DNA from: a virus
Direction: 5' to 3' (one strand)
IMG/VR virus record: IMGVR_UViG_3300008448_000060
Coordinates: 1 to 64,000 of that record
DNA: 64,000 nt
In this document: positions 1-64,000 of the stretch, piece by piece
How the letters are laid out: every line of letters starts with the position of its first letter
How positions within the stretch are numbered: the stretch's first letter is position 1
Made by a program: the position numbers and the translations under genes
The notes under the pieces: generated by a model
Told to the model about the DNA's origin: nothing
Databases searched by the model: none
Seen by the model: only the letters and a program-made list of their open reading frames with translations

Positions 1-696
1 GGTGCTACAGCAACTGCTGTGCGTGATGCTGGTACAAACACAATTATAAGAGTAGATATTACTTCAGGTGGTTCAGGATACACTTATGCCAATGTAGCAT
101 TCACAGGTGGTGGTGGTGCGAATGCTGGTGCAACTGCAATTATTTCACCAAAAGGTGGACATGGTTCTGATGCTATAAAAGAATTAGGTGGATTCTATGT
201 AATGATGAACGTAAGATTAGAATACAATGATGGATCTGGCGACTTCCCAGTTGACAATGATTATCGTCGTATCACATTAATACGTGATCCTTATAATTTT
301 GGTTCTACAACTGTTGCTACTCTTTCAACAAGAACAGCATCTAAATCAATCGCTTATTCAGCATTAGCTGGTACATTATTAAATGATAGAAAAATCGTAG
401 GTGGTACTTCAGGTGCAGTCGGAAGAATTACTAGCATTGATACAGCGAACACAACTATTAGATACATACAAACAAGCACAGATAATCCAACTGGTGTAGC
501 ATTTCAACCAGCTGAAACTGTGACGATGTATGCTGCTGATGGAACTACACCAACTGCTGTGACATTTACTTCTGGTGCTTTATCAAATCCAGAAATACAG
601 CCAGACAGTGGTGATGTGATCTATGTTGAAAATCGTAGACCAATCAATCGTGCTATCGATCAAATCGAAGATATTAAAATTATCGTAGAAATGTAG
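1..696 (+). CDS. 8: Baseplate wedge protein gp8, C-terminal part (5' end outside window)
   Basis: The reading frame is open from the first base, so the gene begins upstream and only about 231 C-terminal residues are visible. The segment with GGHGSDAIKELGG and NDYRRITLIRDP, and the ending AIDQIEDIKIIVEM, resemble the C-terminus of gp8 of marine T4-like phages. In T4, gp8 dimers bridge wedge proteins gp7, gp10 and gp6 in the baseplate. The start of the visible part carries a glycine-rich GSGYTYANVAFTGGGG beta-repeat that also occurs in gp14 of this phage. It is followed by another baseplate-region gene, as expected. The assignment rests on recalled family features and position. Confidence 0.72.
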   Translation, partial: GATATAVRDAGTNTIIRVDITSGGSGYTYANVAFTGGGGANAGATAIISPKGGHGSDAIKELGGFYVMMNVRLEYNDGSGDFPVDNDYRRITLIRDPYNFGSTTVATLSTRTASKSIAYSALAGTLLNDRKIVGGTSGAVGRITSIDTANTTIRYIQTSTDNPTGVAFQPAETVTMYAADGTTPTAVTFTSGALSNPEIQPDSGDVIYVENRRPINRAIDQIEDIKIIVEM

Positions 697-735
697 AATT
701 TAGTTTCTACTTTCTTAACAACTATATAAAGAAGC

Positions 736-3700
736 ATGAGTATAAATTTTAACGTCACTCCATATTTTGATGACTTTAATGAGTCAAAACAATTCCTTCG
801 TGTATTGTTTCGTCCAGGATATGCAGTACAAGCACGTGAATTAACTCAACTTCAAACAATCCTTCAAAATCAAATTAGTCGTTTTGGTGACCATGTCTTT
901 AAAAACGGATCAATGGTTGTTCCAGGAGAAGTCAATTTTGATAATCAAGTACACTTTGCAAAACTAGAAGATCTATTTGGTAATACAAATGTCACATCTT
1001 ATCTAACTCAATTCAGAGATAAAATAATTACAGGTCAAACATCAGGTGTTAAAGCTGTTGTGATTGATACATCTGAGTGCGGATGTATGGTTCCAGGAGA
1101 TAGCAATGTTGCTACTCTTTATTTTAAAATGACTGATACTGCTTCTGATGGACAAACTAAAAGATTTATTCCAGGAGAAATAATTACTGCAACTGCAGCT
1201 GATAATACAACTGCAAATAATTATCGATTAACAGCAAATCAAGTATCTGATATTTCAGTGACTGTTAAAACATTCGGTGATACAGGTCAAGCTGCAACTG
1301 TTTATACTAATAGTCCAACAACTGACGTATTGGGTTATGGAACAGTTGTTGAAGTGAAAGAAGGAATATATTATATTGATGGATATTTTGTAAAAAATCC
1401 TGAATTACATTTATATGTTGGAAGATTTACAAATACTGTCACTGCTCGTGTAGGATTTGAAGTTATAGAAGAAGTAATTACACCAGAACAAGATGCTTCA
1501 TTAAACGATAACGCACAAGGTTCAAATAACTTTGCTGCTCCAGGAGCACATAGATATAAAGTTTCAGTTAATTTAAAAAGACTTGCTTTAAACACAACAG
1601 ATACAATTAAATTTATAGAATTATTACGTTTAAAAGATGGTCAATTATTACATAAAGTTGATAAAACTTCTTATGCTGAAATAGAAAAAACTTTTGCTCG
1701 AAGAACATTTGATGAATCTGGTTCTTACGAAGTAAATAAATTTAATCTTACATCTAGAGAACATTTAAACACTGGTACAAATGGTGGTGTGTTTCCTATT
1801 ACCCCAGCAACTCCAGTTGCAGGAATTACATATGGAAGCAACGATAAAGTAGCAATCGCTGTTGATCCAGGAAAAGCATATATCGAAGGATATGAAGTTG
1901 AATCAGTTTCAACTAGATTTTTAAGTATAAACAAAGCAAGACCAATTAATAATGTTGAAAATGGACATATATCAAGATTAGATGATCAACCTATCGGAAC
2001 AACTGTAGGAAATCACATATTAGTTTCATCAGTACAAGGTCTTCCACCAATAAGCACATTTGGAATAATATATCTTTGGGCTGGTATTGATAATCACATT
2101 ACTCCACCAACAATCGGAACAACAACTAATATAAACAAAACTGGATTAATCGGAACTGCTAGAATTAAATCGTTTCAATTACATTCATCTTCTTATTCTT
2201 CTCCAACTTTTAAACTTGGTTTATTTGATCTTAAATTAGAATCAGGTTATAATTTTGAGAGAGATGTAAAATGGATAACTGATGTTGGTGCAACTAATCC
2301 AATTGGATTTTTCGCACAAGTAGATCAAACAACAACTCCAGTATCTTTAATCGGTACAGTATCAGGTACTTCTGGTGCTGCAACACTTACAGGTGTTGGT
2401 ACAAGATTTCAAGATGAATTTAAAGTAGGAGATGCTGTAGTTCTTACAACATCAAATACATTTGTTGGATTTGTAGATGCAATAGCTTCTCCAACTTCAT
2501 TAACAATTGATAGAAATTTTGCGGCAAATTACACAGGTGTGGTTTATGCTCGTGGCTCATCACCAATTTATAATCCTGAATTTCAATCATTAGTATTTAA
2601 TACAGGAATTGAGAATACAAAAACTTTACGTGGTTTAGATTCAGCAACACTTCAAGATACTGTACTTTCTTCTACTCAAACTGTAAGACGTACAATAACT
2701 GCAACGTCAACTGCTGGTGGTGATTGGATTCACACATTAACAGAATCAACAGAATTTTTCTTAACTGATACAGATTTATCAAACTATACATTATTTGATA
2801 ACGTAGCAAAAACAGTTGTAAATTTAACTTCTGCATCAATTTCTTTTGATAGTGAAGCAAATCGTAAAACTATCACAATTACTGGATTAACAGGTGCAAG
2901 AAGTTATACACTTTTAACAAGTATATTTCAAACTGGTGTAAGTGCTAGAGAAAAAATTAAAACAAAAACTTCATATACACAAACTATCACGACTGCATTA
3001 GCTGTAACAGGTAAATCTATTTTATTAGATCATGCTGATGTTTGTGAAATAGTTTCTGTGTTTATGACTCCAGGAAATTACAATTCATACAGTTCAGCTG
3101 GTGCAATTAATATAACTGACAGATTTACATTAGATTCAGGTCAAAGATTATCTCATTATCAAAAAGGTGCATTAGTATTAAGAGATGGTGTGGGAATACC
3201 AACAGGTGCTATACAAGTAGTTTATAGATATTTCGCTTACAGTGGTACAGGAAATTATTTCAGTGTTGATAGTTATTCATCTATACCTTATGAAGATATA
3301 CCAGAATTTAAAATAACAAATCCTGATGGTACAACAACTACAATCCCATTACACGATGTTATTGATTATCGTCCAGTAATTTCTGGATTAAATACGTTTA
3401 CACCAAATATACCAAAAATTGGTACAGATTTTAATACAAGTATTGCAAATTATTTACCACGATGGGATAAAATAATTTTAGACAGTGTTGGTAATTTTTC
3501 TATTCTTACAGGAGTACCAGCATTCGAACCAAAACAACCAGAAGATCCAAAAGAAGGATTAATTTTAGGAACAGTTTTCTTACCAGCTTATACTAAAAAA
3601 GCATCAGATGTACAAATATTTAAACGTGATAATCGTAGATACACAATGCGTGATATTGGTTTCCTTGAAAGACGTCTTTCAAATTTAGAATATTATACAA

Positions 3701-6700
3701 GTTTAAATTTATTAGAAAAAGAAACATCAACATTTAGTATTAAATCAGCTACAAGTGGTTTAGATAGATTTAAAAATGGATTTTTAGTAGATCAATTTAC
3801 AGGTCATGGTGTAGGTAATGTTCAACATCCTGATTATCGTATTGCAGTTGATAGTGCAAAAAGAGAATTAAGACCAATGCACTTTACAGATGCTTTAGAT
3901 ATTATTGAAAACTTAGATTCTGGTCCGCAAAGAGCGAGTAGAGATTATCAAAGAACAAATGATTTAATTACATTACCATATACTGAATCATCATTTATTT
4001 TTAATCCAAATGCTTCAAGAACTATTGATGTAAATCCATATAAAATTGGTGCATTTAAAGGCGAGATTGAATTAACACCTGAAGGAGATTTCTGGAAAGA
4101 AACTGATAGAAGACCAGATCTGAATGTGAATGATGATAATGGATATGATGCTATAAGATTTTTAGGTGAAAGATTAGGTGTTACAGGATCTCAGTGGAAC
4201 GAGTGGTCTTATAACTGGACTGGATCAACTGATCAAGTAAGAACATATGAAACTTGGAACGCAGGATTTGAAGAAACAATTACAACTCAAACAGGAACGC
4301 AATCACGTGAAGGAATTCAAACATCATTATCAGGAAGTGTAAATCAAATAAATTATGGCGATCGTGTTGTAGATATTTCTTATATACCTTTTATTCGTCC
4401 AAGAACTGTATCAGTTATTGCTAGAAATTTAAAACCAGATACTAAATTTTATGCATTTTTTGATGGTATAAGAGTAGACTCTTCTTATGTTAAACCAGCA
4501 GATGTATTTCGTTTAACAAAAGTTGCTGGTGCTGCAGATTTAAACTTTAATGTTCAACAAACTATTCAAACAGTTCTTTCTGATGATTTAGCAAGAACAG
4601 ATTCTCAAGGTGTATTTCAACCAGCATTTTATTTCGGTGATATACTAAAAAATTCAGAACATACACCAGTTGTAATCCAAACAGTTAATCATATAACAAA
4701 TGCACTTGGTGAAACATCATTTACATTAACAGTATCTTCTGCTACAGGAATTTCTCCTGGACATCACGTTCATTTATATAACTTTGATGCAGTAAGAGCA
4801 AATCCTGAAGTTGTTTCAACTATAATTGAAAATAATTTTACTTCAACTATTACTACTTTTGGAAACAATCATTCAAAACAATTAAATTTAAAAATATTTA
4901 AAGTTATAGCAGTAGCTGGAACTACAATAACATTAGCAAAAATTGATGGTTCATTAATTGAACCATTTGATTCTTATACAACTGCAGTATATCCAGCAGG
5001 AGATGGTGCTAGATTACAAAGATTACAAGCAAGTGGTATTGCTAATTTTGAAGGACCACAAACATCGGCAACTATTCGAAATATTTCAATAATTAATATT
5101 AAAAATGGATTTGCTATTGGTGATGTATTAACTGGAGAAGTTGATATAGGATCTGGTGCTAAGAATCGTGTAACAATAACTGCAATTAATAATGGAACAG
5201 ATTCTTCAATCGCTCCTACAATGAAATCAGTAGGAGATACAATTCGTACTGACTCTAATGGTTCAGTTTGCTGTGTATTTAATATACCAGAAAATGTGTT
5301 TAGAACAGGAGAAAGAACATTTAAATTAATCGATAATATTTCAAATAATGATGCTGATTTTGATTCGAAAGGATCTGCTTCTTATATTGCATCTGGTACA
5401 ACTTTAAGTAAAGAAAGAACTATTGTAAACTCAAGAGATGTAAGATATGTACAAGATAGAATATATGAAGAAATTCCAGCAAGACGTACAACTACAACTA
5501 CTCGATTACTTTACACAATTCAACGTGGTCATGATCCTGTAGCACAAACATTTGTCGTGTCATCAAAAGGTGGGGCTTTCGTTTCCTCAGTAGATTTATA
5601 TTTTGAAGAAGCAGGAGCAAGACCTATTATTGTTGAATTAAGAGTGACTAATAATGGTGTACCATCTTCACGTGTAGTTCCATTTACAACTGTGACAAAA
5701 TCTCCTTCTGAGATTAATACATCAACAAATGGTTCAGCTGCAACTAACTTTAAATTTTTAGCACCTGTATATTTACAAGATAATGAAACTTATGCTATCG
5801 TAGTAAGAACAGACGAGCCAGGAGCAAAAATATTTATTTCTGAATTAGGAGAATCTGATTTAATTACTACAAACATTATTACTCAACAACCATTAACTGG
5901 ATCTTTATATCTATCACAAAATTCACAAGAATATAAAATTAATCCTTTATTGGATATGAAATTTAAATTATATTCTTGTACATTTGATACAAGTGTTGTT
6001 GCTGATGTTGAATTAAAAGCTAATCCACCAATTACATATACATTAGATGAAAATCCTTTTGAATTTACTCCATCAACACCACATGTAAGAGTAAGAGCAA
6101 GAAATCATGGATTTAATTTCAATGATGTTGCAATTATATCAGGTGTTGCTCCAGGACTTTATGGTGCAACTTCACCAAATGGTGCACCACATACATTATT
6201 AAATGGATCTCATTTAGTATTAGCTGAAGGATTAACAAAAGATTCTTTCATGATACAATTACAAACTACTGATGCAAATGGTGTAAATTTATTAACAGGA
6301 TCAACTGCTAACTTTGTAAAATCAAATGTTGGTGGAACAAATGTTTTATGTTCTCGTCAATTAAATGTAGATGCCATTTATTTAAAAACTAACGATTTAA
6401 TTTTTACAGACACAAGTATAAATTATTTTGTTTCTGCTTCAGATGCTGCTGGTACACCTACTGATTTCTTACCAATAGTTGCGAATGAAAACTATTATTT
6501 TACGAATAGAAAAGTAATTAAATCTTATGAGAACCAAGTATTACTTTCAACGTCTCCTTTATTAAAGAGACCAAGTTTAAAAATACGTGCTCAATTAAGA
6601 TCAAATAATCCAAACATATCACCTGTGATTGATTTACAAAAAGCATCAATTTATGCTATTTCAAATTCAATAGATAATAAAACTGGTTCTAATTTAAATG

Positions 6701-7935
6701 TTTCTGGTGTTGATAATCGAAATATATTAGTTAATAACACAATTGTAGATTCAGATACTTTTATTACAGGAACAGGAACAATAACTACAAGCACAGCATC
6801 TACTACAGTGACTGGTGTTGGCACATCATTTACAACTGAAGCAAGAGTTGGGGATACACTTCGAGTAGGAGATACTGCAATTGGTGTAATTGATACAATT
6901 ACAAACGCAACTACAATCGTATTAACTGCAAATGCTCTTGCAACAAATGCAGTTGGTGTTGCTTACAAAATAGTTGCAAGATCAGTAGTTCAATTATCTC
7001 ATAATGCTTCAGGAAATGGTCAGTTAGTGACTTGGATTGATGCTGCTGATAATTTATTAGCTAATACGCAAATTGGAGCAGAATTAATTTTAACAGGAAT
7101 TTACGCAAATAAATTAGACGGAACATATGAAATAGCAAATGTAGCTGAGGAATTTAGTTTAGATAGATTTGCAGGTTCAGCAGATGGAAATAAAGTGACA
7201 ATTACACTAGATAGACCATTTGTAAATATTCCTACAACAAACACTATGTTCCTTGATGTAGTAAATGACTTTTTAGAATTTAATTTAGATGGTGTTCAAA
7301 CTTCTCTTACAAATAGCACTTCTATTACATCAACTGCAGATAATACATCAAAAATTTCAGCAGGTGATATTATTGTATCAACAACGCTTTATGATGTAGT
7401 GACACCAGATGGTGGAACAGCACAAAGATTAGAGAAAAAAGTAGTTGGAACAGTGACTGCTGTTGCTGCTGGGTCAATTACACTTTCAGCAAATGCTACA
7501 GTAGCAATTAGTGGTGTTGTTATGGCTGTAAGAAAACCATTAGCTTCTTGGAAAATACAACAGTACGATGCTTTTGTTGATGACTATGCTCCAACTGGAT
7601 CTACAAATTTAGCTAACTATATAACTCGTACATTAGCATTAACAAATCCAGCAAATAATATTAAAGTTATATTTGATGCAAATATACCAAACGATACAGA
7701 TTTAACTCTTTATTATCGTGCTTGGAACGATGAAGTAAATTTAAATACGTTAAAATTTAATTCAATAACTTTACCTATTACATCAAAAGACTCATTAGAT
7801 GTGTTTAGAGAAAGAATTGCTACATTAGAGAATATTGCTGCATTTAAAAACTTACAGGTTAAGTTAGTATTTAAATCAACAAATCCTGTTTATGTACCAA
7901 AAGTTAAAAATTTAAGAGTAATTGCTTATAGTTAA
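736..7935 (+). CDS. Giant virion structural protein with N-terminal DUF4815-type domain (baseplate/tail fibre region)
   Basis: A 2399-residue protein, the largest in the window. The N-terminus (about residues 5-60: FNVTPYFDDFNESKQFLRVL, then RPGYAVQARELTQLQ and ILQNQISRFGDHVFKNGSMV) is the hallmark of DUF4815 proteins, which are encoded next to baseplate genes in marine T4-like phages. The rest is Thr/Ser/Asn-rich beta structure without cysteine clusters or membrane segments. Two short modules, near residues 540-620 and 2010-2080, share a GTGTTITTS...V.GVGT.F pattern typical of extended fibres. It probably lies at the baseplate periphery or forms a long fibre; which one cannot be told from sequence. 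An ATG follows a weakly AG-rich leader. Confidence 0.7.
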   Translation: MSINFNVTPYFDDFNESKQFLRVLFRPGYAVQARELTQLQTILQNQISRFGDHVFKNGSMVVPGEVNFDNQVHFAKLEDLFGNTNVTSYLTQFRDKIITGQTSGVKAVVIDTSECGCMVPGDSNVATLYFKMTDTASDGQTKRFIPGEIITATAADNTTANNYRLTANQVSDISVTVKTFGDTGQAATVYTNSPTTDVLGYGTVVEVKEGIYYIDGYFVKNPELHLYVGRFTNTVTARVGFEVIEEVITPEQDASLNDNAQGSNNFAAPGAHRYKVSVNLKRLALNTTDTIKFIELLRLKDGQLLHKVDKTSYAEIEKTFARRTFDESGSYEVNKFNLTSREHLNTGTNGGVFPITPATPVAGITYGSNDKVAIAVDPGKAYIEGYEVESVSTRFLSINKARPINNVENGHISRLDDQPIGTTVGNHILVSSVQGLPPISTFGIIYLWAGIDNHITPPTIGTTTNINKTGLIGTARIKSFQLHSSSYSSPTFKLGLFDLKLESGYNFERDVKWITDVGATNPIGFFAQVDQTTTPVSLIGTVSGTSGAATLTGVGTRFQDEFKVGDAVVLTTSNTFVGFVDAIASPTSLTIDRNFAANYTGVVYARGSSPIYNPEFQSLVFNTGIENTKTLRGLDSATLQDTVLSSTQTVRRTITATSTAGGDWIHTLTESTEFFLTDTDLSNYTLFDNVAKTVVNLTSASISFDSEANRKTITITGLTGARSYTLLTSIFQTGVSAREKIKTKTSYTQTITTALAVTGKSILLDHADVCEIVSVFMTPGNYNSYSSAGAINITDRFTLDSGQRLSHYQKGALVLRDGVGIPTGAIQVVYRYFAYSGTGNYFSVDSYSSIPYEDIPEFKITNPDGTTTTIPLHDVIDYRPVISGLNTFTPNIPKIGTDFNTSIANYLPRWDKIILDSVGNFSILTGVPAFEPKQPEDPKEGLILGTVFLPAYTKKASDVQIFKRDNRRYTMRDIGFLERRLSNLEYYTSLNLLEKETSTFSIKSATSGLDRFKNGFLVDQFTGHGVGNVQHPDYRIAVDSAKRELRPMHFTDALDIIENLDSGPQRASRDYQRTNDLITLPYTESSFIFNPNASRTIDVNPYKIGAFKGEIELTPEGDFWKETDRRPDLNVNDDNGYDAIRFLGERLGVTGSQWNEWSYNWTGSTDQVRTYETWNAGFEETITTQTGTQSREGIQTSLSGSVNQINYGDRVVDISYIPFIRPRTVSVIARNLKPDTKFYAFFDGIRVDSSYVKPADVFRLTKVAGAADLNFNVQQTIQTVLSDDLARTDSQGVFQPAFYFGDILKNSEHTPVVIQTVNHITNALGETSFTLTVSSATGISPGHHVHLYNFDAVRANPEVVSTIIENNFTSTITTFGNNHSKQLNLKIFKVIAVAGTTITLAKIDGSLIEPFDSYTTAVYPAGDGARLQRLQASGIANFEGPQTSATIRNISIINIKNGFAIGDVLTGEVDIGSGAKNRVTITAINNGTDSSIAPTMKSVGDTIRTDSNGSVCCVFNIPENVFRTGERTFKLIDNISNNDADFDSKGSASYIASGTTLSKERTIVNSRDVRYVQDRIYEEIPARRTTTTTRLLYTIQRGHDPVAQTFVVSSKGGAFVSSVDLYFEEAGARPIIVELRVTNNGVPSSRVVPFTTVTKSPSEINTSTNGSAATNFKFLAPVYLQDNETYAIVVRTDEPGAKIFISELGESDLITTNIITQQPLTGSLYLSQNSQEYKINPLLDMKFKLYSCTFDTSVVADVELKANPPITYTLDENPFEFTPSTPHVRVRARNHGFNFNDVAIISGVAPGLYGATSPNGAPHTLLNGSHLVLAEGLTKDSFMIQLQTTDANGVNLLTGSTANFVKSNVGGTNVLCSRQLNVDAIYLKTNDLIFTDTSINYFVSASDAAGTPTDFLPIVANENYYFTNRKVIKSYENQVLLSTSPLLKRPSLKIRAQLRSNNPNISPVIDLQKASIYAISNSIDNKTGSNLNVSGVDNRNILVNNTIVDSDTFITGTGTITTSTASTTVTGVGTSFTTEARVGDTLRVGDTAIGVIDTITNATTIVLTANALATNAVGVAYKIVARSVVQLSHNASGNGQLVTWIDAADNLLANTQIGAELILTGIYANKLDGTYEIANVAEEFSLDRFAGSADGNKVTITLDRPFVNIPTTNTMFLDVVNDFLEFNLDGVQTSLTNSTSITSTADNTSKISAGDIIVSTTLYDVVTPDGGTAQRLEKKVVGTVTAVAAGSITLSANATVAISGVVMAVRKPLASWKIQQYDAFVDDYAPTGSTNLANYITRTLALTNPANNIKVIFDANIPNDTDLTLYYRAWNDEVNLNTLKFNSITLPITSKDSLDVFRERIATLENIAAFKNLQVKLVFKSTNPVYVPKVKNLRVIAYS

Positions 7936-7938
7936 TAT

Positions 7939-8154
7939 ATGAAATTTGTTAAAGTGAAAGATCATCCTAATTTAAAAAGGGATATTCATACACAAGCAGT
8001 AATTAACACATCTAATTCTGAATACGAAGAATATAAAAAAATACAAGAGAATGCAAGTCTTCGTTCAAGAATAATAGAGAATGAAATAAATAGTCTTAAG
8101 AATGATATATCAGAAATTAAGAATATTTTAAAACAAATAGTACAAGGAAAATAA
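7939..8154 (+). CDS. Small conserved phage protein with C-terminal coiled coil
   Basis: A 71-residue protein starting three bases after the giant structural gene ends, so probably translationally coupled. The N-terminus (MKFVKVKDHPNLKRDIHTQA) resembles a small protein found at this place in cyanophage genomes. Residues 40-70 form a heptad-like amphipathic helix (ENEINSLKNDISEIKNILKQ), suggesting oligomerisation. The function is unknown; a tail assembly partner or chaperone of the neighbouring fibre is possible but unproven. Confidence 0.6.
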   Translation: MKFVKVKDHPNLKRDIHTQAVINTSNSEYEEYKKIQENASLRSRIIENEINSLKNDISEIKNILKQIVQGK

Positions 8155-8157
8155 ACA

Positions 8158-8367
8158 ATGGCAAAACAAGCAGTTGTAAATACTGTATCTCAGGCGAATA
8201 CGTTCGATCAATGGCGTGTTCAAACGAATGAAGTAATTACAAAAACTAATAACCAAGAAGATTACATTGGTGATTTAGCATTACTTGATAATGCACAACC
8301 AGATTTAGTTTCTGGTATAAATGAAGCACGTGGATTTTCTTTGGCTATAACAATCGCACTAGGATAA
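8158..8367 (+). CDS. Small structural/linker protein ending in IALG
   Basis: A 69-residue protein. It contains NTFDQWRVQTNEVITKTN, a pattern common at the N-termini of marine phage fibre-associated proteins, and it ends SLAITIALG. The same hydrophobic IALG(G) ending occurs in the 76-residue protein at 10655 and in the 1081-residue fibre at 21786. Genes on both sides are structural and closely spaced. It is probably a virion component of the fibre/baseplate network, but the exact role is unknown. Confidence 0.55.
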   Translation: MAKQAVVNTVSQANTFDQWRVQTNEVITKTNNQEDYIGDLALLDNAQPDLVSGINEARGFSLAITIALG

Positions 8368-8371
8368 TAGA

Positions 8372-8695
8372 ATGGCAAATGTATTTACAAATGGTCTAGC
8401 AAGAGACGTAGGAACTTCGCCTGCAACTATATACACAACACCTGTGAGTAAAAAAAGTATCGTAATTGAACTAGATGTATGCAATAAAATAAATGCAGCT
8501 ATTCAAGTTGATGCTTATATAACTTCATCAGGGTCAGATTTTTATCTTGTTAAAAATGCTCCAGTTCCAGCAGGTGGAACTTTGCAGCTTATATCAGGAC
8601 AAAAAATAGTATTAAAAGCAAACGAAGTTTTAAAAGTAGTTTCAAACACAGCTACATCAGTTGATGTTGTGGCAAGTGTTTTAGAAGACGTATAA
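8372..8695 (+). CDS. Hypothetical structural protein, 107 aa
   Basis: A predicted all-beta 107-residue protein (MANVFTNGLARDVGTSPATI...) with a VLEDV ending. The N-terminal line about position 10-60 reads like a small jelly-roll or Ig-like virion decoration protein with VIELDVCNKINAAIQVDAYI strands. It has no signal peptide or transmembrane segment. It sits between two fibre-related genes in the same orientation, four bases after the previous stop. I do not recognise a named family; a role in the virion is inferred from context only. Confidence 0.5.
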   Translation: MANVFTNGLARDVGTSPATIYTTPVSKKSIVIELDVCNKINAAIQVDAYITSSGSDFYLVKNAPVPAGGTLQLISGQKIVLKANEVLKVVSNTATSVDVVASVLEDV

Positions 8696-8714
8696 TAAAC
8701 TAAGAAAATAAAAA

Positions 8715-10631
8715 ATGGCTTATATTGGTTCATCAGCAGTATCACCACTTACAACTCAAATTCGTCCAAGAGATGAATTTGTTGGAAATGGTACACAAAG
8801 AGAATATGTTCTTTCACAGGAAGTTCCTGGAGGATTTGAAAGTAATGTTCTTGCTTTTGTTGACAACGTTCCTCAAGAACCAATTAGTGCTTATACTATT
8901 AAAGATATTCAAAGATTAACTCTTTCAAATGCTAGTACAAATAGTGTTAAAAATGTTACAATTGCAAAACCAACTGGAAGTATATACACAGGGGTTGTAG
9001 ATTATTCTTTATCTGGAAATGTATATCAATCAGTTAATGCATTATTAAATGGAACTGGTTCATTTACAGGAAGATCTGCAAACACCTTTAGATTAGAACA
9101 ACGTTTAATTTCAAATAATAATTTAATTGCTTCTATCACTTTAAATAAAACAGATTCACTTACTCAACCAAATCCTTTTGTTGGTATAACTGTATCTGGT
9201 ACATTTTTAAATAATGGAATCACTGAATATGTAATAATTTATGATGTCACTGCAAATGATTATTTGGCTTTAACACCAAGTGGATTAACTCCGAGAGCAA
9301 ATACTGGAGCAATATTATCAGATGACAAATATTTTACAGTATTTTCTCATTCTACTGAAATAGAAGCACCTAAAATTTCTGATCTAATAACACAAACTGG
9401 TTCTAATGCAACTGGAATAGTTGCAAATGCTACATCAAGTTATATAGATGTAATTCAAACCTCTACTGCAAATTTTGTCACAGTAGGGAATGGTGGACAA
9501 TCTATTTCTTATAAAGAACCAAAATCAGTAAATTATTTAAATGATACAATCACATATGAAAACGTTATAGCTGGAACATTTTCTATAACTGCAGCTTCAA
9601 CTTTAAAATTTAAAGCATTACAATTTACAGGTTATCCAAAATTAGGACAAAAAATTTTAATTAACCACATGGGTGGAAGTAATTATCAAATAAATCCTAC
9701 AGCTGGAAGTGTCACAGATTTAGCTTTATCAGATAATTTAAAAACTTTTACAGTTGATAAATTTACAGCTACACAAGGTCAACAAACATTTACATTATCA
9801 AAAGTGCCTGTAAGTGTTCAGAGTATTTTAGTGACTCTGAATGGAGTAGTACAAACTGACACAACAGGATACACTTTACAAAATGGGAATGAGTTAGTGA
9901 CTCAATCTCCATTAAATGCTGGAGTAAATGTAAATGTACTTCATTTAGGATTTAGCACAGTTTCAAGAAATTCTTTTACAGATGGTTCTATAACTGCGTC
10001 TGCTCTTCAAGATTTAACAATAACTGGAACTAAAATAGCTAATTCAACAATTACAAGTTCAAAACTTGCTGCTGGTGCAGCGATTGCAAATATTGGATAT
10101 ACACCACATAATCCAACATCTGGTAGTACTCAATCATATTCTTCTGCAGTCACTTTTAATGGCGTAATTAATACTAATGGAAATATAGTATTTCCTGGAT
10201 CGGCAAATCCAAGTGTAGACGCAAATACACTTGATGAATATAGAGAGGGTGACTTTTCACCTACACTTGTTCCAGCTACGATTGGTGGAACACCAATAGT
10301 GCTTTCAACAACAGCAGGAAAATTTATTAAAATTGGAAGATTAGTTCATATAAGTATTCGTATGGTTATATCTTCGTTAGGAGTAGGAAATTCTGGTTCT
10401 ATTAAGATTGGTAGCTTACCATTTCTAATAAATAATAGTGGTAATATAATAGATGAATATTCGCCTATTTTAACTACAAATACCACTGGTATGACAAATC
10501 CATATGTCACTACAATACCAAATACATTAACGTTGCAAATTACTACTGATGGTTCAACTGATGCAACAGTTGCAAATTTAACAGGTACAAGTACGTTATT
10601 AATTAATTTAACGTATATGGCAAACGTATAA
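8715..10631 (+). CDS. Tail fibre-like protein, 638 aa
   Basis: The N-terminus IRPRDEFVGNGTQREYVLSQ followed by VDNVPQEP...YTI matches the beta module at the front of many phage fibre proteins (generic form: F.GNGT...F.L...P...V.VNGV.Q....YT). A second copy occurs around residues 355-420 (ATQGQQTFTLSKVP, LNGVVQTDTTGYTL). Residues 425-460 (DGSITASALQDLTITGTKIA) are the typical repeat linking fibre domains. The C-terminal 150 residues look like a receptor-binding head. The 232-residue protein at 17186 has a related N-terminal module. The start follows an AAGAAAAT-rich leader. Confidence 0.6.
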   Translation: MAYIGSSAVSPLTTQIRPRDEFVGNGTQREYVLSQEVPGGFESNVLAFVDNVPQEPISAYTIKDIQRLTLSNASTNSVKNVTIAKPTGSIYTGVVDYSLSGNVYQSVNALLNGTGSFTGRSANTFRLEQRLISNNNLIASITLNKTDSLTQPNPFVGITVSGTFLNNGITEYVIIYDVTANDYLALTPSGLTPRANTGAILSDDKYFTVFSHSTEIEAPKISDLITQTGSNATGIVANATSSYIDVIQTSTANFVTVGNGGQSISYKEPKSVNYLNDTITYENVIAGTFSITAASTLKFKALQFTGYPKLGQKILINHMGGSNYQINPTAGSVTDLALSDNLKTFTVDKFTATQGQQTFTLSKVPVSVQSILVTLNGVVQTDTTGYTLQNGNELVTQSPLNAGVNVNVLHLGFSTVSRNSFTDGSITASALQDLTITGTKIANSTITSSKLAAGAAIANIGYTPHNPTSGSTQSYSSAVTFNGVINTNGNIVFPGSANPSVDANTLDEYREGDFSPTLVPATIGGTPIVLSTTAGKFIKIGRLVHISIRMVISSLGVGNSGSIKIGSLPFLINNSGNIIDEYSPILTTNTTGMTNPYVTTIPNTLTLQITTDGSTDATVANLTGTSTLLINLTYMANV

Positions 10632-10636
10632 AAATA

Positions 10637-10643
10637 CTAAATA
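10637..10643 (+). promoter_or_regulatory. CTAAATA late-promoter-like element
   Basis: CTAAATA six bases after the 638-residue fibre gene, directly before AGGGAAG and the ATG of the 76-residue IALGG protein. Confidence 0.5.
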
Positions 10644-10654
10644 AGGGAAGTAAA

Positions 10655-10885
10655 ATGCCTATTAGCAAAATTCTTTCGAACTCGATTCAAGACGACCTTA
10701 AATTTAGAGGAAAAGGTACAGGCTTAGTAGCAGATACAAGCGATAATCGTTCGAATACTCCAACTACAGGAGATATGAGATTTAATACCACTGTGGGCAA
10801 ATACGAACTTTATAATGGAGCAAAATGGCAAACTGTTGATCCAAGTGAAATTTCAATGGCAATGTCAATCGCTCTTGGTGGATAA
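10655..10885 (+). CDS. Short fibre-associated protein ending in IALGG
   Basis: A 76-residue protein with two recognisable pieces: PTTGDMRFNTTVGKYELYNG followed by AKW, which is the end-cap motif found at the tips of many T4-like fibre proteins (compare RYNTDTSAFEGYSGSTWGSL in the 863-residue fibre), and the hydrophobic terminus SMAMSIALGG shared with two other structural proteins here. It has a good ribosome site (AGGGAAG) and a CTAAATA late-promoter-like element directly upstream, so it is probably made late and assembled into the virion. Confidence 0.55.
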   Translation: MPISKILSNSIQDDLKFRGKGTGLVADTSDNRSNTPTTGDMRFNTTVGKYELYNGAKWQTVDPSEISMAMSIALGG

Positions 10886-10902
10886 CCAATTATTTTCATA
10901 TT

Positions 10903-11562
10903 ATGAGATTTAAATCGAGTGATGAATGGGATTGGGAAATAGTTTTTAGTAATCGTAAAGATAATTTAGTCCTTCAAAAAGCAACAGGTTTTAAAGATAA
11001 AGAAGGATGGATTGGTATTCCAAACATAGAACTATGTACTCTCACAGTTTTAAAAGAGGGATTAGTTTCAATTCGTGATTGGGACACAAAACAAGATTTA
11101 GGAGTAATGGGACCAAACTTTAGATTCCATTATTCTAATATTATGAAAGGATATGGTGATCGAAAAGATTATTTCGGTAATTCACTTCCTTCAGATGAAG
11201 AAATACTCAAAACAGCGAGTAAATCTCACGTAAGATTAAAGACTGTATCTGAAAAAAGTATATTTTATTGTGTTTCAGATCCACTCGATAAAGTAATATG
11301 GGATGGTTATTCAAATATATTGAATAATACACCAGAAATTTTTAAAATAAACAAAAATACATCTTTTTATAGATTTATCTCATTAGATGATAATATAAAT
11401 ATAGATGGTAAAACAATTGAAAAATATCGTCCTATTGGTTTGGACATCTATGATAAGAATATAACCTTTACTGGAAAAGGTATGTACTTAATTATAGCAC
11501 CTATTGGTATATACAATAAGAGTGATAATTTAAACCCACGATATGTAATAACTGATAATTAA
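10903..11562 (+). CDS. Hypothetical protein, 219 aa
   Basis: Not recognised. A predicted soluble beta-rich protein with several aromatic residues (DEWDWEIVFSNRKDN near the N-terminus, GPNFRFHYSNIMKGYGDRKDYF near 85-105) and a C-terminal KGMYLIIAPIGIYNK strand. No signal peptide, cysteine cluster or nucleotide-binding motif is visible. It is more charged and lysine-rich than the Thr/Ser-rich fibre proteins around it, so it may be an assembly factor or hub component rather than a fibre. It lies between structural genes in one transcription direction. Confidence 0.5.
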   Translation: MRFKSSDEWDWEIVFSNRKDNLVLQKATGFKDKEGWIGIPNIELCTLTVLKEGLVSIRDWDTKQDLGVMGPNFRFHYSNIMKGYGDRKDYFGNSLPSDEEILKTASKSHVRLKTVSEKSIFYCVSDPLDKVIWDGYSNILNNTPEIFKINKNTSFYRFISLDDNINIDGKTIEKYRPIGLDIYDKNITFTGKGMYLIIAPIGIYNKSDNLNPRYVITDN

Positions 11563-11581
11563 ATCCTAAAGGAAACACGCA

Positions 11582-14500
11582 ATGGCAAAAAAACTCTTCT
11601 TAGCATCTGATATTGATGTAGCTCAAAATGCAGTATTACTCGATGGTAATATACCAATCGAAAGACTTTTATTAATCACAAACGTCACAGCTGGCGCAAA
11701 TAAAATTGTTTATAACTTTGCAGATAGCACTTTAGGTGCAACTTCATGCGCATACATACCAGCATTAAATCAAACTAGATTAGTTCTTGCTGTAAATTTT
11801 GCAACTGCAGCTGCTGGTCCTATTACAGCTGATTCTAAATTACAAATTTTTATAGAAGAAGAGTTCTCAAGAGTTGGATTCGAAGAAGCCATGATCGATC
11901 CAGTGAACAAATTACGTGTATCAAATCCAGAAAACTTAATCGATACAGACTTTGAATATGGTTCTCAGTCAACAAAATGGGAAACACTTCAAACAGTTTT
12001 AAATATTCCTACAATTTATTCATCTTCAGGAGATTTGACTCTTGAAGGATTAGTTTCAATTAATACAACAACAAATTCAAAACAAGTAAGATGTGTATTT
12101 ACACTTCCTCACAATCAAATAGTAGGAAATGCTATTCAAGTCACAGGTGTTAGCAATATCACTTGCGAAGGAGCATTCTTAGTCACAGGTGTTGTTAATT
12201 CAACAGAATTTTTCTACGAAATAGATCAAACTGCAATTGCAACAGAAAACGTTGCTGGTTCATATACTTCAGTTATTCCTGCTAAATTCTTTGAAGGATC
12301 AAATTTAATTTTAGATTTAAATGCAAGAGATGCATCAGATAATCCAGTTGCTCCTATTCAAACAAATGGCGCAAGTCCTTCAACACTATCTGTAAGAACA
12401 CTAGAGCCACATGGTCTTAAAATTGGAACAAAAATTTATTTAAGACAAACAATTGGTCCTAAAGAATTAACTATCACAGATCCAACATTAACTGCACCAG
12501 ATGGTCGTCCTTACATAGATTCATCTCCAACTATTACTATTACAAACAACGTAGATGGAACTTCTTCTACTGGATCAGCAGATCTTCAATACGATCGTCC
12601 AGTTGTTACATGGGATTGGCAAACTACTTATGGTAAATATTTACAAACTTCAGATATTAACGCAGCTGCAGATGAAATCACTTGGAATAGCCACGGATTA
12701 ACTGCGAATGCAGCATTACTTTTTAACGATCCAGTTCGTGGCGACGACACAACTGCTACAACAAATGGTGGAATGACTGATGGAACAGTTTATTATGCTT
12801 CTATCGTAGACGCTAACACAATTAAATTAGCAACTGATTATGGTACACTTGCAAGTTTTGTAAATCTTACAGCAATATCTACAACAAGAGGTTATCCTAG
12901 ATTACAATTAGTTTATAAGGTTGAGGGTAGAAGTGATTCTACAAGATATACTGCTTTCTTCTCAAGAAACGTGACTACAGGTGCTACAGGAAATTATGAT
13001 GTAGGTTATATCAATAATACAAACACAAACTCATTTACATGGAACGTACAATCTATAATGGGAGCATCTCGTGTTCCAACTCGAGGAATAATTAATCAAT
13101 TATATTTTGAAGGTGCAAACACTGCAGGAAGTCCAATTAATATCACTTACATAGCAAGAAATTATTTAAATCTTGGTAGTGGTAATATTAGTTATTCTCT
13201 TGGTGCTAAAGGTGCATCTCCTGGAAATGAATTCCCTAATACAGATGTAACAAGATGTTTTTATGTTTCAGGTGGAAGTTATTTCATAGATATTCAATAT
13301 CAATTTGGTGCGATTAACAGAGATAAATTTGGTAATCCTACTTCAAACTATCGTCACATTTATTATATAGTAATAGATCACGTACCAACTTCTTTAAATA
13401 CAGCACATTCAGGAGCAGATTTAGCTGGAGGACAATTTGGAAAAGGATCACGTGCAGGAAATAGAATTATACGATTCCAAGGTCGAGTTCCGAATGGATC
13501 TTCTACAAATGGTTCATCAGATGGTTTTACATTCCAAGCAAATACAAGAAATAATGGAAGATATGGAACTTCAAATCCTCCATACAATTATCAAGTCAGT
13601 GATACAACTACACTTGGAAGTTTTATTGTTAATTATCCAGAAACTGGAAATTCAGATTATGCTGCTGGCTCTGAAATATATTACAGTTTCGCTGATGATT
13701 TAACTGCTTTAAAAAATACATTTTATATTCCAAGTCATGGAATCACAAATAATGAAACTTGTACAATTTCAATTACTGGTGCTGGATATTCTACAACAAA
13801 TAGATTCGCATTCGTAAACTCTTCAGCAACAGTTGTTCCTTATACTGTTTCTGAATTTTCTGTGACTGCAAACGTTGTAAACGCAAACTATTTAAGATTT
13901 ACATCTAAAACTACACCATTTACAAATGATATAGCTTCTTTCCCAGCAGCTTTCAGTGTTGCAAATAACAGAGTAAACACTCTTTATAATACAGTTTATA
14001 TTCAAAACCACAAAATATCAGGACAAACAACTGCAACTTATACAACTGCAGGAACACCGATTGGTGGATTAACAAGTGGCACAAACTATTCTCTTCAATT
14101 CGTAAACGATTCTCGTTTAATAATTAAAGCTGCGAATACTAGTGGTTCTGGTACTGCTACAACTGCATCTTTTGGAAGTACAAGCACTGCATTAAACCAA
14201 GTGTTTACTGTAAACATTGAAACTCCATTAGGAACAGCACCGACTCAATGTACTGTGACAATGATACAACATAGAGGAAGATTATCAACATCAAATCGTT
14301 TCTTAAGAACAAGATTTGCTGATAATATAGTATATAACATTGGTGCAGTGAACGGACAAGATTCAAGCATTTTCCAAAATGAACCAACATGGATTCCAAA
14401 AGATGTTTCATCATTCTTAACTGGTTCTCCAGTTGGTGTGACTGTGACTGTTTCTCCAACATCAGGTGTAAACGCTGCTGTTCCAGGAATGACAAACTGG

Positions 14501-17167
14501 TGGGAACTTAGACTTGTTGTATCAGCTACAGTAGGAACAATTCTTCTTACTTCATCAGGTTCAGGTGTTCAAACATTTAATGTTCTTTCTCAAGATGGTG
14601 CGTATGATGGTATCTATACAATAGCTACTACACCAACTTCTGAGTCATTTACAGTAAATGCTCCATTTAAAATTCCAGCAAGAACATATTCTTTTGATTC
14701 TCGTTCTGATGCGAATAGTGGTGCTGTCAATTCAACAAATGATACAATTGTTTTAGGAACACTAAGTACTCCTTACAATCCTACAAACTTCTATCCAGGA
14801 GAATTAGTATCATACGTTCCAGGAGCAGGAAACACTGATATAGTTGCAGCTGCTGGAGTAGATAACACTTATCTTTACGCAATCCCTGTATCTGAGATAG
14901 CAATTTCTTTAGCTAACTCTTATGTTTCAGCGATTGGTGGACAAGTGTTACAATTAACACCAACAGGAACTGCTCAAACTCAGTCTATTCAAACAACAAA
15001 CGTTTTGAAAACAACTAAACAAACAGGATCAGTAAGTGGAACACAAAATGCAAGAACAATTATTGGTTCTGGTACAAGATTCTTAAGCAAATTCAAAAGA
15101 TTTGATTCAATTTTCATTTATATTGGAGCTAGACTTTATGAATTTATTATTGATCGTGTTGTTTCTGACACAGAAATGTCGATAGATCCAGCACTTGCAG
15201 GATTCCCATCTACATTTACGACTGCAAACTATGCTACAATTAGTTCTGTAAATTTACGTCCAGATGGTTTCTCTTTACATAAATCATTTGACGGAGGTAT
15301 TGATATAACAGCAGGAACTTCACCAAACAGTAAGATTGTTCGTCAATCACGTAAATACTTTAGATATCAATCTGGTAAAGGTATTCAAAACTCATTTGCG
15401 ATTAACTTTTCGCCTTTGAAAACTTTACAAAAGCTTGAGTATATAAACATTGGTGGTGCTACTCCAAATGCTATAAGAGCAACATGTCAAGAACCACATA
15501 ATTTATCTGTAGGAAACGTAGTAATTATAGATAAAGCTATTGTGACAACTGGAAATAACGTTTATAACGGAACATTCCCAGTTCATTCAGTACAAGATAT
15601 AAACACATTTACATATCTTGTTGGTGCTATACCACAACAACAAAGTGCTGCAGGATTCCCAGAATATGGTAGAGATTCTTGGTCTCAATCAGCTATTCGT
15701 GCAGGTATGTTTGATGATGCGAATGGTTTCTTCTTTGAATATGATGGTCAAAAACTATATGTTGTAAGAAGATCTAGCACACTTCAATTATCAGGAAACG
15801 TTGCTGCGACTAAAAATTCTCAAGTGATAACTGGTAATAATACTTCATTCCAAACACAATTAGTTGTTGGAGATCATGTACAGATAAGAGGTCAAATATA
15901 TCGTGTTATCGCAATTGACTCTGATTCTCGTATGGTTGTTCAACCTCCTTATCGTGGAATTACAGCTACTGGAATCAAAGCGACAATTCGCGAAGATGTA
16001 AAAGTAGAACAAGCTAATTGGAATATTGATCCATGTGACGGAACTGGTCCGAATGGATATATTTTTGATATTCATAAAATTCAAATGTGTTATGCTGACT
16101 ATTCTTGGTATGGTGCTGGTAAAATAAGATTTGGTACAAAAGACGCCAAAGGTCATATTCATTACCACCATGAATTTATACACAATAACAAATTAAATGA
16201 GTCATATTTACGTTCAGGAAACTTACCTGCAAGATATGAAATTGAAAACGGAGATGCTCCGACATCAGCTCCTACATTATTCCACTTTGGTACATCTGTT
16301 ATTATGGATGGTACGTTTGATGATGACGATGCTTACTTATTTACAGCACAGTCAAAACCTTTCGTGTTCGCACTTGGATTAACTCAAACTGTAACATCAT
16401 CAGCAGCAAGTCAATTCAATGAAATTACATTAAACTCACGTCGTGTGTTTGTGTATTCTTTCCAATGTGCTGAAGCAGATGCTAATAAAGCGATTGTGGG
16501 ACAATTAATTAAAGATGCGACTGGTAATATACCAGATGGTACTTATGTTTCTCAGGTTCAAAAAGCTGGAGCAAGTTCACGTATATTTACTTCTTTCCCT
16601 GCAACAACATCAGTTCCAAACAATCCAGAAATACCAACTAGCACAAGCTTTACAATTGGTGAAAACGCATTCGGAAATGGAGCAGTTGACTTAACACGTC
16701 CTATTCCTCTTATTTCGATTCGTTTAGCACCTGCAGTTGACTCTGGTATAACTGGTGCAGTAGGTGAACGAGAAATTATAAATCGTATGCAAATGAAATT
16801 AGACTCAGGTGCTGTCACTACGAATAAATCATTGAACGTGTTTTTCATTCTAAATGGAAACCCATCTAAATTGACTTTTGAAAAAACTCAATCTCCATCT
16901 TTATCTAACGCAATATCTCATGATACAGGTGACATTATTAAAGATGGAACTGTTATTTTCTCATCTCAAGCTTCAGCTGGTTCAACTAACTTTGTACTTA
17001 GTGGGTTAATTGATATGGGTAATTCGATTTTAGGTGGTGACTCAGTTTATCCTAATGGTCCTGACTTATTAACTATTGCGATTCAACCTACGGATACTTC
17101 AACGATTACACAAGCTTCACCATTAATCGTGACAGGAAAATTATCTTGGTCTGAATCTCAAGCTTAA
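11582..17167 (+). CDS. Large virion structural protein, 1861 aa (baseplate/fibre network)
   Basis: The segment near residues 90-150 with DPVNKLRVSNPENLIDTDFE followed by YGSQSTKWETLQ is characteristic of a very large structural protein of marine T4-like phages, usually encoded near gp8/gp10. The protein is Thr/Ser/Asn-rich, beta-predicted and lacks membrane segments. Around residues 1455-1640 there is a denser, histidine- and aromatic-rich region (GYIFDIHKIQMCYADYSWYG, HIHYHHEFIH) that looks like a folded domain, perhaps a hub or receptor-contact domain. A clean ribosome site (AAAGGAAAC) precedes the ATG. The exact position in the particle is unknown. Confidence 0.65.
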   Translation: MAKKLFLASDIDVAQNAVLLDGNIPIERLLLITNVTAGANKIVYNFADSTLGATSCAYIPALNQTRLVLAVNFATAAAGPITADSKLQIFIEEEFSRVGFEEAMIDPVNKLRVSNPENLIDTDFEYGSQSTKWETLQTVLNIPTIYSSSGDLTLEGLVSINTTTNSKQVRCVFTLPHNQIVGNAIQVTGVSNITCEGAFLVTGVVNSTEFFYEIDQTAIATENVAGSYTSVIPAKFFEGSNLILDLNARDASDNPVAPIQTNGASPSTLSVRTLEPHGLKIGTKIYLRQTIGPKELTITDPTLTAPDGRPYIDSSPTITITNNVDGTSSTGSADLQYDRPVVTWDWQTTYGKYLQTSDINAAADEITWNSHGLTANAALLFNDPVRGDDTTATTNGGMTDGTVYYASIVDANTIKLATDYGTLASFVNLTAISTTRGYPRLQLVYKVEGRSDSTRYTAFFSRNVTTGATGNYDVGYINNTNTNSFTWNVQSIMGASRVPTRGIINQLYFEGANTAGSPINITYIARNYLNLGSGNISYSLGAKGASPGNEFPNTDVTRCFYVSGGSYFIDIQYQFGAINRDKFGNPTSNYRHIYYIVIDHVPTSLNTAHSGADLAGGQFGKGSRAGNRIIRFQGRVPNGSSTNGSSDGFTFQANTRNNGRYGTSNPPYNYQVSDTTTLGSFIVNYPETGNSDYAAGSEIYYSFADDLTALKNTFYIPSHGITNNETCTISITGAGYSTTNRFAFVNSSATVVPYTVSEFSVTANVVNANYLRFTSKTTPFTNDIASFPAAFSVANNRVNTLYNTVYIQNHKISGQTTATYTTAGTPIGGLTSGTNYSLQFVNDSRLIIKAANTSGSGTATTASFGSTSTALNQVFTVNIETPLGTAPTQCTVTMIQHRGRLSTSNRFLRTRFADNIVYNIGAVNGQDSSIFQNEPTWIPKDVSSFLTGSPVGVTVTVSPTSGVNAAVPGMTNWWELRLVVSATVGTILLTSSGSGVQTFNVLSQDGAYDGIYTIATTPTSESFTVNAPFKIPARTYSFDSRSDANSGAVNSTNDTIVLGTLSTPYNPTNFYPGELVSYVPGAGNTDIVAAAGVDNTYLYAIPVSEIAISLANSYVSAIGGQVLQLTPTGTAQTQSIQTTNVLKTTKQTGSVSGTQNARTIIGSGTRFLSKFKRFDSIFIYIGARLYEFIIDRVVSDTEMSIDPALAGFPSTFTTANYATISSVNLRPDGFSLHKSFDGGIDITAGTSPNSKIVRQSRKYFRYQSGKGIQNSFAINFSPLKTLQKLEYINIGGATPNAIRATCQEPHNLSVGNVVIIDKAIVTTGNNVYNGTFPVHSVQDINTFTYLVGAIPQQQSAAGFPEYGRDSWSQSAIRAGMFDDANGFFFEYDGQKLYVVRRSSTLQLSGNVAATKNSQVITGNNTSFQTQLVVGDHVQIRGQIYRVIAIDSDSRMVVQPPYRGITATGIKATIREDVKVEQANWNIDPCDGTGPNGYIFDIHKIQMCYADYSWYGAGKIRFGTKDAKGHIHYHHEFIHNNKLNESYLRSGNLPARYEIENGDAPTSAPTLFHFGTSVIMDGTFDDDDAYLFTAQSKPFVFALGLTQTVTSSAASQFNEITLNSRRVFVYSFQCAEADANKAIVGQLIKDATGNIPDGTYVSQVQKAGASSRIFTSFPATTSVPNNPEIPTSTSFTIGENAFGNGAVDLTRPIPLISIRLAPAVDSGITGAVGEREIINRMQMKLDSGAVTTNKSLNVFFILNGNPSKLTFEKTQSPSLSNAISHDTGDIIKDGTVIFSSQASAGSTNFVLSGLIDMGNSILGGDSVYPNGPDLLTIAIQPTDTSTITQASPLIVTGKLSWSESQA

Positions 17168-17185
17168 AAGGAAAGAAACAATCCT

Positions 17186-17884
17186 ATGGCTTACTTGGGT
17201 AGAGATCCAATACATGGTAATTCTGAAATACAAGTGTTTGCTCCGAATGGAAGTTCGACAACATTTGCTTTAGATTTTCCAATTGGTTCAGCAGGAAGCA
17301 TTCTTTTAATTAAGAATGGCTTAATTCAAAAACCAAGTACAGATTACACAATTATAAATGGGGGTAGTGCTATTTCTATAGCAGGTGCTCCCATTTTAGC
17401 AGGTGTTAGTCTATTTGCAATTTATCTTTCAACACAATATCTTCAAAATACAATCCCTGACAATTCAATCAGTGCTGATAAACTTTCATCTTCATTAAGA
17501 GGTAAATTTCCTAGTGATGTTATAGTTCCAGCAGTTGGTTCAACAACACTTACTTATGGTGTTGGTAAATTTTTTATTTTAGGGAATGATCTTAATTATA
17601 GTTTAACATTACCAGCTTCTCCTGCGATTGGAGATATGTTTTGGTTAAATAGACCAGCAGGATCAACTGTTGGTGCAATCACTGTGACTATTAATACAAA
17701 TAATCAAAATCTTTCAACAGGACAAGGCACTATAACAGTACAAAATAGTGCTACTGCAACTATTACTATGACAGGACAGTCAGCATTTACAGAAAATGAT
17801 AGAAAAACACGTTGGTTTGTGTTTTTAGGAGTAATTGGTGGTACAGATTTTGGTTGGTTTGAGTATAAAATTAATGCTTTTTAA
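17186..17884 (+). CDS. Fibre-like structural protein, 232 aa
   Basis: The N-terminus NSEIQVFAPNGSSTTFALDF and then LLIKNGLIQKPSTDYTI is the same beta module that opens the 638-residue fibre at 8715, so the two are related. Residues 90-112 (NTIPDNSISADKLSSSLRGK) are the common linker to a fibre tip. The C-terminal half is a small beta domain rich in threonine. It is likely a short fibre or an adaptor. The ribosome site AAAGGAAAG lies 15-20 bases before the ATG, slightly far. Confidence 0.55.
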   Translation: MAYLGRDPIHGNSEIQVFAPNGSSTTFALDFPIGSAGSILLIKNGLIQKPSTDYTIINGGSAISIAGAPILAGVSLFAIYLSTQYLQNTIPDNSISADKLSSSLRGKFPSDVIVPAVGSTTLTYGVGKFFILGNDLNYSLTLPASPAIGDMFWLNRPAGSTVGAITVTINTNNQNLSTGQGTITVQNSATATITMTGQSAFTENDRKTRWFVFLGVIGGTDFGWFEYKINAF

Positions 17885-17894
17885 TTTTTAGTTT

Positions 17895-17903
17895 TAATAA
17901 ATA
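17895..17903 (+). promoter_or_regulatory. TAATAAATA late-promoter-like element
   Basis: TAATAAATA, close to T4 TATAAATA, in the 29-bp gap before the 111-residue Ig-like virion protein; predicted start close to the ATG. Confidence 0.45.
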
Positions 17904-17913
17904 GGTATAAGAA

Positions 17914-18249
17914 ATGGCACAAATAACAGATTTTTTTATAGATCAAGGATCAGATTGGTCTGCTATTTTAACATTCAATAATACTGATGGAACACCAAGA
18001 GATTTTACAAATTGTACAGTTTCTGGGCAAATGCGAAAAGGTTATGGTTCAACGTCTTATACTGCTATAACTACTACATTTGTTGCTCCAAATACAAGTG
18101 GAAAAATTAAACTTGCATTAGGAAATGCAACTTCGTCAGCGATGAAAGCTGGAAGATATGTGTATGATGTTGAATTGACAGATTCATTCAGCTTAAAAAG
18201 TAGATTAGTTGAAGGAATTATAACAATAACACCAGAGGTCACAAGATAA
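17914..18249 (+). CDS. Small virion protein with Ig-like/BppU-type beta fold, 111 aa
   Basis: The sequence pattern (FIDQGSDWSAILTFNNTDGT, then FTNCTVSGQMRKGY, AGRYVYDVELTD and LVEGIITITPEVTR at the end) matches a small protein family common in the structural regions of marine myoviruses, with an immunoglobulin-like beta sandwich similar to the N-terminal domain of BppU-type baseplate proteins. It probably connects fibre components. A TAATAAATA late-promoter-like element lies 10 bases upstream. The stop and the next ATG are directly adjacent. Confidence 0.55.
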   Translation: MAQITDFFIDQGSDWSAILTFNNTDGTPRDFTNCTVSGQMRKGYGSTSYTAITTTFVAPNTSGKIKLALGNATSSAMKAGRYVYDVELTDSFSLKSRLVEGIITITPEVTR

Positions 18250-18537
18250 ATGGCTGATACATTAACAGTAAATGTAGACTCACAAGGTAGTACGATTAGT
18301 CCGAGTAATACTACTCTGACAACTTCAACTACAACAGATGGTGGTGGTTCAACAATTACAACAATAGGAATTCAAGGAACGAGTGGTGCTGCAGTACCAC
18401 TTTCTGAAAACGTGCAAGTTGATATAGTATCAGAGGGATTAAATAATGGTTCATTATTAGTTTATAAAACAAATACTTCGAAATGGACAGCAACTAAAAC
18501 ATTAAATCTACAAACAGTAGACAGTGGGGAATTTTAA
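18250..18537 (+). CDS. Small structural protein, 95 aa
   Basis: Thr/Ser-rich 95-residue protein starting immediately after the preceding stop. The C-terminal part (SEGLNNGSLLVYKTNTSKWT followed by ATKTLNLQTVDSGEF) has the NGSLLVYxxxxxKW pattern that closes many fibre-linker proteins in marine T4-like phages. It lies between an Ig-like small virion protein and a large fibre gene, so it probably forms part of the same appendage. No enzymatic motif is visible. Confidence 0.5.
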   Translation: MADTLTVNVDSQGSTISPSNTTLTTSTTTDGGGSTITTIGIQGTSGAAVPLSENVQVDIVSEGLNNGSLLVYKTNTSKWTATKTLNLQTVDSGEF

Positions 18538-18549
18538 TAGGAGAAAAAA

Positions 18550-21141
18550 ATGGCATCAATTATAAGAATTAAACGTTCGACGACAGCAGGTAATCCCGCA
18601 ACACTTGCAGCAGGAGAACTTGCATATTCAGGTCTTACAAATAACGACTCCAATGGTGGTGATCGTCTCTATCTAGGACTTGGTACAGAAACAAACGGAA
18701 ATGCTGCGAGTCACTTAGTTATAGGTGGAAAGTATTTTACAGATTTATTAGACCACACTCGTGGTACACTAACTGCATCTTCAGCAATTATTACAGATGC
18801 AAACAGCACAATTGATAACTTAAAAGTAGATAATCTAGATCTAAATGGAAATACAATATCTTCTACAGATGCCAATGGAAATATTGTACTTGATCCAAAT
18901 GGAACTGGTTATGTATCTATTCTTGGTACAAATGGAGTTGTAATTCCAGTTGGTACTACAGGTCAAAGAGCACCAGCTATACAAGGTGCAATACGTTATA
19001 ATACAGACACATCTGCTTTTGAGGGATATTCAGGATCAACTTGGGGATCACTTGGTGGTGTAAAATCAGTTGATGGTTTAACATACATTTCAGCTGAGAG
19101 TACTCCAGGAGCTTCAAATGACACACTTTCTTTTGTCACTGATGGTGCTGAGAGAATGTCTCTTGATACTGACAGTTTAGATGTTGCAAGCACAATTTTA
19201 ACAACAAATATTAATTCAACTTTAACTTCAACATCAATTACAACTGGAGCATTAGTTGTTGATGGTGGTGTTGGTATTGCTGAAAATTTAAATGTTGGTG
19301 GTGTTATTAATATTGACAATTTAAGATTAGATACAAATACATTATCATCTACAAATTCAAATGGAGACATTACTATTGAACCAAATGGAACAGGTAATGT
19401 TAATCTTAATACAGATACAGTAAGAATTGGTGATATAAATGCAGACGCTACAATTACAACAAATGGTTCTGGTGATTTAATTTTAAATACAAATTCAGGA
19501 ACAAATTCTAGTTCAATCACAATTGCTGATAATACTAATGGAGATATTTCAATTACTCCAAATGGAACTGGAAAAACAATTATCGGAAATATTCACACAG
19601 ATTCAAGTACATCTCTTGCTGAATTTATTTACGACACAGTTGGTGGTGCAGTCACTTCAGGAACTGGTATTACTGTTACAAATAGTGATGTAGGAAATAG
19701 TTCTACAATCAATATTACAAATACAACTGTCACTGCTGGTTCTTATGGTTCAACTACAGCAATCCCTACATTTACTGTAAATGCACAAGGACAATTAACT
19801 GCTGCTGGAACAGAAAATATTTCAACTACATTAAATATTGCAGGTGATACAGGAACAGATGCGATTGCTCATTTAACAGATACATTAACGTTTAGTGGTG
19901 GTGAAGGAATTGATACTACTGTCACAAATAATGTATTAACAATTGCAGCTGAAGATGCTTCTACATCTAACAAGGGTGTGGCTTCTTTCAATACTGACAA
20001 TTTTACAGTTAGTTCTGGCGCAGTTTCTACAAAAAATATTACATTAGGTTCTACAGTTTTAACAAATGGTTCAACTACAAACACATTAGCTGGTGTTCTA
20101 CAATTAGATGTTGATAACATAAGAATTGATGGAAACACAATTAGTGCTACAGATGTAAATGGTGGAATTACACTTGCTCCGAATGGAACAGGTCATATTT
20201 CTGCAAACTTTAGAAGAATTGAAAACATTGATGCACCAGTAAATGCACAAGATGCTGCGAATAAAGCATACGTAGATGCAGTTGCTGAAGGACTTCACGT
20301 TCATGCATCAGTAAAAGCTGCTACAACAACTACACTTGAAACACATTCTGGTGGAACAGCAACTTACGATAATGGAACAAATGGTGATGGAGCAACAATT
20401 ACTCTTTCGACAGGAATTAGTATATTAGATGGATACTCATTAGTAAATGGCGATCGTATATTGGTTAAAAACCAAGCGAATGCTGCTCATAATGGTATCT
20501 ATGTTCGTACATCTTCAACAGTACTTACACGTGCTTCTGACTTTAATACAATATCTGAAGTTGCGAGTGGAGACTTTTTATTTGTAGCATATGGTACAAC
20601 AAATGGAAAAACTGGTTGGGTACAAACAATTCAGATGGTCACATTTGGTTCTACGAATATTGTATTTGAACAATTTTCTGGAGCAGGAACTTATACAGCT
20701 GGTCAAGGATTAGCATTAACAGGAACAACATTTGATATCGTTTTACAAACAAATGGTGGTTTAGAAATAGTTTCTGACGAATTAGGATTAAAATCTACAA
20801 CTGCAGGAAACGGATTAACATTTAGTAATGGTGTTTTAGCAGTAGGTGGAACATCTGATCGTATTTCAGTTGGTGCAGATTCAATTGATATTGCTTCAAC
20901 TTATGTTGGACAAAATTCAATCACAACATTAGGAACAATTTCAAGTGGAACATGGCAAGGTAGTACAGTTGGTACAGTTTATGGTGGTACAGGAAATTCA
21001 TCATATTCAGTAGGCGACATATTAGTTGGTGCTGCAGCAAATGCTCTAAATAAATTATCACTTGGTACAAGTGGACAAGTATTACAATCAAATGGAACGA
21101 CTTTAGTGTATGGTGATGTGGACGGAGGATCATACGCATAA
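18550..21141 (+). CDS. Tail fibre protein, 863 aa
   Basis: Begins MASIIRIKRSTTAGNPATLA followed by AGELAYSG, the N-terminal anchor seen on many T4-like marine fibres (also resembled by the 1081-residue protein at 21786). Residues 90-550 are repeats such as NGDITIEPNGTGN and DVNGGITLAPNGTGHI, typical of a triple-stranded shaft. Residues 570-820 (AANKAYVDAVAEGLHVHASV through SSGTWQGSTVGTVYGGTG) form a module almost duplicated in the neighbouring large fibre. The tip ends LVYGDVDGGSYA. It is a likely host-recognition fibre; the receptor is unknown. The ribosome site AGGAG is well placed. Confidence 0.68.
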   Translation: MASIIRIKRSTTAGNPATLAAGELAYSGLTNNDSNGGDRLYLGLGTETNGNAASHLVIGGKYFTDLLDHTRGTLTASSAIITDANSTIDNLKVDNLDLNGNTISSTDANGNIVLDPNGTGYVSILGTNGVVIPVGTTGQRAPAIQGAIRYNTDTSAFEGYSGSTWGSLGGVKSVDGLTYISAESTPGASNDTLSFVTDGAERMSLDTDSLDVASTILTTNINSTLTSTSITTGALVVDGGVGIAENLNVGGVINIDNLRLDTNTLSSTNSNGDITIEPNGTGNVNLNTDTVRIGDINADATITTNGSGDLILNTNSGTNSSSITIADNTNGDISITPNGTGKTIIGNIHTDSSTSLAEFIYDTVGGAVTSGTGITVTNSDVGNSSTINITNTTVTAGSYGSTTAIPTFTVNAQGQLTAAGTENISTTLNIAGDTGTDAIAHLTDTLTFSGGEGIDTTVTNNVLTIAAEDASTSNKGVASFNTDNFTVSSGAVSTKNITLGSTVLTNGSTTNTLAGVLQLDVDNIRIDGNTISATDVNGGITLAPNGTGHISANFRRIENIDAPVNAQDAANKAYVDAVAEGLHVHASVKAATTTTLETHSGGTATYDNGTNGDGATITLSTGISILDGYSLVNGDRILVKNQANAAHNGIYVRTSSTVLTRASDFNTISEVASGDFLFVAYGTTNGKTGWVQTIQMVTFGSTNIVFEQFSGAGTYTAGQGLALTGTTFDIVLQTNGGLEIVSDELGLKSTTAGNGLTFSNGVLAVGGTSDRISVGADSIDIASTYVGQNSITTLGTISSGTWQGSTVGTVYGGTGNSSYSVGDILVGAAANALNKLSLGTSGQVLQSNGTTLVYGDVDGGSYA
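20263..21000 (+). repeat. Fibre module, copy 1 (paralogous with 23659-24296)
   Basis: Protein-level duplication: KAYVDAVAEGLHVHASVKAA, NQANAAHNGIY, ISEVASGDFLFV, SIDIASTYVGQNSITTLGTI and SGTWQG are matched in the 1081-residue fibre by KSYVDALEAGLHVHAAVKAA, NQANAAHNGIY, VSEVASGDFLFV, SIDIASTYAGQNTITTLGTI and SGTWQG. The DNA is diverged but contains long identical words, for example around the NQANAAHNGIY codons. Confidence 0.75.
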
Positions 21142-21155
21142 TTGATATAATATCT

Positions 21156-21171
21156 TAGATTATATAATCTA
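21156..21171. promoter_or_regulatory. Perfect 16-bp palindrome upstream of acidic protein gene
   Basis: TAGATTAT followed directly by ATAATCTA, a perfect palindrome in the 50-bp gap between the 863-residue fibre gene and the small acidic protein gene. It could be a protein-binding site or a small RNA hairpin (with a forced loop). No poly-T follows, so it does not look like an intrinsic terminator. Confidence 0.4.
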
Positions 21172-21191
21172 CTAACAAATAGGAGACAAGT

Positions 21192-21386
21192 ATGGCTAAG
21201 AAGAAAAAACAAACTGTTTCAGATATTATTGATAGAATTGAAGAAGATTTGATGACTCTTCGTGATAAAGTTGAAGAACTTGAAAATCACGAATGTTGCG
21301 AAGAGGAGGACGAAGATGACTCAGAAGAAGATACCGACTGGGATGAAGATTCGGACTCTGATAGCTTTGAGGAAGATGAAGAATAA
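21192..21386 (+). CDS. Small, extremely acidic protein with coiled-coil N-terminus, 64 aa
   Basis: The first 35 residues are MAKKKKQTVSDIIDRIEEDL followed by a heptad-like helix ending in an HECCEEE cysteine pair. The last 30 residues are almost only Asp, Glu and Ser. It has an AGGAG ribosome site. I recognise no family. Possibilities are a fibre-assembly chaperone (it sits between two fibre genes), or a DNA-mimic type protein because of the acidic tail. The sequence alone does not decide. It differs sharply in composition from the neighbouring Thr/Ser-rich fibre genes. Confidence 0.5.
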   Translation: MAKKKKQTVSDIIDRIEEDLMTLRDKVEELENHECCEEEDEDDSEEDTDWDEDSDSDSFEEDEE

Positions 21387-21427
21387 ACAAAATCAAAATA
21401 AAAAAAAGAAAAAATAGGAAATAACTG

Positions 21428-21784
21428 ATGGCGACAATAATTAAATTAAAAGGTTCAGCAGTACCGAATCTTGCGCCATCAGTTAATGATTTAAGTTATA
21501 AAGAAGTTGCGTTAAATTACGCAGACGGAAGATTGTATTATAAGAATGCTGCAGGACAAATAGCATATTTTAGTGCTGGTGCTACAGCAGGTGGTCAAGA
21601 AGGACAAGATGACGATCTATTTAATCAATTAGCGTTTGCAATTAAATTTGGTGCATTCCCTTTAGCTGATTATGGTAATATAACTGACCCAACAAGTGAT
21701 GCCTTTGGTCAAGTAGTTTTATTTACTTATGACAATATGGCAACAGAGGGATTAAGAATTATTGACAACGAAGGATTAGTATAA
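21428..21784 (+). CDS. Small fibre-associated protein, 118 aa
   Basis: The N-terminus MATIIKLKGSAVPNLAPSVN followed by KEVALNYADGRLYYKNAAGQ is the short collar/anchor module of marine phage fibres, where a virtual-grid ADGRLYYK phrase is common. The middle holds QLAFAIKFGAFPLADYG, related to the hydrophobic IALG endings of other proteins here. It stops one base before the next fibre gene. Probably a separate N-terminal attachment subunit for that fibre. Confidence 0.5.
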   Translation: MATIIKLKGSAVPNLAPSVNDLSYKEVALNYADGRLYYKNAAGQIAYFSAGATAGGQEGQDDDLFNQLAFAIKFGAFPLADYGNITDPTSDAFGQVVLFTYDNMATEGLRIIDNEGLV

Positions 21785-21785
21785 A

Positions 21786-24700
21786 ATGCCAACACAATTA
21801 CAATTACGAAGAGGAACAACAGCTCAACACTCATCTTTCACAGGTGTAGTTGGTGAAGTCACAATTAATACATCAAAGAAAACAGCAGTCGTACATGACG
21901 GATCAACAGCAGGTGGTCTTGAATTACTTCGTGCTGATATGTCAAACGTATTCGCTTCAGCAACTCCAACATTCACTTCTTTAAATACATCAGGTGACGT
22001 ATCTGTAGGTGGTAATTTAACTGTCACTGGTACAACTACATTTAATGGTGGCACTATCACTATGGGTGATGCTGACACTGATAATGTTGTATTTGGCGCA
22101 GATGTAAATTCAAATATATTACCAAATACTGATAACACATACGCATTAGGTAGTTCAGCTAAAAAATGGTCAGATGTTAGATCAGTTTTATTAACTACAA
22201 CAAGTGATGCTACAATCGGTGGTGATGTAGCTATTAATGGTGGCGATCTAACAACTTCTCAAACAACTTTCAATTTATTAAATACAACAGCAACTACTCT
22301 AAACATAGGTGGTTCTTCTACAGCAACTGCAATTGGTTCAAATAGTGGAACTACTACTATTAAAGCAGATTTAACAGTTGATGGTGATGTTCAAGTCAAA
22401 GGTGGTGATTTAACTACTAACCAAACTACATTTAATTTATTAAATACAACAGCAACTACTCTAAACATGGGTGGTGCTGCTACATCTTTAAATCTTGGTG
22501 CTAATTCTGGTACAACAACAGTAAATAATAATTTAACAGTCACAGGAAATTTAACTGTAAATGGTACAACGACAACTGTTAATTCTACAACTTTAACTGT
22601 AGATGATAAAAATATAGAATTAGCTTCAGTTGCTTCTCCTACAGATATTACAGCCGATGGTGCTGGTATTACAATTAAAGGTGCAACAGATAAAACATTT
22701 AATTGGGTAGATGCTACAGATGCATTTACTTCATCAGAACATTTAGCACTTGCTTCAGGAAAAAATTTATACTTAAATGGATCAACATCTGGAACAACTA
22801 CACTTACTCCTTCAGCTACTGCTTCAGGAACTTTAACACTTCCAGCTGCAACTGATACATTAGTTGGTAAAGCTACAACAGATACTTTAACAAATAAATC
22901 AGTTTCATTAACTACTAATACCATTACTGGTACATTAGCAGAATTCAATACTGCATTATCAGATGATAATTTCGTTTCATTAACTGGAACAGAAACATTA
23001 ACAAATAAGACATTAACATCTCCTAGAATTAGTTCGATTGTATCAGCTACAACAGTAAATTATAGTTCAGCTGGAGGAGATTGGACATCTAACTCCTTCT
23101 ACGTAGAACCAGAACAAAATCAAATTAGCATAAACACAAATCTTGCTGAACCAAATTTTTCTAATTATCTTGCTGCCACTACAGCAGGAACTGTGTTCGT
23201 TGTCACATATAATAATAGCACGACAGCTACCTTAACACAAAGTGGAAGTTCAAGTTTTTTTGGAGCACAACTGAATATTCCAGTGACAGGAGCAACAGGA
23301 GCACAACTGAATATTGTTGCAATTTCGATTTCAACAACGAATACTATCACAGTACCATCAGCAACTGACACTTTAGTTGGTCGTGCAACTACAGATACAT
23401 TAACGAATAAATCAATCAATTTAGCTAATAATACAATTACTGGAACTACAGCTCAATTTAATACAGCTTTATCAGATGATAATTTTGTTACAATTAGTGG
23501 TACTGAAACATTAACAAATAAAACTTTAACTTCACCAGTTATAACAACTATTAACACTACAAGTAATTCTAGCATAGCATTATCACCAAATGGAACAGGA
23601 GTTGTAAATGTTCCTTCTGGTTATACTGGAAGAGCAGGATTTGGTGCTAATTCTCTTGTTCCAAAATCTTATGTTGATGCTCTTGAAGCAGGTCTTCATG
23701 TTCATGCTGCAGTAAAAGCTGCAACAACAGATACACTTGCAAATTTAACAAGTGGTACTGTCACATATGAAAATGGTACAGACGGAGTTGGTGCGACATT
23801 AACATTACAAAATGCTTTAACAACTTTAGATACATCATACACAGTAGTAAGTGGTGATAGACTTTTAATTAAAAATCAAGCAAATGCTGCTCATAATGGT
23901 ATCTATACTATTGACGCAACAAGAACAATATTAACAAGAGCGACAGATTTTGATTCTGTTTCAGAAGTTGCGAGTGGAGACTTTTTATTCGTATCATTCG
24001 GAACACAATTTGGAAGTCAAGGATTTGTACAAACAGTTCCAATGGTCACATTCGGAACTACAGATATTTCGTTTACTCAATTTTCTGGTGCTGGTCAAAT
24101 AACAGCTGGAAATGGATTAACAAAAGATGGTAATACAATTGACGCAGTTGGAACTGCAGATCGTATTACTGTAAATGCAAACAGTATTGATATTGCTTCA
24201 ACATATGCTGGTCAAAACACAATTACAACATTAGGAACAATTTCAAGTGGAACATGGCAAGGCACAGTAATTGCTGGTGAATATGGTGGAACTGGAGTAA
24301 ATAATTCTGGTAAAACACTTACACTTGGTGGCAATTTCACACATAGTGGTGCACATACTCTTAGTTTAACAACTACTGCAAACACATCAATAACTTTACC
24401 AACAACTGGAACTCTTGCAACTTTAGATGGTTCTGAAACATTAACGAATAAAACATTAACATCACCTGTTATTTCAAGCATTTCTAACACAGGAACTTTA
24501 ACATTACCAACTTCTACTGATACATTAGTTGGAAGAGCAACTACAGATACATTAACAAATAAAACATTAACATCTCCTAGAATTGGGACTAATATTTTAG
24601 ATACAAATGGAAATAGTTTATTAGCATTAACAGCAACAGCTTCAGCAGTAAATCAATTAACACTTGCAAATGCTGCAACAACAAATCGTCCTACTATTTC

Positions 24701-25031
24701 TGCTACAGGTACTGATACAAATATTGGAATTAGTATTACACCAAAAGGAACTGGAACAATTGTTGTAGGAAATTCAGTTATACCATCAGCTGATAGCACA
24801 ATGGACTTAGGAGCAACAGGTGCTAAGTTTAGAGATTTATATTTATCTGGGAATTCAATTATTATGGGAACTACGAAAATAATGATGCATGCAGATGGTT
24901 ATTTACAATTCAACACAAACTCAGGAGGAGGATATCCTGCAGGAAGTAATGTGTCTGTCGCAACTGCGGCAAATGGGATTGCCGCAACTAGTGGCACTGC
25001 TGCAGCATTTGCAATTGCCCTTGGAGGTTAA
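21786..25031 (+). CDS. Large tail fibre protein, 1081 aa, repeat-rich
   Basis: Starts MPTQLQLRRGTTAQHSSFTG followed by EVTINTSKKTAVVHDG, the N-terminal motif of many phage tail fibres and tropism-determinant proteins. The shaft contains repeated units: two copies of a TTSQTTFNLLNTTATTLN-type block near residues 155-180 and 207-232, and five LTNK blocks, several in the form LTGTETLTNKTLTSP. Residues 625-838 duplicate a module of the 863-residue fibre. The tail end has SGGGYPAGSNVSVATAANGI and finishes AAAFAIALGG. It is likely a long or short tail fibre carrying host specificity. The gene ends two bases before gp13. Confidence 0.68.
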   Translation: MPTQLQLRRGTTAQHSSFTGVVGEVTINTSKKTAVVHDGSTAGGLELLRADMSNVFASATPTFTSLNTSGDVSVGGNLTVTGTTTFNGGTITMGDADTDNVVFGADVNSNILPNTDNTYALGSSAKKWSDVRSVLLTTTSDATIGGDVAINGGDLTTSQTTFNLLNTTATTLNIGGSSTATAIGSNSGTTTIKADLTVDGDVQVKGGDLTTNQTTFNLLNTTATTLNMGGAATSLNLGANSGTTTVNNNLTVTGNLTVNGTTTTVNSTTLTVDDKNIELASVASPTDITADGAGITIKGATDKTFNWVDATDAFTSSEHLALASGKNLYLNGSTSGTTTLTPSATASGTLTLPAATDTLVGKATTDTLTNKSVSLTTNTITGTLAEFNTALSDDNFVSLTGTETLTNKTLTSPRISSIVSATTVNYSSAGGDWTSNSFYVEPEQNQISINTNLAEPNFSNYLAATTAGTVFVVTYNNSTTATLTQSGSSSFFGAQLNIPVTGATGAQLNIVAISISTTNTITVPSATDTLVGRATTDTLTNKSINLANNTITGTTAQFNTALSDDNFVTISGTETLTNKTLTSPVITTINTTSNSSIALSPNGTGVVNVPSGYTGRAGFGANSLVPKSYVDALEAGLHVHAAVKAATTDTLANLTSGTVTYENGTDGVGATLTLQNALTTLDTSYTVVSGDRLLIKNQANAAHNGIYTIDATRTILTRATDFDSVSEVASGDFLFVSFGTQFGSQGFVQTVPMVTFGTTDISFTQFSGAGQITAGNGLTKDGNTIDAVGTADRITVNANSIDIASTYAGQNTITTLGTISSGTWQGTVIAGEYGGTGVNNSGKTLTLGGNFTHSGAHTLSLTTTANTSITLPTTGTLATLDGSETLTNKTLTSPVISSISNTGTLTLPTSTDTLVGRATTDTLTNKTLTSPRIGTNILDTNGNSLLALTATASAVNQLTLANAATTNRPTISATGTDTNIGISITPKGTGTIVVGNSVIPSADSTMDLGATGAKFRDLYLSGNSIIMGTTKIMMHADGYLQFNTNSGGGYPAGSNVSVATAANGIAATSGTAAAFAIALGG
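22240..22478 (+). repeat. Tandem imperfect direct repeat inside the large fibre gene
   Basis: Blocks at about 22240-22316 and 22402-22478 are near-identical. Both encode GGDLTTxQTTFNLLNTTATT followed by LN[IM]GG, including a long identical stretch over TTTATTAAATACAACAGCAA. This is a shaft-repeat duplication that could mediate slippage or recombination. Confidence 0.7.
23659..24296 (+). repeat. Fibre module, copy 2 (paralogous with 20263-21000)
   Basis: Second copy of the module described in the 863-residue fibre, lying in residues about 625-838 of this protein. Copy 2 is shorter because the AGQGLALTGTTFDIVLQTNG region of copy 1 is reduced to AGNGLTKDGNTIDAVG. Confidence 0.75.
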
Positions 25032-25033
25032 TT

Positions 25034-25774
25034 ATGCCTGTCTCTACAAGAGAAGGACTTAAAGATTACGCACTTAGAAAATTAGGTGCACCAGTTGTAG
25101 AAATTAACGTTGATGATGGTCAATTAGAAGATCGTCTAGATGAAGCAATAGAATATTTCAATATTAATCATTGGGATGGTTCTGAACGTACTTATGTTTC
25201 ACATCTAATTACAAATCAAGATATTAGCAATAAGTACATTCCTGTTGCTGATATAGTTTATGGTGTGAGTAAGGTGTTCCCTATATATGCAGGGTCATCA
25301 ACTAGTAAAAATATATTTGATTTACAATATCAATTAAGATTAAATGATTTGTATGATTTAACATCTACTTCGATTGTTTATTTTACAACAGTAATGAATC
25401 ATTTACAATTACTTGATACAATATTAAATGGTCAACCTTTATTTCGTTTTAATCGTTTAACAAACAGATTAAATATAGATATTAAATGGGGAACTGCTGT
25501 AAAAGCTGGCGATTATATTATATATGATGGATATAAAGCAATAGATCCTGCTTCATTTACTAAAATGTATAATGAGCCATGGTTGAAATCTTATACCACT
25601 GCTCTTTTTAAAGCACAGTGGGGAACTAATTTAAAAAAATTTTCAGGATTAGAACTTCCTGGAGGTGTGACACTTGATGGTGATAAACTATATGCTGAAG
25701 CAAAAGAAGAAATTAAAGAATTAGAAGACACATTAGTTGGAAAGAACGCACCATTAGAATTTTCAGTAGGATAA
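25034..25774 (+). CDS. 13: Neck protein gp13
   Basis: The N-terminus STREGLKDYALRKLGAPVVE followed by INVDDGQLEDRLDEAIEYFNINHWDGSE is the diagnostic opening of T4 gp13. Together with gp14, gp13 closes the filled head and joins it to the tail. At 246 residues it is shorter than T4 gp13 (309) but normal for marine relatives. It is followed by gp14, gp15 and terminase in the classical order, five bases before gp14, so it is part of the late head-completion operon. Confidence 0.9.
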   Translation: MPVSTREGLKDYALRKLGAPVVEINVDDGQLEDRLDEAIEYFNINHWDGSERTYVSHLITNQDISNKYIPVADIVYGVSKVFPIYAGSSTSKNIFDLQYQLRLNDLYDLTSTSIVYFTTVMNHLQLLDTILNGQPLFRFNRLTNRLNIDIKWGTAVKAGDYIIYDGYKAIDPASFTKMYNEPWLKSYTTALFKAQWGTNLKKFSGLELPGGVTLDGDKLYAEAKEEIKELEDTLVGKNAPLEFSVG

Positions 25775-25778
25775 ACAT

Positions 25779-26696
25779 ATGTCTAGAAATGTTTATTTTA
25801 CACAAGGAACTGCTAATGAGCAAAACCTAATAGAAGATTTAATTATAGAATCTTTAGGAATTTATGCTCAAACTGTATATTATATACCAAGAAAATATGT
25901 AAATAAAGATCAAATTCTTGGTGAAGATACATTAAGTACATTTAATCATGCTTACCCAGTTGAAATGTATTTTGAAAATGTAAAAGATTATGATGGAGCA
26001 GGTTCTTTTGTAAGCAAATTTGGTTTAATGATTGAATCATCAGCTACATTAGTTGTAGCAAGAAGAAGATGGAATCAATTAGTTGGTCAATATGGTAATA
26101 CGATTTTAACAAATCGTCCAGTTGAAGGAGATTTAATTTATTTCCCTTTAACTAAAAGTTTATTTGAAATAAGATTTGTAAAAGATAAAGATCCTTTTTA
26201 TCAATTAGGAAAACTTTATACTTATAAATTACAAGTTGAATTATTTCAATATTCTTCTGAAAAAATTGATACAGGTGTACCTGAAATTGATGTATTTGAA
26301 CCATTAAAAACATTCAATACTGATCCTACACGTAATGAAGTAATGTATGTAAATTCTATTACGTTTACGAATCTTGGTGCAGGTTATTTGGTGGCACCAA
26401 CAATAACATTTAATGGTGGAAATCCACTTACAAATGCTACAGCTACTTGTACTATATTAAATGGTAAAATAAATAGTGCTACGATTACAAACGTTGGAAA
26501 TGGTTTTAAGAGTGTACCTACAATTTCAATAAGTGCACCACCAGCTGGAGGAATTCAAGCTGTTGCTACTTGTACTTTAAATATGAATATTGATAAACAA
26601 GGTGGCTTTGGTGATAACGTCTCAGTTAAAGTTGAAAGAGATGTGAATAATAATAAAGTGGCATGGTCTGAAAATAATCCATTTGGAGAATTTTAA
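25779..26696 (+). CDS. 14: Neck protein gp14 with C-terminal beta-repeat extension
   Basis: Residues 1-180 (SRNVYFTQGTANEQNLIEDL, YIPRKYVNKDQILGED, ESSATLVVARRRWNQ, NRPVEGDLIYFP) match T4 gp14, the neck ring under gp13. At 305 residues it is longer than T4 gp14 (256). Residues about 191-268 are two glycine-containing beta repeats (ITFTNLGAGYLVAPTITFNG and SATITNVGNGFKSVPTISIS) inserted before the conserved WSENNPFGEF tail. The same kind of repeat appears in gp8 here, suggesting a surface decoration module. Confidence 0.9.
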   Translation: MSRNVYFTQGTANEQNLIEDLIIESLGIYAQTVYYIPRKYVNKDQILGEDTLSTFNHAYPVEMYFENVKDYDGAGSFVSKFGLMIESSATLVVARRRWNQLVGQYGNTILTNRPVEGDLIYFPLTKSLFEIRFVKDKDPFYQLGKLYTYKLQVELFQYSSEKIDTGVPEIDVFEPLKTFNTDPTRNEVMYVNSITFTNLGAGYLVAPTITFNGGNPLTNATATCTILNGKINSATITNVGNGFKSVPTISISAPPAGGIQAVATCTLNMNIDKQGGFGDNVSVKVERDVNNNKVAWSENNPFGEF

Positions 26697-26698
26697 TC

Positions 26699-27460
26699 AT
26701 GTTAAATAAACCACCATATTATCACGAAACAATACGAAATTGTATTATAGGATTTGCAAAAATATTTTCAGATCTTAAAATTGAAAGAAAAAAAGCAAAC
26801 GGAACAGTAGAACAAACGTTATTAATTCCAATTGCTTATGCTCCGAAAGAAAAATGGATACAACGTATAGAACAAGATCCTACTCTTTCTAATCAAGTGA
26901 TGACTACTTTACCTCGTCTTTCTTTTGAAATGACTGGGTTGAATTTAGATGCGACAAGAAAAGTTTCACGTATGGCATCTATTGATAAGAATAAAACACT
27001 TGGAGCTGGAGTAAATACAGCAAATAGAGTATTCGCTCCTGTACCATATAATTTAGATATAAATTTATATTGTATATCTAAAAATACAGAGGATGGTTTA
27101 CAAATAGTAGAACAAATTCTACCTTATTTTACACCAGAATTCACGATGAGTATTCAATCGATGAAAACACCTCTTGATATTGTCACTGATGTTCCTATTA
27201 TTTTAAATAGTGTTACATTTGTAGATGAATATGATGGTACTTTTGAGACACGTAGGTTTGTGACATGGACATTAGGTTTTCAATTAAAACTTAATCTTTT
27301 TGGATATGCAAACCCAGATGGTAAAATTATATCTAAAACGATTGTTGATATTGGCAATCCAGATAGACAAAACACGATAATAGCTAACCTAAATACAGGT
27401 GGAATTACGAGTGAAACATGGGAAGATATATTTAAAACTTCCGAATACGATATAACATAA
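26699..27460 (+). CDS. 15: Tail sheath stabilising/terminator protein gp15
   Basis: The N-terminus LNKPPYYHETIRNCIIGFAK followed by IFSDLKIER and PIAYAPKEKWIQRIEQDP is the conserved core of T4 gp15, whose hexamer caps the completed tail and binds the neck. Length is 253 residues (T4: 272). It starts two bases after gp14. The C-terminal part (GITSETWEDIFKTSEYDIT) is variable in the family. Confidence 0.92.
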   Translation: MLNKPPYYHETIRNCIIGFAKIFSDLKIERKKANGTVEQTLLIPIAYAPKEKWIQRIEQDPTLSNQVMTTLPRLSFEMTGLNLDATRKVSRMASIDKNKTLGAGVNTANRVFAPVPYNLDINLYCISKNTEDGLQIVEQILPYFTPEFTMSIQSMKTPLDIVTDVPIILNSVTFVDEYDGTFETRRFVTWTLGFQLKLNLFGYANPDGKIISKTIVDIGNPDRQNTIIANLNTGGITSETWEDIFKTSEYDIT

Positions 27461-27472
27461 TAGGAAACAAAT

Positions 27473-28399
27473 ATGGCAAAACAGATAATTGGAGTTGGTT
27501 TAACACCAAATGACGGAACAGGTAATACTTTACGTGATGGTGGTGTAAAAATTAATTCTAACTTTGACGAATTATATAACGCATTAGGTGGAAGCACTGT
27601 GCGTGTTGCAATACCATCAACAGCTATTTCAAATGGCGCAACACTTAAATTTGATGGAACTAATTTCGTACCAAACACAGATATAGACACAAATACTACT
27701 TATGCCATTAGTGCTGAAACAGTAGCAAGTGGTGCAAAAGTAAGATTAACAGGATCAGATGCAACAACTGATGATGTATCAATTTTATCAGCAAATGCTG
27801 GACTTACAATCACTCGTACTGATGCAAGTACAATAACTGTTACAAATAATAATCCAGCTCCTGTCACTTTTTCTTTAAGTGCTGAAGCTATTCAAGCAGG
27901 TCAAAGAACAATTCGTTTAACAGGATCAAATGCTTCATTATCTGATATTGCGATTATTGCTGGTACTGGTATGTCAATATCAAATCCAACTGCTTCAGCT
28001 ATTACTTTAGATGCTGCAATTTCTTCAGTGAATGGAGCAACTGGTGCAATTATTACAAATAGAACATATTCTTTTGGTGGTGCTACAACTAGTAATTATC
28101 TAGTGACTGGTCCAGGATTGCCTGTAGCTGGATCAAATGACCCAGACATTATTGCGCAAAGAGGTGAAACTATAAGATTTACAAATACACGTTCAGGACA
28201 AATTTTAGAAATACTTGATTCTTCTAACGTTGCTCCAGCAAACGATTATATTTCATCACAAGGTGCTTCTCCAAATATAGCAGACCAAAATCAAACGATT
28301 ACATTTACAATACCGATGTCTGCTGCTACAGGAAACACATTTAAATATCGCAGTCAAGCTGAACCTGCGAATATGTTAGGAAATATAGTAGTTATATAA
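27473..28399 (+). CDS. Virion protein with fibre-type N-terminus and cupredoxin-like C-terminus
   Basis: Residues 1-40 (IGVGLTPNDGTGNTLRDGGV, then KINSNFDELYNALGG) are a module at the start of many phage structural proteins. Residues 60-190 are beta repeats (VRLTGSDATTDDVSILSANA). The last about 105 residues (YLVTGPGLPVAGSNDPDIIA, QRGETIRFTN, TFKYRSQAEPANMLGNIVVI) resemble the plastocyanin-like domain of marine phage virion proteins, in which a C..H...M copper site would lie in the last loop. Here those positions are Arg and Glu, so copper binding is not expected. It occupies the place where T4 has gene 16, but is not a small terminase. Confidence 0.55.
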   Translation: MAKQIIGVGLTPNDGTGNTLRDGGVKINSNFDELYNALGGSTVRVAIPSTAISNGATLKFDGTNFVPNTDIDTNTTYAISAETVASGAKVRLTGSDATTDDVSILSANAGLTITRTDASTITVTNNNPAPVTFSLSAEAIQAGQRTIRLTGSNASLSDIAIIAGTGMSISNPTASAITLDAAISSVNGATGAIITNRTYSFGGATTSNYLVTGPGLPVAGSNDPDIIAQRGETIRFTNTRSGQILEILDSSNVAPANDYISSQGASPNIADQNQTITFTIPMSAATGNTFKYRSQAEPANMLGNIVVI

Positions 28400-28418
28400 T
28401 AAGGGGTGGTTAGGGCTT

Positions 28419-30002
28419 ATGCCTACAAATTTTTATAATGCAAACACAGCACTTAAAGCTGTTGGCGTAAAAGTAAAATTTACAAAACAAGAAGTACAAG
28501 AATTTCTTAAATGTAAAGAAGACCCAATTTACTTTATAGAAAATTATTGTAAAATAGTTTCATTAGATTTAGGATTAATTCCTTTCGCTTTATATGATTG
28601 TCAAAAAGAAAAAGTAAGAACAATCATGAATAATCGTAAAGTGATTTTAATGGAAGGAAGACAGCAAGGAAAAACTATTACTTCTGCTGCATGTATTGTT
28701 CATTATACATTGTTTAATGATAACGTCACTGTTGGTATATTAGCAAATAAAGGAAGTACCGCAAGAGAAGTTTTAGATCGTTATCAATTAATGTATGAAA
28801 ATTTACCTTTATGGTTGCAACAAGGTGTTGTGACTTGGAATAAAGGAGATATAGAATTAGAAAATGGTAGCAAAGTATTTACTTCTGCTACAACGCCAAG
28901 TGCGATACGTGGTAAGTCAGTTAATTGGTTATATATTGATGAAGCTGCAATTATACCAAATCAAATCGCAGAAGAATTTTTTACTTCAGTTTATCCTACT
29001 ATTATGGCAGGAGAAACTACAAAAATATTATTAAGTTCTACTCCATTAGGATATAATCACTTTTGGAAATTTTGGAATGATGCTGTAAATAATAAAAATG
29101 GATTTAAAAATCTTTTTATTCCTTACGATAAAATTCCAGGACGTGATAAAGCTTGGGCTGAAGCACAAAGAAAATTACTTGGTGATATAAAATTTAATCA
29201 AGAAATACTTTGTGAATTTTTAGGAAGTTCACTTACACTTATTAATGGTGAAACTTTAAGAAATTTATCTCCTAAACCATTTATATATTCTAAAGATGGT
29301 TTAGATATATTAGAAAAGCCTGAACCAAATCATAAGTATGTAATTGTAGTTGATTTGAGTAAAGGAACAGGAAGAGATTATACAGCATTTAGCATTTTTG
29401 ATATAACAGAAATGCCTTATAAAGTTGTAGGTAAATATCGTTCTAATACAATTAGCATATTACTCATTCCAAGTATTATAGATAAAGTTGGAAGAGATTA
29501 TAATAAAGCTTTTGTGTTGATTGAAATTAATAGTGGTGAAACAGTTCCCTATATATTACATAGTGAATTAGAATATGAGAACATTATCTTTGTTGCAAGA
29601 CATAAGAATGAAGGACAAAGAATTACTGGTGGATTTGGTGATAAATCAAGTGCACTAGGTGTTACAACTGATGTAGCTGTAAAAAGAAAAGGTTGTAGCA
29701 TATTAAAGAATTTAATTGAGAATAATAGTTTATTAATATTTGATTCAACTATTATTAGCGAATTAACTACATTTATCAGCAAAAATGGTTATTTTTCAGC
29801 TGACGATGGCTATACTGATGATTTAGTGATGACGTGTGTACTCTTTGCTTGGCTTACTGGTGACGTATATTTTAGAGAAATCACTGATGTAAACATAAGA
29901 AAAGAGTTATATAAAAAACAAATACAAGAGATTGAAGAAGAGTTGACTCCATTTGGCTTCTTAAATGATGGAAATGATCGAGAAAACCCTTCGAATTTTT
30001 GA
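28419..30002 (+). CDS. 17: Terminase large subunit gp17 (packaging ATPase/nuclease)
   Basis: The motor that cuts concatemeric DNA and drives it into the prohead. Walker A EGRQQGKTI at residues 79-87, Walker B WLYIDEAA at 170-177, coupling motif LLSSTP at 204-209. The C-terminal RNase H-like nuclease begins at YVIVVDLSKGTGRDYTAF (Asp312), and a late acidic pair occurs in DDGYTDDLVM. Length is 527 residues, against 610 in T4. No small terminase gene 16 was identified next to it. The Shine-Dalgarno AAGGGG is about 10 bases from the start. Confidence 0.95.
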   Translation: MPTNFYNANTALKAVGVKVKFTKQEVQEFLKCKEDPIYFIENYCKIVSLDLGLIPFALYDCQKEKVRTIMNNRKVILMEGRQQGKTITSAACIVHYTLFNDNVTVGILANKGSTAREVLDRYQLMYENLPLWLQQGVVTWNKGDIELENGSKVFTSATTPSAIRGKSVNWLYIDEAAIIPNQIAEEFFTSVYPTIMAGETTKILLSSTPLGYNHFWKFWNDAVNNKNGFKNLFIPYDKIPGRDKAWAEAQRKLLGDIKFNQEILCEFLGSSLTLINGETLRNLSPKPFIYSKDGLDILEKPEPNHKYVIVVDLSKGTGRDYTAFSIFDITEMPYKVVGKYRSNTISILLIPSIIDKVGRDYNKAFVLIEINSGETVPYILHSELEYENIIFVARHKNEGQRITGGFGDKSSALGVTTDVAVKRKGCSILKNLIENNSLLIFDSTIISELTTFISKNGYFSADDGYTDDLVMTCVLFAWLTGDVYFREITDVNIRKELYKKQIQEIEEELTPFGFLNDGNDRENPSNF

Positions 30003-30007
30003 AAAAA

Positions 30008-30014
30008 CTAAATA
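30008..30014 (+). promoter_or_regulatory. CTAAATA late promoter for gp18-gp19
   Basis: CTAAATA directly after the gp17 stop. This is the marine T4-like version of the T4 late -10 element (TATAAATA), recognised by RNA polymerase with gp55. Expected transcription start is near 30021, giving a leader of about 50 bases before the sheath gene. Confidence 0.6.
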
Positions 30015-30028
30015 GGTAAGAGAAATAG

Positions 30029-30048
30029 CACGTTTGTCAAGAAACGTG
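30029..30048 (+). promoter_or_regulatory. 5'-leader hairpin of tail sheath mRNA
   Basis: CACGTTT, a six-base loop (GTCAAG), then AAACGTG: a perfect 7-bp stem lying some 8 bases from the predicted late mRNA 5' end and about 12 bases before the AGAGGAGAG ribosome site. It may stabilise the very abundant sheath mRNA; this is an inference. Confidence 0.5.
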
Positions 30049-30074
30049 TCAATAATTAAAGAGGAGAGAGCAAA

Positions 30075-31784
30075 ATGGCATTCCAATTAAGTCCAGGAGT
30101 AATTGTCACAGAAAAGGACTTCACAAGCATAGTTCCTAATGTTGCCACAAGTGCAGGTGCATTTGTAGGTAAATTCGCATGGGGACCAATCGAAGATCCA
30201 GTGCAAATTACATCCGAAAACGAATTAGTAGAGAGATTCGGTAAACCAGATGATTCAAATTTTGAATCATTCTTTACTGCAGCTAACTTTTTATCATACT
30301 CGAATAATTTATTCGTAGTAAGAGGAAGTGGCAGTGTAGATAAAAATGCAGTAGTTTCTGGTACCGCAGTTAAAATTAAAAACGCAGAACAATACTTATC
30401 ATCATATGCAGGTGGTCAAGGAACTGTTGGTGAATTTGCAGCTAAATGGGCTGGTTCATTGGGCAATTCATTAAAAGTATCAATGGCAGATAAGTCGACT
30501 TTCACAGGTTGGACTTATGAAACTAGCTTTGATAGATCACCAGACACATCAGCTTGGGCAACATCAAATAACGTATCAAATGACGAATTACATATTATCG
30601 TAATCGATGAAGATGGGTTATTTACTGGCACAGCTGGTACAATTTTAGAAAAATTTGAATATGTATCAAAAGCAGTAGGTGCTAAAAAATCAGATGGTTC
30701 GAATAATTATTACAGAGATGTAATTAATTCAAATTCAAAATACATTTGGTGGATGGATCATCCTACTCAAGCAGCAGAAGTAAATAACGTAGCGAATGCT
30801 AACGCAGTTGCTTGGGGTACTGCTCCAGCAGCACAACCTTACAAAGATATCAACGCAGCAGTAAATGCCTCTTTAACTGGTGGTGTTGATGACTATGCAG
30901 GTATAACTGCAGGAAACATTCAAACAGGTTATGCATTGTTTGCAAACGATCAGCTTGACATATCGTTAGTCCTTTTAGGAAAAGCGACAGCAGCAACAGC
31001 AACTTATGTAATTAATAACGTTGTAGAAGTAAGAAAAGATTCAGTAGCTTTTATCTCTCCAGAAGCAGCAGGTGGTTCTTATATTTCTGATTCTTCAGCG
31101 ACTCCAGTAGCAGATATTATAACATATAGAACAGCACTTCCAAGTTCTTCTTATGCTATATTAGATTCTGGTTATAAGTTTCAGTATGATCGTTATAATG
31201 ACAAGTATCGTTATGTCCCATTAAATGGTGATGTAGCAGGTCTTGCCGCAAGAACAGATTATGCTCAAGATCCATGGTATTCACCAGCTGGTGCAAATCG
31301 TGGTCAAATTAAAAATGTTGTTAAACTAGCATTTAATCCAAATAGAACACAAAGAGATTCACTTTATCAAAAAGGTGTAAATCCAGTTGTGACGTTTCCA
31401 GGAGAAGGAACACAATTATTTGGAGACAAAACTTTATTGTCAGCACCAAGTGCTTTCGATAGAATTAACGTACGAAGATTATTCATTGTATTAGAAAAAG
31501 CGATTTCAATTGCTGCAAAAGCACAATTGTTTGAGTTCAATGATGCTTTCACTCGTGCTCAATTTAAAAATCAAATAGAACCATTCTTAAGAGACGTACA
31601 AGGTCGTCGTGGTATTACTGATTTTAGAGTTGTGTGTGATGAAACTAATAATACAGCAGAAGTAATCGACAAAAATGAATTTGTAGCAAGCATTTTCATT
31701 AAACCTAATCGCTCAATCAACTTCATTAATCTAACATTTGTAGCAGCAAGATCAAGTGTTAATTTTAGTGAAATCGGTGGCTAA
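30075..31784 (+). CDS. 18: Tail sheath protein gp18
   Basis: The contractile sheath subunit. The N-terminus FQLSPGVIVTEKDFTSIVPN followed by ATSAGAFVGKFAWGPIEDPVQITSENELVERFGKP is highly characteristic of T4 gp18. The C-terminal region with FEFNDAFTRAQFKNQIEPFL, RDVQGRRGI and IFIKPNRSINFINLTF is the conserved sheath core domain that forms the handshake with neighbouring subunits. Length is 569 residues (T4: 659). It has its own late promoter, a leader hairpin and a very strong AGAGGAGAG ribosome site, consistent with a highly expressed protein. Confidence 0.95.
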   Translation: MAFQLSPGVIVTEKDFTSIVPNVATSAGAFVGKFAWGPIEDPVQITSENELVERFGKPDDSNFESFFTAANFLSYSNNLFVVRGSGSVDKNAVVSGTAVKIKNAEQYLSSYAGGQGTVGEFAAKWAGSLGNSLKVSMADKSTFTGWTYETSFDRSPDTSAWATSNNVSNDELHIIVIDEDGLFTGTAGTILEKFEYVSKAVGAKKSDGSNNYYRDVINSNSKYIWWMDHPTQAAEVNNVANANAVAWGTAPAAQPYKDINAAVNASLTGGVDDYAGITAGNIQTGYALFANDQLDISLVLLGKATAATATYVINNVVEVRKDSVAFISPEAAGGSYISDSSATPVADIITYRTALPSSSYAILDSGYKFQYDRYNDKYRYVPLNGDVAGLAARTDYAQDPWYSPAGANRGQIKNVVKLAFNPNRTQRDSLYQKGVNPVVTFPGEGTQLFGDKTLLSAPSAFDRINVRRLFIVLEKAISIAAKAQLFEFNDAFTRAQFKNQIEPFLRDVQGRRGITDFRVVCDETNNTAEVIDKNEFVASIFIKPNRSINFINLTFVAARSSVNFSEIGG

Positions 31785-31804
31785 TAATTAAAGGAGAAAC
31801 TTAA

Positions 31805-32398
31805 ATGGCTGATATAGCAGATTTTAAAGCACAAATGACTGGTGGTGGGGCACGTCCCAATCAGTTTCGTGTTGAGTTAATTTTCCCTAGCTACGTTGTT
31901 GCAGGGATTTTGGCAAGTGCGCAAGCTCAATTTTTATGTAAAGCAGCACAATTACCAGCAAGCACAATAGAGAACATTCCAGTTCAATATCGTGGTCGTG
32001 CTGTTAATTTTGCAGGAGAAAGAACATTTGCTCCATGGACTGTCACAATTTATAATGATACAAACTTCAATATAAGAAATGCGATGGAACGTTGGTCAAA
32101 TGGTATTCAAAACTATCAAACAACTAATGGTCGTGTAAATCCAAGAGATTATCAAACGGATTTAGTAGTAAGACAATTAGATCGTTCAGGTGCAATTATT
32201 AAATCATATCGTTTTGTTGATGCTTACCCAATTTCTATTGGTGTAGTTCAATTAGACTATGATACAGCAAATGCAGTTGAAACGTTTGATGTTGAATTTC
32301 AATACAACTACTTTGATAGTGATACAGCTTCACGTGATGGTGTAGGAGTGAATATTTCAATTGATACACCAGTTGGTTCATTCCCAATTAAAATATAA
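31805..32398 (+). CDS. 19: Tail tube protein gp19
   Basis: ADIADFKAQMTGGGARPNQF followed by RVELIFPSYV matches T4 gp19, which stacks in hexameric rings to form the tail tube inside the sheath. Residues 60-160 (AVNFAGERTFAPWTVTIYND, MERWSNGIQ) are conserved. Length is 197 residues (T4: 163). It follows gp18 by 20 bases with an AAGGAG ribosome site, so the two are cotranscribed. Confidence 0.95.
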   Translation: MADIADFKAQMTGGGARPNQFRVELIFPSYVVAGILASAQAQFLCKAAQLPASTIENIPVQYRGRAVNFAGERTFAPWTVTIYNDTNFNIRNAMERWSNGIQNYQTTNGRVNPRDYQTDLVVRQLDRSGAIIKSYRFVDAYPISIGVVQLDYDTANAVETFDVEFQYNYFDSDTASRDGVGVNISIDTPVGSFPIKI

Positions 32399-32435
32399 TA
32401 TAACAGAGTTTCGACAAGGGACTCGGAAATAGATT

Positions 32436-34001
32436 ATGGCAGAATTATTTGGCTTTGAGATTAAAAGAAAAACACCGAAGAAAGAAATTAGTTCGGTAGT
32501 CACACCATCTAATTTAGATGGTTCGACGTTGGTAGCAGACGCATCGGCTTATTATGGATTAACACTTGATTTAGATGCGAGTATTAAGGGCGAAAACGAT
32601 TTAATAAAAAGATATCGTGAAGTTTCTTATTACCCAGATGCTGATAATGCAATTGAAGATATTGTAAATGAATCAATTGTATTAGATAATCAACGTCTTT
32701 CAGTTGACGTAGTTTTGGATGATTTAAAAGCATCAGATAAAATTAAAGAAGCTATAAGAAAAGAGTTCGAAGAAGTTTATAAATTATTAGAGTTTGATAT
32801 ACGTGGTCACGATATATTTCGTACATGGTATGTTGATGGAAGACTATACTATCATATAGTTATAGATCCTAAAAATACTAAAAACGGAATTAATGAATTA
32901 AGATTTATAGATCCACGTAAAATACGTAAGATTAAAAATTATAAAAAAGAAAAAAATGATAAGGGTGTTGACGTAGTAAAAGATATAGAAGAATACTACA
33001 TTTACAATGACAAAGGAATCACTGATAGTCTAGCAACAGGTATTAAACTATCTTTAGATTCAGTTGTATTCGCTCCATCAGGATTAACTGATTTAAATTC
33101 TGGTATGATATTATCGCATTTACATAAAGCGATAAAACCAGTGAACCAGTTAAAAATGGTAGAAGATAGTATAGTAATCTATCGTTTATCAAGAGCACCT
33201 GAACGAAGAATATTTTATATTGATGTTGGTAATCTGCCTAAGTTAAAAGCAGAACAGTATGTAAACGACATCATGAATAAGTTTAGAAATAAAGTTGTAT
33301 ATGATGCATCAACAGGTGAAGTACGAGATGATCGTAAACACATGTCAATGCTTGAAGACTTTTGGATGCCAAGAAGAGAGGGTGGTAGAGGAACTGAAAT
33401 TACTACACTCCAAGGTGGACAAAATTTAGGCGAAATAGCTGATGTACAATATTTTCAAAAGAAATTATATCAATCTTTAAATGTTCCTGTTACAAGATTG
33501 TTAAGTGAAACAGGGTTTAATTTAGGAAGAGCAAGCGAAATAAGTCGTGATGAATTAAACTTCCAAAAATTTATTGATAGATTAAGACGTAAATTTAGCA
33601 CTATTTTTTACAGTATTTTAAGAGTGCAATTGATTTTAAAAGGAATTATAAAAGATCAAGAGTGGGAACAATTTAGTCAAGATATTCGTTTTGATTTTTT
33701 AAGAGATAATTTCTTTACTGAATTAAAAGAAAATGAAATATTAGCTCAAAGAATTAATATGTTAAATTCTATTGAACAATATATTGGAAAATATTATAGT
33801 ATCAATTGGGTGCGCAAAAATATTCTGAGACAAACAGAAGATGATATTGCGAAAAATGATAAAGAAATAGCAAGCGAGCAAGGTAAATTACAAGATTTAA
33901 AAGTAGCTCAAACTGCTGAAACTGACGATGAAGCAATAGATACAAAACAAGATGAAATTGATCTTGAAGAACCTTTTGCTAATGAAACTAAAAAGGAATA
34001 A
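32436..34001 (+). CDS. 20: Portal vertex protein gp20
   Basis: The 12-mer through which DNA enters and leaves the head, and the initiator of prohead assembly. The segment RYREVSYYPDADNAIEDIVN followed by ESIV, the RFIDPRKIRKIKNY strand and VTRLLSETGFNLGRASEISR are classic gp20 motifs. Length 521 residues equals T4 (524). The C-terminal 40 residues are acidic and probably disordered. No strong ribosome site is seen right before the ATG; the nearest purine tract (AAGGGAC) is about 20 bases away. Confidence 0.95.
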   Translation: MAELFGFEIKRKTPKKEISSVVTPSNLDGSTLVADASAYYGLTLDLDASIKGENDLIKRYREVSYYPDADNAIEDIVNESIVLDNQRLSVDVVLDDLKASDKIKEAIRKEFEEVYKLLEFDIRGHDIFRTWYVDGRLYYHIVIDPKNTKNGINELRFIDPRKIRKIKNYKKEKNDKGVDVVKDIEEYYIYNDKGITDSLATGIKLSLDSVVFAPSGLTDLNSGMILSHLHKAIKPVNQLKMVEDSIVIYRLSRAPERRIFYIDVGNLPKLKAEQYVNDIMNKFRNKVVYDASTGEVRDDRKHMSMLEDFWMPRREGGRGTEITTLQGGQNLGEIADVQYFQKKLYQSLNVPVTRLLSETGFNLGRASEISRDELNFQKFIDRLRRKFSTIFYSILRVQLILKGIIKDQEWEQFSQDIRFDFLRDNFFTELKENEILAQRINMLNSIEQYIGKYYSINWVRKNILRQTEDDIAKNDKEIASEQGKLQDLKVAQTAETDDEAIDTKQDEIDLEEPFANETKKE

Positions 34002-34004
34002 TTT

Positions 34005-34187
34005 ATGGATATGAAAAACAAAATTAAAGACTTAATTGATAATATTGAAATAGGAAATGCTGATGCAATTAATGCATCGTTTTCAACAGTAATGGCTGAA
34101 AAAGTATCAGCAAGATTAGATAGTTTAAAGCAAGAAGTTGCTAATACGATATTTAAAGATAAAATAACAAGCAACGATAAAAACTAA
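34005..34187 (+). CDS. 67: Prohead core protein gp67-like, 60 aa
   Basis: A 60-residue helical protein between portal and protease genes, where T4 has gene 67. The pattern KIKDLIDNIEIGNADAINAS, FSTVMAEKVSARLDSLKQEV resembles gp67 (IEAIKSNDLVAARKLFAEAM and so on), a scaffold component needed for correct prohead shape. Similarity is weak, as usual for such short helices; position is the stronger argument. Confidence 0.6.
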   Translation: MDMKNKIKDLIDNIEIGNADAINASFSTVMAEKVSARLDSLKQEVANTIFKDKITSNDKN

Positions 34188-34203
34188 TTAGGAGTTTAAT
34201 CAA

Positions 34204-34626
34204 ATGGCAGTCACAAAGACTATATTGAAAAAATCAAAAAATGAAGTTGTAGTGAAATTTGCAAATACTGGTGGTACGAATCAAACAGCCACTTTTGATT
34301 TAGATGTCGATGCTTTGCTAAGTACAGAAGTTATTGAAGGCACAGTAAAAATTAATATTGTAGCAATAACTTTTACTGGTGTTAATGGATCTTCATTTCG
34401 TCTAACAAGAGACAATGTAGGCATATTTGCTGCTCCTTGTGACCAACCAGATCAATTTTTCTTTGATGGCTGGGTTGATGGAATTAATAATACACATGAT
34501 ATCGTTTGCAGTATGTCAGAAGAATCTTATGTGTATTTAACATTACGTAAGAATTCAGGATTTGAAACTAAGATAGAATTATCGACATTCGGTTCTTATG
34601 ATGATCCGAACGCTAGAGGTAGTTAA
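34204..34626 (+). CDS. Conserved virion protein between gp67 and gp21, 140 aa
   Basis: A beta-rich 140-residue protein (KTILKKSKNEVVVKFANTGG, then TFDLDVDALLSTEVIEG and FGSYDDPNARGS at the end). Proteins of this size and pattern occur at the same place in marine T4-like phages and are detected in virions. T4 has gp68 here, but the sequence does not look like gp68. A capsid or prohead role is inferred from position. The ribosome site TAGGAG is well placed. Confidence 0.5.
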   Translation: MAVTKTILKKSKNEVVVKFANTGGTNQTATFDLDVDALLSTEVIEGTVKINIVAITFTGVNGSSFRLTRDNVGIFAAPCDQPDQFFFDGWVDGINNTHDIVCSMSEESYVYLTLRKNSGFETKIELSTFGSYDDPNARGS

Positions 34627-34630
34627 TTAA

Positions 34631-35287
34631 ATGAAACTTATAAGAGAATTTACAGAATCAGTAAAATATTTAGTTGAAACTCCAAAAGGAGAAACATCAA
34701 AAACCTATTTTATTGAAGGAGTATTTTTACAAGGTGAAATTAAAAATCGTAATGGTAGAATATATCCAATGGATGTAATGAAAAAAGAAGTTGAAAGATA
34801 TACAAAAGAAAATATTGAAAAGAATCGTGCGTATGGTGAATTAGGTCATCCTGATTCTCCTACTATTAATTTAGATAGAGTGTCGCACATGATAAAAGAA
34901 TTGAAGCTTGATGGCAATAATTATGTCGGAAAAGCAAAAATAATGGACACACCTTATGGTAAAATCGTTAAAAGTTTAATTGACGAGGGTGCTAATTTAG
35001 GTGTTTCATCTAGAGGGATGGGATCGTTAAGAGCAAAAAATGACGGAACTCAATTAGTACAAGATGACTTTATGCTGGCTACTGCTGGTGATATAGTTGC
35101 TGATCCATCAGCACCAGACGCATTTGTGCGTGGTGTTATGGAAGGAAAAGAATGGGTATTCGTTGATGGTAAATTTGTTGAAAAGGATATAGAGCAAGTA
35201 AGAAAAGAGATAGCAAGTACAAACAGAATAGCACTTGCTGAAGCTCAAGCAATACAATTTGCTAAGTTCCTTGACAAAATAAAATAA
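34631..35287 (+). CDS. 21: Prohead core protease gp21
   Basis: Serine protease that matures the prohead by cleaving scaffold and capsid proteins. VFLQGEIKNRNGRIYPMDVM and AYGELGHPDSPTINLDRVSH contain the catalytic histidine (His73), and LGVSSRGMGSLR holds the serine (Ser126/127). This is the herpes-type assemblin/U9 fold. Length 218 residues (T4: 212). It is immediately followed by gp22, its main substrate. Confidence 0.95.
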   Translation: MKLIREFTESVKYLVETPKGETSKTYFIEGVFLQGEIKNRNGRIYPMDVMKKEVERYTKENIEKNRAYGELGHPDSPTINLDRVSHMIKELKLDGNNYVGKAKIMDTPYGKIVKSLIDEGANLGVSSRGMGSLRAKNDGTQLVQDDFMLATAGDIVADPSAPDAFVRGVMEGKEWVFVDGKFVEKDIEQVRKEIASTNRIALAEAQAIQFAKFLDKIK

Positions 35288-35294
35288 CTAAATA
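35288..35294 (+). promoter_or_regulatory. CTAAATA late promoter for gp22-gp23
   Basis: CTAAATA overlapping the end of gene 21 (one base after its stop), upstream of the scaffold and major capsid genes, in the position where T4 has strong late promoters. Expected transcription start is near 35301. Confidence 0.6.
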
Positions 35295-35295
35295 T

Positions 35296-35311
35296 GAATG
35301 GAAATCCATTC
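35296..35311 (+). promoter_or_regulatory. Small inverted repeat next to the gp22 late promoter
   Basis: GAATGG, AAAT, CCATTC: 6-bp stem with a 4-base loop. Part of it may lie upstream of the transcription start, so it could be either a DNA-level or a 5'-leader element. Confidence 0.35.
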
Positions 35312-35339
35312 TTTATATATTTAAATTAGGAGAATATAA

Positions 35340-36932
35340 ATGAAAATCGAAGAAACAATCGCAAAGCTGTTAGCTGAAGCGAAGAAAGCTAAAACTCTTT
35401 TATCTGAACAAGATAAAGAGGGTAGTGCTTATGCTATTGGTATGGCAAAAGCAAAAGAAATTACAGGTGATGAACCACCTCTTGAAAAAGAAACAATTAA
35501 AAAAGCACACGAAATTGCTAAAGGTATTCTTAAGAAAGAAGAAATCAGTCCATTCACAGGTCAAGCATTAAAAACTGAAGAAACTGAAGAAGAAAAGAAA
35601 AAAAGAGAAGAAGAAGAAAAGGCAAAAGCAGAAGCAGAAAAAGCATCTACTAAATCTGAATCAGAAGTGGCTCCTAACACAGATGATAAGAAAAAAGAAG
35701 ATGAAAAAGCTAAAGAAAAAGAAATCGTAAAAGAAACAGAAATGACTGACGACGAAAAGAAAAAAGCTGAAGACGAAGCAAAAGCTAAAGCTGAAAAAGA
35801 AAAAGCTGACGCAGTTAAAGAACAAGAATTAACAGATAAACAAAAAACTTTACCACCAGAATTGCAAAAAGCAATTAAGGATAAAGAAGAAAAGAAAGAT
35901 GCTGTTAAAGAAGAAACTGAAGAAGAAAAAGCTAAAAGAGAAGCTGAAGAAAAAGCTAAAGCTGAAAAAGAAAAAGCTGAAGTAAAAGCAGTATCTGAGT
36001 CTGAAGACGAAAAAGAAGACGAATCTGAAGATGATGAGTCTGAAGAAGAAGATGATGATGAAGAAGAAAAAGAAATGAAATCTGAGTCTGAATCTGAAGA
36101 TGATGAAGAAAAAATTAAAGAAAAAAATGCTAAAAAACCAGATGAAGTGAAAATGAACGAAAAAACTAATGAATCAATTAAAGTAGATGTATCTGCTGAT
36201 GTTGATGCATTATTAAAAGGTGAAACACTTTCTGAAGAGTTTAAAGCAAAAGCAAAAGTAATATTCGAAAACGTAGTAATTAATAGAGTAAAAGATGAAA
36301 TTACTCGTGTTTCAAATGAATTGAGAACTGAAAATGTTAAAAACATGGCAGTTATCAAAGAGAGCCTGATTGAAAAAGTTGATGGATATCTCAGCTATGT
36401 AGTTGAGCAGTGGGTCTTACAAAATGAAATCGCTCTTGAATCAGGTATTAAGACTGAAATACTTGAAGACTTTGTAAGTGGTTTAAGAAATTTATTCGAA
36501 GACCATTACATTGAAGTACCAAATGAAAGATTTGATGTACTTTCTGATCTTCAAGATCAACTTAATACTACCAAGAAAAAACTTGATGAAGCAACAGCTG
36601 AAAATGCTAAAATTTCAAAAGCATTTAGTGATTTACGAAAAAATGAAATCATAACAGCAGCTTCAAAAGATCTAGTGTCAACAGATGCAGAAAAACTTAA
36701 ATCATTAGCTGAAGAGCTAACGTTTGAAGATGATGCGTCTTTTGAGAGAAAAGTACAGACAATAAGAGATAATTATTTCTCAGCAGTGTCTGCGACTCAA
36801 AATTCTACTAAAACAATAGTAGATACAATAGTGACTGATGAGCCAATCGTTATTAACGAGTCAGTTAAAATAACTGACGTAAAAATAGCTGCATATGCAG
36901 ACCTATTAAATCGCTCAAAGAAACAAATTTAA
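35340..36932 (+). CDS. 22: Prohead scaffold protein gp22 with long charged insert
   Basis: The internal scaffold of the prohead. Residues about 281-530 (VDVSADVDALLKGETLSEEF, IKESLIEKVDGYLSYVVEQW, EDFVSGLRNLFEDHYIEVP) match T4 gp22. T4 gp22 is 269 residues; this one is 530 because residues about 79-265 are a Lys/Glu/Asp/Ser-rich, low-complexity insert with internal repeats: ETEEEKKKREEEEKAKAEAE and EETEEEKAKREAEEKAKAEK are diverged copies. The start MKIEETIAKLLAEAKKAKTL is also helical. Ribosome site AGGAG. Confidence 0.9.
   Translation: MKIEETIAKLLAEAKKAKTLLSEQDKEGSAYAIGMAKAKEITGDEPPLEKETIKKAHEIAKGILKKEEISPFTGQALKTEETEEEKKKREEEEKAKAEAEKASTKSESEVAPNTDDKKKEDEKAKEKEIVKETEMTDDEKKKAEDEAKAKAEKEKADAVKEQELTDKQKTLPPELQKAIKDKEEKKDAVKEETEEEKAKREAEEKAKAEKEKAEVKAVSESEDEKEDESEDDESEEEDDDEEEKEMKSESESEDDEEKIKEKNAKKPDEVKMNEKTNESIKVDVSADVDALLKGETLSEEFKAKAKVIFENVVINRVKDEITRVSNELRTENVKNMAVIKESLIEKVDGYLSYVVEQWVLQNEIALESGIKTEILEDFVSGLRNLFEDHYIEVPNERFDVLSDLQDQLNTTKKKLDEATAENAKISKAFSDLRKNEIITAASKDLVSTDAEKLKSLAEELTFEDDASFERKVQTIRDNYFSAVSATQNSTKTIVDTIVTDEPIVINESVKITDVKIAAYADLLNRSKKQI
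35577..36130 (+). repeat. Low-complexity Lys/Glu-rich repeat region inside gene 22
   Basis: Runs of GAAGAA, AAAGCT and GAAAAA codons encode the K/E/D/S-rich insert. Imperfect direct repeats at about 35577-35645, 35758-35820 and 35908-35980. On the opposite strand this creates a long serine/phenylalanine open frame that is an artefact. Confidence 0.75.
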
Positions 36933-36956
36933 TTAACAATAATAAGGGAGAATAAC

Positions 36957-38228
36957 ATGGCAGATCGTAAAGATCTTTTAAAAAAATGGGCTCCAGTATT
37001 AGATCACGCAGGTGTAGCACCTATTAAAGATGCTTACCGAAAAGAAGTGACAGCTGTTCTATTAGAGAACCAAGAACGTTCTATTAATGAAGAAAAGCAA
37101 GCACTTTTTGAAGCAACTCACGCGAATGCAGCTGGTGCTTTACCAGATACTTCAGGAGTAGCTAAATTTGATCCAGTATTGATCTCATTAGTACGTCGTG
37201 CAATTCCACAAATGATCGCTTATGACGTTTGCGGAGTACAGCCGATGACACAACCAACTGGCTTAATATTCGCTATGAAAAGCAGATATACAGCACAGAA
37301 TGGAACAGAAGCTTTATTTAACGAAGCTGATTCAGACTTCGGTGGTACAGGTACACATGCTGGTTCAAATCCAGTAAGTGGTGCTTATACAACTGGTTCT
37401 GGATTATCAACAACTGATGCTGAAGGATTAGGCGATTCAGGAACGTTCAATCAAATGGCGTTTTCAATCGAGAAAACTTCAGTGACTGCGAAAACTCGTG
37501 CTTTAAAAGCTGAGTACACAGTTGAATTAGCACAAGATCTAAAATCAGTTCATGGTTTAGATGCTGAAAGTGAATTGTCAAATATCCTATCTACTGAAAT
37601 CCTAGCGGAAATCAATAGAGAAGTTATTCGTACAATTTATGGAGTAGCTAAAACAGGAGCACAAGTAGGTACAGCAGCAGCTGGTACTTTTGATCTTGAT
37701 GTAGATTCAAATGGAAGATGGTCAGTTGAGAAGTTCAAAGGGTTATTATTCCAAGTAGAGAGAGAAGCAAATGCGATCGCTCAACAAACTCGTAGAGGAA
37801 AAGGTAATTTCATTATTGCTTCTTCTGATGTAGCGAGTGCGTTAGCAATGTCAGGTGCTTTGGACTATGCTCCAGCTCTTTCAACTAATCTAAATGTAGA
37901 CGAAGCTTCTACAACTTTTGCTGGTGTCCTTAATGGTCGCTACAAAGTGTTTGTAGATCCATATTCTGCTAACTCAGCTTCAACTCAGCTGTTATTAGTA
38001 GGATATAAAGGTAGTTCAGCATTTGATGCTGGAATATTCTATTGCCCATACGTACCATTACAATTAGTACGTGCAGTAGATCCTTCTACATTCCAACCTA
38101 AGATCGCGTTCAAAACAAGATACGGAATGGTGTCAAACCCATTTGTACAACTTGATGGTAATAACACGAACTTACAAGCAGCTTCTAACTACTACTACAG
38201 AAAAGTTGCAATTACAAATTTAATGTAA
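36957..38228 (+). CDS. 23: Major capsid protein gp23
   Basis: HK97-fold capsid subunit. PVLISLVRRAIPQMIAYDVC followed by GVQPMTQPTGLIFAMKSRY is the classic gp23 signature, and TRALKAEYTVELAQDLKSVH and FKTRYGMVSNPF further support it. Length 423 residues (T4: 521; marine relatives are shorter). The prohead protease should cut after Glu52 in QALFEATHANAAG, which fits the L-x-E rule of the family. It has a GGGAG ribosome site and is followed by a strong terminator, as expected for the most abundant late transcript. Confidence 0.96.
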   Translation: MADRKDLLKKWAPVLDHAGVAPIKDAYRKEVTAVLLENQERSINEEKQALFEATHANAAGALPDTSGVAKFDPVLISLVRRAIPQMIAYDVCGVQPMTQPTGLIFAMKSRYTAQNGTEALFNEADSDFGGTGTHAGSNPVSGAYTTGSGLSTTDAEGLGDSGTFNQMAFSIEKTSVTAKTRALKAEYTVELAQDLKSVHGLDAESELSNILSTEILAEINREVIRTIYGVAKTGAQVGTAAAGTFDLDVDSNGRWSVEKFKGLLFQVEREANAIAQQTRRGKGNFIIASSDVASALAMSGALDYAPALSTNLNVDEASTTFAGVLNGRYKVFVDPYSANSASTQLLLVGYKGSSAFDAGIFYCPYVPLQLVRAVDPSTFQPKIAFKTRYGMVSNPFVQLDGNNTNLQAASNYYYRKVAITNLM

Positions 38229-38253
38229 TTTGTAAGGTTGATTATATAATTTT

Positions 38254-38287
38254 AAAGGGGGGAGATGTAAAAGTCTTCCCCCTTTTT
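38254..38287 (+). terminator. Rho-independent terminator after gp23
   Basis: GC-rich stem AAAGGGGGGAGA / TCTTCCCCCTTT with an eight-base loop (TGTAAAAG), followed by a T tract (TTTTT at 38283-38287). This is the clearest intrinsic terminator in the window. Confidence 0.9.
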
Positions 38288-38295
38288 CATTTATA

Positions 38296-38302
38296 CTAAA
38301 TA
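38296..38302 (+). promoter_or_regulatory. CTAAATA late promoter after the gp23 terminator
   Basis: CTAAATA nine bases after the T tract of the terminator and eight bases before the ATG of the tube-like gene. Restarts late transcription; the predicted start is at or beside the ATG, so the mRNA may have almost no leader. Confidence 0.5.
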
Positions 38303-38310
38303 ATTATAAT

Positions 38311-38874
38311 ATGACTCTTAAAACTTCAAATAAACCATCTAATATTAATCCACTTAATCCTAACGGATTTTCTTTTTCATTTGCACGTATTCCAAATGTA
38401 AATTATTTCGTTCAGTCGATTAATATACCTGATCTTACATTAGGTGAGATTGCTCAAGGAACACCACTTTCAGATGCTTACATTCCAGGAGAAAAAATTA
38501 CTTATGGTGTTTGTAATTTAGAATTTATCGTAGATGAAGATATGGAAAATTATCTTGCACTTTATCGTTGGATGGTTGCCCTTGGCAAACCAAGAAATTA
38601 TGAACAATATTTAAATTTTCCAACCACTGATACTGAAGCTTATAAAGCAAATTTAAAAGAATTAGCAAAAAATTTTTCAGATGGTACACTTTTAATACTA
38701 AATAATAATAACGCAATTAGTAAAATAATTACGTTTAGAGATATGTTTCCAACAGGGTTGTCGTCGATGATATTCGACTCTAAAAGTACCGATGTGACTT
38801 ACATTACAAATACTGTGACTCTAAGATATAGTTATTTTACAATACAGAGTCCTTCTTCTTCGACAGTCTACTAA
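38311..38874 (+). CDS. Tail tube-like/tail completion protein (gp3 position)
   Basis: The motifs LNPNGFSFSFARIPNVNYFV followed by QSINIPDLTLGEI and DEDMENYLALYRWMVALGKP belong to a family of tail tube-fold proteins in marine T4-like phages that is usually encoded right after gene 23 and often labelled gp3 (tail completion). Length 187 residues (T4 gp3: 176). It could instead be a tube-initiator of the baseplate; the sequence shows the fold class but not the position in the tail. It has no Shine-Dalgarno and a late promoter practically on its start. Confidence 0.55.
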   Translation: MTLKTSNKPSNINPLNPNGFSFSFARIPNVNYFVQSINIPDLTLGEIAQGTPLSDAYIPGEKITYGVCNLEFIVDEDMENYLALYRWMVALGKPRNYEQYLNFPTTDTEAYKANLKELAKNFSDGTLLILNNNNAISKIITFRDMFPTGLSSMIFDSKSTDVTYITNTVTLRYSYFTIQSPSSSTVY

Positions 38875-38898
38875 AATAAATTAGAAAGAGACTGTTAA

Positions 38899-39264
38899 AT
38901 GCAAAAAAATATATTCATATTATTTTTATCATTTTTGCTTACTATTGGAGCAGGGCGAAGCTTTGCACAAGGATTGCCACAAAGTGATAAGTATCCAGAT
39001 TCATCTTGGATTGAAGAAATACCAGTAATTTGTAATGACTCAACAACACTTCATGCTTTTTTAGAATCTAAGGGTTGGATTATGTCAAAAACATACACTG
39101 GAAGAACTGGTGCCGAAAGCAATGGAAATCCAGTCTTTATTATAGCACACTATAAGAATGCAAAATCACCAAAAGCAATTATAGAAACAATCACTGTTCC
39201 ATCAGGTGAATCTTGCATAATGTATCAAGGATTTGACGAAAAAAATACTTCAAATAAAGCTTAA
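38899..39264 (+). CDS. Secreted small protein with signal peptide, 121 aa
   Basis: MQKNIFILFLSFLLTIGAGR followed by SFAQ is a clear Sec signal peptide with a likely SFA-QG cleavage at residue 23/24. The mature protein is about 98 residues with two cysteines (VICNDSTTLHAFLESKGWIM and GESCIMYQG), which could form a disulphide in the periplasm. I have no function for it. It lies between tail and recombination genes; it is one of several exported proteins in this phage, perhaps acting on the host envelope. Confidence 0.6.
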   Translation: MQKNIFILFLSFLLTIGAGRSFAQGLPQSDKYPDSSWIEEIPVICNDSTTLHAFLESKGWIMSKTYTGRTGAESNGNPVFIIAHYKNAKSPKAIIETITVPSGESCIMYQGFDEKNTSNKA

Positions 39265-39269
39265 AACCC

Positions 39270-39298
39270 TTTACTTACAAGCTTTTTTATAGTATAAT
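39270..39298 (+). promoter_or_regulatory. Early promoter of uvsY (leaderless)
   Basis: TTTACT, exactly 17 bases, TATAAT at 39293-39298, with TTTTTTATAG just before the -10 box. Predicted start is 39305, and the ATG of uvsY is at 39306, so the mRNA should have no 5' leader. Confidence 0.8.
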
Positions 39299-39305
39299 AT
39301 GAATT

Positions 39306-39743
39306 ATGACACTTGAAGAAATACAAGAACAATGGAAACAAGACTGTATTATAGACGATAATCATTTAGATCGAGAATCTGTTCGTACACCAGTCTTACA
39401 TTCAAAATATTTAAACTTACTCATTTCATATAAACATCGTATTACATCAGCACAATCTGAATATAATAGTATGCGTGTAAAAAAATTTAGATATTATCGT
39501 GGTGAAATGAGTAAGGGTGAATTAGAACTTGCTGGTTGGGAACAATGGCAAGGTATAAAACCATTAAGAAATGAAATGGATGAATTTCTAAATGGTGATG
39601 CTGATTTAATTAAAGCCAAACTTAAAATTGAATATTTAACGAGCATACAGGAACTTCTTGAATCTATATTACAACAGATCAAGTCACGAGATTGGATAAT
39701 AAGAAATTCATTAGAGTGGAAAAAGTTCGTTAGTGGTGCTTAA
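39306..39743 (+). CDS. uvsY: Recombination mediator UvsY
   Basis: Loads the UvsX recombinase on gp32-coated single strands. EEIQEQWKQDCIIDDNHLDR followed by ESVRTPVLHSKYLNLL and the KKFRYYRGEMSKGELELAGW block are the conserved UvsY signature. Length 145 residues (T4: 137). The stop overlaps the uvsW start (TAATG). No Shine-Dalgarno; the promoter places transcription start at the ATG. Confidence 0.93.
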   Translation: MTLEEIQEQWKQDCIIDDNHLDRESVRTPVLHSKYLNLLISYKHRITSAQSEYNSMRVKKFRYYRGEMSKGELELAGWEQWQGIKPLRNEMDEFLNGDADLIKAKLKIEYLTSIQELLESILQQIKSRDWIIRNSLEWKKFVSGA

Positions 39744-41299
39744 TGTCCGAAGATAATAAATCCCAAATTACAATCGAAAACTATACTGAAACGCACGTTC
39801 GTGTATTCTCAGATGATTTAGGTATAGAAAAAGAATTATCAGACTATTTTACGTTTTATGTTCCAGGAGCCCATTTTACACCACAATACAGAGCACGTAT
39901 ATGGGATGGTAAAACACGTCTTTATGATTTACTTCGTAAGACAGTTTATACTGGTTTAATTCCTTATGTACGCAAATTTGCCTTTGAACGTGGTTATACC
40001 ATATCTGAATTAGGGTTTCCAAAGTATATTGAACCTATAACAGAAGAAGAGGTTAAAACCTTTATAAATTCATTAAATATAACCTCTAAAAACGACTCAG
40101 ACCTATCAGTAAGAGACTATCAATATAATGCGGTTTATTCCGCTTTAAAGCGACGAAGAGCCCTATTGTTGAGTCCAACTGCCAGTGGGAAGAGTCTAAT
40201 AATGTATTCTATATTACGTTGGTATTCAACATTAAAAAACAATAAGAAATGCTTAATTATAGTTCCAACAACTAATCTAGTTGAACAGTTATATAAAGAC
40301 TTTGATGATTATTCAACTAAAAATGGTTGGAAAGTAGATACTCATATTCAAAAGCTTTATGCAGGGTTTTCAAAAGAACTTACAAAAAATATATTAATTA
40401 CTACTTGGCAAAGTATTTACAAATTACCAAAATCATTCTTCGAGCAGTTTGATGTAGTTTTCGGAGACGAAGTCCATAAATTTAAGGCAAGAAGTCTTAT
40501 TACAATAATGGAAAAATGTAATAAGATAAAATTTCGTATTGGTACAACTGGAACAATCGATAACAGTAAAATAAATAAATTAGTACTCGAAGGACTTTTT
40601 GGAATCGTAGAAAAAGTCACAACTACATCTGATTTGATTGACCAGAAAAAATTAGCAGACTTAAAAATTATTTGTTTACTCCTTTCATATGATGATATAT
40701 CACGCGAAGGAAGAAAAAATAACGTTTATTCAGACGAAATAGATTGGCTAGTTTCTTGTGATAAAAGAAATAACTATATTACCAATCTTGCTCTTAACTG
40801 TAAAGGTAATACTTTAATACTTTACCAATACGTAAAGAAACACGGAATCCCTTTATATGAAAAACTAAATAGATTAGAGAAGAAATATAATAAAAAAATA
40901 TATTTAATCTCTGGTGATACAATCGTTTCTGATAGAGAACAAGTAAGAGATATTGCAGCAGATACAAACAATTGTATTATAGTCGCAAGTTATGGAACTT
41001 TCAGTACAGGTGTGAATATACCAAGTATTGAAAACATTATATTAGCAAGTCCGATTAAGAGTAAAATACTTAATTTACAAAGTATTGGAAGAGGACTACG
41101 ATTAAATAAGAATAAAACTACTTGTAATTTGTTTGATATTGCTGATGACTTATCTTATAAGAAATGGAAAAATCATACTTATAGACATTTGTTGTCAAGA
41201 ATGCAAACTTATGATGAGGAAAAATTTAACTATTCATTAGTAGAGGTAAAATTAGATGCATCAAAAATCATCGACACCGAGAATAATAAAATCGAATGA
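39743..41299 (+). CDS. uvsW: RNA-DNA/DNA-DNA helicase UvsW
   Basis: Superfamily 2 helicase that remodels branched DNA and R-loops, switching origin-dependent to recombination-dependent replication. The N-terminal accessory domain (residues 1-95) includes VPGAHFTPQYRARIWDGKTR. Walker A SPTASGKS at 134-141, DEVH at 232-235, and the late motifs SIGRGLRLNKNKTTCNLFDI. Length 518 residues (T4 UvsW: 503 or 587 depending on start). The 3' end overlaps the next gene by 44 bases. Confidence 0.94.
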   Translation: MSEDNKSQITIENYTETHVRVFSDDLGIEKELSDYFTFYVPGAHFTPQYRARIWDGKTRLYDLLRKTVYTGLIPYVRKFAFERGYTISELGFPKYIEPITEEEVKTFINSLNITSKNDSDLSVRDYQYNAVYSALKRRRALLLSPTASGKSLIMYSILRWYSTLKNNKKCLIIVPTTNLVEQLYKDFDDYSTKNGWKVDTHIQKLYAGFSKELTKNILITTWQSIYKLPKSFFEQFDVVFGDEVHKFKARSLITIMEKCNKIKFRIGTTGTIDNSKINKLVLEGLFGIVEKVTTTSDLIDQKKLADLKIICLLLSYDDISREGRKNNVYSDEIDWLVSCDKRNNYITNLALNCKGNTLILYQYVKKHGIPLYEKLNRLEKKYNKKIYLISGDTIVSDREQVRDIAADTNNCIIVASYGTFSTGVNIPSIENIILASPIKSKILNLQSIGRGLRLNKNKTTCNLFDIADDLSYKKWKNHTYRHLLSRMQTYDEEKFNYSLVEVKLDASKIIDTENNKIE

Positions 41300-41798
41300 A
41301 GATTTTGTTATTGTAAGATTATCTACAGGTGAATCAATATTAGCGATTCGTTTAAAAGAAGACGAAAAAGAAATTACTATTGAATATCCATTTGCTCTTA
41401 AAAATTATCCAAGAATTACAAAACAAGGTGGAATTATAGAACAAGTGACTGCAGGACCATATTGTAGTTTCGCCGAAAATAGAGTTTTTACATTTCCGAA
41501 AAAAGACGTTTTTTTCATAAAGAAACTTCATTCGTTCGCAATACCATTCTTTATGTCATTGTATAATCAACATGAAAGATTAGTTGCAATGGGATCTTAT
41601 GAAGATTTAATGGATAGATTTATGGATAAACAAGAAATGGCTGATTTGAGACATGACGAACAATTTCCAGATCCAGAACCAGAAGAATATACAAGTAATT
41701 ACGATACAGAAACAGAAGAACTAACTACTGAAGAGATTGATGGTATAAGAGAAATTTACAATCAGATTAAGAATAAAGATAAGAAAGTAATCCATTAA
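41256..41798 (+). CDS. Sm-like small-barrel protein, 180 aa (paralogue of 56316)
   Basis: The start of the mature fold (VIVRLSTGESILAIRLKEDE followed by KEITIEYPFALKNYP) and later SFAENRVFTFPKKDVFFIKK parallel the 106-residue protein at 56316 (VLLNGQHMIGKVIREDEKEL, IVEAPAVIL). This gives a repeated pattern: a glycine turn, a conserved EDEKE, a proline and then a phenylalanine-rich strand. It looks like an Sm/SH3-type barrel, known from cyanophage relatives as uncharacterised. The C-terminus is acidic. The ATG with AGAGGT ribosome site lies inside the end of uvsW, so it is translationally coupled. Confidence 0.5.
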   Translation: MHQKSSTPRIIKSNEDFVIVRLSTGESILAIRLKEDEKEITIEYPFALKNYPRITKQGGIIEQVTAGPYCSFAENRVFTFPKKDVFFIKKLHSFAIPFFMSLYNQHERLVAMGSYEDLMDRFMDKQEMADLRHDEQFPDPEPEEYTSNYDTETEELTTEEIDGIREIYNQIKNKDKKVIH

Positions 41799-41871
41799 TA
41801 TTAATATTTCAAACCCCAACAGGTGTTATTATAATGTGGAAAAAATTGAAAGTAAAGGCATATTGAAACAC

Positions 41872-41900
41872 TTTACTTACAATATATTTTAGAGTATAAT
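41872..41900 (+). promoter_or_regulatory. Early promoter of gene 55
   Basis: TTTACT, 17 bases, TATAAT at 41895-41900. Predicted start about 41907, a leader of about 32 bases. Together with the gp55 gene it means the late sigma factor is itself expressed by host-type polymerase. Confidence 0.8.
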
Positions 41901-41938
41901 TGCAGTCTATTTACTCTTTAATATTTAAATCCTTTACA

Positions 41939-42538
41939 ATGAATAAAAAAACTAAAGAAACAAAAATACATTACGTCAATAATGCTGAATTTCTTAAAGC
42001 ATTAATTCAATGGAAAAAAGATTGTGTTGACGCAGAAGATAGTGGAGAAGAACATCCACCAAGAATTCCTAATTATATAGGTGAATGTATTTTAAAAATA
42101 GCAACACGTCTTTCTACACGTCCAAATTTTAACAATTATACATATCGTGACGATATGATATTAGATGGTATTGAAAATTGCATTCAATATCTTCATAACT
42201 TTGATCCTACCAAATCTAAAAATCCCTTTGCTTATTTTACTCAAATCATATACTATGCATTTTTAAGACGTATTATGAAAGAAAGAAAACAAGCTTATAT
42301 TAAAACTAAAATTCTTACTTCTCTACCACCTACTTTTTTTCAAGAACTTGGTATGAGTGATGATGAAATTTCAGAGTCAGAAAGAAACTTTGATAAATTC
42401 GTCAATAAGATGAGTCAAGCAATAGAAAGCCAAAATAACTTTGATGAATGGCTAGTTAAAAAATCTGTTGCTAGAAAAATAAAAAATAATATTGAAACGA
42501 TTGATTTAGATGATGACAAAGATAGCGATTATAACTGA
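41939..42538 (+). CDS. 55: Late sigma factor gp55
   Basis: Directs host RNA polymerase to late promoters, with the gp45 clamp as activator. The segment DDMILDGIENCIQYLHNFDP followed by TKSKNPFAYFTQIIYYAFLRRIMKERKQ is the sigma region 2-like core. Starting at the second methionine it is 199 residues (T4: 185); a TTG 13 codons upstream lies over the promoter -10 box and cannot be in the mRNA. The last 29 bases overlap gene 47. No clear Shine-Dalgarno. Confidence 0.92.
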   Translation: MNKKTKETKIHYVNNAEFLKALIQWKKDCVDAEDSGEEHPPRIPNYIGECILKIATRLSTRPNFNNYTYRDDMILDGIENCIQYLHNFDPTKSKNPFAYFTQIIYYAFLRRIMKERKQAYIKTKILTSLPPTFFQELGMSDDEISESERNFDKFVNKMSQAIESQNNFDEWLVKKSVARKIKNNIETIDLDDDKDSDYN

Positions 42539-43580
42539 TACACATTTTGGTGTACGTAATGACATTAGTCACTTTTTAGAATCTCAAAATAAGTTTTTTG
42601 ATACAACGTTTTTTCCTAAAATAGACGAACTAAAGATAGACACATTACTACACTTAGGTGACATATTTGATAGACGCAAATATATCAATTATTACACATT
42701 AAAACAGAGTAAAACATTTTTCTTCGATAAATTAAGAGAAAGAAACATTACTATGTATGTTGTAATTGGTAATCACGACACATACTTCCGAAACACTAAT
42801 GAGATTAATAGCATATCTCTACTCTTAACTGAATATCCAAATATAAAAATTCTATACGAACCACAAACAATCCAAATAAAAGAAACACTATTTTGTAATA
42901 TTCCATGGATATGTGAAGACAACAAAGATAAATGTTGGGAAGAAATTAAAAATACAAAAGCAGAAGTTTGTATTGGACACTTTGATATTCAAGGATTTGA
43001 AATGCATACTGGTGCACCATCCAAAGATGGAATACCAAAAGATAAGTTTATGAAATTTGATTTACTTATGTCAGGGCATTTTCATCATCGTTCACAAAAT
43101 GATAATATTACTTATTTGGGTGCTCCATATGAAATGACTTGGTCTGATTATAATGACAAAAAAGGTTTTCATATATTTGATACAGCAACTCGTAAATTAG
43201 AATTTATACAAAACCCAAACACTATGTTCTTAAAAGTAGAATATGATGAATCTTATTTTGCTGAGAATCCACCAAATTTTGAAGATTATAGAAACAAGTA
43301 TATAAAAGTAATTATAACAAATCGTAAAAATTTATTGAAGTTTGATACATTTATAAAAAATTTACATAATCATAATCCATATGATGTGAAAATACTTGAA
43401 ACGTTTGTTGACTTTTCATCTGCTAACGTATCTGATGAAATTAACGTAGAAGACACTACTAGCATATTAAATGGTTATGTTGATACAATCACAACTAGTA
43501 TTGAAAAAAATAAACTTAAATTATATTTAAACTCGTTGCATGCTGAAGCAATTGCGAACGAGACTATTGTTAAAGAATGA
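42510..43580 (+). CDS. 47: Recombination nuclease subunit gp47 (Mre11/SbcD-like)
   Basis: Nuclease of the gp46/gp47 complex that resects DNA ends for recombination-dependent replication. Phosphoesterase motifs in order: DTHFG (residues 10-14), LGDIFDRRK, IGNHDTYF, GHFDIQG and SGHFHHRS, all metal-binding residues intact. Length 356 residues (T4: 339). It starts inside gene 55 and its stop overlaps gene 46 (ATGA), so the genes are translationally coupled. Confidence 0.95.
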   Translation: MMTKIAIITDTHFGVRNDISHFLESQNKFFDTTFFPKIDELKIDTLLHLGDIFDRRKYINYYTLKQSKTFFFDKLRERNITMYVVIGNHDTYFRNTNEINSISLLLTEYPNIKILYEPQTIQIKETLFCNIPWICEDNKDKCWEEIKNTKAEVCIGHFDIQGFEMHTGAPSKDGIPKDKFMKFDLLMSGHFHHRSQNDNITYLGAPYEMTWSDYNDKKGFHIFDTATRKLEFIQNPNTMFLKVEYDESYFAENPPNFEDYRNKYIKVIITNRKNLLKFDTFIKNLHNHNPYDVKILETFVDFSSANVSDEINVEDTTSILNGYVDTITTSIEKNKLKLYLNSLHAEAIANETIVKE

Positions 43581-45289
43581 TAATATTTCATAAATTGAAA
43601 TGGCGTAATTTCCTCTCAACAGGCAATGTTTGGTGCGAAATACAATTGAATAAAACAAGAAGTACAATCGTGGTAGGAAAAAATGGTGATGGTAAATCTA
43701 CTATGCTTGATGCTCTTACATTTGTTTTATTCGGTGAACCATTTAGACAAGTAAAAAAGAATCAATTAATTAACTCAATTAATGGTAAAAATGCTGAAGT
43801 AGAAATTGAATTTTCTTCTGGAACGAATACCTATAAAATAAGAAGAGGAATTAAGCCTAATATATTTGAGTATTATGAAAATGGTGTGTTACAAAATCAA
43901 TCAGCAGCAATCAGTGATTGTCAAAAGAAAATAGAAGAACAAATACTTAAAATTAATTATAGAACATTCTGTCAAGTTTGTATTTTAGGATCTGCTTCTT
44001 ATATTCCTTTTATGCAATTACCTACAAATCAACGTAGATTAGTAATTGAAGATATTTTAGATATAGGTATATTCAGTAAAATGAATGATATACTTAAAAT
44101 AAGAGCAGTTGATACTAAATTAGCATTAGTCGATGTAAATAAAGATATAGAAATAGCTAAATCAAATATACAAGCTCAAAAAACTATACTTGAAAATTTA
44201 TCAGTATCTAAACAAGAGAATATAATTAAGATAGATGAAAAGATAGAAAAGTATAGAGAAGATATAAAAGAAATACAAAACAAAATAACTATATTAAATA
44301 AAAAACTTTTAGAGATTGATAGTTTAACAATTGACTCAGTAGATGTATTTGATCGTGTAGACAAAGCAAGAAAACTAATCGCAATAAATGAAAGTCGTAT
44401 TGCTGAGATACAAGAAAAAATAATGTTCTTTAATGAGAACGAAAATTGTCCTACTTGCGAATCACCTATACAACATAAACAGCATGCATTAAGTAAATTA
44501 GAAAAAGAAAAAGAAGATATAAAATCTAGACTTTCTAAATTATTAGAAGCTTTGACTGCTGGAGAAACTAGATCAAGAGAAATAAGAACATTATTTAATG
44601 AAAAAATAGAAATTAATAATGAAATATCTAATTTAAATACTAGTGTAAAATTTACTGAAACTAATATTGAAAACAGTATAGCTGAAAAACGAACACTATC
44701 AGACACAACTAGTGATACCAACAAATATAAAGATAAAATTAAAGAACTAGCTGAACTAGCATTAGTTAATGTTGATAAAAAGAATAGTTTAATGCAAACA
44801 ATAGAAATAGAAAATACTTCTAAATTACTCTTACAAGATTCAGGTGTTAAAACTGCTATTATTCGAAAGTATTTACCTGTAATGAATAAATTGATTAATA
44901 AATATTTACAAGCGATGGACTTTTATGTTCATTTTGAATTAGATGAGAACTTCACTGAGACGATACGTTCAAGACATAGAGATGAATTCACCTATGATAG
45001 TTTTTCAGAGGGTGAAAAAATGCGTATTGACTTAGCTATATTGTTCACATGGCGACATATAGCAAAAATGAAGAACAGTATTAATACATCTTTATTAGTA
45101 CTGGATGAAATATTTGACTCATCTTTAGATGCATCAGGTGTAGATTATTTCTTAAACCTAATTTCGCAACTAGATTCTCAAGTCAATGTTTTCGTAATTA
45201 GTCATAAGGGTGATACTCTAATTGAAAAATTTATGAGTACAATTAAATTTGAGAAGAAAAACGACTTCTCTACAATCGTAAATGCATAA
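43577..45289 (+). CDS. 46: Recombination ATPase subunit gp46 (Rad50/SbcC-like)
   Basis: ATPase partner of gp47. Walker A GKNGDGKS at residues 34-41, zinc hook CPTC at 291-294 in the middle of a long coiled coil, ABC signature SFSEGEKMRIDLAI and Walker B LLVLDEIFDSSLD at the C-terminus. Length 570 residues (T4: 560). All key residues are present. Confidence 0.95.
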   Translation: MIIFHKLKWRNFLSTGNVWCEIQLNKTRSTIVVGKNGDGKSTMLDALTFVLFGEPFRQVKKNQLINSINGKNAEVEIEFSSGTNTYKIRRGIKPNIFEYYENGVLQNQSAAISDCQKKIEEQILKINYRTFCQVCILGSASYIPFMQLPTNQRRLVIEDILDIGIFSKMNDILKIRAVDTKLALVDVNKDIEIAKSNIQAQKTILENLSVSKQENIIKIDEKIEKYREDIKEIQNKITILNKKLLEIDSLTIDSVDVFDRVDKARKLIAINESRIAEIQEKIMFFNENENCPTCESPIQHKQHALSKLEKEKEDIKSRLSKLLEALTAGETRSREIRTLFNEKIEINNEISNLNTSVKFTETNIENSIAEKRTLSDTTSDTNKYKDKIKELAELALVNVDKKNSLMQTIEIENTSKLLLQDSGVKTAIIRKYLPVMNKLINKYLQAMDFYVHFELDENFTETIRSRHRDEFTYDSFSEGEKMRIDLAILFTWRHIAKMKNSINTSLLVLDEIFDSSLDASGVDYFLNLISQLDSQVNVFVISHKGDTLIEKFMSTIKFEKKNDFSTIVNA

Positions 45290-45292
45290 ACT

Positions 45293-45604
45293 ATGAGAAA
45301 AAAAAGAAAAGAAAAAGTAGAAATAAACCCTTTCACAAATAAACCAAGCAAAAAACCAATTCGTGAAGGAGTATCAACACAAACAAATGATGTCGACAGA
45401 AAAGATGAATCTAAAACTGTTCTTAGAGATAAACAACATCATTTACATTTTAAGTTAAAATTAATTGAAAACTGGATATATGAAAAAAAGCATAGTAAGT
45501 TTTTATCTGATTCAGAACCAAATCTAAAAGACTTAGAATTAAAACAACATAATATGAAGCATGAATATGATCGTGTGTCTAAATTATTAAAGGAAAGCAA
45601 GTAA
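45293..45604 (+). CDS. Hypothetical basic helical protein, 103 aa
   Basis: Lys/Arg-rich N-terminus (KKRKEKVEINPFTNKPSKKP) followed by a helical hairpin (HHLHFKLKLIENWIYEKKHS and the QHNMKHEYDRVSKLLKESK tail). The NPFTNKPSKKPI stretch is proline-rich and likely extended. Starts three bases after gene 46 and overlaps the deformylase start (TAATG). Unknown function; the basic charge would allow nucleic acid binding. Confidence 0.5.
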   Translation: MRKKRKEKVEINPFTNKPSKKPIREGVSTQTNDVDRKDESKTVLRDKQHHLHFKLKLIENWIYEKKHSKFLSDSEPNLKDLELKQHNMKHEYDRVSKLLKESK

Positions 45605-46392
45605 TGACTGATGTAAAAGAAGTTGTCTGGGATTCAGTGGATGAAAATGGTAATCCTATAAACCCAAGACTAGCTACAGCTGAAGAAGTAGAAGCAAAAA
45701 AGAAATCAAAATCACTTCCTATTATAGAAGAATCTTTTGATAAACGTATTTTAAAACCAGAACCAACTGTAGTACAAGTTGAAAAGCTAACAAGTAGTTT
45801 AGATGGAAAAGAAATTATAACACCAGTAAGAACTACTGATGGTTTAATTCCATGGAACGATCCACGTTTAAAAACACCACCAAAAGAATGGGACTTTAAA
45901 AAACCAGTAGAAGAAGCAGCACAATTAGGATTATTATTGATTAAAGTATCACAAAAATTAAATGGTGCTGGTCTTTCAGCTAATCAAATAGGAATAGATG
46001 CAAAAGTGTTTGCAATTACAGTTATTGAAAACTATCAATATGCTGTTTTTAATCCAGAAATATTAGAATCTTCAGAAGAAGTTGAATTAATGGAAGAAGG
46101 ATGTTTATCTCGTCCAGGATTATGGCTAAAAATATCAAGACCAAAAAAAATTAAAGTTAAATATTTTACATTCAAAGGCGAAGAAGTTCGTACCGAATTA
46201 GATGGGTTTCATTCAAGAGTATTTCAGCATGAATATGACCATATGTTAGGAATAGACTTTACTCAGAGAGTAGGTAAATTAAAATTAGATATGGCTTTAA
46301 AGAAATTAGATAAACAATTAAGAAAAGCAGCAACTACTCAACAACTAGAATATGAAGCGAAATTAAGACCTAAATTAAGAATTCCTGATTAA
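45604..46392 (+). CDS. def: Peptide deformylase with N-terminal extension
   Basis: Removes the formyl group from new proteins. The three catalytic motifs are intact: GAGLSANQIG (residues 121-130), EEGCLS (164-169, metal-binding Cys167) and HEYDH (209-213, two metal-binding histidines and the catalytic Glu210). Deformylases are typically shorter, about 130-190 residues; this has about 95 extra N-terminal residues with a low-complexity start and a GLIPWNDPRLKTPPKEWDFK linker. Marine T4-like phages often carry deformylase, generally suggested to sustain turnover of host or phage proteins. It is the last gene of the 46/47 group. Confidence 0.92.
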   Translation: MTDVKEVVWDSVDENGNPINPRLATAEEVEAKKKSKSLPIIEESFDKRILKPEPTVVQVEKLTSSLDGKEIITPVRTTDGLIPWNDPRLKTPPKEWDFKKPVEEAAQLGLLLIKVSQKLNGAGLSANQIGIDAKVFAITVIENYQYAVFNPEILESSEEVELMEEGCLSRPGLWLKISRPKKIKVKYFTFKGEEVRTELDGFHSRVFQHEYDHMLGIDFTQRVGKLKLDMALKKLDKQLRKAATTQQLEYEAKLRPKLRIPD

Positions 46393-46421
46393 TTTACTTC
46401 CAAGAAATTTTATAGTATAAT
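46393..46421 (+). promoter_or_regulatory. Early promoter for the two small genes at 46458
   Basis: TTTACT, 17 bases, TATAAT at 46416-46421. From 46393 to 46424 it is identical to the promoter at 56645-56676 (32 of 32 bases). Leader about 30 bases. Confidence 0.82.
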
Positions 46422-46457
46422 ATATACTTAATCAACTAAAAAGGTACTTTTATTATT

Positions 46458-46631
46458 ATGGACTCAAGATTTGACCACATTAATTCCCTTCAAAAACAAA
46501 AACAAGCATTCGAACACCAATTAAGATTACAAAAAGAAAGAGACGCGATGTATGCTGAATTATCTCGTGTTGGTATTATATTTGGTGTTGGTTTTGCAGC
46601 AGGATTATTATTTAATGTTATATTCTTTTAA
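46458..46631 (+). CDS. Small tail-anchored membrane protein, 57 aa
   Basis: Short gene read directly: MDSRFDHINSLQKQKQAFEH followed by a charged helix and then a glycine-rich transmembrane segment (RVGIIFGVGFAAGLLFNVIFF) running to the stop. The promoter 30 bases upstream supports it. The N-terminal half is likely cytoplasmic and coiled-coil. Function unknown; candidates include an envelope-modulating or superinfection-exclusion protein, without direct evidence. Confidence 0.6.
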   Translation: MDSRFDHINSLQKQKQAFEHQLRLQKERDAMYAELSRVGIIFGVGFAAGLLFNVIFF

Positions 46632-46776
46632 ATCACATAACGAATTAAATAAAAATTTGACTGATTATATTTCAACAGTCACTGATAAAAAAGACATTTC
46701 TAAAATACCGATCGAATCGATCAATGATTTTTTAAATGGTTTAGAGTCATTTTTAGAAGAATCAGCAAGCAATTAA
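46615..46776 (+). CDS. Small acidic helical protein, 53 aa
   Basis: Starts inside the end of the preceding membrane-protein gene (17-base overlap, different frame): MLYSFKSHNELNKNLTDYIS, then IPIESINDFLNGLESFLEES. A longer frame to 46552 exists but its first part duplicates the preceding gene in another frame, so this start is preferred. Unknown function. Confidence 0.45.
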   Translation: MLYSFKSHNELNKNLTDYISTVTDKKDISKIPIESINDFLNGLESFLEESASN

Positions 46777-46820
46777 GGCGAAATTAAGGCGACTTTAATA
46801 TAAGTCACTGATTTATATAC

Positions 46821-46834
46821 CTTTTTTATTTTCT
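46821..46834 (+). promoter_or_regulatory. T-rich box shared with the CobS-like promoter
   Basis: CTTTTTTATTTTCT, identical 14 of 14 bases to 49593-49606, and eight bases upstream of the -35 box at 46843. Looks like an UP-type element or activator site specific to the VWA and CobS-like gene pair. Confidence 0.5.
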
Positions 46835-46842
46835 CCTAATTA

Positions 46843-46871
46843 TATACTTTTAGATCATTTTATAGTAGAAT
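46843..46871 (+). promoter_or_regulatory. Promoter of the VWA/metalloprotease gene
   Basis: TATACT, 17 bases, TAGAAT at 46866-46871. Predicted start about 46878, seven bases before the ATG at 46885, too short for a Shine-Dalgarno. Confidence 0.7.
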
Positions 46872-46884
46872 ATATGTATATATT

Positions 46885-49092
46885 ATGAATAAAAAAGATT
46901 TATTAGCGAAACTACTTTCTACTGAAAATATAACTGTTTTAAGACAGCCTGTTGCGACTGCATCTTTTAACGTTGAAACTAGAGTTCTTACTCTTCCTGT
47001 CTGGAAGAACCTTTCCGAAAATATCGAAAATATGTTGATTGCCCATGAAGTAGGGCATGCTCTTTACACTCCATTTAGAAAATCAGAAACAGAAGAATTT
47101 AATAATAATAAACTATTACATTCTTGGGCGAATGTTATTGAGGATGTTAGGATTGAAAAGAAAATACAAAACGAATATCCAGGATTGAAAAAAGACTTTG
47201 TTTCAGCTTATAAAGAATTAGTTGATAGAAATTTTTTTGGTGTTAAAGGTAGAGATTTAGTGAAAGAACAATTTATTAATAAAGCAAATTTATTTTATAA
47301 AGCTGGTTATAATTGTGGTGTTAAATTTACAGCAGAAGAATATGGTTATATAAAAGAAATTGATAATTGCGAAACGTTTGATGATGTTATGAAGTTAGCG
47401 AAAAAACTTACTGCTTATTCTGTTGCTAAAAAAGAATTAGAAAAACAAGCTTTAGAAAAACTTGCTGCACTGTACTTACAAAATGGTGATGAGAATGAAC
47501 AAGGTGAACAACTTAAAGATTCTTTAAAAGGTCTTCTTATGGATGAACTGGACGCAGATGGAAATAAAATAGGTGGTTCTAAATCTAATCCTGAAACAAC
47601 TGTTCTTGAAACTGATAATACTACTGAAGAAACAATTCAAGATAAGTTTGATAATATGTTATCAAAACATACAAGTAATAATGAATTTGTTATTGTTGAC
47701 TATAATCCAAAATTTGTAGGATTTGATCCTTATGTACCATATAAAAAATATATGACAGATGTAGATGCTTGGTTAGCAATTAGAAAAACTAAGGAAGATT
47801 TAGAATTAGCGAATGCTAAAAAAGCAGGTCACGGAGGATGGGAAACTACTGAAGATAAAATAAGATTAGCGAGCATTGAATTCAATTCATATCTACAAGA
47901 AACCAAAAAAGAAGTAAATTACTTGCTTAAAGAATTTGAAATGAGAAAATCAGCAAATCAATATTATAAAACAAAAGAACATAAAACTGGTGTAATTGAT
48001 ATTAGGAAATTAGCATCTTATAAAATTAAAGAAGAAATATTTAAAACTATCCAATCATTACCAAAGGGAAAAAATCATGGAATGGTTATGTTAATGGATT
48101 GGTCTGGTAGTATGAGTGGCATATTAAAAGACGTTATTAAACAAGTTTATTTGATGACTAGTTTTTGCAAAATAGCAAATATACCATTTACTGTTCTTGC
48201 TTTCACTAATGGTATATCTGACTCTAATCCTGAGAAAGCATTATGTGATGTTGAAAGAACAAAACAATTTGGTGAAAGATATATACCCTATGATGATAAA
48301 CTATCGCCTGAAGAAAATCAAGCTAGAAAGTCAATTACAAATCAATTAGATGTTGAGATGTTTAGAGTTGTTGAAATTTTATCTAATAAAATGAACAAAG
48401 AAGAATATAATAAAATGGGTGCTTTATTATTCTCTGAAGTATATAAAAATGTTTCTAATTATAAATTAGCATCAACACCTTTAAATGAATCTTTATATTA
48501 TATGATTGATTTCTTACCAAGATTTAAAAAATTAAATAATGTTCAAAAACTTTCTTTTATAGTATTAACAGATGGCGAAGGACATAGCATCCAGCCAAGA
48601 CGTTTTGAATCTTACAGTTATTCTATAAAAAAACATTTATATCTTAGGAAAGATAATAAAGAATATGAATTTAAAACATATATGCAAACTGGTACTTTAA
48701 TTAAAATAATAAAAGATCAAGATCCAAATACAACTTGTCTTGCGTTTTCTTTAATAAGAAACAATAGAAGACATATAAGCAATACATTATCTCATTTAAA
48801 CAGTTATACAAATGATGGTCAGTTTGGAAATGCTGACGAATCTACAGTAATTAAAATAGCAAAAGATTTTAAAGAATTAGGTGCTTCTGCATTAAAACAA
48901 GTTAATTCTTATGATGAATATTATTTAATCCCAATAGAAAATATTAAACCTGAAGCTTTAAATATTGTTAATGATTTGACTTCTACAAAAGAAAAAACAG
49001 CAAATCAAATAGCAAAATCATTTACTAAGCTTTTAAAACAAAATAGAAATAGTAGATTCTTATTAACTTCTTTTGCAAAGCAGGTAGCATAA
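46885..49092 (+). CDS. Zinc-metalloprotease-like/VWA-domain protein (CobT-like partner), 735 aa
   Basis: Two domains. Residues about 30-100 contain HEVGH (54-58) and NVIEDVRIEKK (83-93), the metal-binding histidine pair and a likely third ligand of a zinc peptidase. Residues about 395-560 are a von Willebrand A domain with the metal-site motif DWSGS (405-409) and later LTDGEGHSIQPRR. The middle (about 185-260) is acidic and variable, like CobT. Such VWA proteins work with MoxR/CobS-type AAA+ ATPases, and one is encoded 580 bases downstream. In cyanophage genomes similar pairs are labelled cobalt-chelatase subunits, but cobalt insertion is doubtful because there is no CobN. Substrate unknown. 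Confidence 0.75.
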   Translation: MNKKDLLAKLLSTENITVLRQPVATASFNVETRVLTLPVWKNLSENIENMLIAHEVGHALYTPFRKSETEEFNNNKLLHSWANVIEDVRIEKKIQNEYPGLKKDFVSAYKELVDRNFFGVKGRDLVKEQFINKANLFYKAGYNCGVKFTAEEYGYIKEIDNCETFDDVMKLAKKLTAYSVAKKELEKQALEKLAALYLQNGDENEQGEQLKDSLKGLLMDELDADGNKIGGSKSNPETTVLETDNTTEETIQDKFDNMLSKHTSNNEFVIVDYNPKFVGFDPYVPYKKYMTDVDAWLAIRKTKEDLELANAKKAGHGGWETTEDKIRLASIEFNSYLQETKKEVNYLLKEFEMRKSANQYYKTKEHKTGVIDIRKLASYKIKEEIFKTIQSLPKGKNHGMVMLMDWSGSMSGILKDVIKQVYLMTSFCKIANIPFTVLAFTNGISDSNPEKALCDVERTKQFGERYIPYDDKLSPEENQARKSITNQLDVEMFRVVEILSNKMNKEEYNKMGALLFSEVYKNVSNYKLASTPLNESLYYMIDFLPRFKKLNNVQKLSFIVLTDGEGHSIQPRRFESYSYSIKKHLYLRKDNKEYEFKTYMQTGTLIKIIKDQDPNTTCLAFSLIRNNRRHISNTLSHLNSYTNDGQFGNADESTVIKIAKDFKELGASALKQVNSYDEYYLIPIENIKPEALNIVNDLTSTKEKTANQIAKSFTKLLKQNRNSRFLLTSFAKQVA

Positions 49093-49409
49093 TGGCTGAA
49101 ACAATATCATTAAAAGATAAAATTATAGAGTTAAGATCTAAAATACTTATACATTCTTATATGTATTGGTATAAAGATAATCCTCTTGTGTCTGATACTT
49201 TATTTGATGCTTGGAAAAAACAATTAGTTGAATATCAAGCTGAACATAAACAAAAATTTCCTAATGAGAGAATAGAATTTTTTGAAACTGCATTTATTAA
49301 TTGGGATGGCACTAATTCAAAAAGTCTTCCTTTGTTTGATGAGTGGATTACGAATAGAGTTGAAGTGCTTGACAAATATAAAAATGCGACTCCATATTTT
49401 AATATTTAA
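49092..49409 (+). CDS. Protein resembling the Ia (NMN-binding) domain of NAD-dependent DNA ligase, 105 aa
   Basis: KIIELRSKILIHSYMYWYKD followed by NPLVSDTLFDAWKKQLVEYQ copies the spacing of ligase LigA domain Ia, in which a helix ending HxYYxxDxPxxSDxxYDxL binds the NMN part of NAD. There is no adenylation domain, so it cannot ligate alone. It overlaps the VWA gene stop (TAATG). It could sense or hydrolyse NAD, or be a partner of an unlinked ligase; this is inference. Resemblance is from memory only. Confidence 0.45.
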   Translation: MAETISLKDKIIELRSKILIHSYMYWYKDNPLVSDTLFDAWKKQLVEYQAEHKQKFPNERIEFFETAFINWDGTNSKSLPLFDEWITNRVEVLDKYKNATPYFNI

Positions 49410-49566
49410 ATTTATGATATTACTATCCTTATCTGGTTGTTTTGGTTCTACACTATTTACTTTGGGTGAAATTAAAATAACCACTGGGGATGTAATGACA
49501 AAAATAGTTAAAATTATACCAAAAAACGATGAAAATCTAGAAGACTACGAAAATAAAAAACTATAA
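49384..49566 (+). CDS. Small lipoprotein, 60 aa
   Basis: Starting at the ATG 26 bases inside the preceding gene gives MRLHILIFKFMILLSLSGCF: a basic N-terminus, hydrophobic core and the lipobox LSGC (Cys19). The mature part is about 40 charged residues. A start at the internal methionine would lack the basic N-terminus. It could be an outer-membrane spanin-type or other envelope protein; not decidable. Confidence 0.5.
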   Translation: MRLHILIFKFMILLSLSGCFGSTLFTLGEIKITTGDVMTKIVKIIPKNDENLEDYENKKL

Positions 49567-49592
49567 TATGACTAAACCATTGAAATATATAT

Positions 49593-49606
49593 CTTTTTTA
49601 TTTTCT
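49593..49606 (+). promoter_or_regulatory. T-rich box shared with the VWA-gene promoter
   Basis: Second copy of CTTTTTTATTTTCT, seven bases upstream of the -35 box at 49614. The same motif precedes the promoter at 46843. Confidence 0.5.
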
Positions 49607-49613
49607 GGAAGTA

Positions 49614-49642
49614 TATACTTTTTCAACGAATTATGCTATAAT
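49614..49642 (+). promoter_or_regulatory. Promoter of the CobS-like ATPase gene
   Basis: TATACT, 17 bases, TATAAT at 49637-49642. Predicted start about 49649, which excludes the upstream ATG at 49645 as a start codon. Leader about 26 bases containing AAAAAAGG. Confidence 0.75.
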
Positions 49643-49674
49643 ATATGTATAAACCAACTAAAAAAGGCAAATAT

Positions 49675-50844
49675 ATGATGAATAATGCGAATATAAAAAA
49701 GTTTGTAGAATCTCTACATAAATCTTATTCCAATGATGAGAATAAATTTAATTGGAAACAGATTGTTAAAGTTTTTAAAACTACTAAGTTTGACAACAAA
49801 TCAGAAGTTTATAACTGGGTGAAAGCCCAAAAAACTGGGAGAGGATCTTATATTATTCCTCTTTCAAGTGTTTCTTCTTCAGTGACAAATAATGTTGTTA
49901 AAATTGATACTGTAAAATCTGAATCTTCTAATTTAGATGTTAAGTCTTTAGTTCCAATTAGAGATAGTAATTATGTCCCATTCGGAAATTATAAAGACTT
50001 AGAAACTATCATAACTTCTAGACAATTTTATCCAACATTTGTGACTGGACCGACTGGTAATGGTAAATCTACTTCGATTGAACAAATTTGTGCAAAACAT
50101 AAAATTTCTTTAATTAGAGTTAATTTAAACAGCTTAACAGACGAAGATCAATTAATCGGTACTAAAACACTTGTCGATGGTAATATACAAATCGTAGAGG
50201 GACCAGTTGTTATAGCAATGAGATTAGGAATCCCATTATTGCTTGATGAGATCGATGCTGGTGGTGCTAATACTCTATTATGTTTACAACCAATTCTAGA
50301 GGGTAAGCCATTCTACTTTAAATTAAAGAACGAGATTATCGTTCCAAAAAATGGTTTTAATATATTCGCCACAGCGAATACCAAAGGCAAAGGTTCAGAA
50401 GATGGAAGATATATTGGTACGAATGTTTTGAATGAAGCATTTCTAGAGAGATTTGCTGTGACATTCCAACAAGAATATCCAACACCATCGATTGAATTAA
50501 AGATTGTTAAAAATCTGATGGACTCTTATAAATGTAAGAATGATAAATTCGCTCAGACTCTAGTTAAGTGGGCTGATGTGATTAGAAAAACAAATGAATC
50601 AGGTGGTGTTGATGAAACAATTACTACAAGAAGATTGGTTCATATTGTAAGAGCATATTCAGTATTTAAAGATATTGATAAATCTATACAGTTATGTACA
50701 AATAGATTCGATGAAGCAACAAGACTTGCTTTTATTGATTTGTTTGACAAAGTATCAAATAACAGAGAAACTTCGGCTCCGAAACCATCAGAGTCTGAAG
50801 TTGCGAGTGCTGTAGTTAATCAACAACAAACAGTGAGTGCTTAA
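49675..50844 (+). CDS. cobS: CobS/MoxR-like AAA+ ATPase, 389 aa
   Basis: Walker A GPTGNGKST at 125-133, Walker B LLLDEIDA at 188-195, and a sensor/arginine region after NIFATANTKG and FLERFAVTFQQEYP, the layout of CobS and MoxR ATPases. The label CobS follows marine phage usage, but its natural partner here is probably the VWA protein. Residues about 25-65 (FNWKQIVKVFKTTKFDNKSE, NWVKAQ, GRGSYIIP) resemble the core of the two small proteins encoded downstream. The start chosen is the first ATG after the predicted transcription start. Confidence 0.85.
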   Translation: MMNNANIKKFVESLHKSYSNDENKFNWKQIVKVFKTTKFDNKSEVYNWVKAQKTGRGSYIIPLSSVSSSVTNNVVKIDTVKSESSNLDVKSLVPIRDSNYVPFGNYKDLETIITSRQFYPTFVTGPTGNGKSTSIEQICAKHKISLIRVNLNSLTDEDQLIGTKTLVDGNIQIVEGPVVIAMRLGIPLLLDEIDAGGANTLLCLQPILEGKPFYFKLKNEIIVPKNGFNIFATANTKGKGSEDGRYIGTNVLNEAFLERFAVTFQQEYPTPSIELKIVKNLMDSYKCKNDKFAQTLVKWADVIRKTNESGGVDETITTRRLVHIVRAYSVFKDIDKSIQLCTNRFDEATRLAFIDLFDKVSNNRETSAPKPSESEVASAVVNQQQTVSA

Positions 50845-51209
50845 TGCTAACTTGGAATTCACTTACTAAATCACAAAAACGTTGGGTAGAAAACGTTTCT
50901 AAAATTCTACCCGATTGTGTAAGTAAAGGGTATATTACAGCAACACAATGTTATGACTCTTTTAAGCAATTAGAAAAACAAAGAGTTTCAGGTAGTCCAA
51001 AAATTGGATATCCAAATTGGTTGTTTAAACTTAATAAAATTAAAAGAGGAATATACTTATTTCCAGCAGAGGGAGTGACAGTACAAAAAGCATCTCAATC
51101 TTTAAATGGTAAAGCTGAACCAATTGTTATTACTAGTAGAGTATCAGAAGAAGATAAATCATTTTTAAATGATTTAAAAGCTTTTGGTATTGATATAAGA
51201 GTTTCTTAA
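50844..51209 (+). CDS. Small protein paralogous to 51309 and to the CobS-like N-terminus, 121 aa
   Basis: The core KSQKRWVENVSKILPDCVSK, then YPNWLFKLNKIKRGIYLFPA, is matched in the next gene by KAQRKWVDAVITIFPNLEKT and YPNWLFKTNKISPGVYFFPA. The NW...GxYxxP spacing also appears in the N-terminal part of the ATPase just upstream. Overlaps the ATPase stop (TAATG), so it is coexpressed. Likely an adaptor or regulator of that ATPase. Function unknown. Confidence 0.6.
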   Translation: MLTWNSLTKSQKRWVENVSKILPDCVSKGYITATQCYDSFKQLEKQRVSGSPKIGYPNWLFKLNKIKRGIYLFPAEGVTVQKASQSLNGKAEPIVITSRVSEEDKSFLNDLKAFGIDIRVS

Positions 51210-51228
51210 TGGGAGTTTTTATTAAATT

Positions 51229-51278
51229 GTAAAGTGGGAGTCCCATATAAGAAATTATCCTTTTTTCTCCCACTTTAC
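51229..51278 (+). promoter_or_regulatory. 12-bp inverted repeat overlapping a promoter
   Basis: GTAAAGTGGGAG at 51229-51240 and its perfect complement CTCCCACTTTAC at 51267-51278, separated by 26 bases. The right arm contains most of the -35 box TTTACT (51274-51279) of the promoter for the second small paralogue. It looks like an operator; an RNA stem of the upstream transcript is the alternative. Confidence 0.55.
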
Positions 51279-51302
51279 TTACAATAAAATTTATAATATA
51301 AT
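51274..51302 (+). promoter_or_regulatory. Early promoter of the second paralogue (leaderless)
   Basis: TTTACT, 17 bases, TATAAT at 51297-51302. Predicted start 51309 equals the A of the ATG. Confidence 0.8.
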
Positions 51303-51308
51303 ATTGAT

Positions 51309-51656
51309 ATGATAACATACGATAATGCTTCTAAAGCTCAAAGAAAATGGGTTGATGCAGTAATTACAATTTTCCCAAATCTTGAGAAAACTGGAGTAAT
51401 TTCAGCAGCAGAATGTTATTCGGCTCATATGAATTTATTAAAAAATCGTAAAGCAGATTCAGATAAAATTGGATACCCAAATTGGTTGTTTAAAACTAAT
51501 AAAATAAGTCCAGGAGTTTATTTTTTTCCTGCGAAAGGATTAAATCCTGATAATATAGTTAAAACTATTCCAGTGGGAGATTCTAATATAAGAGCAGAAG
51601 TATCAAAAACAGAAGAAGATAAGCAATTTTTTAAAGATGTATTAACTAATGTATAA
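51309..51656 (+). CDS. Small protein paralogous to 50844, 115 aa
   Basis: Second copy of the small protein downstream of the CobS-like ATPase; shares KAQRKWV, IGYPNWLFK and GVYFFPA. The C-terminus ends with EEDKQFFKDVLTNV, parallel to EEDKSFLNDLKAF of the first copy. The gene has its own promoter with the ATG at the predicted transcript start. Unknown function; probably binds the same partner as its paralogue. Confidence 0.6.
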   Translation: MITYDNASKAQRKWVDAVITIFPNLEKTGVISAAECYSAHMNLLKNRKADSDKIGYPNWLFKTNKISPGVYFFPAKGLNPDNIVKTIPVGDSNIRAEVSKTEEDKQFFKDVLTNV

Positions 51657-51930
51657 ATTTAACGAAGATAAACTATTAAAAGAATTTAAACAATATATTG
51701 ACCAAACATATAAAGGTCATTATTCTAAAAAGAAATTTCAATCAACAGAGTTCATCGTTGATTGTGGTCATGGTCTAGGATTTACACTAGGCAATGTTTT
51801 AAAATATGCTCAAAGGTATGGGCATAAAGATGGACAAAATCGTAAAGATCTTTTAAAGATTTTACACTATGCTCTTCTTGCTTTATATATACACGATCAA
51901 GGAGAAAAACTTAATAATGAAAAGGAGTGA
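51649..51930 (+). CDS. DUF3310-like protein, 93 aa
   Basis: GFTLGNVLKYAQRYGHKDGQ followed by NRKDLLKILHYALLALYIHD fits the short conserved region of DUF3310 proteins common in phages (GN.LKY..R.G.K.G...DL.KA..Y). They are sometimes called nucleotide-kinase-like, but this is not established. Overlaps the previous gene by 8 bases. Confidence 0.55.
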   Translation: MYKFNEDKLLKEFKQYIDQTYKGHYSKKKFQSTEFIVDCGHGLGFTLGNVLKYAQRYGHKDGQNRKDLLKILHYALLALYIHDQGEKLNNEKE

Positions 51931-51932
51931 GA

Positions 51933-52634
51933 ATGAAACTAAGTAAAGAAACAATTGCGATTATGAAAAACTTCGCAGGAATTAATGCCAATCTAATGTT
52001 AAAGAATGGTAATAAAATATCAACAATATCGCCAGCAAAAAGTGTAATGGCTGTAGCACAAATTTCAGAGAATTTGCCAATCAATGGTTCTGGAAATTTT
52101 GGCATATACGAATTAAACGATTTTTTATCAGCTTATACATTAATGGAAGATGCAGATTTAACATTTGGTGATAATTTTTGTATGATTTCTAAAGGTCATC
52201 AAAAAATTAAATTCTATTCAGCAGCAAGTGAAATGCTACTTGTTCCATCAAAAGAAAGTTTGCCTGTTTCTAATGATGTATCTTTTAATTTAAAAGCAGC
52301 AGATTTAGATATGATTTCAAAGTCAGCAGCAATTTTAAAAGTAAGCGATATATCAATCGTATCAAAAGATGGTAAAGTAAGTGTTGAAGTTGCTGATAAA
52401 AAAGCACAACAAGCTGCAAAATCAGGACAATCAACAGCTAATGCTTTTAATCTAGATATTGGTACGTCAGATAAAGAGTTTAAAGTAAATATGAAAGTTG
52501 AAAATTTACAAAAAATTGTACTTACAGATTATGTAGTGACAGTTGATAGCAAAAAACTATCTAAGTTTTCAGCAACTAAAGGTTCGCTAGTATATTACAT
52601 CGCAATCGAATCTGATTCTGTAATCGGCAAATAA
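51933..52634 (+). CDS. 45: Sliding clamp gp45
   Basis: Ring clamp for DNA polymerase and coactivator of late transcription with gp55. KLSKETIAIMKNFAGINANL matches the gp45 N-terminus and the body (FGIYELNDFLSAYTLMEDAD, VTVDSKKLSKFSATKGSLVY) follows it; 233 residues (T4: 228). The ATG after AAGGAG is used rather than the in-frame GTG that lies within the ribosome site. Confidence 0.93.
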   Translation: MKLSKETIAIMKNFAGINANLMLKNGNKISTISPAKSVMAVAQISENLPINGSGNFGIYELNDFLSAYTLMEDADLTFGDNFCMISKGHQKIKFYSAASEMLLVPSKESLPVSNDVSFNLKAADLDMISKSAAILKVSDISIVSKDGKVSVEVADKKAQQAAKSGQSTANAFNLDIGTSDKEFKVNMKVENLQKIVLTDYVVTVDSKKLSKFSATKGSLVYYIAIESDSVIGK

Positions 52635-52636
52635 TT

Positions 52637-52659
52637 TAATGGGAGGAATACTCCCATTA
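52637..52659 (+). promoter_or_regulatory. Hairpin between gp45 and gp44
   Basis: TAATGGGAG, GAATA, CTCCCATTA: a perfect 9-bp stem with a 5-base loop, two bases after the gp45 stop, without a poly-T run. It shares the GGGAG/CTCCC element with the inverted repeat at 51229. It may trim expression between clamp and clamp loader. Confidence 0.6.
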
Positions 52660-52676
52660 TACATCTATATTATATT

Positions 52677-53630
52677 ATGATAAACACATCTGAAAATCAA
52701 TTTGTTTGGGTTGAGAAGTATCGTCCTCGTACAATCAACGAATGTATCTTACCTAAAAATTTTAAACTTACATTAAAGTCTTTCATTAAAGGAGGACAGA
52801 TACCACATTTTCTATTTTATGGTACAGCAGGAGTTGGTAAGACTACTGTCGCTCGTGCATTATGTGATGAAATTGGTGCTGAGTATATAATCATAAATGG
52901 TTCAGAAGAGGGTCGTATGATTGACACTCTAAGAGTAAAGATTAAAGGATTCGCTTCAACTGTATCTTTGACTGCAGCAAAAAAAGTTATTATCCTAGAT
53001 GAAGCTGATTATATGACTCCGAATATAATGCAACCAGCTTTAAGAGCATTTATAGAAGAGTTCTCTTCTAATTGTAGATTTATACTTACTTGTAATTTTA
53101 AGAATAAAATTATTGATCCGATTAAATCAAGATGTTCTGTAGTTGACTTTAAAATACCAACTGATGAAAGAGCAATTATTGCTGCTGATTTTTTCAATAG
53201 AGTTATTGAGATTCTTGATAAAGAAAATATAAAATACGATAAGAAAGTAGTCGCTACTCTTATACAAAAGTTTTTTCCTGATTTTAGAAAAACATTAAAC
53301 GAACTACAAAGATATTCTGTAGGTGGTACTATCGATACAGGAGTTCTTGTAGGTGTATCAGACGAGTCTTATACAAAACTATTTAAATATTTAAAGAATA
53401 AAGAGTGGGATAAAATGCGTGAATGGGTTGATCTTAATTCAGATATTGATACTACAAATTTATTCTCAGAGATATTTGAAAAGTGCCAACCAGCAATTGA
53501 AAAGAATTCAATACCAGAGTTGGTTTTAATACTAGCAGATTATCAATACAAGTCAGCTTTCGTAGCAGATGCGAATATTAATAAGATTGCTGCAATGACA
53601 GAGATAATGAAAAAATGTCAGTGGAAGTAA
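52677..53630 (+). CDS. 44: Clamp loader ATPase gp44
   Basis: AAA+ subunit that opens and loads gp45. FVWVEKYRPRTINECILPKN is the standard loader start; Walker A GTAGVGKTT (49-57), Walker B ILDEADYM (106-113) and the arginine-finger SRC (151-153) are intact. Length 317 residues (T4: 319). The 3' end overlaps gene 62 by 16 bases. Confidence 0.96.
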   Translation: MINTSENQFVWVEKYRPRTINECILPKNFKLTLKSFIKGGQIPHFLFYGTAGVGKTTVARALCDEIGAEYIIINGSEEGRMIDTLRVKIKGFASTVSLTAAKKVIILDEADYMTPNIMQPALRAFIEEFSSNCRFILTCNFKNKIIDPIKSRCSVVDFKIPTDERAIIAADFFNRVIEILDKENIKYDKKVVATLIQKFFPDFRKTLNELQRYSVGGTIDTGVLVGVSDESYTKLFKYLKNKEWDKMREWVDLNSDIDTTNLFSEIFEKCQPAIEKNSIPELVLILADYQYKSAFVADANINKIAAMTEIMKKCQWK

Positions 53631-54025
53631 AAAAGTATAAAACGAATCCATTTAAGTTCGTCACAGCTATCAATTACAGTAAAGAAAACCTACACGAAAC
53701 AGAGACTTTCGAAGAAGATTATTTGCCTTATATTATTAATAGATCTCTCTCTATGTTCCCAGATACAGTCCAAATAGCTAATGAAATCAACATTTTGCAC
53801 TATGTTCCAAAGAAATGGCAATTTCTATTTTACCTAAATATAGTCGCTAAGAAGAAAAGATATTCGAATAAAAAGTGGGCAAAAAAATCTAAAGATTCTA
53901 ATGAACCCTTTATTATGGAATATTATAACGTTTCTGCTCAAAAAGCAAAAGAGATATTATCCCTTTTAAAACCAGAGCAGATTGAAATTATCAAATCAAA
54001 ATTTTATAAAGGTGGCACGCAATGA
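53615..54025 (+). CDS. 62: Clamp loader small subunit gp62
   Basis: NPFKFVTAINYSKENLHETE followed by DYLPYIINRSLSMFPDTVQI and LHYVPKKWQFLFYLNIVAKK is typical of gp62, which forms the 4:1 loader complex with gp44. Length 136 residues, shorter than T4 (187) as in marine relatives. Starts within gene 44 and overlaps regA (ATGA), so the three are translationally coupled. Confidence 0.92.
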   Translation: MSVEVKKYKTNPFKFVTAINYSKENLHETETFEEDYLPYIINRSLSMFPDTVQIANEINILHYVPKKWQFLFYLNIVAKKKRYSNKKWAKKSKDSNEPFIMEYYNVSAQKAKEILSLLKPEQIEIIKSKFYKGGTQ

Positions 54026-54489
54026 GTGAAATTGAAAATAAACAAGAGTCATTAGAGACTGTAAAAGAAGATTCAAATAAGTCTGTTCCATATGCATGGA
54101 GTCCAGACAAAATGTTAGAAGTTTTTCTGATCGAACCAGATAACTTTTTAAAAATTAGAGAAACATTAACACGTATCGGTATCGCAAGTCGTACTGATAA
54201 AAAACTATATCAATCTTGTCATATATTACATAAACAAGGAAGATATTTTATCGTTCATTTTAAAGAATTATTTTCTTTAGATGGAAAAGAATCTAATATT
54301 ACTACAAACGATATTGAAAGAAGAAATACAATAGCTGTATTACTGGCTGATTGGGGATTATTAAAAATTAAAGATCTTGCTCAAATTTCATCCAAAGCTT
54401 CTTTAAGTCAAATCAAAGTTTTAGCACATAAAGACAAAGCAGGTTGGGAACTTGTGGCTAAATATAACATTGGAAAAAGAGCGAAATAA
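54022..54489 (+). CDS. regA: Translational repressor RegA
   Basis: Represses early mRNAs by binding near their start codons. PDNFLKIRETLTRIGIASRT, then KKLYQSCHILHKQGRYFIVH and RRNTIAVLLADWGLLKIKDL are the RegA core. Length 155 residues versus 122 in T4; the extra is mainly about 27 N-terminal residues (MSEIENKQESLETVKEDSNK and on). The neighbourhood (44, 62, regA) is the T4 arrangement. Since several early mRNAs here appear leaderless, the way RegA finds its targets is of interest. Confidence 0.93.
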   Translation: MSEIENKQESLETVKEDSNKSVPYAWSPDKMLEVFLIEPDNFLKIRETLTRIGIASRTDKKLYQSCHILHKQGRYFIVHFKELFSLDGKESNITTNDIERRNTIAVLLADWGLLKIKDLAQISSKASLSQIKVLAHKDKAGWELVAKYNIGKRAK

Positions 54490-54490
54490 T

Positions 54491-54898
54491 ATGAAAAAAA
54501 TAATAACATGTATAGCAATTTTATTGTCTATATTTTCTATAAACTTTATCACTAACACAGCGAGTGCAGCTGACAACAATGGTCATGGATTTGTCTATCA
54601 TCGTTCAGACTGTTCTCCAGGATGGGTAAGATTGTATGGGGATGGTGGTCGTATGCGTGGCACTGAGTGTGGGCAATGGCTGAGTGAGTTTGCAATGGAA
54701 GTGATACACACAACAGATTACAATTTTAATGTGGATCAACTGACGTGTTTGGGCACACAATTCAGTTTTCAAAATTATTGGGCGAATTATCATATCTCAG
54801 ATGATGAACTTAGAAATTGCAATCTAGAAGTATTGATCAATCCAGAATTTAAAAAACTTTTTAATAAAAAAGTGCGTTTTAATAGACTAAGCGATTAA
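54491..54898 (+). CDS. Exported cysteine-containing protein, 135 aa
   Basis: MKKIITCIAILLSIFSINFI followed by TNTASAAD gives a good signal peptide with cleavage at ASA-AD (about residue 27). The mature part of about 108 residues has four cysteines (RSDCSPGW, GTECGQWL, LTCLG and RNCNLE), possibly two disulphides. An earlier in-frame ATG exists inside regA, but this start gives the proper signal peptide. A periplasmic role is implied. Not recognised. Confidence 0.6.
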   Translation: MKKIITCIAILLSIFSINFITNTASAADNNGHGFVYHRSDCSPGWVRLYGDGGRMRGTECGQWLSEFAMEVIHTTDYNFNVDQLTCLGTQFSFQNYWANYHISDDELRNCNLEVLINPEFKKLFNKKVRFNRLSD

Positions 54899-54899
54899 T

Positions 54900-55055
54900 A
54901 TGTTTTATATTTGGCATACTTTATTAATAGTTGCTTTTATAGTTATGGCATTCTTTATGGGTCTTATTTTAGGTAAGAAAATAGACTCAAAGACACGAAA
55001 TTTAAGCTTATTGAATAAAAAAAAAGATAATAAATTCAATAACTTGAATAAATAA
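54900..55055 (+). CDS. Small membrane protein, 51 aa
   Basis: MFYIWHTLLIVAFIVMAFFM followed by GLILGKK is one transmembrane helix at the start, followed by a basic, asparagine-rich cytoplasmic tail of about 26 residues. Starts one base after the exported protein gene, so probably coexpressed. Unknown function. Confidence 0.55.
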   Translation: MFYIWHTLLIVAFIVMAFFMGLILGKKIDSKTRNLSLLNKKKDNKFNNLNK

Positions 55056-55056
55056 T

Positions 55057-55162
55057 ATTGTATAGGTACTAGTAATTTTAAAAATAATACCTATATAATA
55101 GTGTATATTCGATCGTTGTATCGAATATAACACACCTGATTGTTCCAATAGTGGAAAGTCAG
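55057..55162 (+). ncRNA. Candidate structured RNA: three consecutive hairpins before the phasin-like/Hsp20 operon
   Basis: Hairpin 1 (55057-55099): ATTGTATAGGTA with TACCTATATAAT, 12 pairs, one G-U. Hairpin 2 (55101-55133): TATATTCGAT / ATCGAATATA, 10 perfect pairs, six-base loop, extended by GTG/CAC across a bulged A. Hairpin 3 (55136-55162): CTGA/TCAG outside and TTCC/GGAA inside an internal loop. The gaps between them are one and two bases. No T tract follows any of them. The next gene starts 36 bases later with an AGGAGG ribosome site. Confidence 0.5.
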
Positions 55163-55198
55163 TAGTAAATAATAACCTTGCTTTCATAGGAGGATATA

Positions 55199-55402
55199 AT
55201 GATAGCACACATAAACCAAGCGATTGACACTCTGTCAAACGCACAAAAGTCTGTTGTTGAAACATTCATCAAAGACTCAAAAGTAGCAGAACCAGTAAAT
55301 TCAATTATTGATGCTACTCAAACTTTTAGCAAAACATTAGCAAAATCATTCGTAAGCTTAGGCGAAACATTTGTTGCGAACGTTAGCAAAGGAGGAAAGT
55401 AA
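55199..55402 (+). CDS. Small helical phasin-like protein, 67 aa
   Basis: An all-helical, alanine- and serine-rich protein (NQAIDTLSNAQKSVVETFIK, SIIDATQTFSKTLAKSFVSL) that resembles the amphipathic helices of phasins, but is far shorter. It has the best Shine-Dalgarno of the region (AGGAGG) and its stop overlaps the Hsp20 start, so the two are made together. It might stabilise or target aggregates with the chaperone; this is an inference. Confidence 0.45.
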   Translation: MIAHINQAIDTLSNAQKSVVETFIKDSKVAEPVNSIIDATQTFSKTLAKSFVSLGETFVANVSKGGK

Positions 55403-55854
55403 TGACTAGACTTCCTACTTTTTTTAATGACGCATTCAAAGACTTCGATAAGTTTTTCGTAGGATTCGATGATCAATTAGCACGATTCCACGATATACAC
55501 GAGTCATTTGGAAAAATGATACCAAACTATCCACCATACAACTTAAAAAAAGTTGATGATAACAAATATGTTATTGAAGTGGCTGTTGCTGGGTTTGCAA
55601 AATCAGATATTGAAATCACATTAGAAGATGACAAATTAATCATCAAAGGTGAATCAAAATCTGACGAAACAAAATCAGATTCAAAAGATATTGAACTATA
55701 CAAAGGTATAGCAAATCGTGCATTCGAAAGATCGTTTGCATTATCTGATAACATCGAAGTAAAAGATGCTCAGTATCTAAATGGTATGTTAAAAGTTGTT
55801 CTAGAAAGAATAATCCCAGAACACAAAAAACCAAAAAAAATAGCAGTAAAATAA
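55402..55854 (+). CDS. hsp20: Small heat shock protein Hsp20
   Basis: ATP-independent chaperone. The alpha-crystallin domain runs from about residue 47 to 142: YNLKKVDDNKYVIEVAVAGF, then DIEITLEDDKLIIKGESK, RAFERSFALSDNIEVKDAQY and the dimer strand LNGMLKVVLER. The N-terminal 40 residues are phenylalanine-rich and the last residues basic. Length 150 is normal for IbpA-type proteins. Hsp20 is a frequent cargo of marine T4-like phages. Confidence 0.93.
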   Translation: MTRLPTFFNDAFKDFDKFFVGFDDQLARFHDIHESFGKMIPNYPPYNLKKVDDNKYVIEVAVAGFAKSDIEITLEDDKLIIKGESKSDETKSDSKDIELYKGIANRAFERSFALSDNIEVKDAQYLNGMLKVVLERIIPEHKKPKKIAVK

Positions 55855-55870
55855 TAATACTGTTTTAAGA

Positions 55871-55902
55871 GGATTGGTAGAGTTTAATTATTCTACCAAT
55901 CC
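55871..55902 (+). terminator. Strong hairpin after Hsp20, terminator-like but without T tract
   Basis: GGATTGGTAGA and TCTACCAATCC form 11 perfect pairs with a 10-base loop, starting 16 bases after the Hsp20 stop. No poly-U follows (AAACTTATT), so it may be a processing or stability element rather than an intrinsic terminator. Confidence 0.5.
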
Positions 55903-55926
55903 AAACTTATTAAGAGATAAAATAAA

Positions 55927-56091
55927 ATGATTCCTTATAACGTTTGTGAAAACAAATGGGTAAGTAATACTAAAAAAATTGTTAAAAATAATTGGGATAA
56001 ACTTCCAATCATTTGTCAAATAACAGTCTATATGATGGTTATTTCAATTTTTGTTTTAGGTATGCTTACAGCATTTAAAAGTTTTCTATAA
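55927..56091 (+). CDS. Small membrane protein, 54 aa
   Basis: MIPYNVCENKWVSNTKKIVK followed by a C-terminal hydrophobic helix (QITVYMMVISIFVLGMLTAF). Basic N-terminal half suggests cytoplasmic N-terminus. A moderate AAGAGA ribosome site lies before the ATG. Function unknown. Confidence 0.5.
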   Translation: MIPYNVCENKWVSNTKKIVKNNWDKLPIICQITVYMMVISIFVLGMLTAFKSFL

Positions 56092-56093
56092 AA

Positions 56094-56276
56094 ATGAGCA
56101 ATCTCTCAAGAGATTGTATTTTTCGTCTTGAATCTTTGGGCATTCCTTGTTGTTTGCTTAAAGGTTGCAAGTGCGAAGAATCTTTCAATCTTGAAAAAGA
56201 AACAAAAACCCCAGATAAATCTATTCCAAAAACACCATCAGAATTACTCCAGGATGAATTAGAGCCGATTCTTTAA
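56094..56276 (+). CDS. Hypothetical cysteine-rich protein, 60 aa
   Basis: MSNLSRDCIFRLESLGIPCC followed by LLKGCKCEESF places five cysteines in the first 27 residues (C8, C19, C20, C25, C27), a possible small metal-binding site. The C-terminal half is acidic and proline-rich (KTPDKSIPKTPSELLQDELE). Starts two bases after the previous gene. Not recognised. Confidence 0.4.
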   Translation: MSNLSRDCIFRLESLGIPCCLLKGCKCEESFNLEKETKTPDKSIPKTPSELLQDELEPIL

Positions 56277-56279
56277 ACC

Positions 56280-56308
56280 TTTACACACAAGTATTTTTAT
56301 AGTATAAT
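56280..56308 (+). promoter_or_regulatory. Early promoter of the Sm-like gene (leaderless)
   Basis: TTTACA, 17 bases, TATAAT at 56303-56308, with TTTTTATAG before the -10. Predicted start 56315, ATG at 56316. Confidence 0.8.
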
Positions 56309-56315
56309 ATAGTCT

Positions 56316-56636
56316 ATGAATCAAAATAATCCACAAGTTAAAATAATCGTATTGTTAAATGGTCAACATATGATTGGTAAAGTAATTAGAGAAGATGAAA
56401 AAGAACTTATTGTTGAAGCACCTGCTGTTATATTAACAGGTGAAGATAATAAAGAACCAAAAAGAATGTCATTAGCATTCGCACCATTTCTACCCTTTTC
56501 ATCTGATAAAACATTTACTTTTAGATCAGATATGATATTAACAACATCAATTCCAGCAGAAGCATTAACTAACGAATATAATCGTATGTTTGGTTCTGGT
56601 TTGGATATTATAACAAAACCATCTTTAATAGTATAA
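56316..56636 (+). CDS. Sm-like small-barrel protein, 106 aa (paralogue of 41256)
   Basis: VLLNGQHMIGKVIREDEKEL followed by IVEAPAVILTG, and then SLAFAPFLPFSSDKTFTFRS, has the strand-turn-strand pattern of Sm/SH3-type barrels and matches the 180-residue protein at 41256 over the conserved EDEKE and F-rich strands. It lacks the acidic C-terminal tail of that paralogue. Similar unannotated proteins exist in cyanophages. RNA or protein binding is possible. The mRNA is predicted leaderless. Confidence 0.5.
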   Translation: MNQNNPQVKIIVLLNGQHMIGKVIREDEKELIVEAPAVILTGEDNKEPKRMSLAFAPFLPFSSDKTFTFRSDMILTTSIPAEALTNEYNRMFGSGLDIITKPSLIV

Positions 56637-56644
56637 TTAAAGGT

Positions 56645-56673
56645 TTTACTTCCAAGAAATTTTATAGTATAAT
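56645..56673 (+). promoter_or_regulatory. Early promoter of the winged-helix gene
   Basis: TTTACT, 17 bases, TATAAT at 56668-56673; identical over 32 bases to the promoter at 46393. Leader about 53 bases with an AAGGAG ribosome site. Confidence 0.82.
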
Positions 56674-56727
56674 ATAGGGAGTAAAGTAAAAAATAAACAA
56701 TATAGTATAACAAGGAGTAAATATATA

Positions 56728-57078
56728 ATGACTATACTAAGAAAAATATTTGGTTCAAGAACTTCTACAAGAAGAACTATGAAACAAGTATCAAAAAAAG
56801 AACAAGTGCTTAACCTTTTATCAAAAGGTAAAAACGTTGCATGGCAGACAATTAGAGACAGATTTGATCTAGAGTCTCCAAGAGCGATGATTGATACATT
56901 AAGAGCAGAGGGTCATATGATTTATGGCAATAAAATTGCTGGTAAAACATATTACAGACTTGGCAATCCAACAAGAGCAATTATTGCTGCTGGGATTGAA
57001 GCTTTATATGGTACAAAATTCAAATATTCTAATTGGAAAAATCCAGTAAGAAAATCTGAATTATCACCAATTAACTAA
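56728..57078 (+). CDS. Small winged-helix DNA-binding-like protein, 116 aa
   Basis: Residues 20-80 (SKKEQVLNLLSKGKNVAWQT followed by IRDRFDLESPRAMIDTLRAE, GHMIYGNKI) read as a helix-turn-helix with a beta wing ending at KTYYRLGN. The N-terminus is basic. Similar small regulators occur in cyanophages. It may be an early transcription regulator; targets unknown. It ends 155 bases before DNA polymerase, with a structured RNA region between them. Confidence 0.55.
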   Translation: MTILRKIFGSRTSTRRTMKQVSKKEQVLNLLSKGKNVAWQTIRDRFDLESPRAMIDTLRAEGHMIYGNKIAGKTYYRLGNPTRAIIAAGIEALYGTKFKYSNWKNPVRKSELSPIN

Positions 57079-57085
57079 TTAAAGA

Positions 57086-57192
57086 ATTTACTGAGAGGGC
57101 TAAATCCTCGCCAGTAAATAGTGGTGTGCCTTTATCTTCTTCTTCTTAGAGCGAAGAAATTTGTTATGTGCCTTCAAATGTGGCACACCACT
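57086..57192 (+). ncRNA. Candidate structured leader of DNA polymerase gene with alternative pairings
   Basis: Hairpin A: ATTTACTG (57086-57093) with CAGTAAAT (57112-57119), continued by GAGG/CCTC. Directly adjacent, hairpin B: AGTGGTGTGCC (57120-57130) with GGCACACCACT (57182-57192), 11 perfect pairs. Inside B, TGTGCC (57167-57172) can instead pair with GGCACA (57182-57187), so B and this inner hairpin exclude each other. A TTCTTC/GAAGAA hairpin (57140-57158) also fits inside. The 155-base gap holds no gene. Confidence 0.5.
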
Positions 57193-57208
57193 CATTAATA
57201 AAAAGGTT

Positions 57209-57221
57209 GCGATATATTCGC
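57209..57221 (+). promoter_or_regulatory. Hairpin next to the gp43 start
   Basis: GCGA, TATAT, TCGC: 4-bp stem 12 bases before the gp43 ATG, where a Shine-Dalgarno is otherwise unclear (only GAGAAAG). T4 gp43 represses its own translation by binding a hairpin at this place, so this may be the operator. Confidence 0.4.
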
Positions 57222-57233
57222 GAGAAAGACTAA

Positions 57234-59738
57234 ATGAATTCTAAAATAGGTACAAATTTTTACACTAACGTTTCCACTACAGCCAACGATGTGCTCGTTC
57301 GAGCAATCACTGACGTTGGTACTCGAATCCAAGAAAGAATCCCATTTAAACCACACTGTTATATTACCAAAGGAACTGGTAATACACCCTATAAAACACT
57401 AGACGGAAAACCTTGTTATAGAGTTAATTTTGACTCTATGAAACATGCGAGAACATTCTTTGATGAATTTAAAACGATTTCTAATTTTGACGTGCATGGA
57501 ATGCTTTCATTCACTCATCAATATATTAATCAAGCATATCCTGAAGCAAGTTTAGATTTTGATTATTACAAAATAAGAATCTACTCTTTAGATATAGAAA
57601 CAACAACTGAGAATGGTTTTCCAGATGTAAATAATCCAACCGAATCTATTATACTTCTTTCAGTACAAGACATTCATACTAAAAAAATCATTACATGGGG
57701 ATTAAAAAAATATACAGGAGAACGTACAGATGTTGAATATCGTGCTTTCCCTGATGAGAATGCTATGCTTGATGACTTCATTAAGTGGTGGCATAAAAAT
57801 TGTCCAGATATTATTACTGGTTGGAATGTAGGTGCATTTGACACAGTTTATCTTTATAAAAGAATTCAATTATTACTAGGTGATTACACTGCTAAAAAAC
57901 TAAGTCCATGGTCTTTTATTTCATCTAAAACAGTTTCAGTAAGAAATAAACAAACAACATATATTGATTTTGAAGGAACATCTCTTTTAGATTATATGAG
58001 TTTGTATAAAAAATATACTTACACAAACAAAGAATCTTATAAACTTATTGATATAGCACAAGATGAATTAGGTGTGACTAAATTAGATCATAGTGAATAT
58101 GCTTCATTTAAAGAATTTTACACAAAAAACTGGAATAAGTTTGTTGATTATAACATAAGAGATACTGAATTAATTACTCAACTAGAAGATAAAATGCGTC
58201 TTTTAGAATTAATTGTCACTTTTGCATATAAAGCGAAAGTTAATTTTACTGATGTTTATTCTCAAGTAAGAACTTGGGATATGATTATTCATAATCATCT
58301 TATACAAAAAAATATTATTATCCCACCTAAAAAGCCAGTGGGGAAAAGTCAACAGTTTGAAGGAGCATATGTAAAAGACCCAATCTTAGGAATGCATAAA
58401 TGGGTTGTTGGGTTTGACTTAACTTCACTTTACCCACATTTAATTATGCACTATAATATCTCGCCAGAAACAATTCAAAATAAAACTTACAAATCAGGAG
58501 TAGATCATTATCTAAACAATCCAGCTGAGTTTCAAGATGATGAAACTGTAGCAGCAAATGGTTCAGTTTATACAAATAAAATTGAGGGGATGCTTCCTAA
58601 TATTATGAACACTTTTTATGCTGAGAGAGATGTTGCTAAAAAGAAAATGATAGAAGCTGAAAAACAATTTCAAACAACTAAAGACCCTAAGCTTAAAAAA
58701 GTTATATCAAAATATAATAATGAACAAATGGCTTACAAGATCGCTTTAAATAGTGCTTATGGTGCGATAGGTAATGAACATTTTAGATATTTCGATATAC
58801 GTATGGCTGAAGCAATCACACTTGGTGGACAACTTGCTATAAAATGGATTCATAATAAGATGAATGATTATATGAACAAAATTTTAAAAACTGAAAATAA
58901 AGATTATATTATTGCTGTTGATACAGATTCAATTTATGTAAATTTTGAAAAAATAGTAGAGAAAGCATTTTTAGATGCACCTGATAGATCAAAAATTGTA
59001 GCATTTATAGATAAAATTTGTAAAGATAAAATTATACCATATATTAATACTTGTTATGATGAATTGGCAAAACGTCATAATGCTAAGAATAAAATGATAA
59101 TGAAACGAGAGAGTATTTCTGATAGAGCAATATGGACTGCTAAGAAAAGATATATTCTTTCAGTATTAGATCAAGAGGGTATTTCTTATAGTACACCTAA
59201 ATTTAAAATAATGGGTTTAGAAATTGTTAAATCAAGTACACCTATGATTGTAAGGAAAAAACTTAAAGATGCTCTTCCTATTATATTATATGGCAATCAA
59301 TATGAATTATTTAATTTTATTAACAACTATAAAAAAGAATTTTATAATTTAACACCAGAACAGATTGCATTCCCTAGATCATGTCAAGGAATAAATGAGT
59401 ATGCAGATCCTGTTAAAATTTATAAACTGTCAACACCAATGCACACTCGTGGTGCTTTAATGCATAATCATTTTGTAAATAAAATGAAACTAACAAAGAA
59501 AATAGAACTTATAAGAGAAAGCGATAAAATCAAATTCATTCATCTTAAAACACCAAACCCTTTACAATCTACAAATGTGATTGCTTTTTTAGATACATTA
59601 CCAACTGAGTTTAAAGTACATCAATATATCGACTATGATACAATGTTTCAAAAAGTATTTTTAGATGCTTTAAAGTTAATTATTACACCATTGGGGTGGA
59701 AAACTGAAGAAACGAGTAGTTTAGAGGATTTCTTTTAA
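57234..59738 (+). CDS. 43: DNA polymerase gp43 (family B)
   Basis: Replicative polymerase with proofreading exonuclease. Exo I SLDIETTTENG (Asp120/Glu122), polymerase motif A VGFDLTSLYPHLIM (Asp395), motif B KIALNSAYGAIGNEHFRYFD and motif C VDTDSIYVNF (Asp563 and Asp565) are intact. Length 834 residues (T4: 898). The C-terminus SSLEDFF is a typical clamp-binding peptide. The gene is uninterrupted and no intron is present. Confidence 0.97.
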   Translation: MNSKIGTNFYTNVSTTANDVLVRAITDVGTRIQERIPFKPHCYITKGTGNTPYKTLDGKPCYRVNFDSMKHARTFFDEFKTISNFDVHGMLSFTHQYINQAYPEASLDFDYYKIRIYSLDIETTTENGFPDVNNPTESIILLSVQDIHTKKIITWGLKKYTGERTDVEYRAFPDENAMLDDFIKWWHKNCPDIITGWNVGAFDTVYLYKRIQLLLGDYTAKKLSPWSFISSKTVSVRNKQTTYIDFEGTSLLDYMSLYKKYTYTNKESYKLIDIAQDELGVTKLDHSEYASFKEFYTKNWNKFVDYNIRDTELITQLEDKMRLLELIVTFAYKAKVNFTDVYSQVRTWDMIIHNHLIQKNIIIPPKKPVGKSQQFEGAYVKDPILGMHKWVVGFDLTSLYPHLIMHYNISPETIQNKTYKSGVDHYLNNPAEFQDDETVAANGSVYTNKIEGMLPNIMNTFYAERDVAKKKMIEAEKQFQTTKDPKLKKVISKYNNEQMAYKIALNSAYGAIGNEHFRYFDIRMAEAITLGGQLAIKWIHNKMNDYMNKILKTENKDYIIAVDTDSIYVNFEKIVEKAFLDAPDRSKIVAFIDKICKDKIIPYINTCYDELAKRHNAKNKMIMKRESISDRAIWTAKKRYILSVLDQEGISYSTPKFKIMGLEIVKSSTPMIVRKKLKDALPIILYGNQYELFNFINNYKKEFYNLTPEQIAFPRSCQGINEYADPVKIYKLSTPMHTRGALMHNHFVNKMKLTKKIELIRESDKIKFIHLKTPNPLQSTNVIAFLDTLPTEFKVHQYIDYDTMFQKVFLDALKLIITPLGWKTEETSSLEDFF

Positions 59739-59779
59739 ATAAGCTATTGATTTTATTAACTTTTTTCTTTGAAAAAAAC

Positions 59780-59808
59780 TTTACTTTTAAGAAAAAATAT
59801 GGTATAAT
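59780..59808 (+). promoter_or_regulatory. Early promoter upstream of the 59818 gene
   Basis: TTTACT, 17 bases, TATAAT at 59803-59808. Predicted start about 59815, three bases before the ATG. Confidence 0.78.
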
Positions 59809-59817
59809 ATAGGTTGT

Positions 59818-60033
59818 ATGAGTAATAAAAATATATTAAAAACTGAAGATATATTAACTGCTATTGATGTTTGTTCAAATATATTAATAGATACATTAAA
59901 AGACGTTGAATATCTTGAAGTTAAAAAAGCAGAGGGTGATCTTACTGATAGTGAATATCAAGACTTACATTATGCTCGTGGATATTCTGATGCTATTCGT
60001 ACAACAATAAAATATCTAGAAACAATAAAATAA
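59818..60033 (+). CDS. Hypothetical helical protein, 71 aa
   Basis: Predicted all-helical: KTEDILTAIDVCSNILIDTL followed by KAEGDLTDSEYQDLHYARGY and DAIRTTIKYLETIK. No known domain. Driven by an early promoter with almost no leader and followed three bases later by the next gene. Confidence 0.45.
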   Translation: MSNKNILKTEDILTAIDVCSNILIDTLKDVEYLEVKKAEGDLTDSEYQDLHYARGYSDAIRTTIKYLETIK

Positions 60034-60036
60034 ACT

Positions 60037-60582
60037 ATGAAATATATTGACACAGATCTACCAATAAAAAAAACTACCTTTAAACCAAATTACAAAAGTC
60101 AAAAAACAAAATTCAATAATGGAAATGAAGCATATATTCTTAGTGTAGTCAATTCTGTTGAAGCTGTTAATAAATTATATGGTGAATTTACCTTAGTGAC
60201 TGGTAGATATTCTGTATATGATACTGTATCTAAGACACACATAGCTGAATTAAAAACTAGAACCTTTGGTTTATACGATGAACATAATGAAAAGAAACTA
60301 CATCCATTTATATTAAGAGGGTTGATGATTGAAAAGAAAAAATATGACAATCTAATGAGGGTTTCAAAACAATTTAATAAACCAGCTTTGTATATTAATC
60401 ATTTACAAGGCGATCATTTAATTATTTTTAATTTAAATGAAATTGATCCTACAAAATTAAAATTAACTAATATGAAAGTGAAAGATAAAATAACTCAACA
60501 AATTATAATGAAACCGAGTTATCTACTCAACTATACACTTGGATCGTTTTATATTAATCAATTAGAAACACAATATGTTTAA
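60037..60582 (+). CDS. Hypothetical protein with possible PD-(D/E)XK-like motif, 181 aa
   Basis: The order SVYDTVSKTHIAELKTRTFG (acidic residue, then E-L-K) followed by a helix and ALYINHLQGDHLIIFNLNEI resembles the D...ExK core of a restriction-type nuclease fold. This is weak: only one motif and no clear upstream helix signature. Otherwise unknown. Its end overlaps the membrane protein gene downstream. Confidence 0.4.
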   Translation: MKYIDTDLPIKKTTFKPNYKSQKTKFNNGNEAYILSVVNSVEAVNKLYGEFTLVTGRYSVYDTVSKTHIAELKTRTFGLYDEHNEKKLHPFILRGLMIEKKKYDNLMRVSKQFNKPALYINHLQGDHLIIFNLNEIDPTKLKLTNMKVKDKITQQIIMKPSYLLNYTLGSFYINQLETQYV

Positions 60583-60817
60583 ATTTATATTTAAAGTTTT
60601 ATTAGTATTTTGTGTTGTATTCACAATCCATAGTTTGGCTCGTAAGAATCCAACCTATGATGCAGTAGTTTTGAATTTAATTCCAAACAGCTGTGATCGT
60701 GAATGTAAGAAAAAACTATTTGAAGCAGAGATGGAAGAATCTATGCAACAAATGGCTCGTAGTATTATGAGCGAATTACTACATCAAACAAAACAATTAA
60801 CTAAGGAGAAACAATAA
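60575..60817 (+). CDS. Small membrane protein, 80 aa
   Basis: MFKFIFKVLLVFCVVFTIHS is a transmembrane segment or uncleaved signal followed by a helical charged region with CDRECKKKL cysteines and a C-terminal coiled coil (AEMEESMQQMARSIMSELLH). First gene of an envelope cassette; overlaps both neighbours. Confidence 0.55.
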   Translation: MFKFIFKVLLVFCVVFTIHSLARKNPTYDAVVLNLIPNSCDRECKKKLFEAEMEESMQQMARSIMSELLHQTKQLTKEKQ

Positions 60818-61299
60818 TGAACACCAAAAATTTTGGAAGACATTTAGAAAATCCCAAAGTAAATGAAGAATCGTTTGAGAATAGAGAAAAAATGAGCACT
60901 CATAGAGAATGGGATTGGCAACCAAAAATTAAAATATCAAAATATACTAATCATAAAACTGATTTAATCGGTGCGATTATATTTGCAATTATATTAGTAT
61001 TACTTTTAACTTTTATGCCAAAATCTTCATATTCTTCTGAAAAACCAATTAAAGATGAAATTACAGAGTGGTACGAAAACACAACAATTTCTATTGCGAA
61101 TGAAATAATTTCTTTAGGAAACTTTGTAGTTAATGTTCCTGATAAAATAGGAACTGGATTATCTAATTTCTGGCAAGAAACAAAAACATATCAAATTGAA
61201 AGCTGGTCTAAAACAAGAGAAGAAAACCCACAAATATTTGATACTGTAAATAAAATTAAAGAATATTTTATTCCAACTGTAGAAACTAAAAAAGAATAA
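60817..61299 (+). CDS. Single-pass membrane protein, 160 aa
   Basis: An N-terminal charged domain (1-46), one strong transmembrane helix (DLIGAIIFAIILVLLLTFMP at about 49-68) and a C-terminal domain (KDEITEWYENTTISIANEII onward) of about 90 residues. Positive residues before the helix suggest the N-terminus faces the cytoplasm and the C-terminus the periplasm. No known family. Confidence 0.55.
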   Translation: MNTKNFGRHLENPKVNEESFENREKMSTHREWDWQPKIKISKYTNHKTDLIGAIIFAIILVLLLTFMPKSSYSSEKPIKDEITEWYENTTISIANEIISLGNFVVNVPDKIGTGLSNFWQETKTYQIESWSKTREENPQIFDTVNKIKEYFIPTVETKKE

Positions 61300-61512
61300 A
61301 TGTATATGTTGTATAATAAAATATTTACGCATAAACTAGTTGAAGATTTAGATGACGTAAGAGACTATGTTGAAAATGGTATGGCGATTGCTGCAATCAC
61401 AAGAATTAATTTAATTAAAAAAGATATATTAAAAGCATCAGATGCTATTCAACAACAAACTAAAATTAGAGGTAAGGTGACTGCAATTAGAAGAAAAGGA
61501 AACCATTGCTAA
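61300..61512 (+). CDS. Hypothetical helical protein, 70 aa
   Basis: YNKIFTHKLVEDLDDVRDYV followed by ENGMAIAAITRINLIKKDIL and KGNHC. No signal or membrane segment, unlike the neighbours; probably a cytoplasmic helical protein. The second methionine (61306) could be the real start. The stop overlaps the next start by one base. Confidence 0.45.
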   Translation: MYMLYNKIFTHKLVEDLDDVRDYVENGMAIAAITRINLIKKDILKASDAIQQQTKIRGKVTAIRRKGNHC

Positions 61513-61904
61513 TGAAAAAATTTATTTTTTTAACTTTATTTTATTTTGTGCTTAGTCTTTTCCTTGCGAAAGTAGTGAACGCACAAGCGATAGTAAGATC
61601 TTTCAATTCAGATGCATTTGTCACAGCTTATATTAATGGCAATGCGTATGGGTACGATGCTGATAGAATTAATCGACAATCTGGTCCGAGAAATTCCTGC
61701 ATTTATGAAAGTCAAGAGAGAACCAAAGATGGTGTAGTTATTGGCAGAGATGAAATAAAGCGATGCCACGAAGAAGTAAAAACTGGTGAAAGTGATTCTT
61801 CTTTTATAAAAGATTTGATTACATCACCTCTTGGTGAAACATTGATAGTACTAACATCTTCTCTTTTATTACAAAGAGTTGCTGCTGGTGCATCTACTAG
61901 ATAG
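61512..61904 (+). CDS. Exported membrane-associated protein, 130 aa
   Basis: MKKFIFLTLFYFVLSLFLAK followed by VVNAQAIV is a signal peptide (VNA-QA). The mature domain has two cysteines (SCIYESQERTKDGVVIGRDE and KRCHEE) and a second hydrophobic helix near the C-terminus (LGETLIVLTSSLLLQRVAAG). A TTG two codons upstream is disregarded. Likely anchored in the envelope. Confidence 0.55.
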   Translation: MKKFIFLTLFYFVLSLFLAKVVNAQAIVRSFNSDAFVTAYINGNAYGYDADRINRQSGPRNSCIYESQERTKDGVVIGRDEIKRCHEEVKTGESDSSFIKDLITSPLGETLIVLTSSLLLQRVAAGASTR

Positions 61905-61919
61905 AAAGGAGGAAACGAT

Positions 61920-62372
61920 ATGAAAAAAATATTATTAGTTGGTTCGTTAATGTTCTTAGGAGCATGTGCTGGTAATTTGTCTAAATTAGATGGCAAAGCA
62001 TCAGTTGACGGAAACGAAGATTTAATTAAAGTTGCAGCATTAGTATGTAATGAATTTAAATCTACTGATACAGTATTATATGGCTGTGGTTCTGGTATAT
62101 CTTCTGATATGGAGTTATCAAAATCAAAAGCAATATTAAATGCTAAAATTTCAGTTGCTGACGTGTTATCAAACAGCTTAACAAAGCAAGAAACAATGGC
62201 AACGACTGAAAGTACAAAAGACGGAGTAAATCGTCAGTATCAGTCAACCGAGAAAAACCAAACATTTGAACAATCTTTGACAAAATATAAAGTTGTTTAT
62301 GATAAACAATTTTTAGATCAAGGAAGATTCAGATCTTTTATAGTGATTGAGTATAAAGTAAAATCTCTATAA
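61920..62372 (+). CDS. Lipoprotein with LPP20-like domain, 150 aa
   Basis: MKKILLVGSLMFLGACAGNL has a lipobox LGAC (Cys16). The body YGCGSGISSDMELSKSKAIL followed by NAKISVADVLSNSLTKQETM matches the pattern of LPP20-type lipoproteins, in which alanine-rich helices follow a GxGSGxS turn. Ribosome site AAGGAGG. A phage-encoded lipoprotein may block superinfecting phages or alter the cell surface; not proven. Confidence 0.6.
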   Translation: MKKILLVGSLMFLGACAGNLSKLDGKASVDGNEDLIKVAALVCNEFKSTDTVLYGCGSGISSDMELSKSKAILNAKISVADVLSNSLTKQETMATTESTKDGVNRQYQSTEKNQTFEQSLTKYKVVYDKQFLDQGRFRSFIVIEYKVKSL

Positions 62373-62379
62373 TCCCATC

Positions 62380-62408
62380 TTTACTTGCAATTAAAAATGG
62401 GGTATAAT
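62380..62408 (+). promoter_or_regulatory. Early promoter of uvsX operon
   Basis: TTTACT, 17 bases, TATAAT at 62403-62408. Predicted start about 62415, 18 bases before the first small gene. Confidence 0.8.
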
Positions 62409-62422
62409 ATATCTATACCCCA
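62398..62422. promoter_or_regulatory. Perfect inverted repeat over the uvsX promoter -10 box
   Basis: TGGGGTATA and TATACCCCA flank seven bases (ATATATC); the left arm covers the first half of the -10 hexamer and the right arm covers the predicted transcription start. A typical geometry for a repressor operator. Confidence 0.5.
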
Positions 62423-62432
62423 TAAAAATATT

Positions 62433-62600
62433 ATGAAAACCTTAAAAGAATTAAAAATAGAATTAAAAGAACTTCAAAAAGAACACGAGTTTGAATCAAC
62501 CAATTTTCTAAAAAACAATTATAATCTTAAAAAAATAGAAGAAGATATAGTTGAATTACAAGACACAATCAATAAAAGGGAGAAATATACAAATGCCTGA
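62433..62600 (+). CDS. Small coiled-coil protein upstream of uvsX, 55 aa
   Basis: MKTLKELKIELKELQKEHEF followed by KNNYNLKKIEEDIVELQDTI is a two-heptad-block coiled coil. The longer frame from a TTG at 62385 lies upstream of the transcription start and is excluded. Overlaps the uvsX start by 8 bases, so its translation probably couples to uvsX. Confidence 0.5.
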   Translation: MKTLKELKIELKELQKEHEFESTNFLKNNYNLKKIEEDIVELQDTINKREKYTNA

Positions 62601-63690
62601 TTTTTTAAAAGACGTAATAAAAGATATTAATAACGAATATGCTGGTACAGCTGATGGTGATTTAGTAGGAGATTCTACATCATTTGTAGATACTGGATCT
62701 TATATATTCAATGCTTTATTATCTGGTAATATCTATGATGGATTGCCAGCAAACAAAATTACTGCATTAGCAGGAGAACCATCAAGTGGAAAAACATTCT
62801 TCACATTAGGAATTTGTAAAACATTTCAACAATTAGGAAAACAAGCAGGCATTATATACTTTGAAACAGAGGGTGCTATTACTAAAGACATGCTTGCTGA
62901 AAGAGGAATAGATCCTAAAAGATTTGTATTAATACCTGTATCGACTGTACAAGAATTTAGAAATCAAGCTACAAAAATTTGTGACAATGTTGACAAAGTT
63001 CCATTAGAAGCAAGACATCCTATTTTGATTGTATTAGATTCTCTTGGCAATCTTTCAACTGAAAAAGAAGTGAAAGATATTATTGAAGGAAATGATACTC
63101 GTGATATGACAAGAGCACAATTAATTCGTGGTGCTTTTAGAGTACTTGCTTTAAGATTATCTAAATTACAAATTCCTATGATTGTGACAAATCACACATA
63201 TGATGTAATTGGTGCTTATGTACCAACAAAAGAAATGGGTGGTGGATCTGGCTTAAAATATGCTGCATCAACAATCGTATATTTAAGTAAATCAAAAGAC
63301 AAAGACTCTGATAAAAATATAATTGGTAATATCATAAAAGCTACATTACAAAAATCTAGATTTACAAGAGAATTTTTGAAAGCTGAAATAAAACTTTCAT
63401 ATGAAACAGGTCTTGATAGATATTATGGATTAATTGACGTTGCAGTTGATGCTGGTATATGGAAAGATGAGGGTGGCAGAATTGATGTTGGTGGAACTAA
63501 AGTATTTGGTAAAGCCATTAAAGAAAACCCTGAGAAATATTTTACAAAAGAAGTATTAGATAAAATAAATGAATATACTCAAAAAGCATTTAGATATGGT
63601 TCTACTATCGAACTATCAGATAAGGTGAGTGAAATACAACCAGAAGACAAAAAAGATGGTGGACGAAAAACAAAATCAAAATCCGAATAA
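62593..63690 (+). CDS. uvsX: RecA-like recombinase UvsX
   Basis: Strand-exchange protein of recombination-dependent replication. Walker A GEPSSGKT (61-68), Walker B ILIVLDS (144-150), and RIDVGGTKVFGKAIKENPEK in the C-terminal domain. Length 365 residues from the ATG after AAAGGGAG (T4: 391). An upstream in-frame ATG at 62551 would fuse in the coiled-coil gene region and is not preferred. UvsY, UvsW, gp46 and gp47 of the same pathway are also in the window. Confidence 0.95.
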   Translation: MPDFLKDVIKDINNEYAGTADGDLVGDSTSFVDTGSYIFNALLSGNIYDGLPANKITALAGEPSSGKTFFTLGICKTFQQLGKQAGIIYFETEGAITKDMLAERGIDPKRFVLIPVSTVQEFRNQATKICDNVDKVPLEARHPILIVLDSLGNLSTEKEVKDIIEGNDTRDMTRAQLIRGAFRVLALRLSKLQIPMIVTNHTYDVIGAYVPTKEMGGGSGLKYAASTIVYLSKSKDKDSDKNIIGNIIKATLQKSRFTREFLKAEIKLSYETGLDRYYGLIDVAVDAGIWKDEGGRIDVGGTKVFGKAIKENPEKYFTKEVLDKINEYTQKAFRYGSTIELSDKVSEIQPEDKKDGGRKTKSKSE

Positions 63691-64000
63691 ATCGGAAATT
63701 CCAGCTACAAGGGAAAATTTATTCCCTTTTATTGATCCCAATTCATATGAATCTAAAGAAGCATATGAAGCAGCAAGGGATGAATATCTTAAATCTAAAC
63801 CAGTAAGAGTACCACCATATGAAACTTTAGAAACTAAAGGTAAATATGGTTCAAATCATATTAAATTCCAAAATGGAATACTTGAAAATGTAGTTGTTTC
63901 ATTTGGCAAAGTATCATTTGAAAATCAAACAGATGGTAATATTAAATTATTCTACGAATATGATGCTAATGTAGAAAAATCATTACACCAATTTAATGTA
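63656..64000 (+). CDS. Hypothetical protein, 5' part only (runs off window)
   Basis: Starts in the end of uvsX (35-base overlap) and stays open to the last base (115 codons visible). Protein begins MVDEKQNQNPNKSEIPATRE followed by FIDPNSYESKEAYEAARDEY and later HIKFQNGILENVVVSFGKVS. Not recognised. The expected neighbour of uvsX in related phages is the helicase gp41, but this sequence does not look like it. Confidence 0.5.
   Translation, partial: MVDEKQNQNPNKSEIPATRENLFPFIDPNSYESKEAYEAARDEYLKSKPVRVPPYETLETKGKYGSNHIKFQNGILENVVVSFGKVSFENQTDGNIKLFYEYDANVEKSLHQFNV

Follow-up and report, generated by a model that had tools for sequence, protein, structure and literature searches.

A freshwater T4-like phage carries a gene pair for a VWA protein and a MoxR-class AAA+ ATPase. 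In the reading that fits best, to which we give an even chance of being right, the pair is a MoxR/VWA remodelling machine with a zinc-peptidase-motif module, belongs to the replication/recombination phase and is not a cobalt chelatase.

Organization of the locus

The window, the whole stretch of 64,000 nt analysed here, encodes the 735-aa VWA protein at 46885–49092 (+) and the CobS-like ATPase at 49645–50844 (+). A gene for a 105-aa protein lies between them (49092–49409, +), and two small proteins, satellite 1 (121 aa; 50844–51209, +) and satellite 2 (115 aa; 51309–51656, +), are encoded downstream of the ATPase. A deformylase gene (45604–46392; Pfam E = 2e-35) lies upstream of the VWA gene, and a clamp gene (51927–52634) lies downstream of the satellites. 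A megablast search with 20 kb against phages returned zero matches.

The open reading frames named in the original prediction (VWA/HEVGH, ATPase, small proteins and deformylase) are all present at these coordinates, and the strong PHROG matches of the VWA protein and the ATPase indicate that these two are real rather than chance frames. The proposed island has both of its flanks, deformylase and clamp, but a DUF3310 gene (51649–51930) separates the clamp from the satellites. Likewise, both of the small proteins predicted downstream of the ATPase exist, but the third small gene, at 49092–49409, had been overlooked.

Architecture of the VWA protein and the ATPase

The VWA protein matches phrog_459 over its full length (residues 4–735, E = 2e-152). 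Its N-terminal domain (residues about 1–120) has the pattern HExxHxxxT...NxxED, read as HEVGH...NVIEDVRIE, with HEVGH at residues 54–58 of the translation (47044–47058, +) and invariant in relatives. The zincin motif is present, namely HExxH with E86 or D87 downstream as candidate third ligand. The C-terminal VWA domain begins at about residue 398 and has a complete MIDAS, with DWSGS at residues 405–409. Residues H54, E55, H58, N83, E86, D87 and R89, as well as the MIDAS residues D405, S407, S409, T531 and D563, are invariant in 17 phages and also in 38 family members, and HExxH...NxxED is retained across phage and ICE relatives. The predicted fusion of a HEVGH metal-binding region to a VWA domain is borne out by both motifs, with invariant residues, in one 735-aa reading frame.

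The AlphaFold2 model of the VWA protein (pLDDT 75.7) contains strands and the two motif helices. A fold search with the whole model retrieved VWA folds, with NorD among the best (7–9% identity), and no zincin fold; a profile search for the zincin fold in the PDB gave chance matches only. Of the predicted MoxR/VWA system with a fused protease, the pair and the zincin-like motif therefore stand, whereas the protease fold found no match in these searches.

The ATPase matches phrog_249 over residues 37–386 (E = 8e-102). It contains an N-terminal winged-helix-like domain (residues about 14–70) followed by the AAA+ core, in which GxxGxGK, DE, NEAFLERF and TRR (Walker A, Walker B, sensor and arginine-finger residues) are invariant. 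By sequence, the nearest PDB entry is CobS (E = 1e-37), followed by NorQ/CbbQ; by fold, the model (pLDDT 78.8) best matches CbbQ and NorQ, the latter with a TM of 0.87 by target at ~22% identity. These neighbours agree with the original assignment as a CobS/MoxR-like AAA+ ATPase. Because position 49645 is only a few bases past a TATAAT box and relatives begin at residue 11/12, 49675 or 49678 is more likely to be the start than 49645.

Satellites and the ligase-Ia gene

The two satellites are mutual paralogues (E = 4e-25), and hhalign links them to ATPase N-domains at 92%, compared with at most 1.2% for shuffles. Searches for the satellites in the PDB and PHROGs found nothing. Judged by sequence, they are free copies of the ATPase N-terminal domain, with a predicted winged-helix fold.

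The gene between the VWA and ATPase genes encodes a stand-alone NAD-dependent DNA ligase Ia (NAD+/NMN-binding) domain (PF22745, E = 9e-17; phrog_6466, E = 1.5e-14). Its protein has no match in the PDB by phmmer, though the Pfam assignment is clear. A ligase-Ia gene at the VWA–ATPase junction is found only in the nearest relatives and in L042.

A shared upstream region

The VWA and ATPase genes have in common an upstream region of ~93 bp that is unique within the window. Before the VWA gene it spans 46792–46880 (+), with TTTTTTATTTTCT at 46822 and TATATACTTTT at 46841; before the ATPase gene it spans 49560–49651 (+), with TTTTTTATTTTCT at 49594, TATATACTTTT at 49612 and TATAAT just before 49645. 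The two regions align locally with a score of 65; none of 300 shuffles exceeded 35, and no other gene start exceeded 37. On the plus strand, the exact motifs occur only before these two genes, and the shared region is retained in relatives L004, L009, L010 and L042. Because a generic sigma-70 scan found sites no more commonly than in shuffles, the shared region is defined by pairwise alignment and not by a promoter consensus. The T4 late promoter TATAAATA was rejected as a marker, with one exact match versus 14 expected.

Relatives and gene neighbourhood

The ATPase gene lies next downstream of the VWA gene on the same strand in the window and in 87 of 92 loci, and gp44–47 lie near the pair in 71 of 80 viral loci; the loci were gathered with the family's own motifs, so these counts include related sequences. 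In non-T4-like phages, the pair adjoins DNA ligase or DNA polymerase III, and in an SXT/R391-type conjugative element relatives lie beside ssb-bet-exo-radC. The neighbourhood suggests that the setting of the pair is the replication/recombination programme, which is better supported than virion maturation, and it points to a stage rather than to a target.

The core pair is not new. It corresponds to PHROG 459 ("peptidase") and PHROG 249 ("porphyrin biosynthesis", cobS), common in T4-like cyanophages, and full-length homologues are found in these phages and in Pelagibacter phage HTVC008M. As in the window, their VWA gene precedes the ATPase gene, between gp46 and gp45, and the cyanophage VWA proteins are ~30% identical to that of the window; the ligase-Ia insertion and the two free ATPase N-domain copies of the window are absent from the cyanophage loci examined. 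HTVC008M has an Hsp20 gene between the pair and the clamp. A MoxR-vWA pair that includes an N-terminal metallopeptidase had already been proposed in 2021 for group 2.2 jumbo phages (ASV44728/ASV44729; PMC7824862); likened here by description alone, it has the same architecture, and its suggested role is in virion assembly.

A further relative is an ICE/plasmid module (pR997) with the order ssb-bet-exo-AAA-x-DUF3150-x-VWA-radC, relatives of which are on 1,230 plasmid records. Like the window protein, the ICE VWA protein has an HExxH-type motif (HEAAH...NIIEDVRIE), a MIDAS, an ATPase partner (AAA_5/CbbQ-type) and a recombination setting. Unlike in the window, the ATPase gene is upstream of the VWA gene with DUF3150 between them, the VWA protein is ~200 aa shorter, and no satellite is seen in the module. 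What is added here is the motif contrast with CobT, the absence of CobN, the origin of the satellites, the shared upstream region, the ligase-Ia gene and the recombination linkage.

Alternative functions

The pair could instead remodel and trim head or tail proteins as a virion-assembly chaperone-protease, as proposed for the group 2.2 jumbo phages with reference to a MoxR-vWA system required for an archaeal virus tail (PMC7824862). The Hsp20 gene of HTVC008M is in keeping with such a role. However, the genes lie within the replication/recombination cluster, away from the structural genes, and the module is also carried by conjugative elements, which form no virion. In addition, the late-type motif CTAAATA is found 15–70 bases before three structural-region genes and not before the pair, weak evidence given so short a motif. 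We regard this role as rather unlikely. A literature search on expression timing, virion proteomics and the ICE module found nothing specific to the pair.

A conserved HExxH may be structural or metal-storing. The domain would then be no peptidase, and the pair would serve, as NorQD does, as a chaperone purely for remodelling or for inserting metallocofactors. Consistent with this, CobT has a homologous N-domain that is free of the motif, so the domain can function without it, and NorQD and CobST insert metal with the same ATPase/VWA pairing (PMC13036017). However, H, E and H are invariant together with N, E and D over phages and ICEs, which is the pattern that a catalytic site predicts. We consider a non-peptidase role unlikely and, from the intact motif, infer a putative zinc-peptidase activity of the VWA protein.

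Removal of host defence proteins by a host-takeover or anti-defence machine would fit the presence of the module on both lytic phages and conjugative elements, each of which must enter a hostile cell. This appears improbable, since cobS is conserved in the cyanophage core (PMC3037559) and the pair keeps a fixed setting among replication genes, both uncommon for anti-defence genes, and PADLOC gave only a single weak match, IetA (E = 0.02), which covers the ATP-binding region.

The cobalt chelatase label

The usual label of the pair had been questioned in the original prediction because no CobN-like subunit was seen, and both the doubt and the absence hold up. CobN (PF02514) is absent from the entire 69.5-kb record, and five related viral records of up to 145 kb lack it as well, although all of these records may be incomplete. 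For the ICE-type relative, 14 of 20 carrier genomes are without CobN. CobN is missing even where CobT is cellular: 27 of 55 alphaproteobacterial genomes with CobT lack it, and some of these genomes are small or incomplete. Statements in the SAR11 cobalamin literature are indirect, and the CobN status of Pelagibacter was therefore left out as evidence.

The proteins themselves are also a poor fit. The ATPase resembles CobS (solved with CobT in 9uka and other entries) in its core, but it carries an additional N-terminal domain and reaches only 89 bits against TIGR01650 (E = 4e-25), for which the curated CobS cut-off is 559. The VWA protein matches neither CobT model (PF06213, PF11775), and among 38 family members only 2 give any hit to PF06213, with E values no better than 0.39. 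It is distantly related to the N-domain and VWA domain of CobT through the ICE proteins; CobT keeps the homologous N-domain, but HExxH is present in none of 41 cellular (alphaproteobacterial) CobT proteins. On this evidence, the pair is not a cobalt chelatase. The published reading of it as cobaltochelatase subunits (PMC8651126), which would use host CobN and raise cobalamin in infection, is favoured by CobS as nearest relative and by the distant link to CobT, but is highly improbable in view of the missing CobN, the low CobS score and the retained motif.

Proposed mechanism and implications

In the remodelling machine that we favour, a hexamer of the MoxR-class ATPase would work with the VWA protein as a co-chaperone whose zincin-type zinc-peptidase motif is intact. 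If the pair behaves like NorQ–NorD, the model for ring–VWA contact (PMC13036017), the VWA domain would dock on the ATPase ring and its MIDAS would grip the target. ATP hydrolysis would then pull or twist the target and present it to the peptidase domain for cleavage. The winged-helix-like domain of the ATPase would be the recruiting domain, and the satellites, as free copies of it, may be extra adaptors or competitors. Matching promoters would drive both genes, and the targets are probably nucleoprotein complexes of the replication/recombination programme.

More speculatively, and with the balance against it, the pair may represent a class of mobile-element machines in T4-like phages and conjugative elements. 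In this class, a MoxR ring would feed nucleoprotein at replication/recombination sites to a VWA-fused zinc peptidase, with winged-helix copies as adaptors, and CobT would be a descendant or sister with a dead peptidase domain.

In cyanophages, the gene cobS is commonly described as an auxiliary metabolic gene for vitamin B12. Were the pair instead a zincin-bearing machine for remodelling, hundreds of annotated genomes would contain a mistaken B12 reading, and many conjugative plasmids would carry a relative of this machine. The N-domain of CobT would in that case represent a peptidase domain that has decayed, which is a testable evolutionary claim.

Gene setting of the island

The 69.5-kb virus record that contains the window carries T4-like genes (portal, major head protein, terminase, helicase, gp47 and UvsX), and the DNA polymerase of the virus is closest to those of cyanophages, with ~48% identity. 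Close relatives are found in IMG/VR contigs, which, from the sample numbers, we take to be from freshwater. The + strand of the window has 10 copies of CTAAATA and the − strand has one; three of them lie 15–70 bases upstream of structural-region genes. TATAAATA is depleted (1 observed versus 14 expected).

The island contains, in order, deformylase, two short ORFs, the VWA protein (46885–49092), a ligase-Ia protein (49092–49409), the AAA+ ATPase (49645–50844), satellite 1 (50844–51209), satellite 2 (51309–51656), DUF3310 and the clamp. The VWA gene is followed downstream by the ATPase gene in 87/92 loci, and gp44, gp45, gp46 or gp47 is within the fetched flanks in 71/80 viral loci; because motifs of the family itself served to collect these loci, which also comprise related sequences, both counts describe the family, not independent events. 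The upstream regions of the VWA and ATPase genes align over ~93 bp with a score of 65 (shuffles, ≤35; other gene starts, ≤37). The motifs of this common region are kept in locus L042 (VWA protein identity, 45%).

The ligase-Ia protein corresponds to the Ia (NAD+-binding) domain of NAD-dependent DNA ligase, standing alone. Apart from L042, only the nearest relatives have its gene between the VWA and ATPase genes. P-SSM4 has pcyA at the corresponding position; therefore, the gap looks like an insertion site. Proteins similar to the ligase-Ia protein occur in 185 phage records, most of which are from phages that are not T4-like.

The VWA protein and its HExxH domain

Invariant residues are located at both ends of the VWA protein, namely H54, E55, H58, N83, E86, D87 and R89 near the N-terminus and the MIDAS set D405, S407, S409, T531 and D563 (17 phages, and again 38 members). 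When the N-domain set is widened to Klebsiella and Rhizobium phages and proteins of conjugative elements (ICE-type), P38, H54, E55, H58, T62, N83, E86, D87 and G100 are invariant. In the AlphaFold2 model (mean pLDDT 75.7), HExxH is in helix 45–61 and E86/D87 in helix 76–97, behind three short strands. A PDB search matches the VWA fold, one of the top matches being the VWA domain of NorD complexed with NorQ, and neither the whole-model fold search nor the profile search of the PDB matches a zincin fold. The zincin-type motif is thus clear and the zincin fold putative.

In Pseudoalteromonas phage XG4 (locus L023, an unverified record), the VWA domain (5890–7089) and the motif domain (7101–8132) are separate ORFs adjoining the ATPase, which supports treating the two as modules. 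The XG4 locus as a whole spans 5890–9427, and its ATPase reading frame is in two pieces, possibly through sequencing error.

AAA+ ATPase and satellite proteins

The AAA+ core is closest to CobS (9ujv, E 1e-37), followed by CbbQ and NorQ; a large multi-domain midasin score reflects several repeats. ATPase residues 14–70 are modelled as helix-strand-helix-helix-strand-strand, the order of a predicted winged-helix pattern. Satellites 1 and 2 are paralogous (E 4e-25). Their family matches the ATPase N-domains with an hhalign probability of 92% (20 column-shuffled controls, ≤1.2%). When members of its own family are set aside, the satellite HMM has ATPase N-termini as its top matches (8.6e-6) in a set of 15,394 ORFs. 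More distant viral loci have a single satellite after the ATPase (e.g. L042, L043, L044, L046, L049 and L064).

Relatives outside T4-like phages

The Klebsiella phage phi12.3 protein has HEVGH and matches both Pfam CobT models. Its pair adjoins DNA polymerase III alpha, as does that of Pseudomonas phage Nican01, where DNA ligase lies upstream of the pair. In Staphylococcus and Listeria phages (L030 3800–5775; L038 4740–6588), a distant ATPase of the family is followed by a DUF7192 protein, which replaces the VWA/HExxH protein.

The module of pR997, which we take to be an SXT/R391-type element, reads ssb-bet-exo-AAA-x-DUF3150-x-VWA-radC, and its VWA protein (548–551 aa) combines HEAAH...NIIEDVRIE with a VWA domain. 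Loci L166 (ORFs named by Pfam) and L186 have the same layout. Relatives occur in 1,230 plasmid records, 981 of them predicted conjugative, and CobN is absent from 14/20 genomes carrying this type. In the ICE-type module, the ATPase gene is always separated from the VWA gene by one for a DUF3150 protein (L166 3305–4258; L250 7476–8429); no counterpart was recognised in the phage.

Relation to CobT

By hhalign, the ICE family matches the phage family (9e-21) and cellular CobT (5.5e-28), while the phage family matches CobT at 4e-7 in the NxxED region only. HExxH is present in the first 200 residues of 0/41 alphaproteobacterial CobT proteins, versus 48/50 ICE-type and 115/118 phage proteins, the latter two counts being somewhat favoured because HExxH or NxxED served as search patterns in the viral scan and one filter. 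The three phage proteins without HExxH are cut at the 5' end, and the 17 phage isolates came from a whole-protein search free of this bias. In the aligned N-domains, the CobT residues opposite the ICE-protein HEAAH include none of the three ligands.

On this evidence, the window pair is no cobaltochelatase by partner (in the viral records searched), curated model or N-domain, in line with the doubt that the original prediction cast on this label; it belongs to the phage pair family (PHROG 459/249) and to the MoxR/VWA systems. The architecture of the pair has been published (PMC7824862), as has the opposite, cobST reading (PMC8651126). Its putative peptidase function and its target are what we infer. 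New here are the satellites, the insertion of the ligase-Ia gene, the upstream region that both genes have in common, the connection with conjugative elements and the comparison of the intact motif with that lost in CobT.

Among 76 alphaproteobacterial genomes, some small or incomplete, cellular CobT (PF06213) is found in 55, CobN in 29 and CobT only in 27. Since 27 of the 55 CobT-bearing genomes have no CobN, CobST itself may also do something other than insert cobalt.
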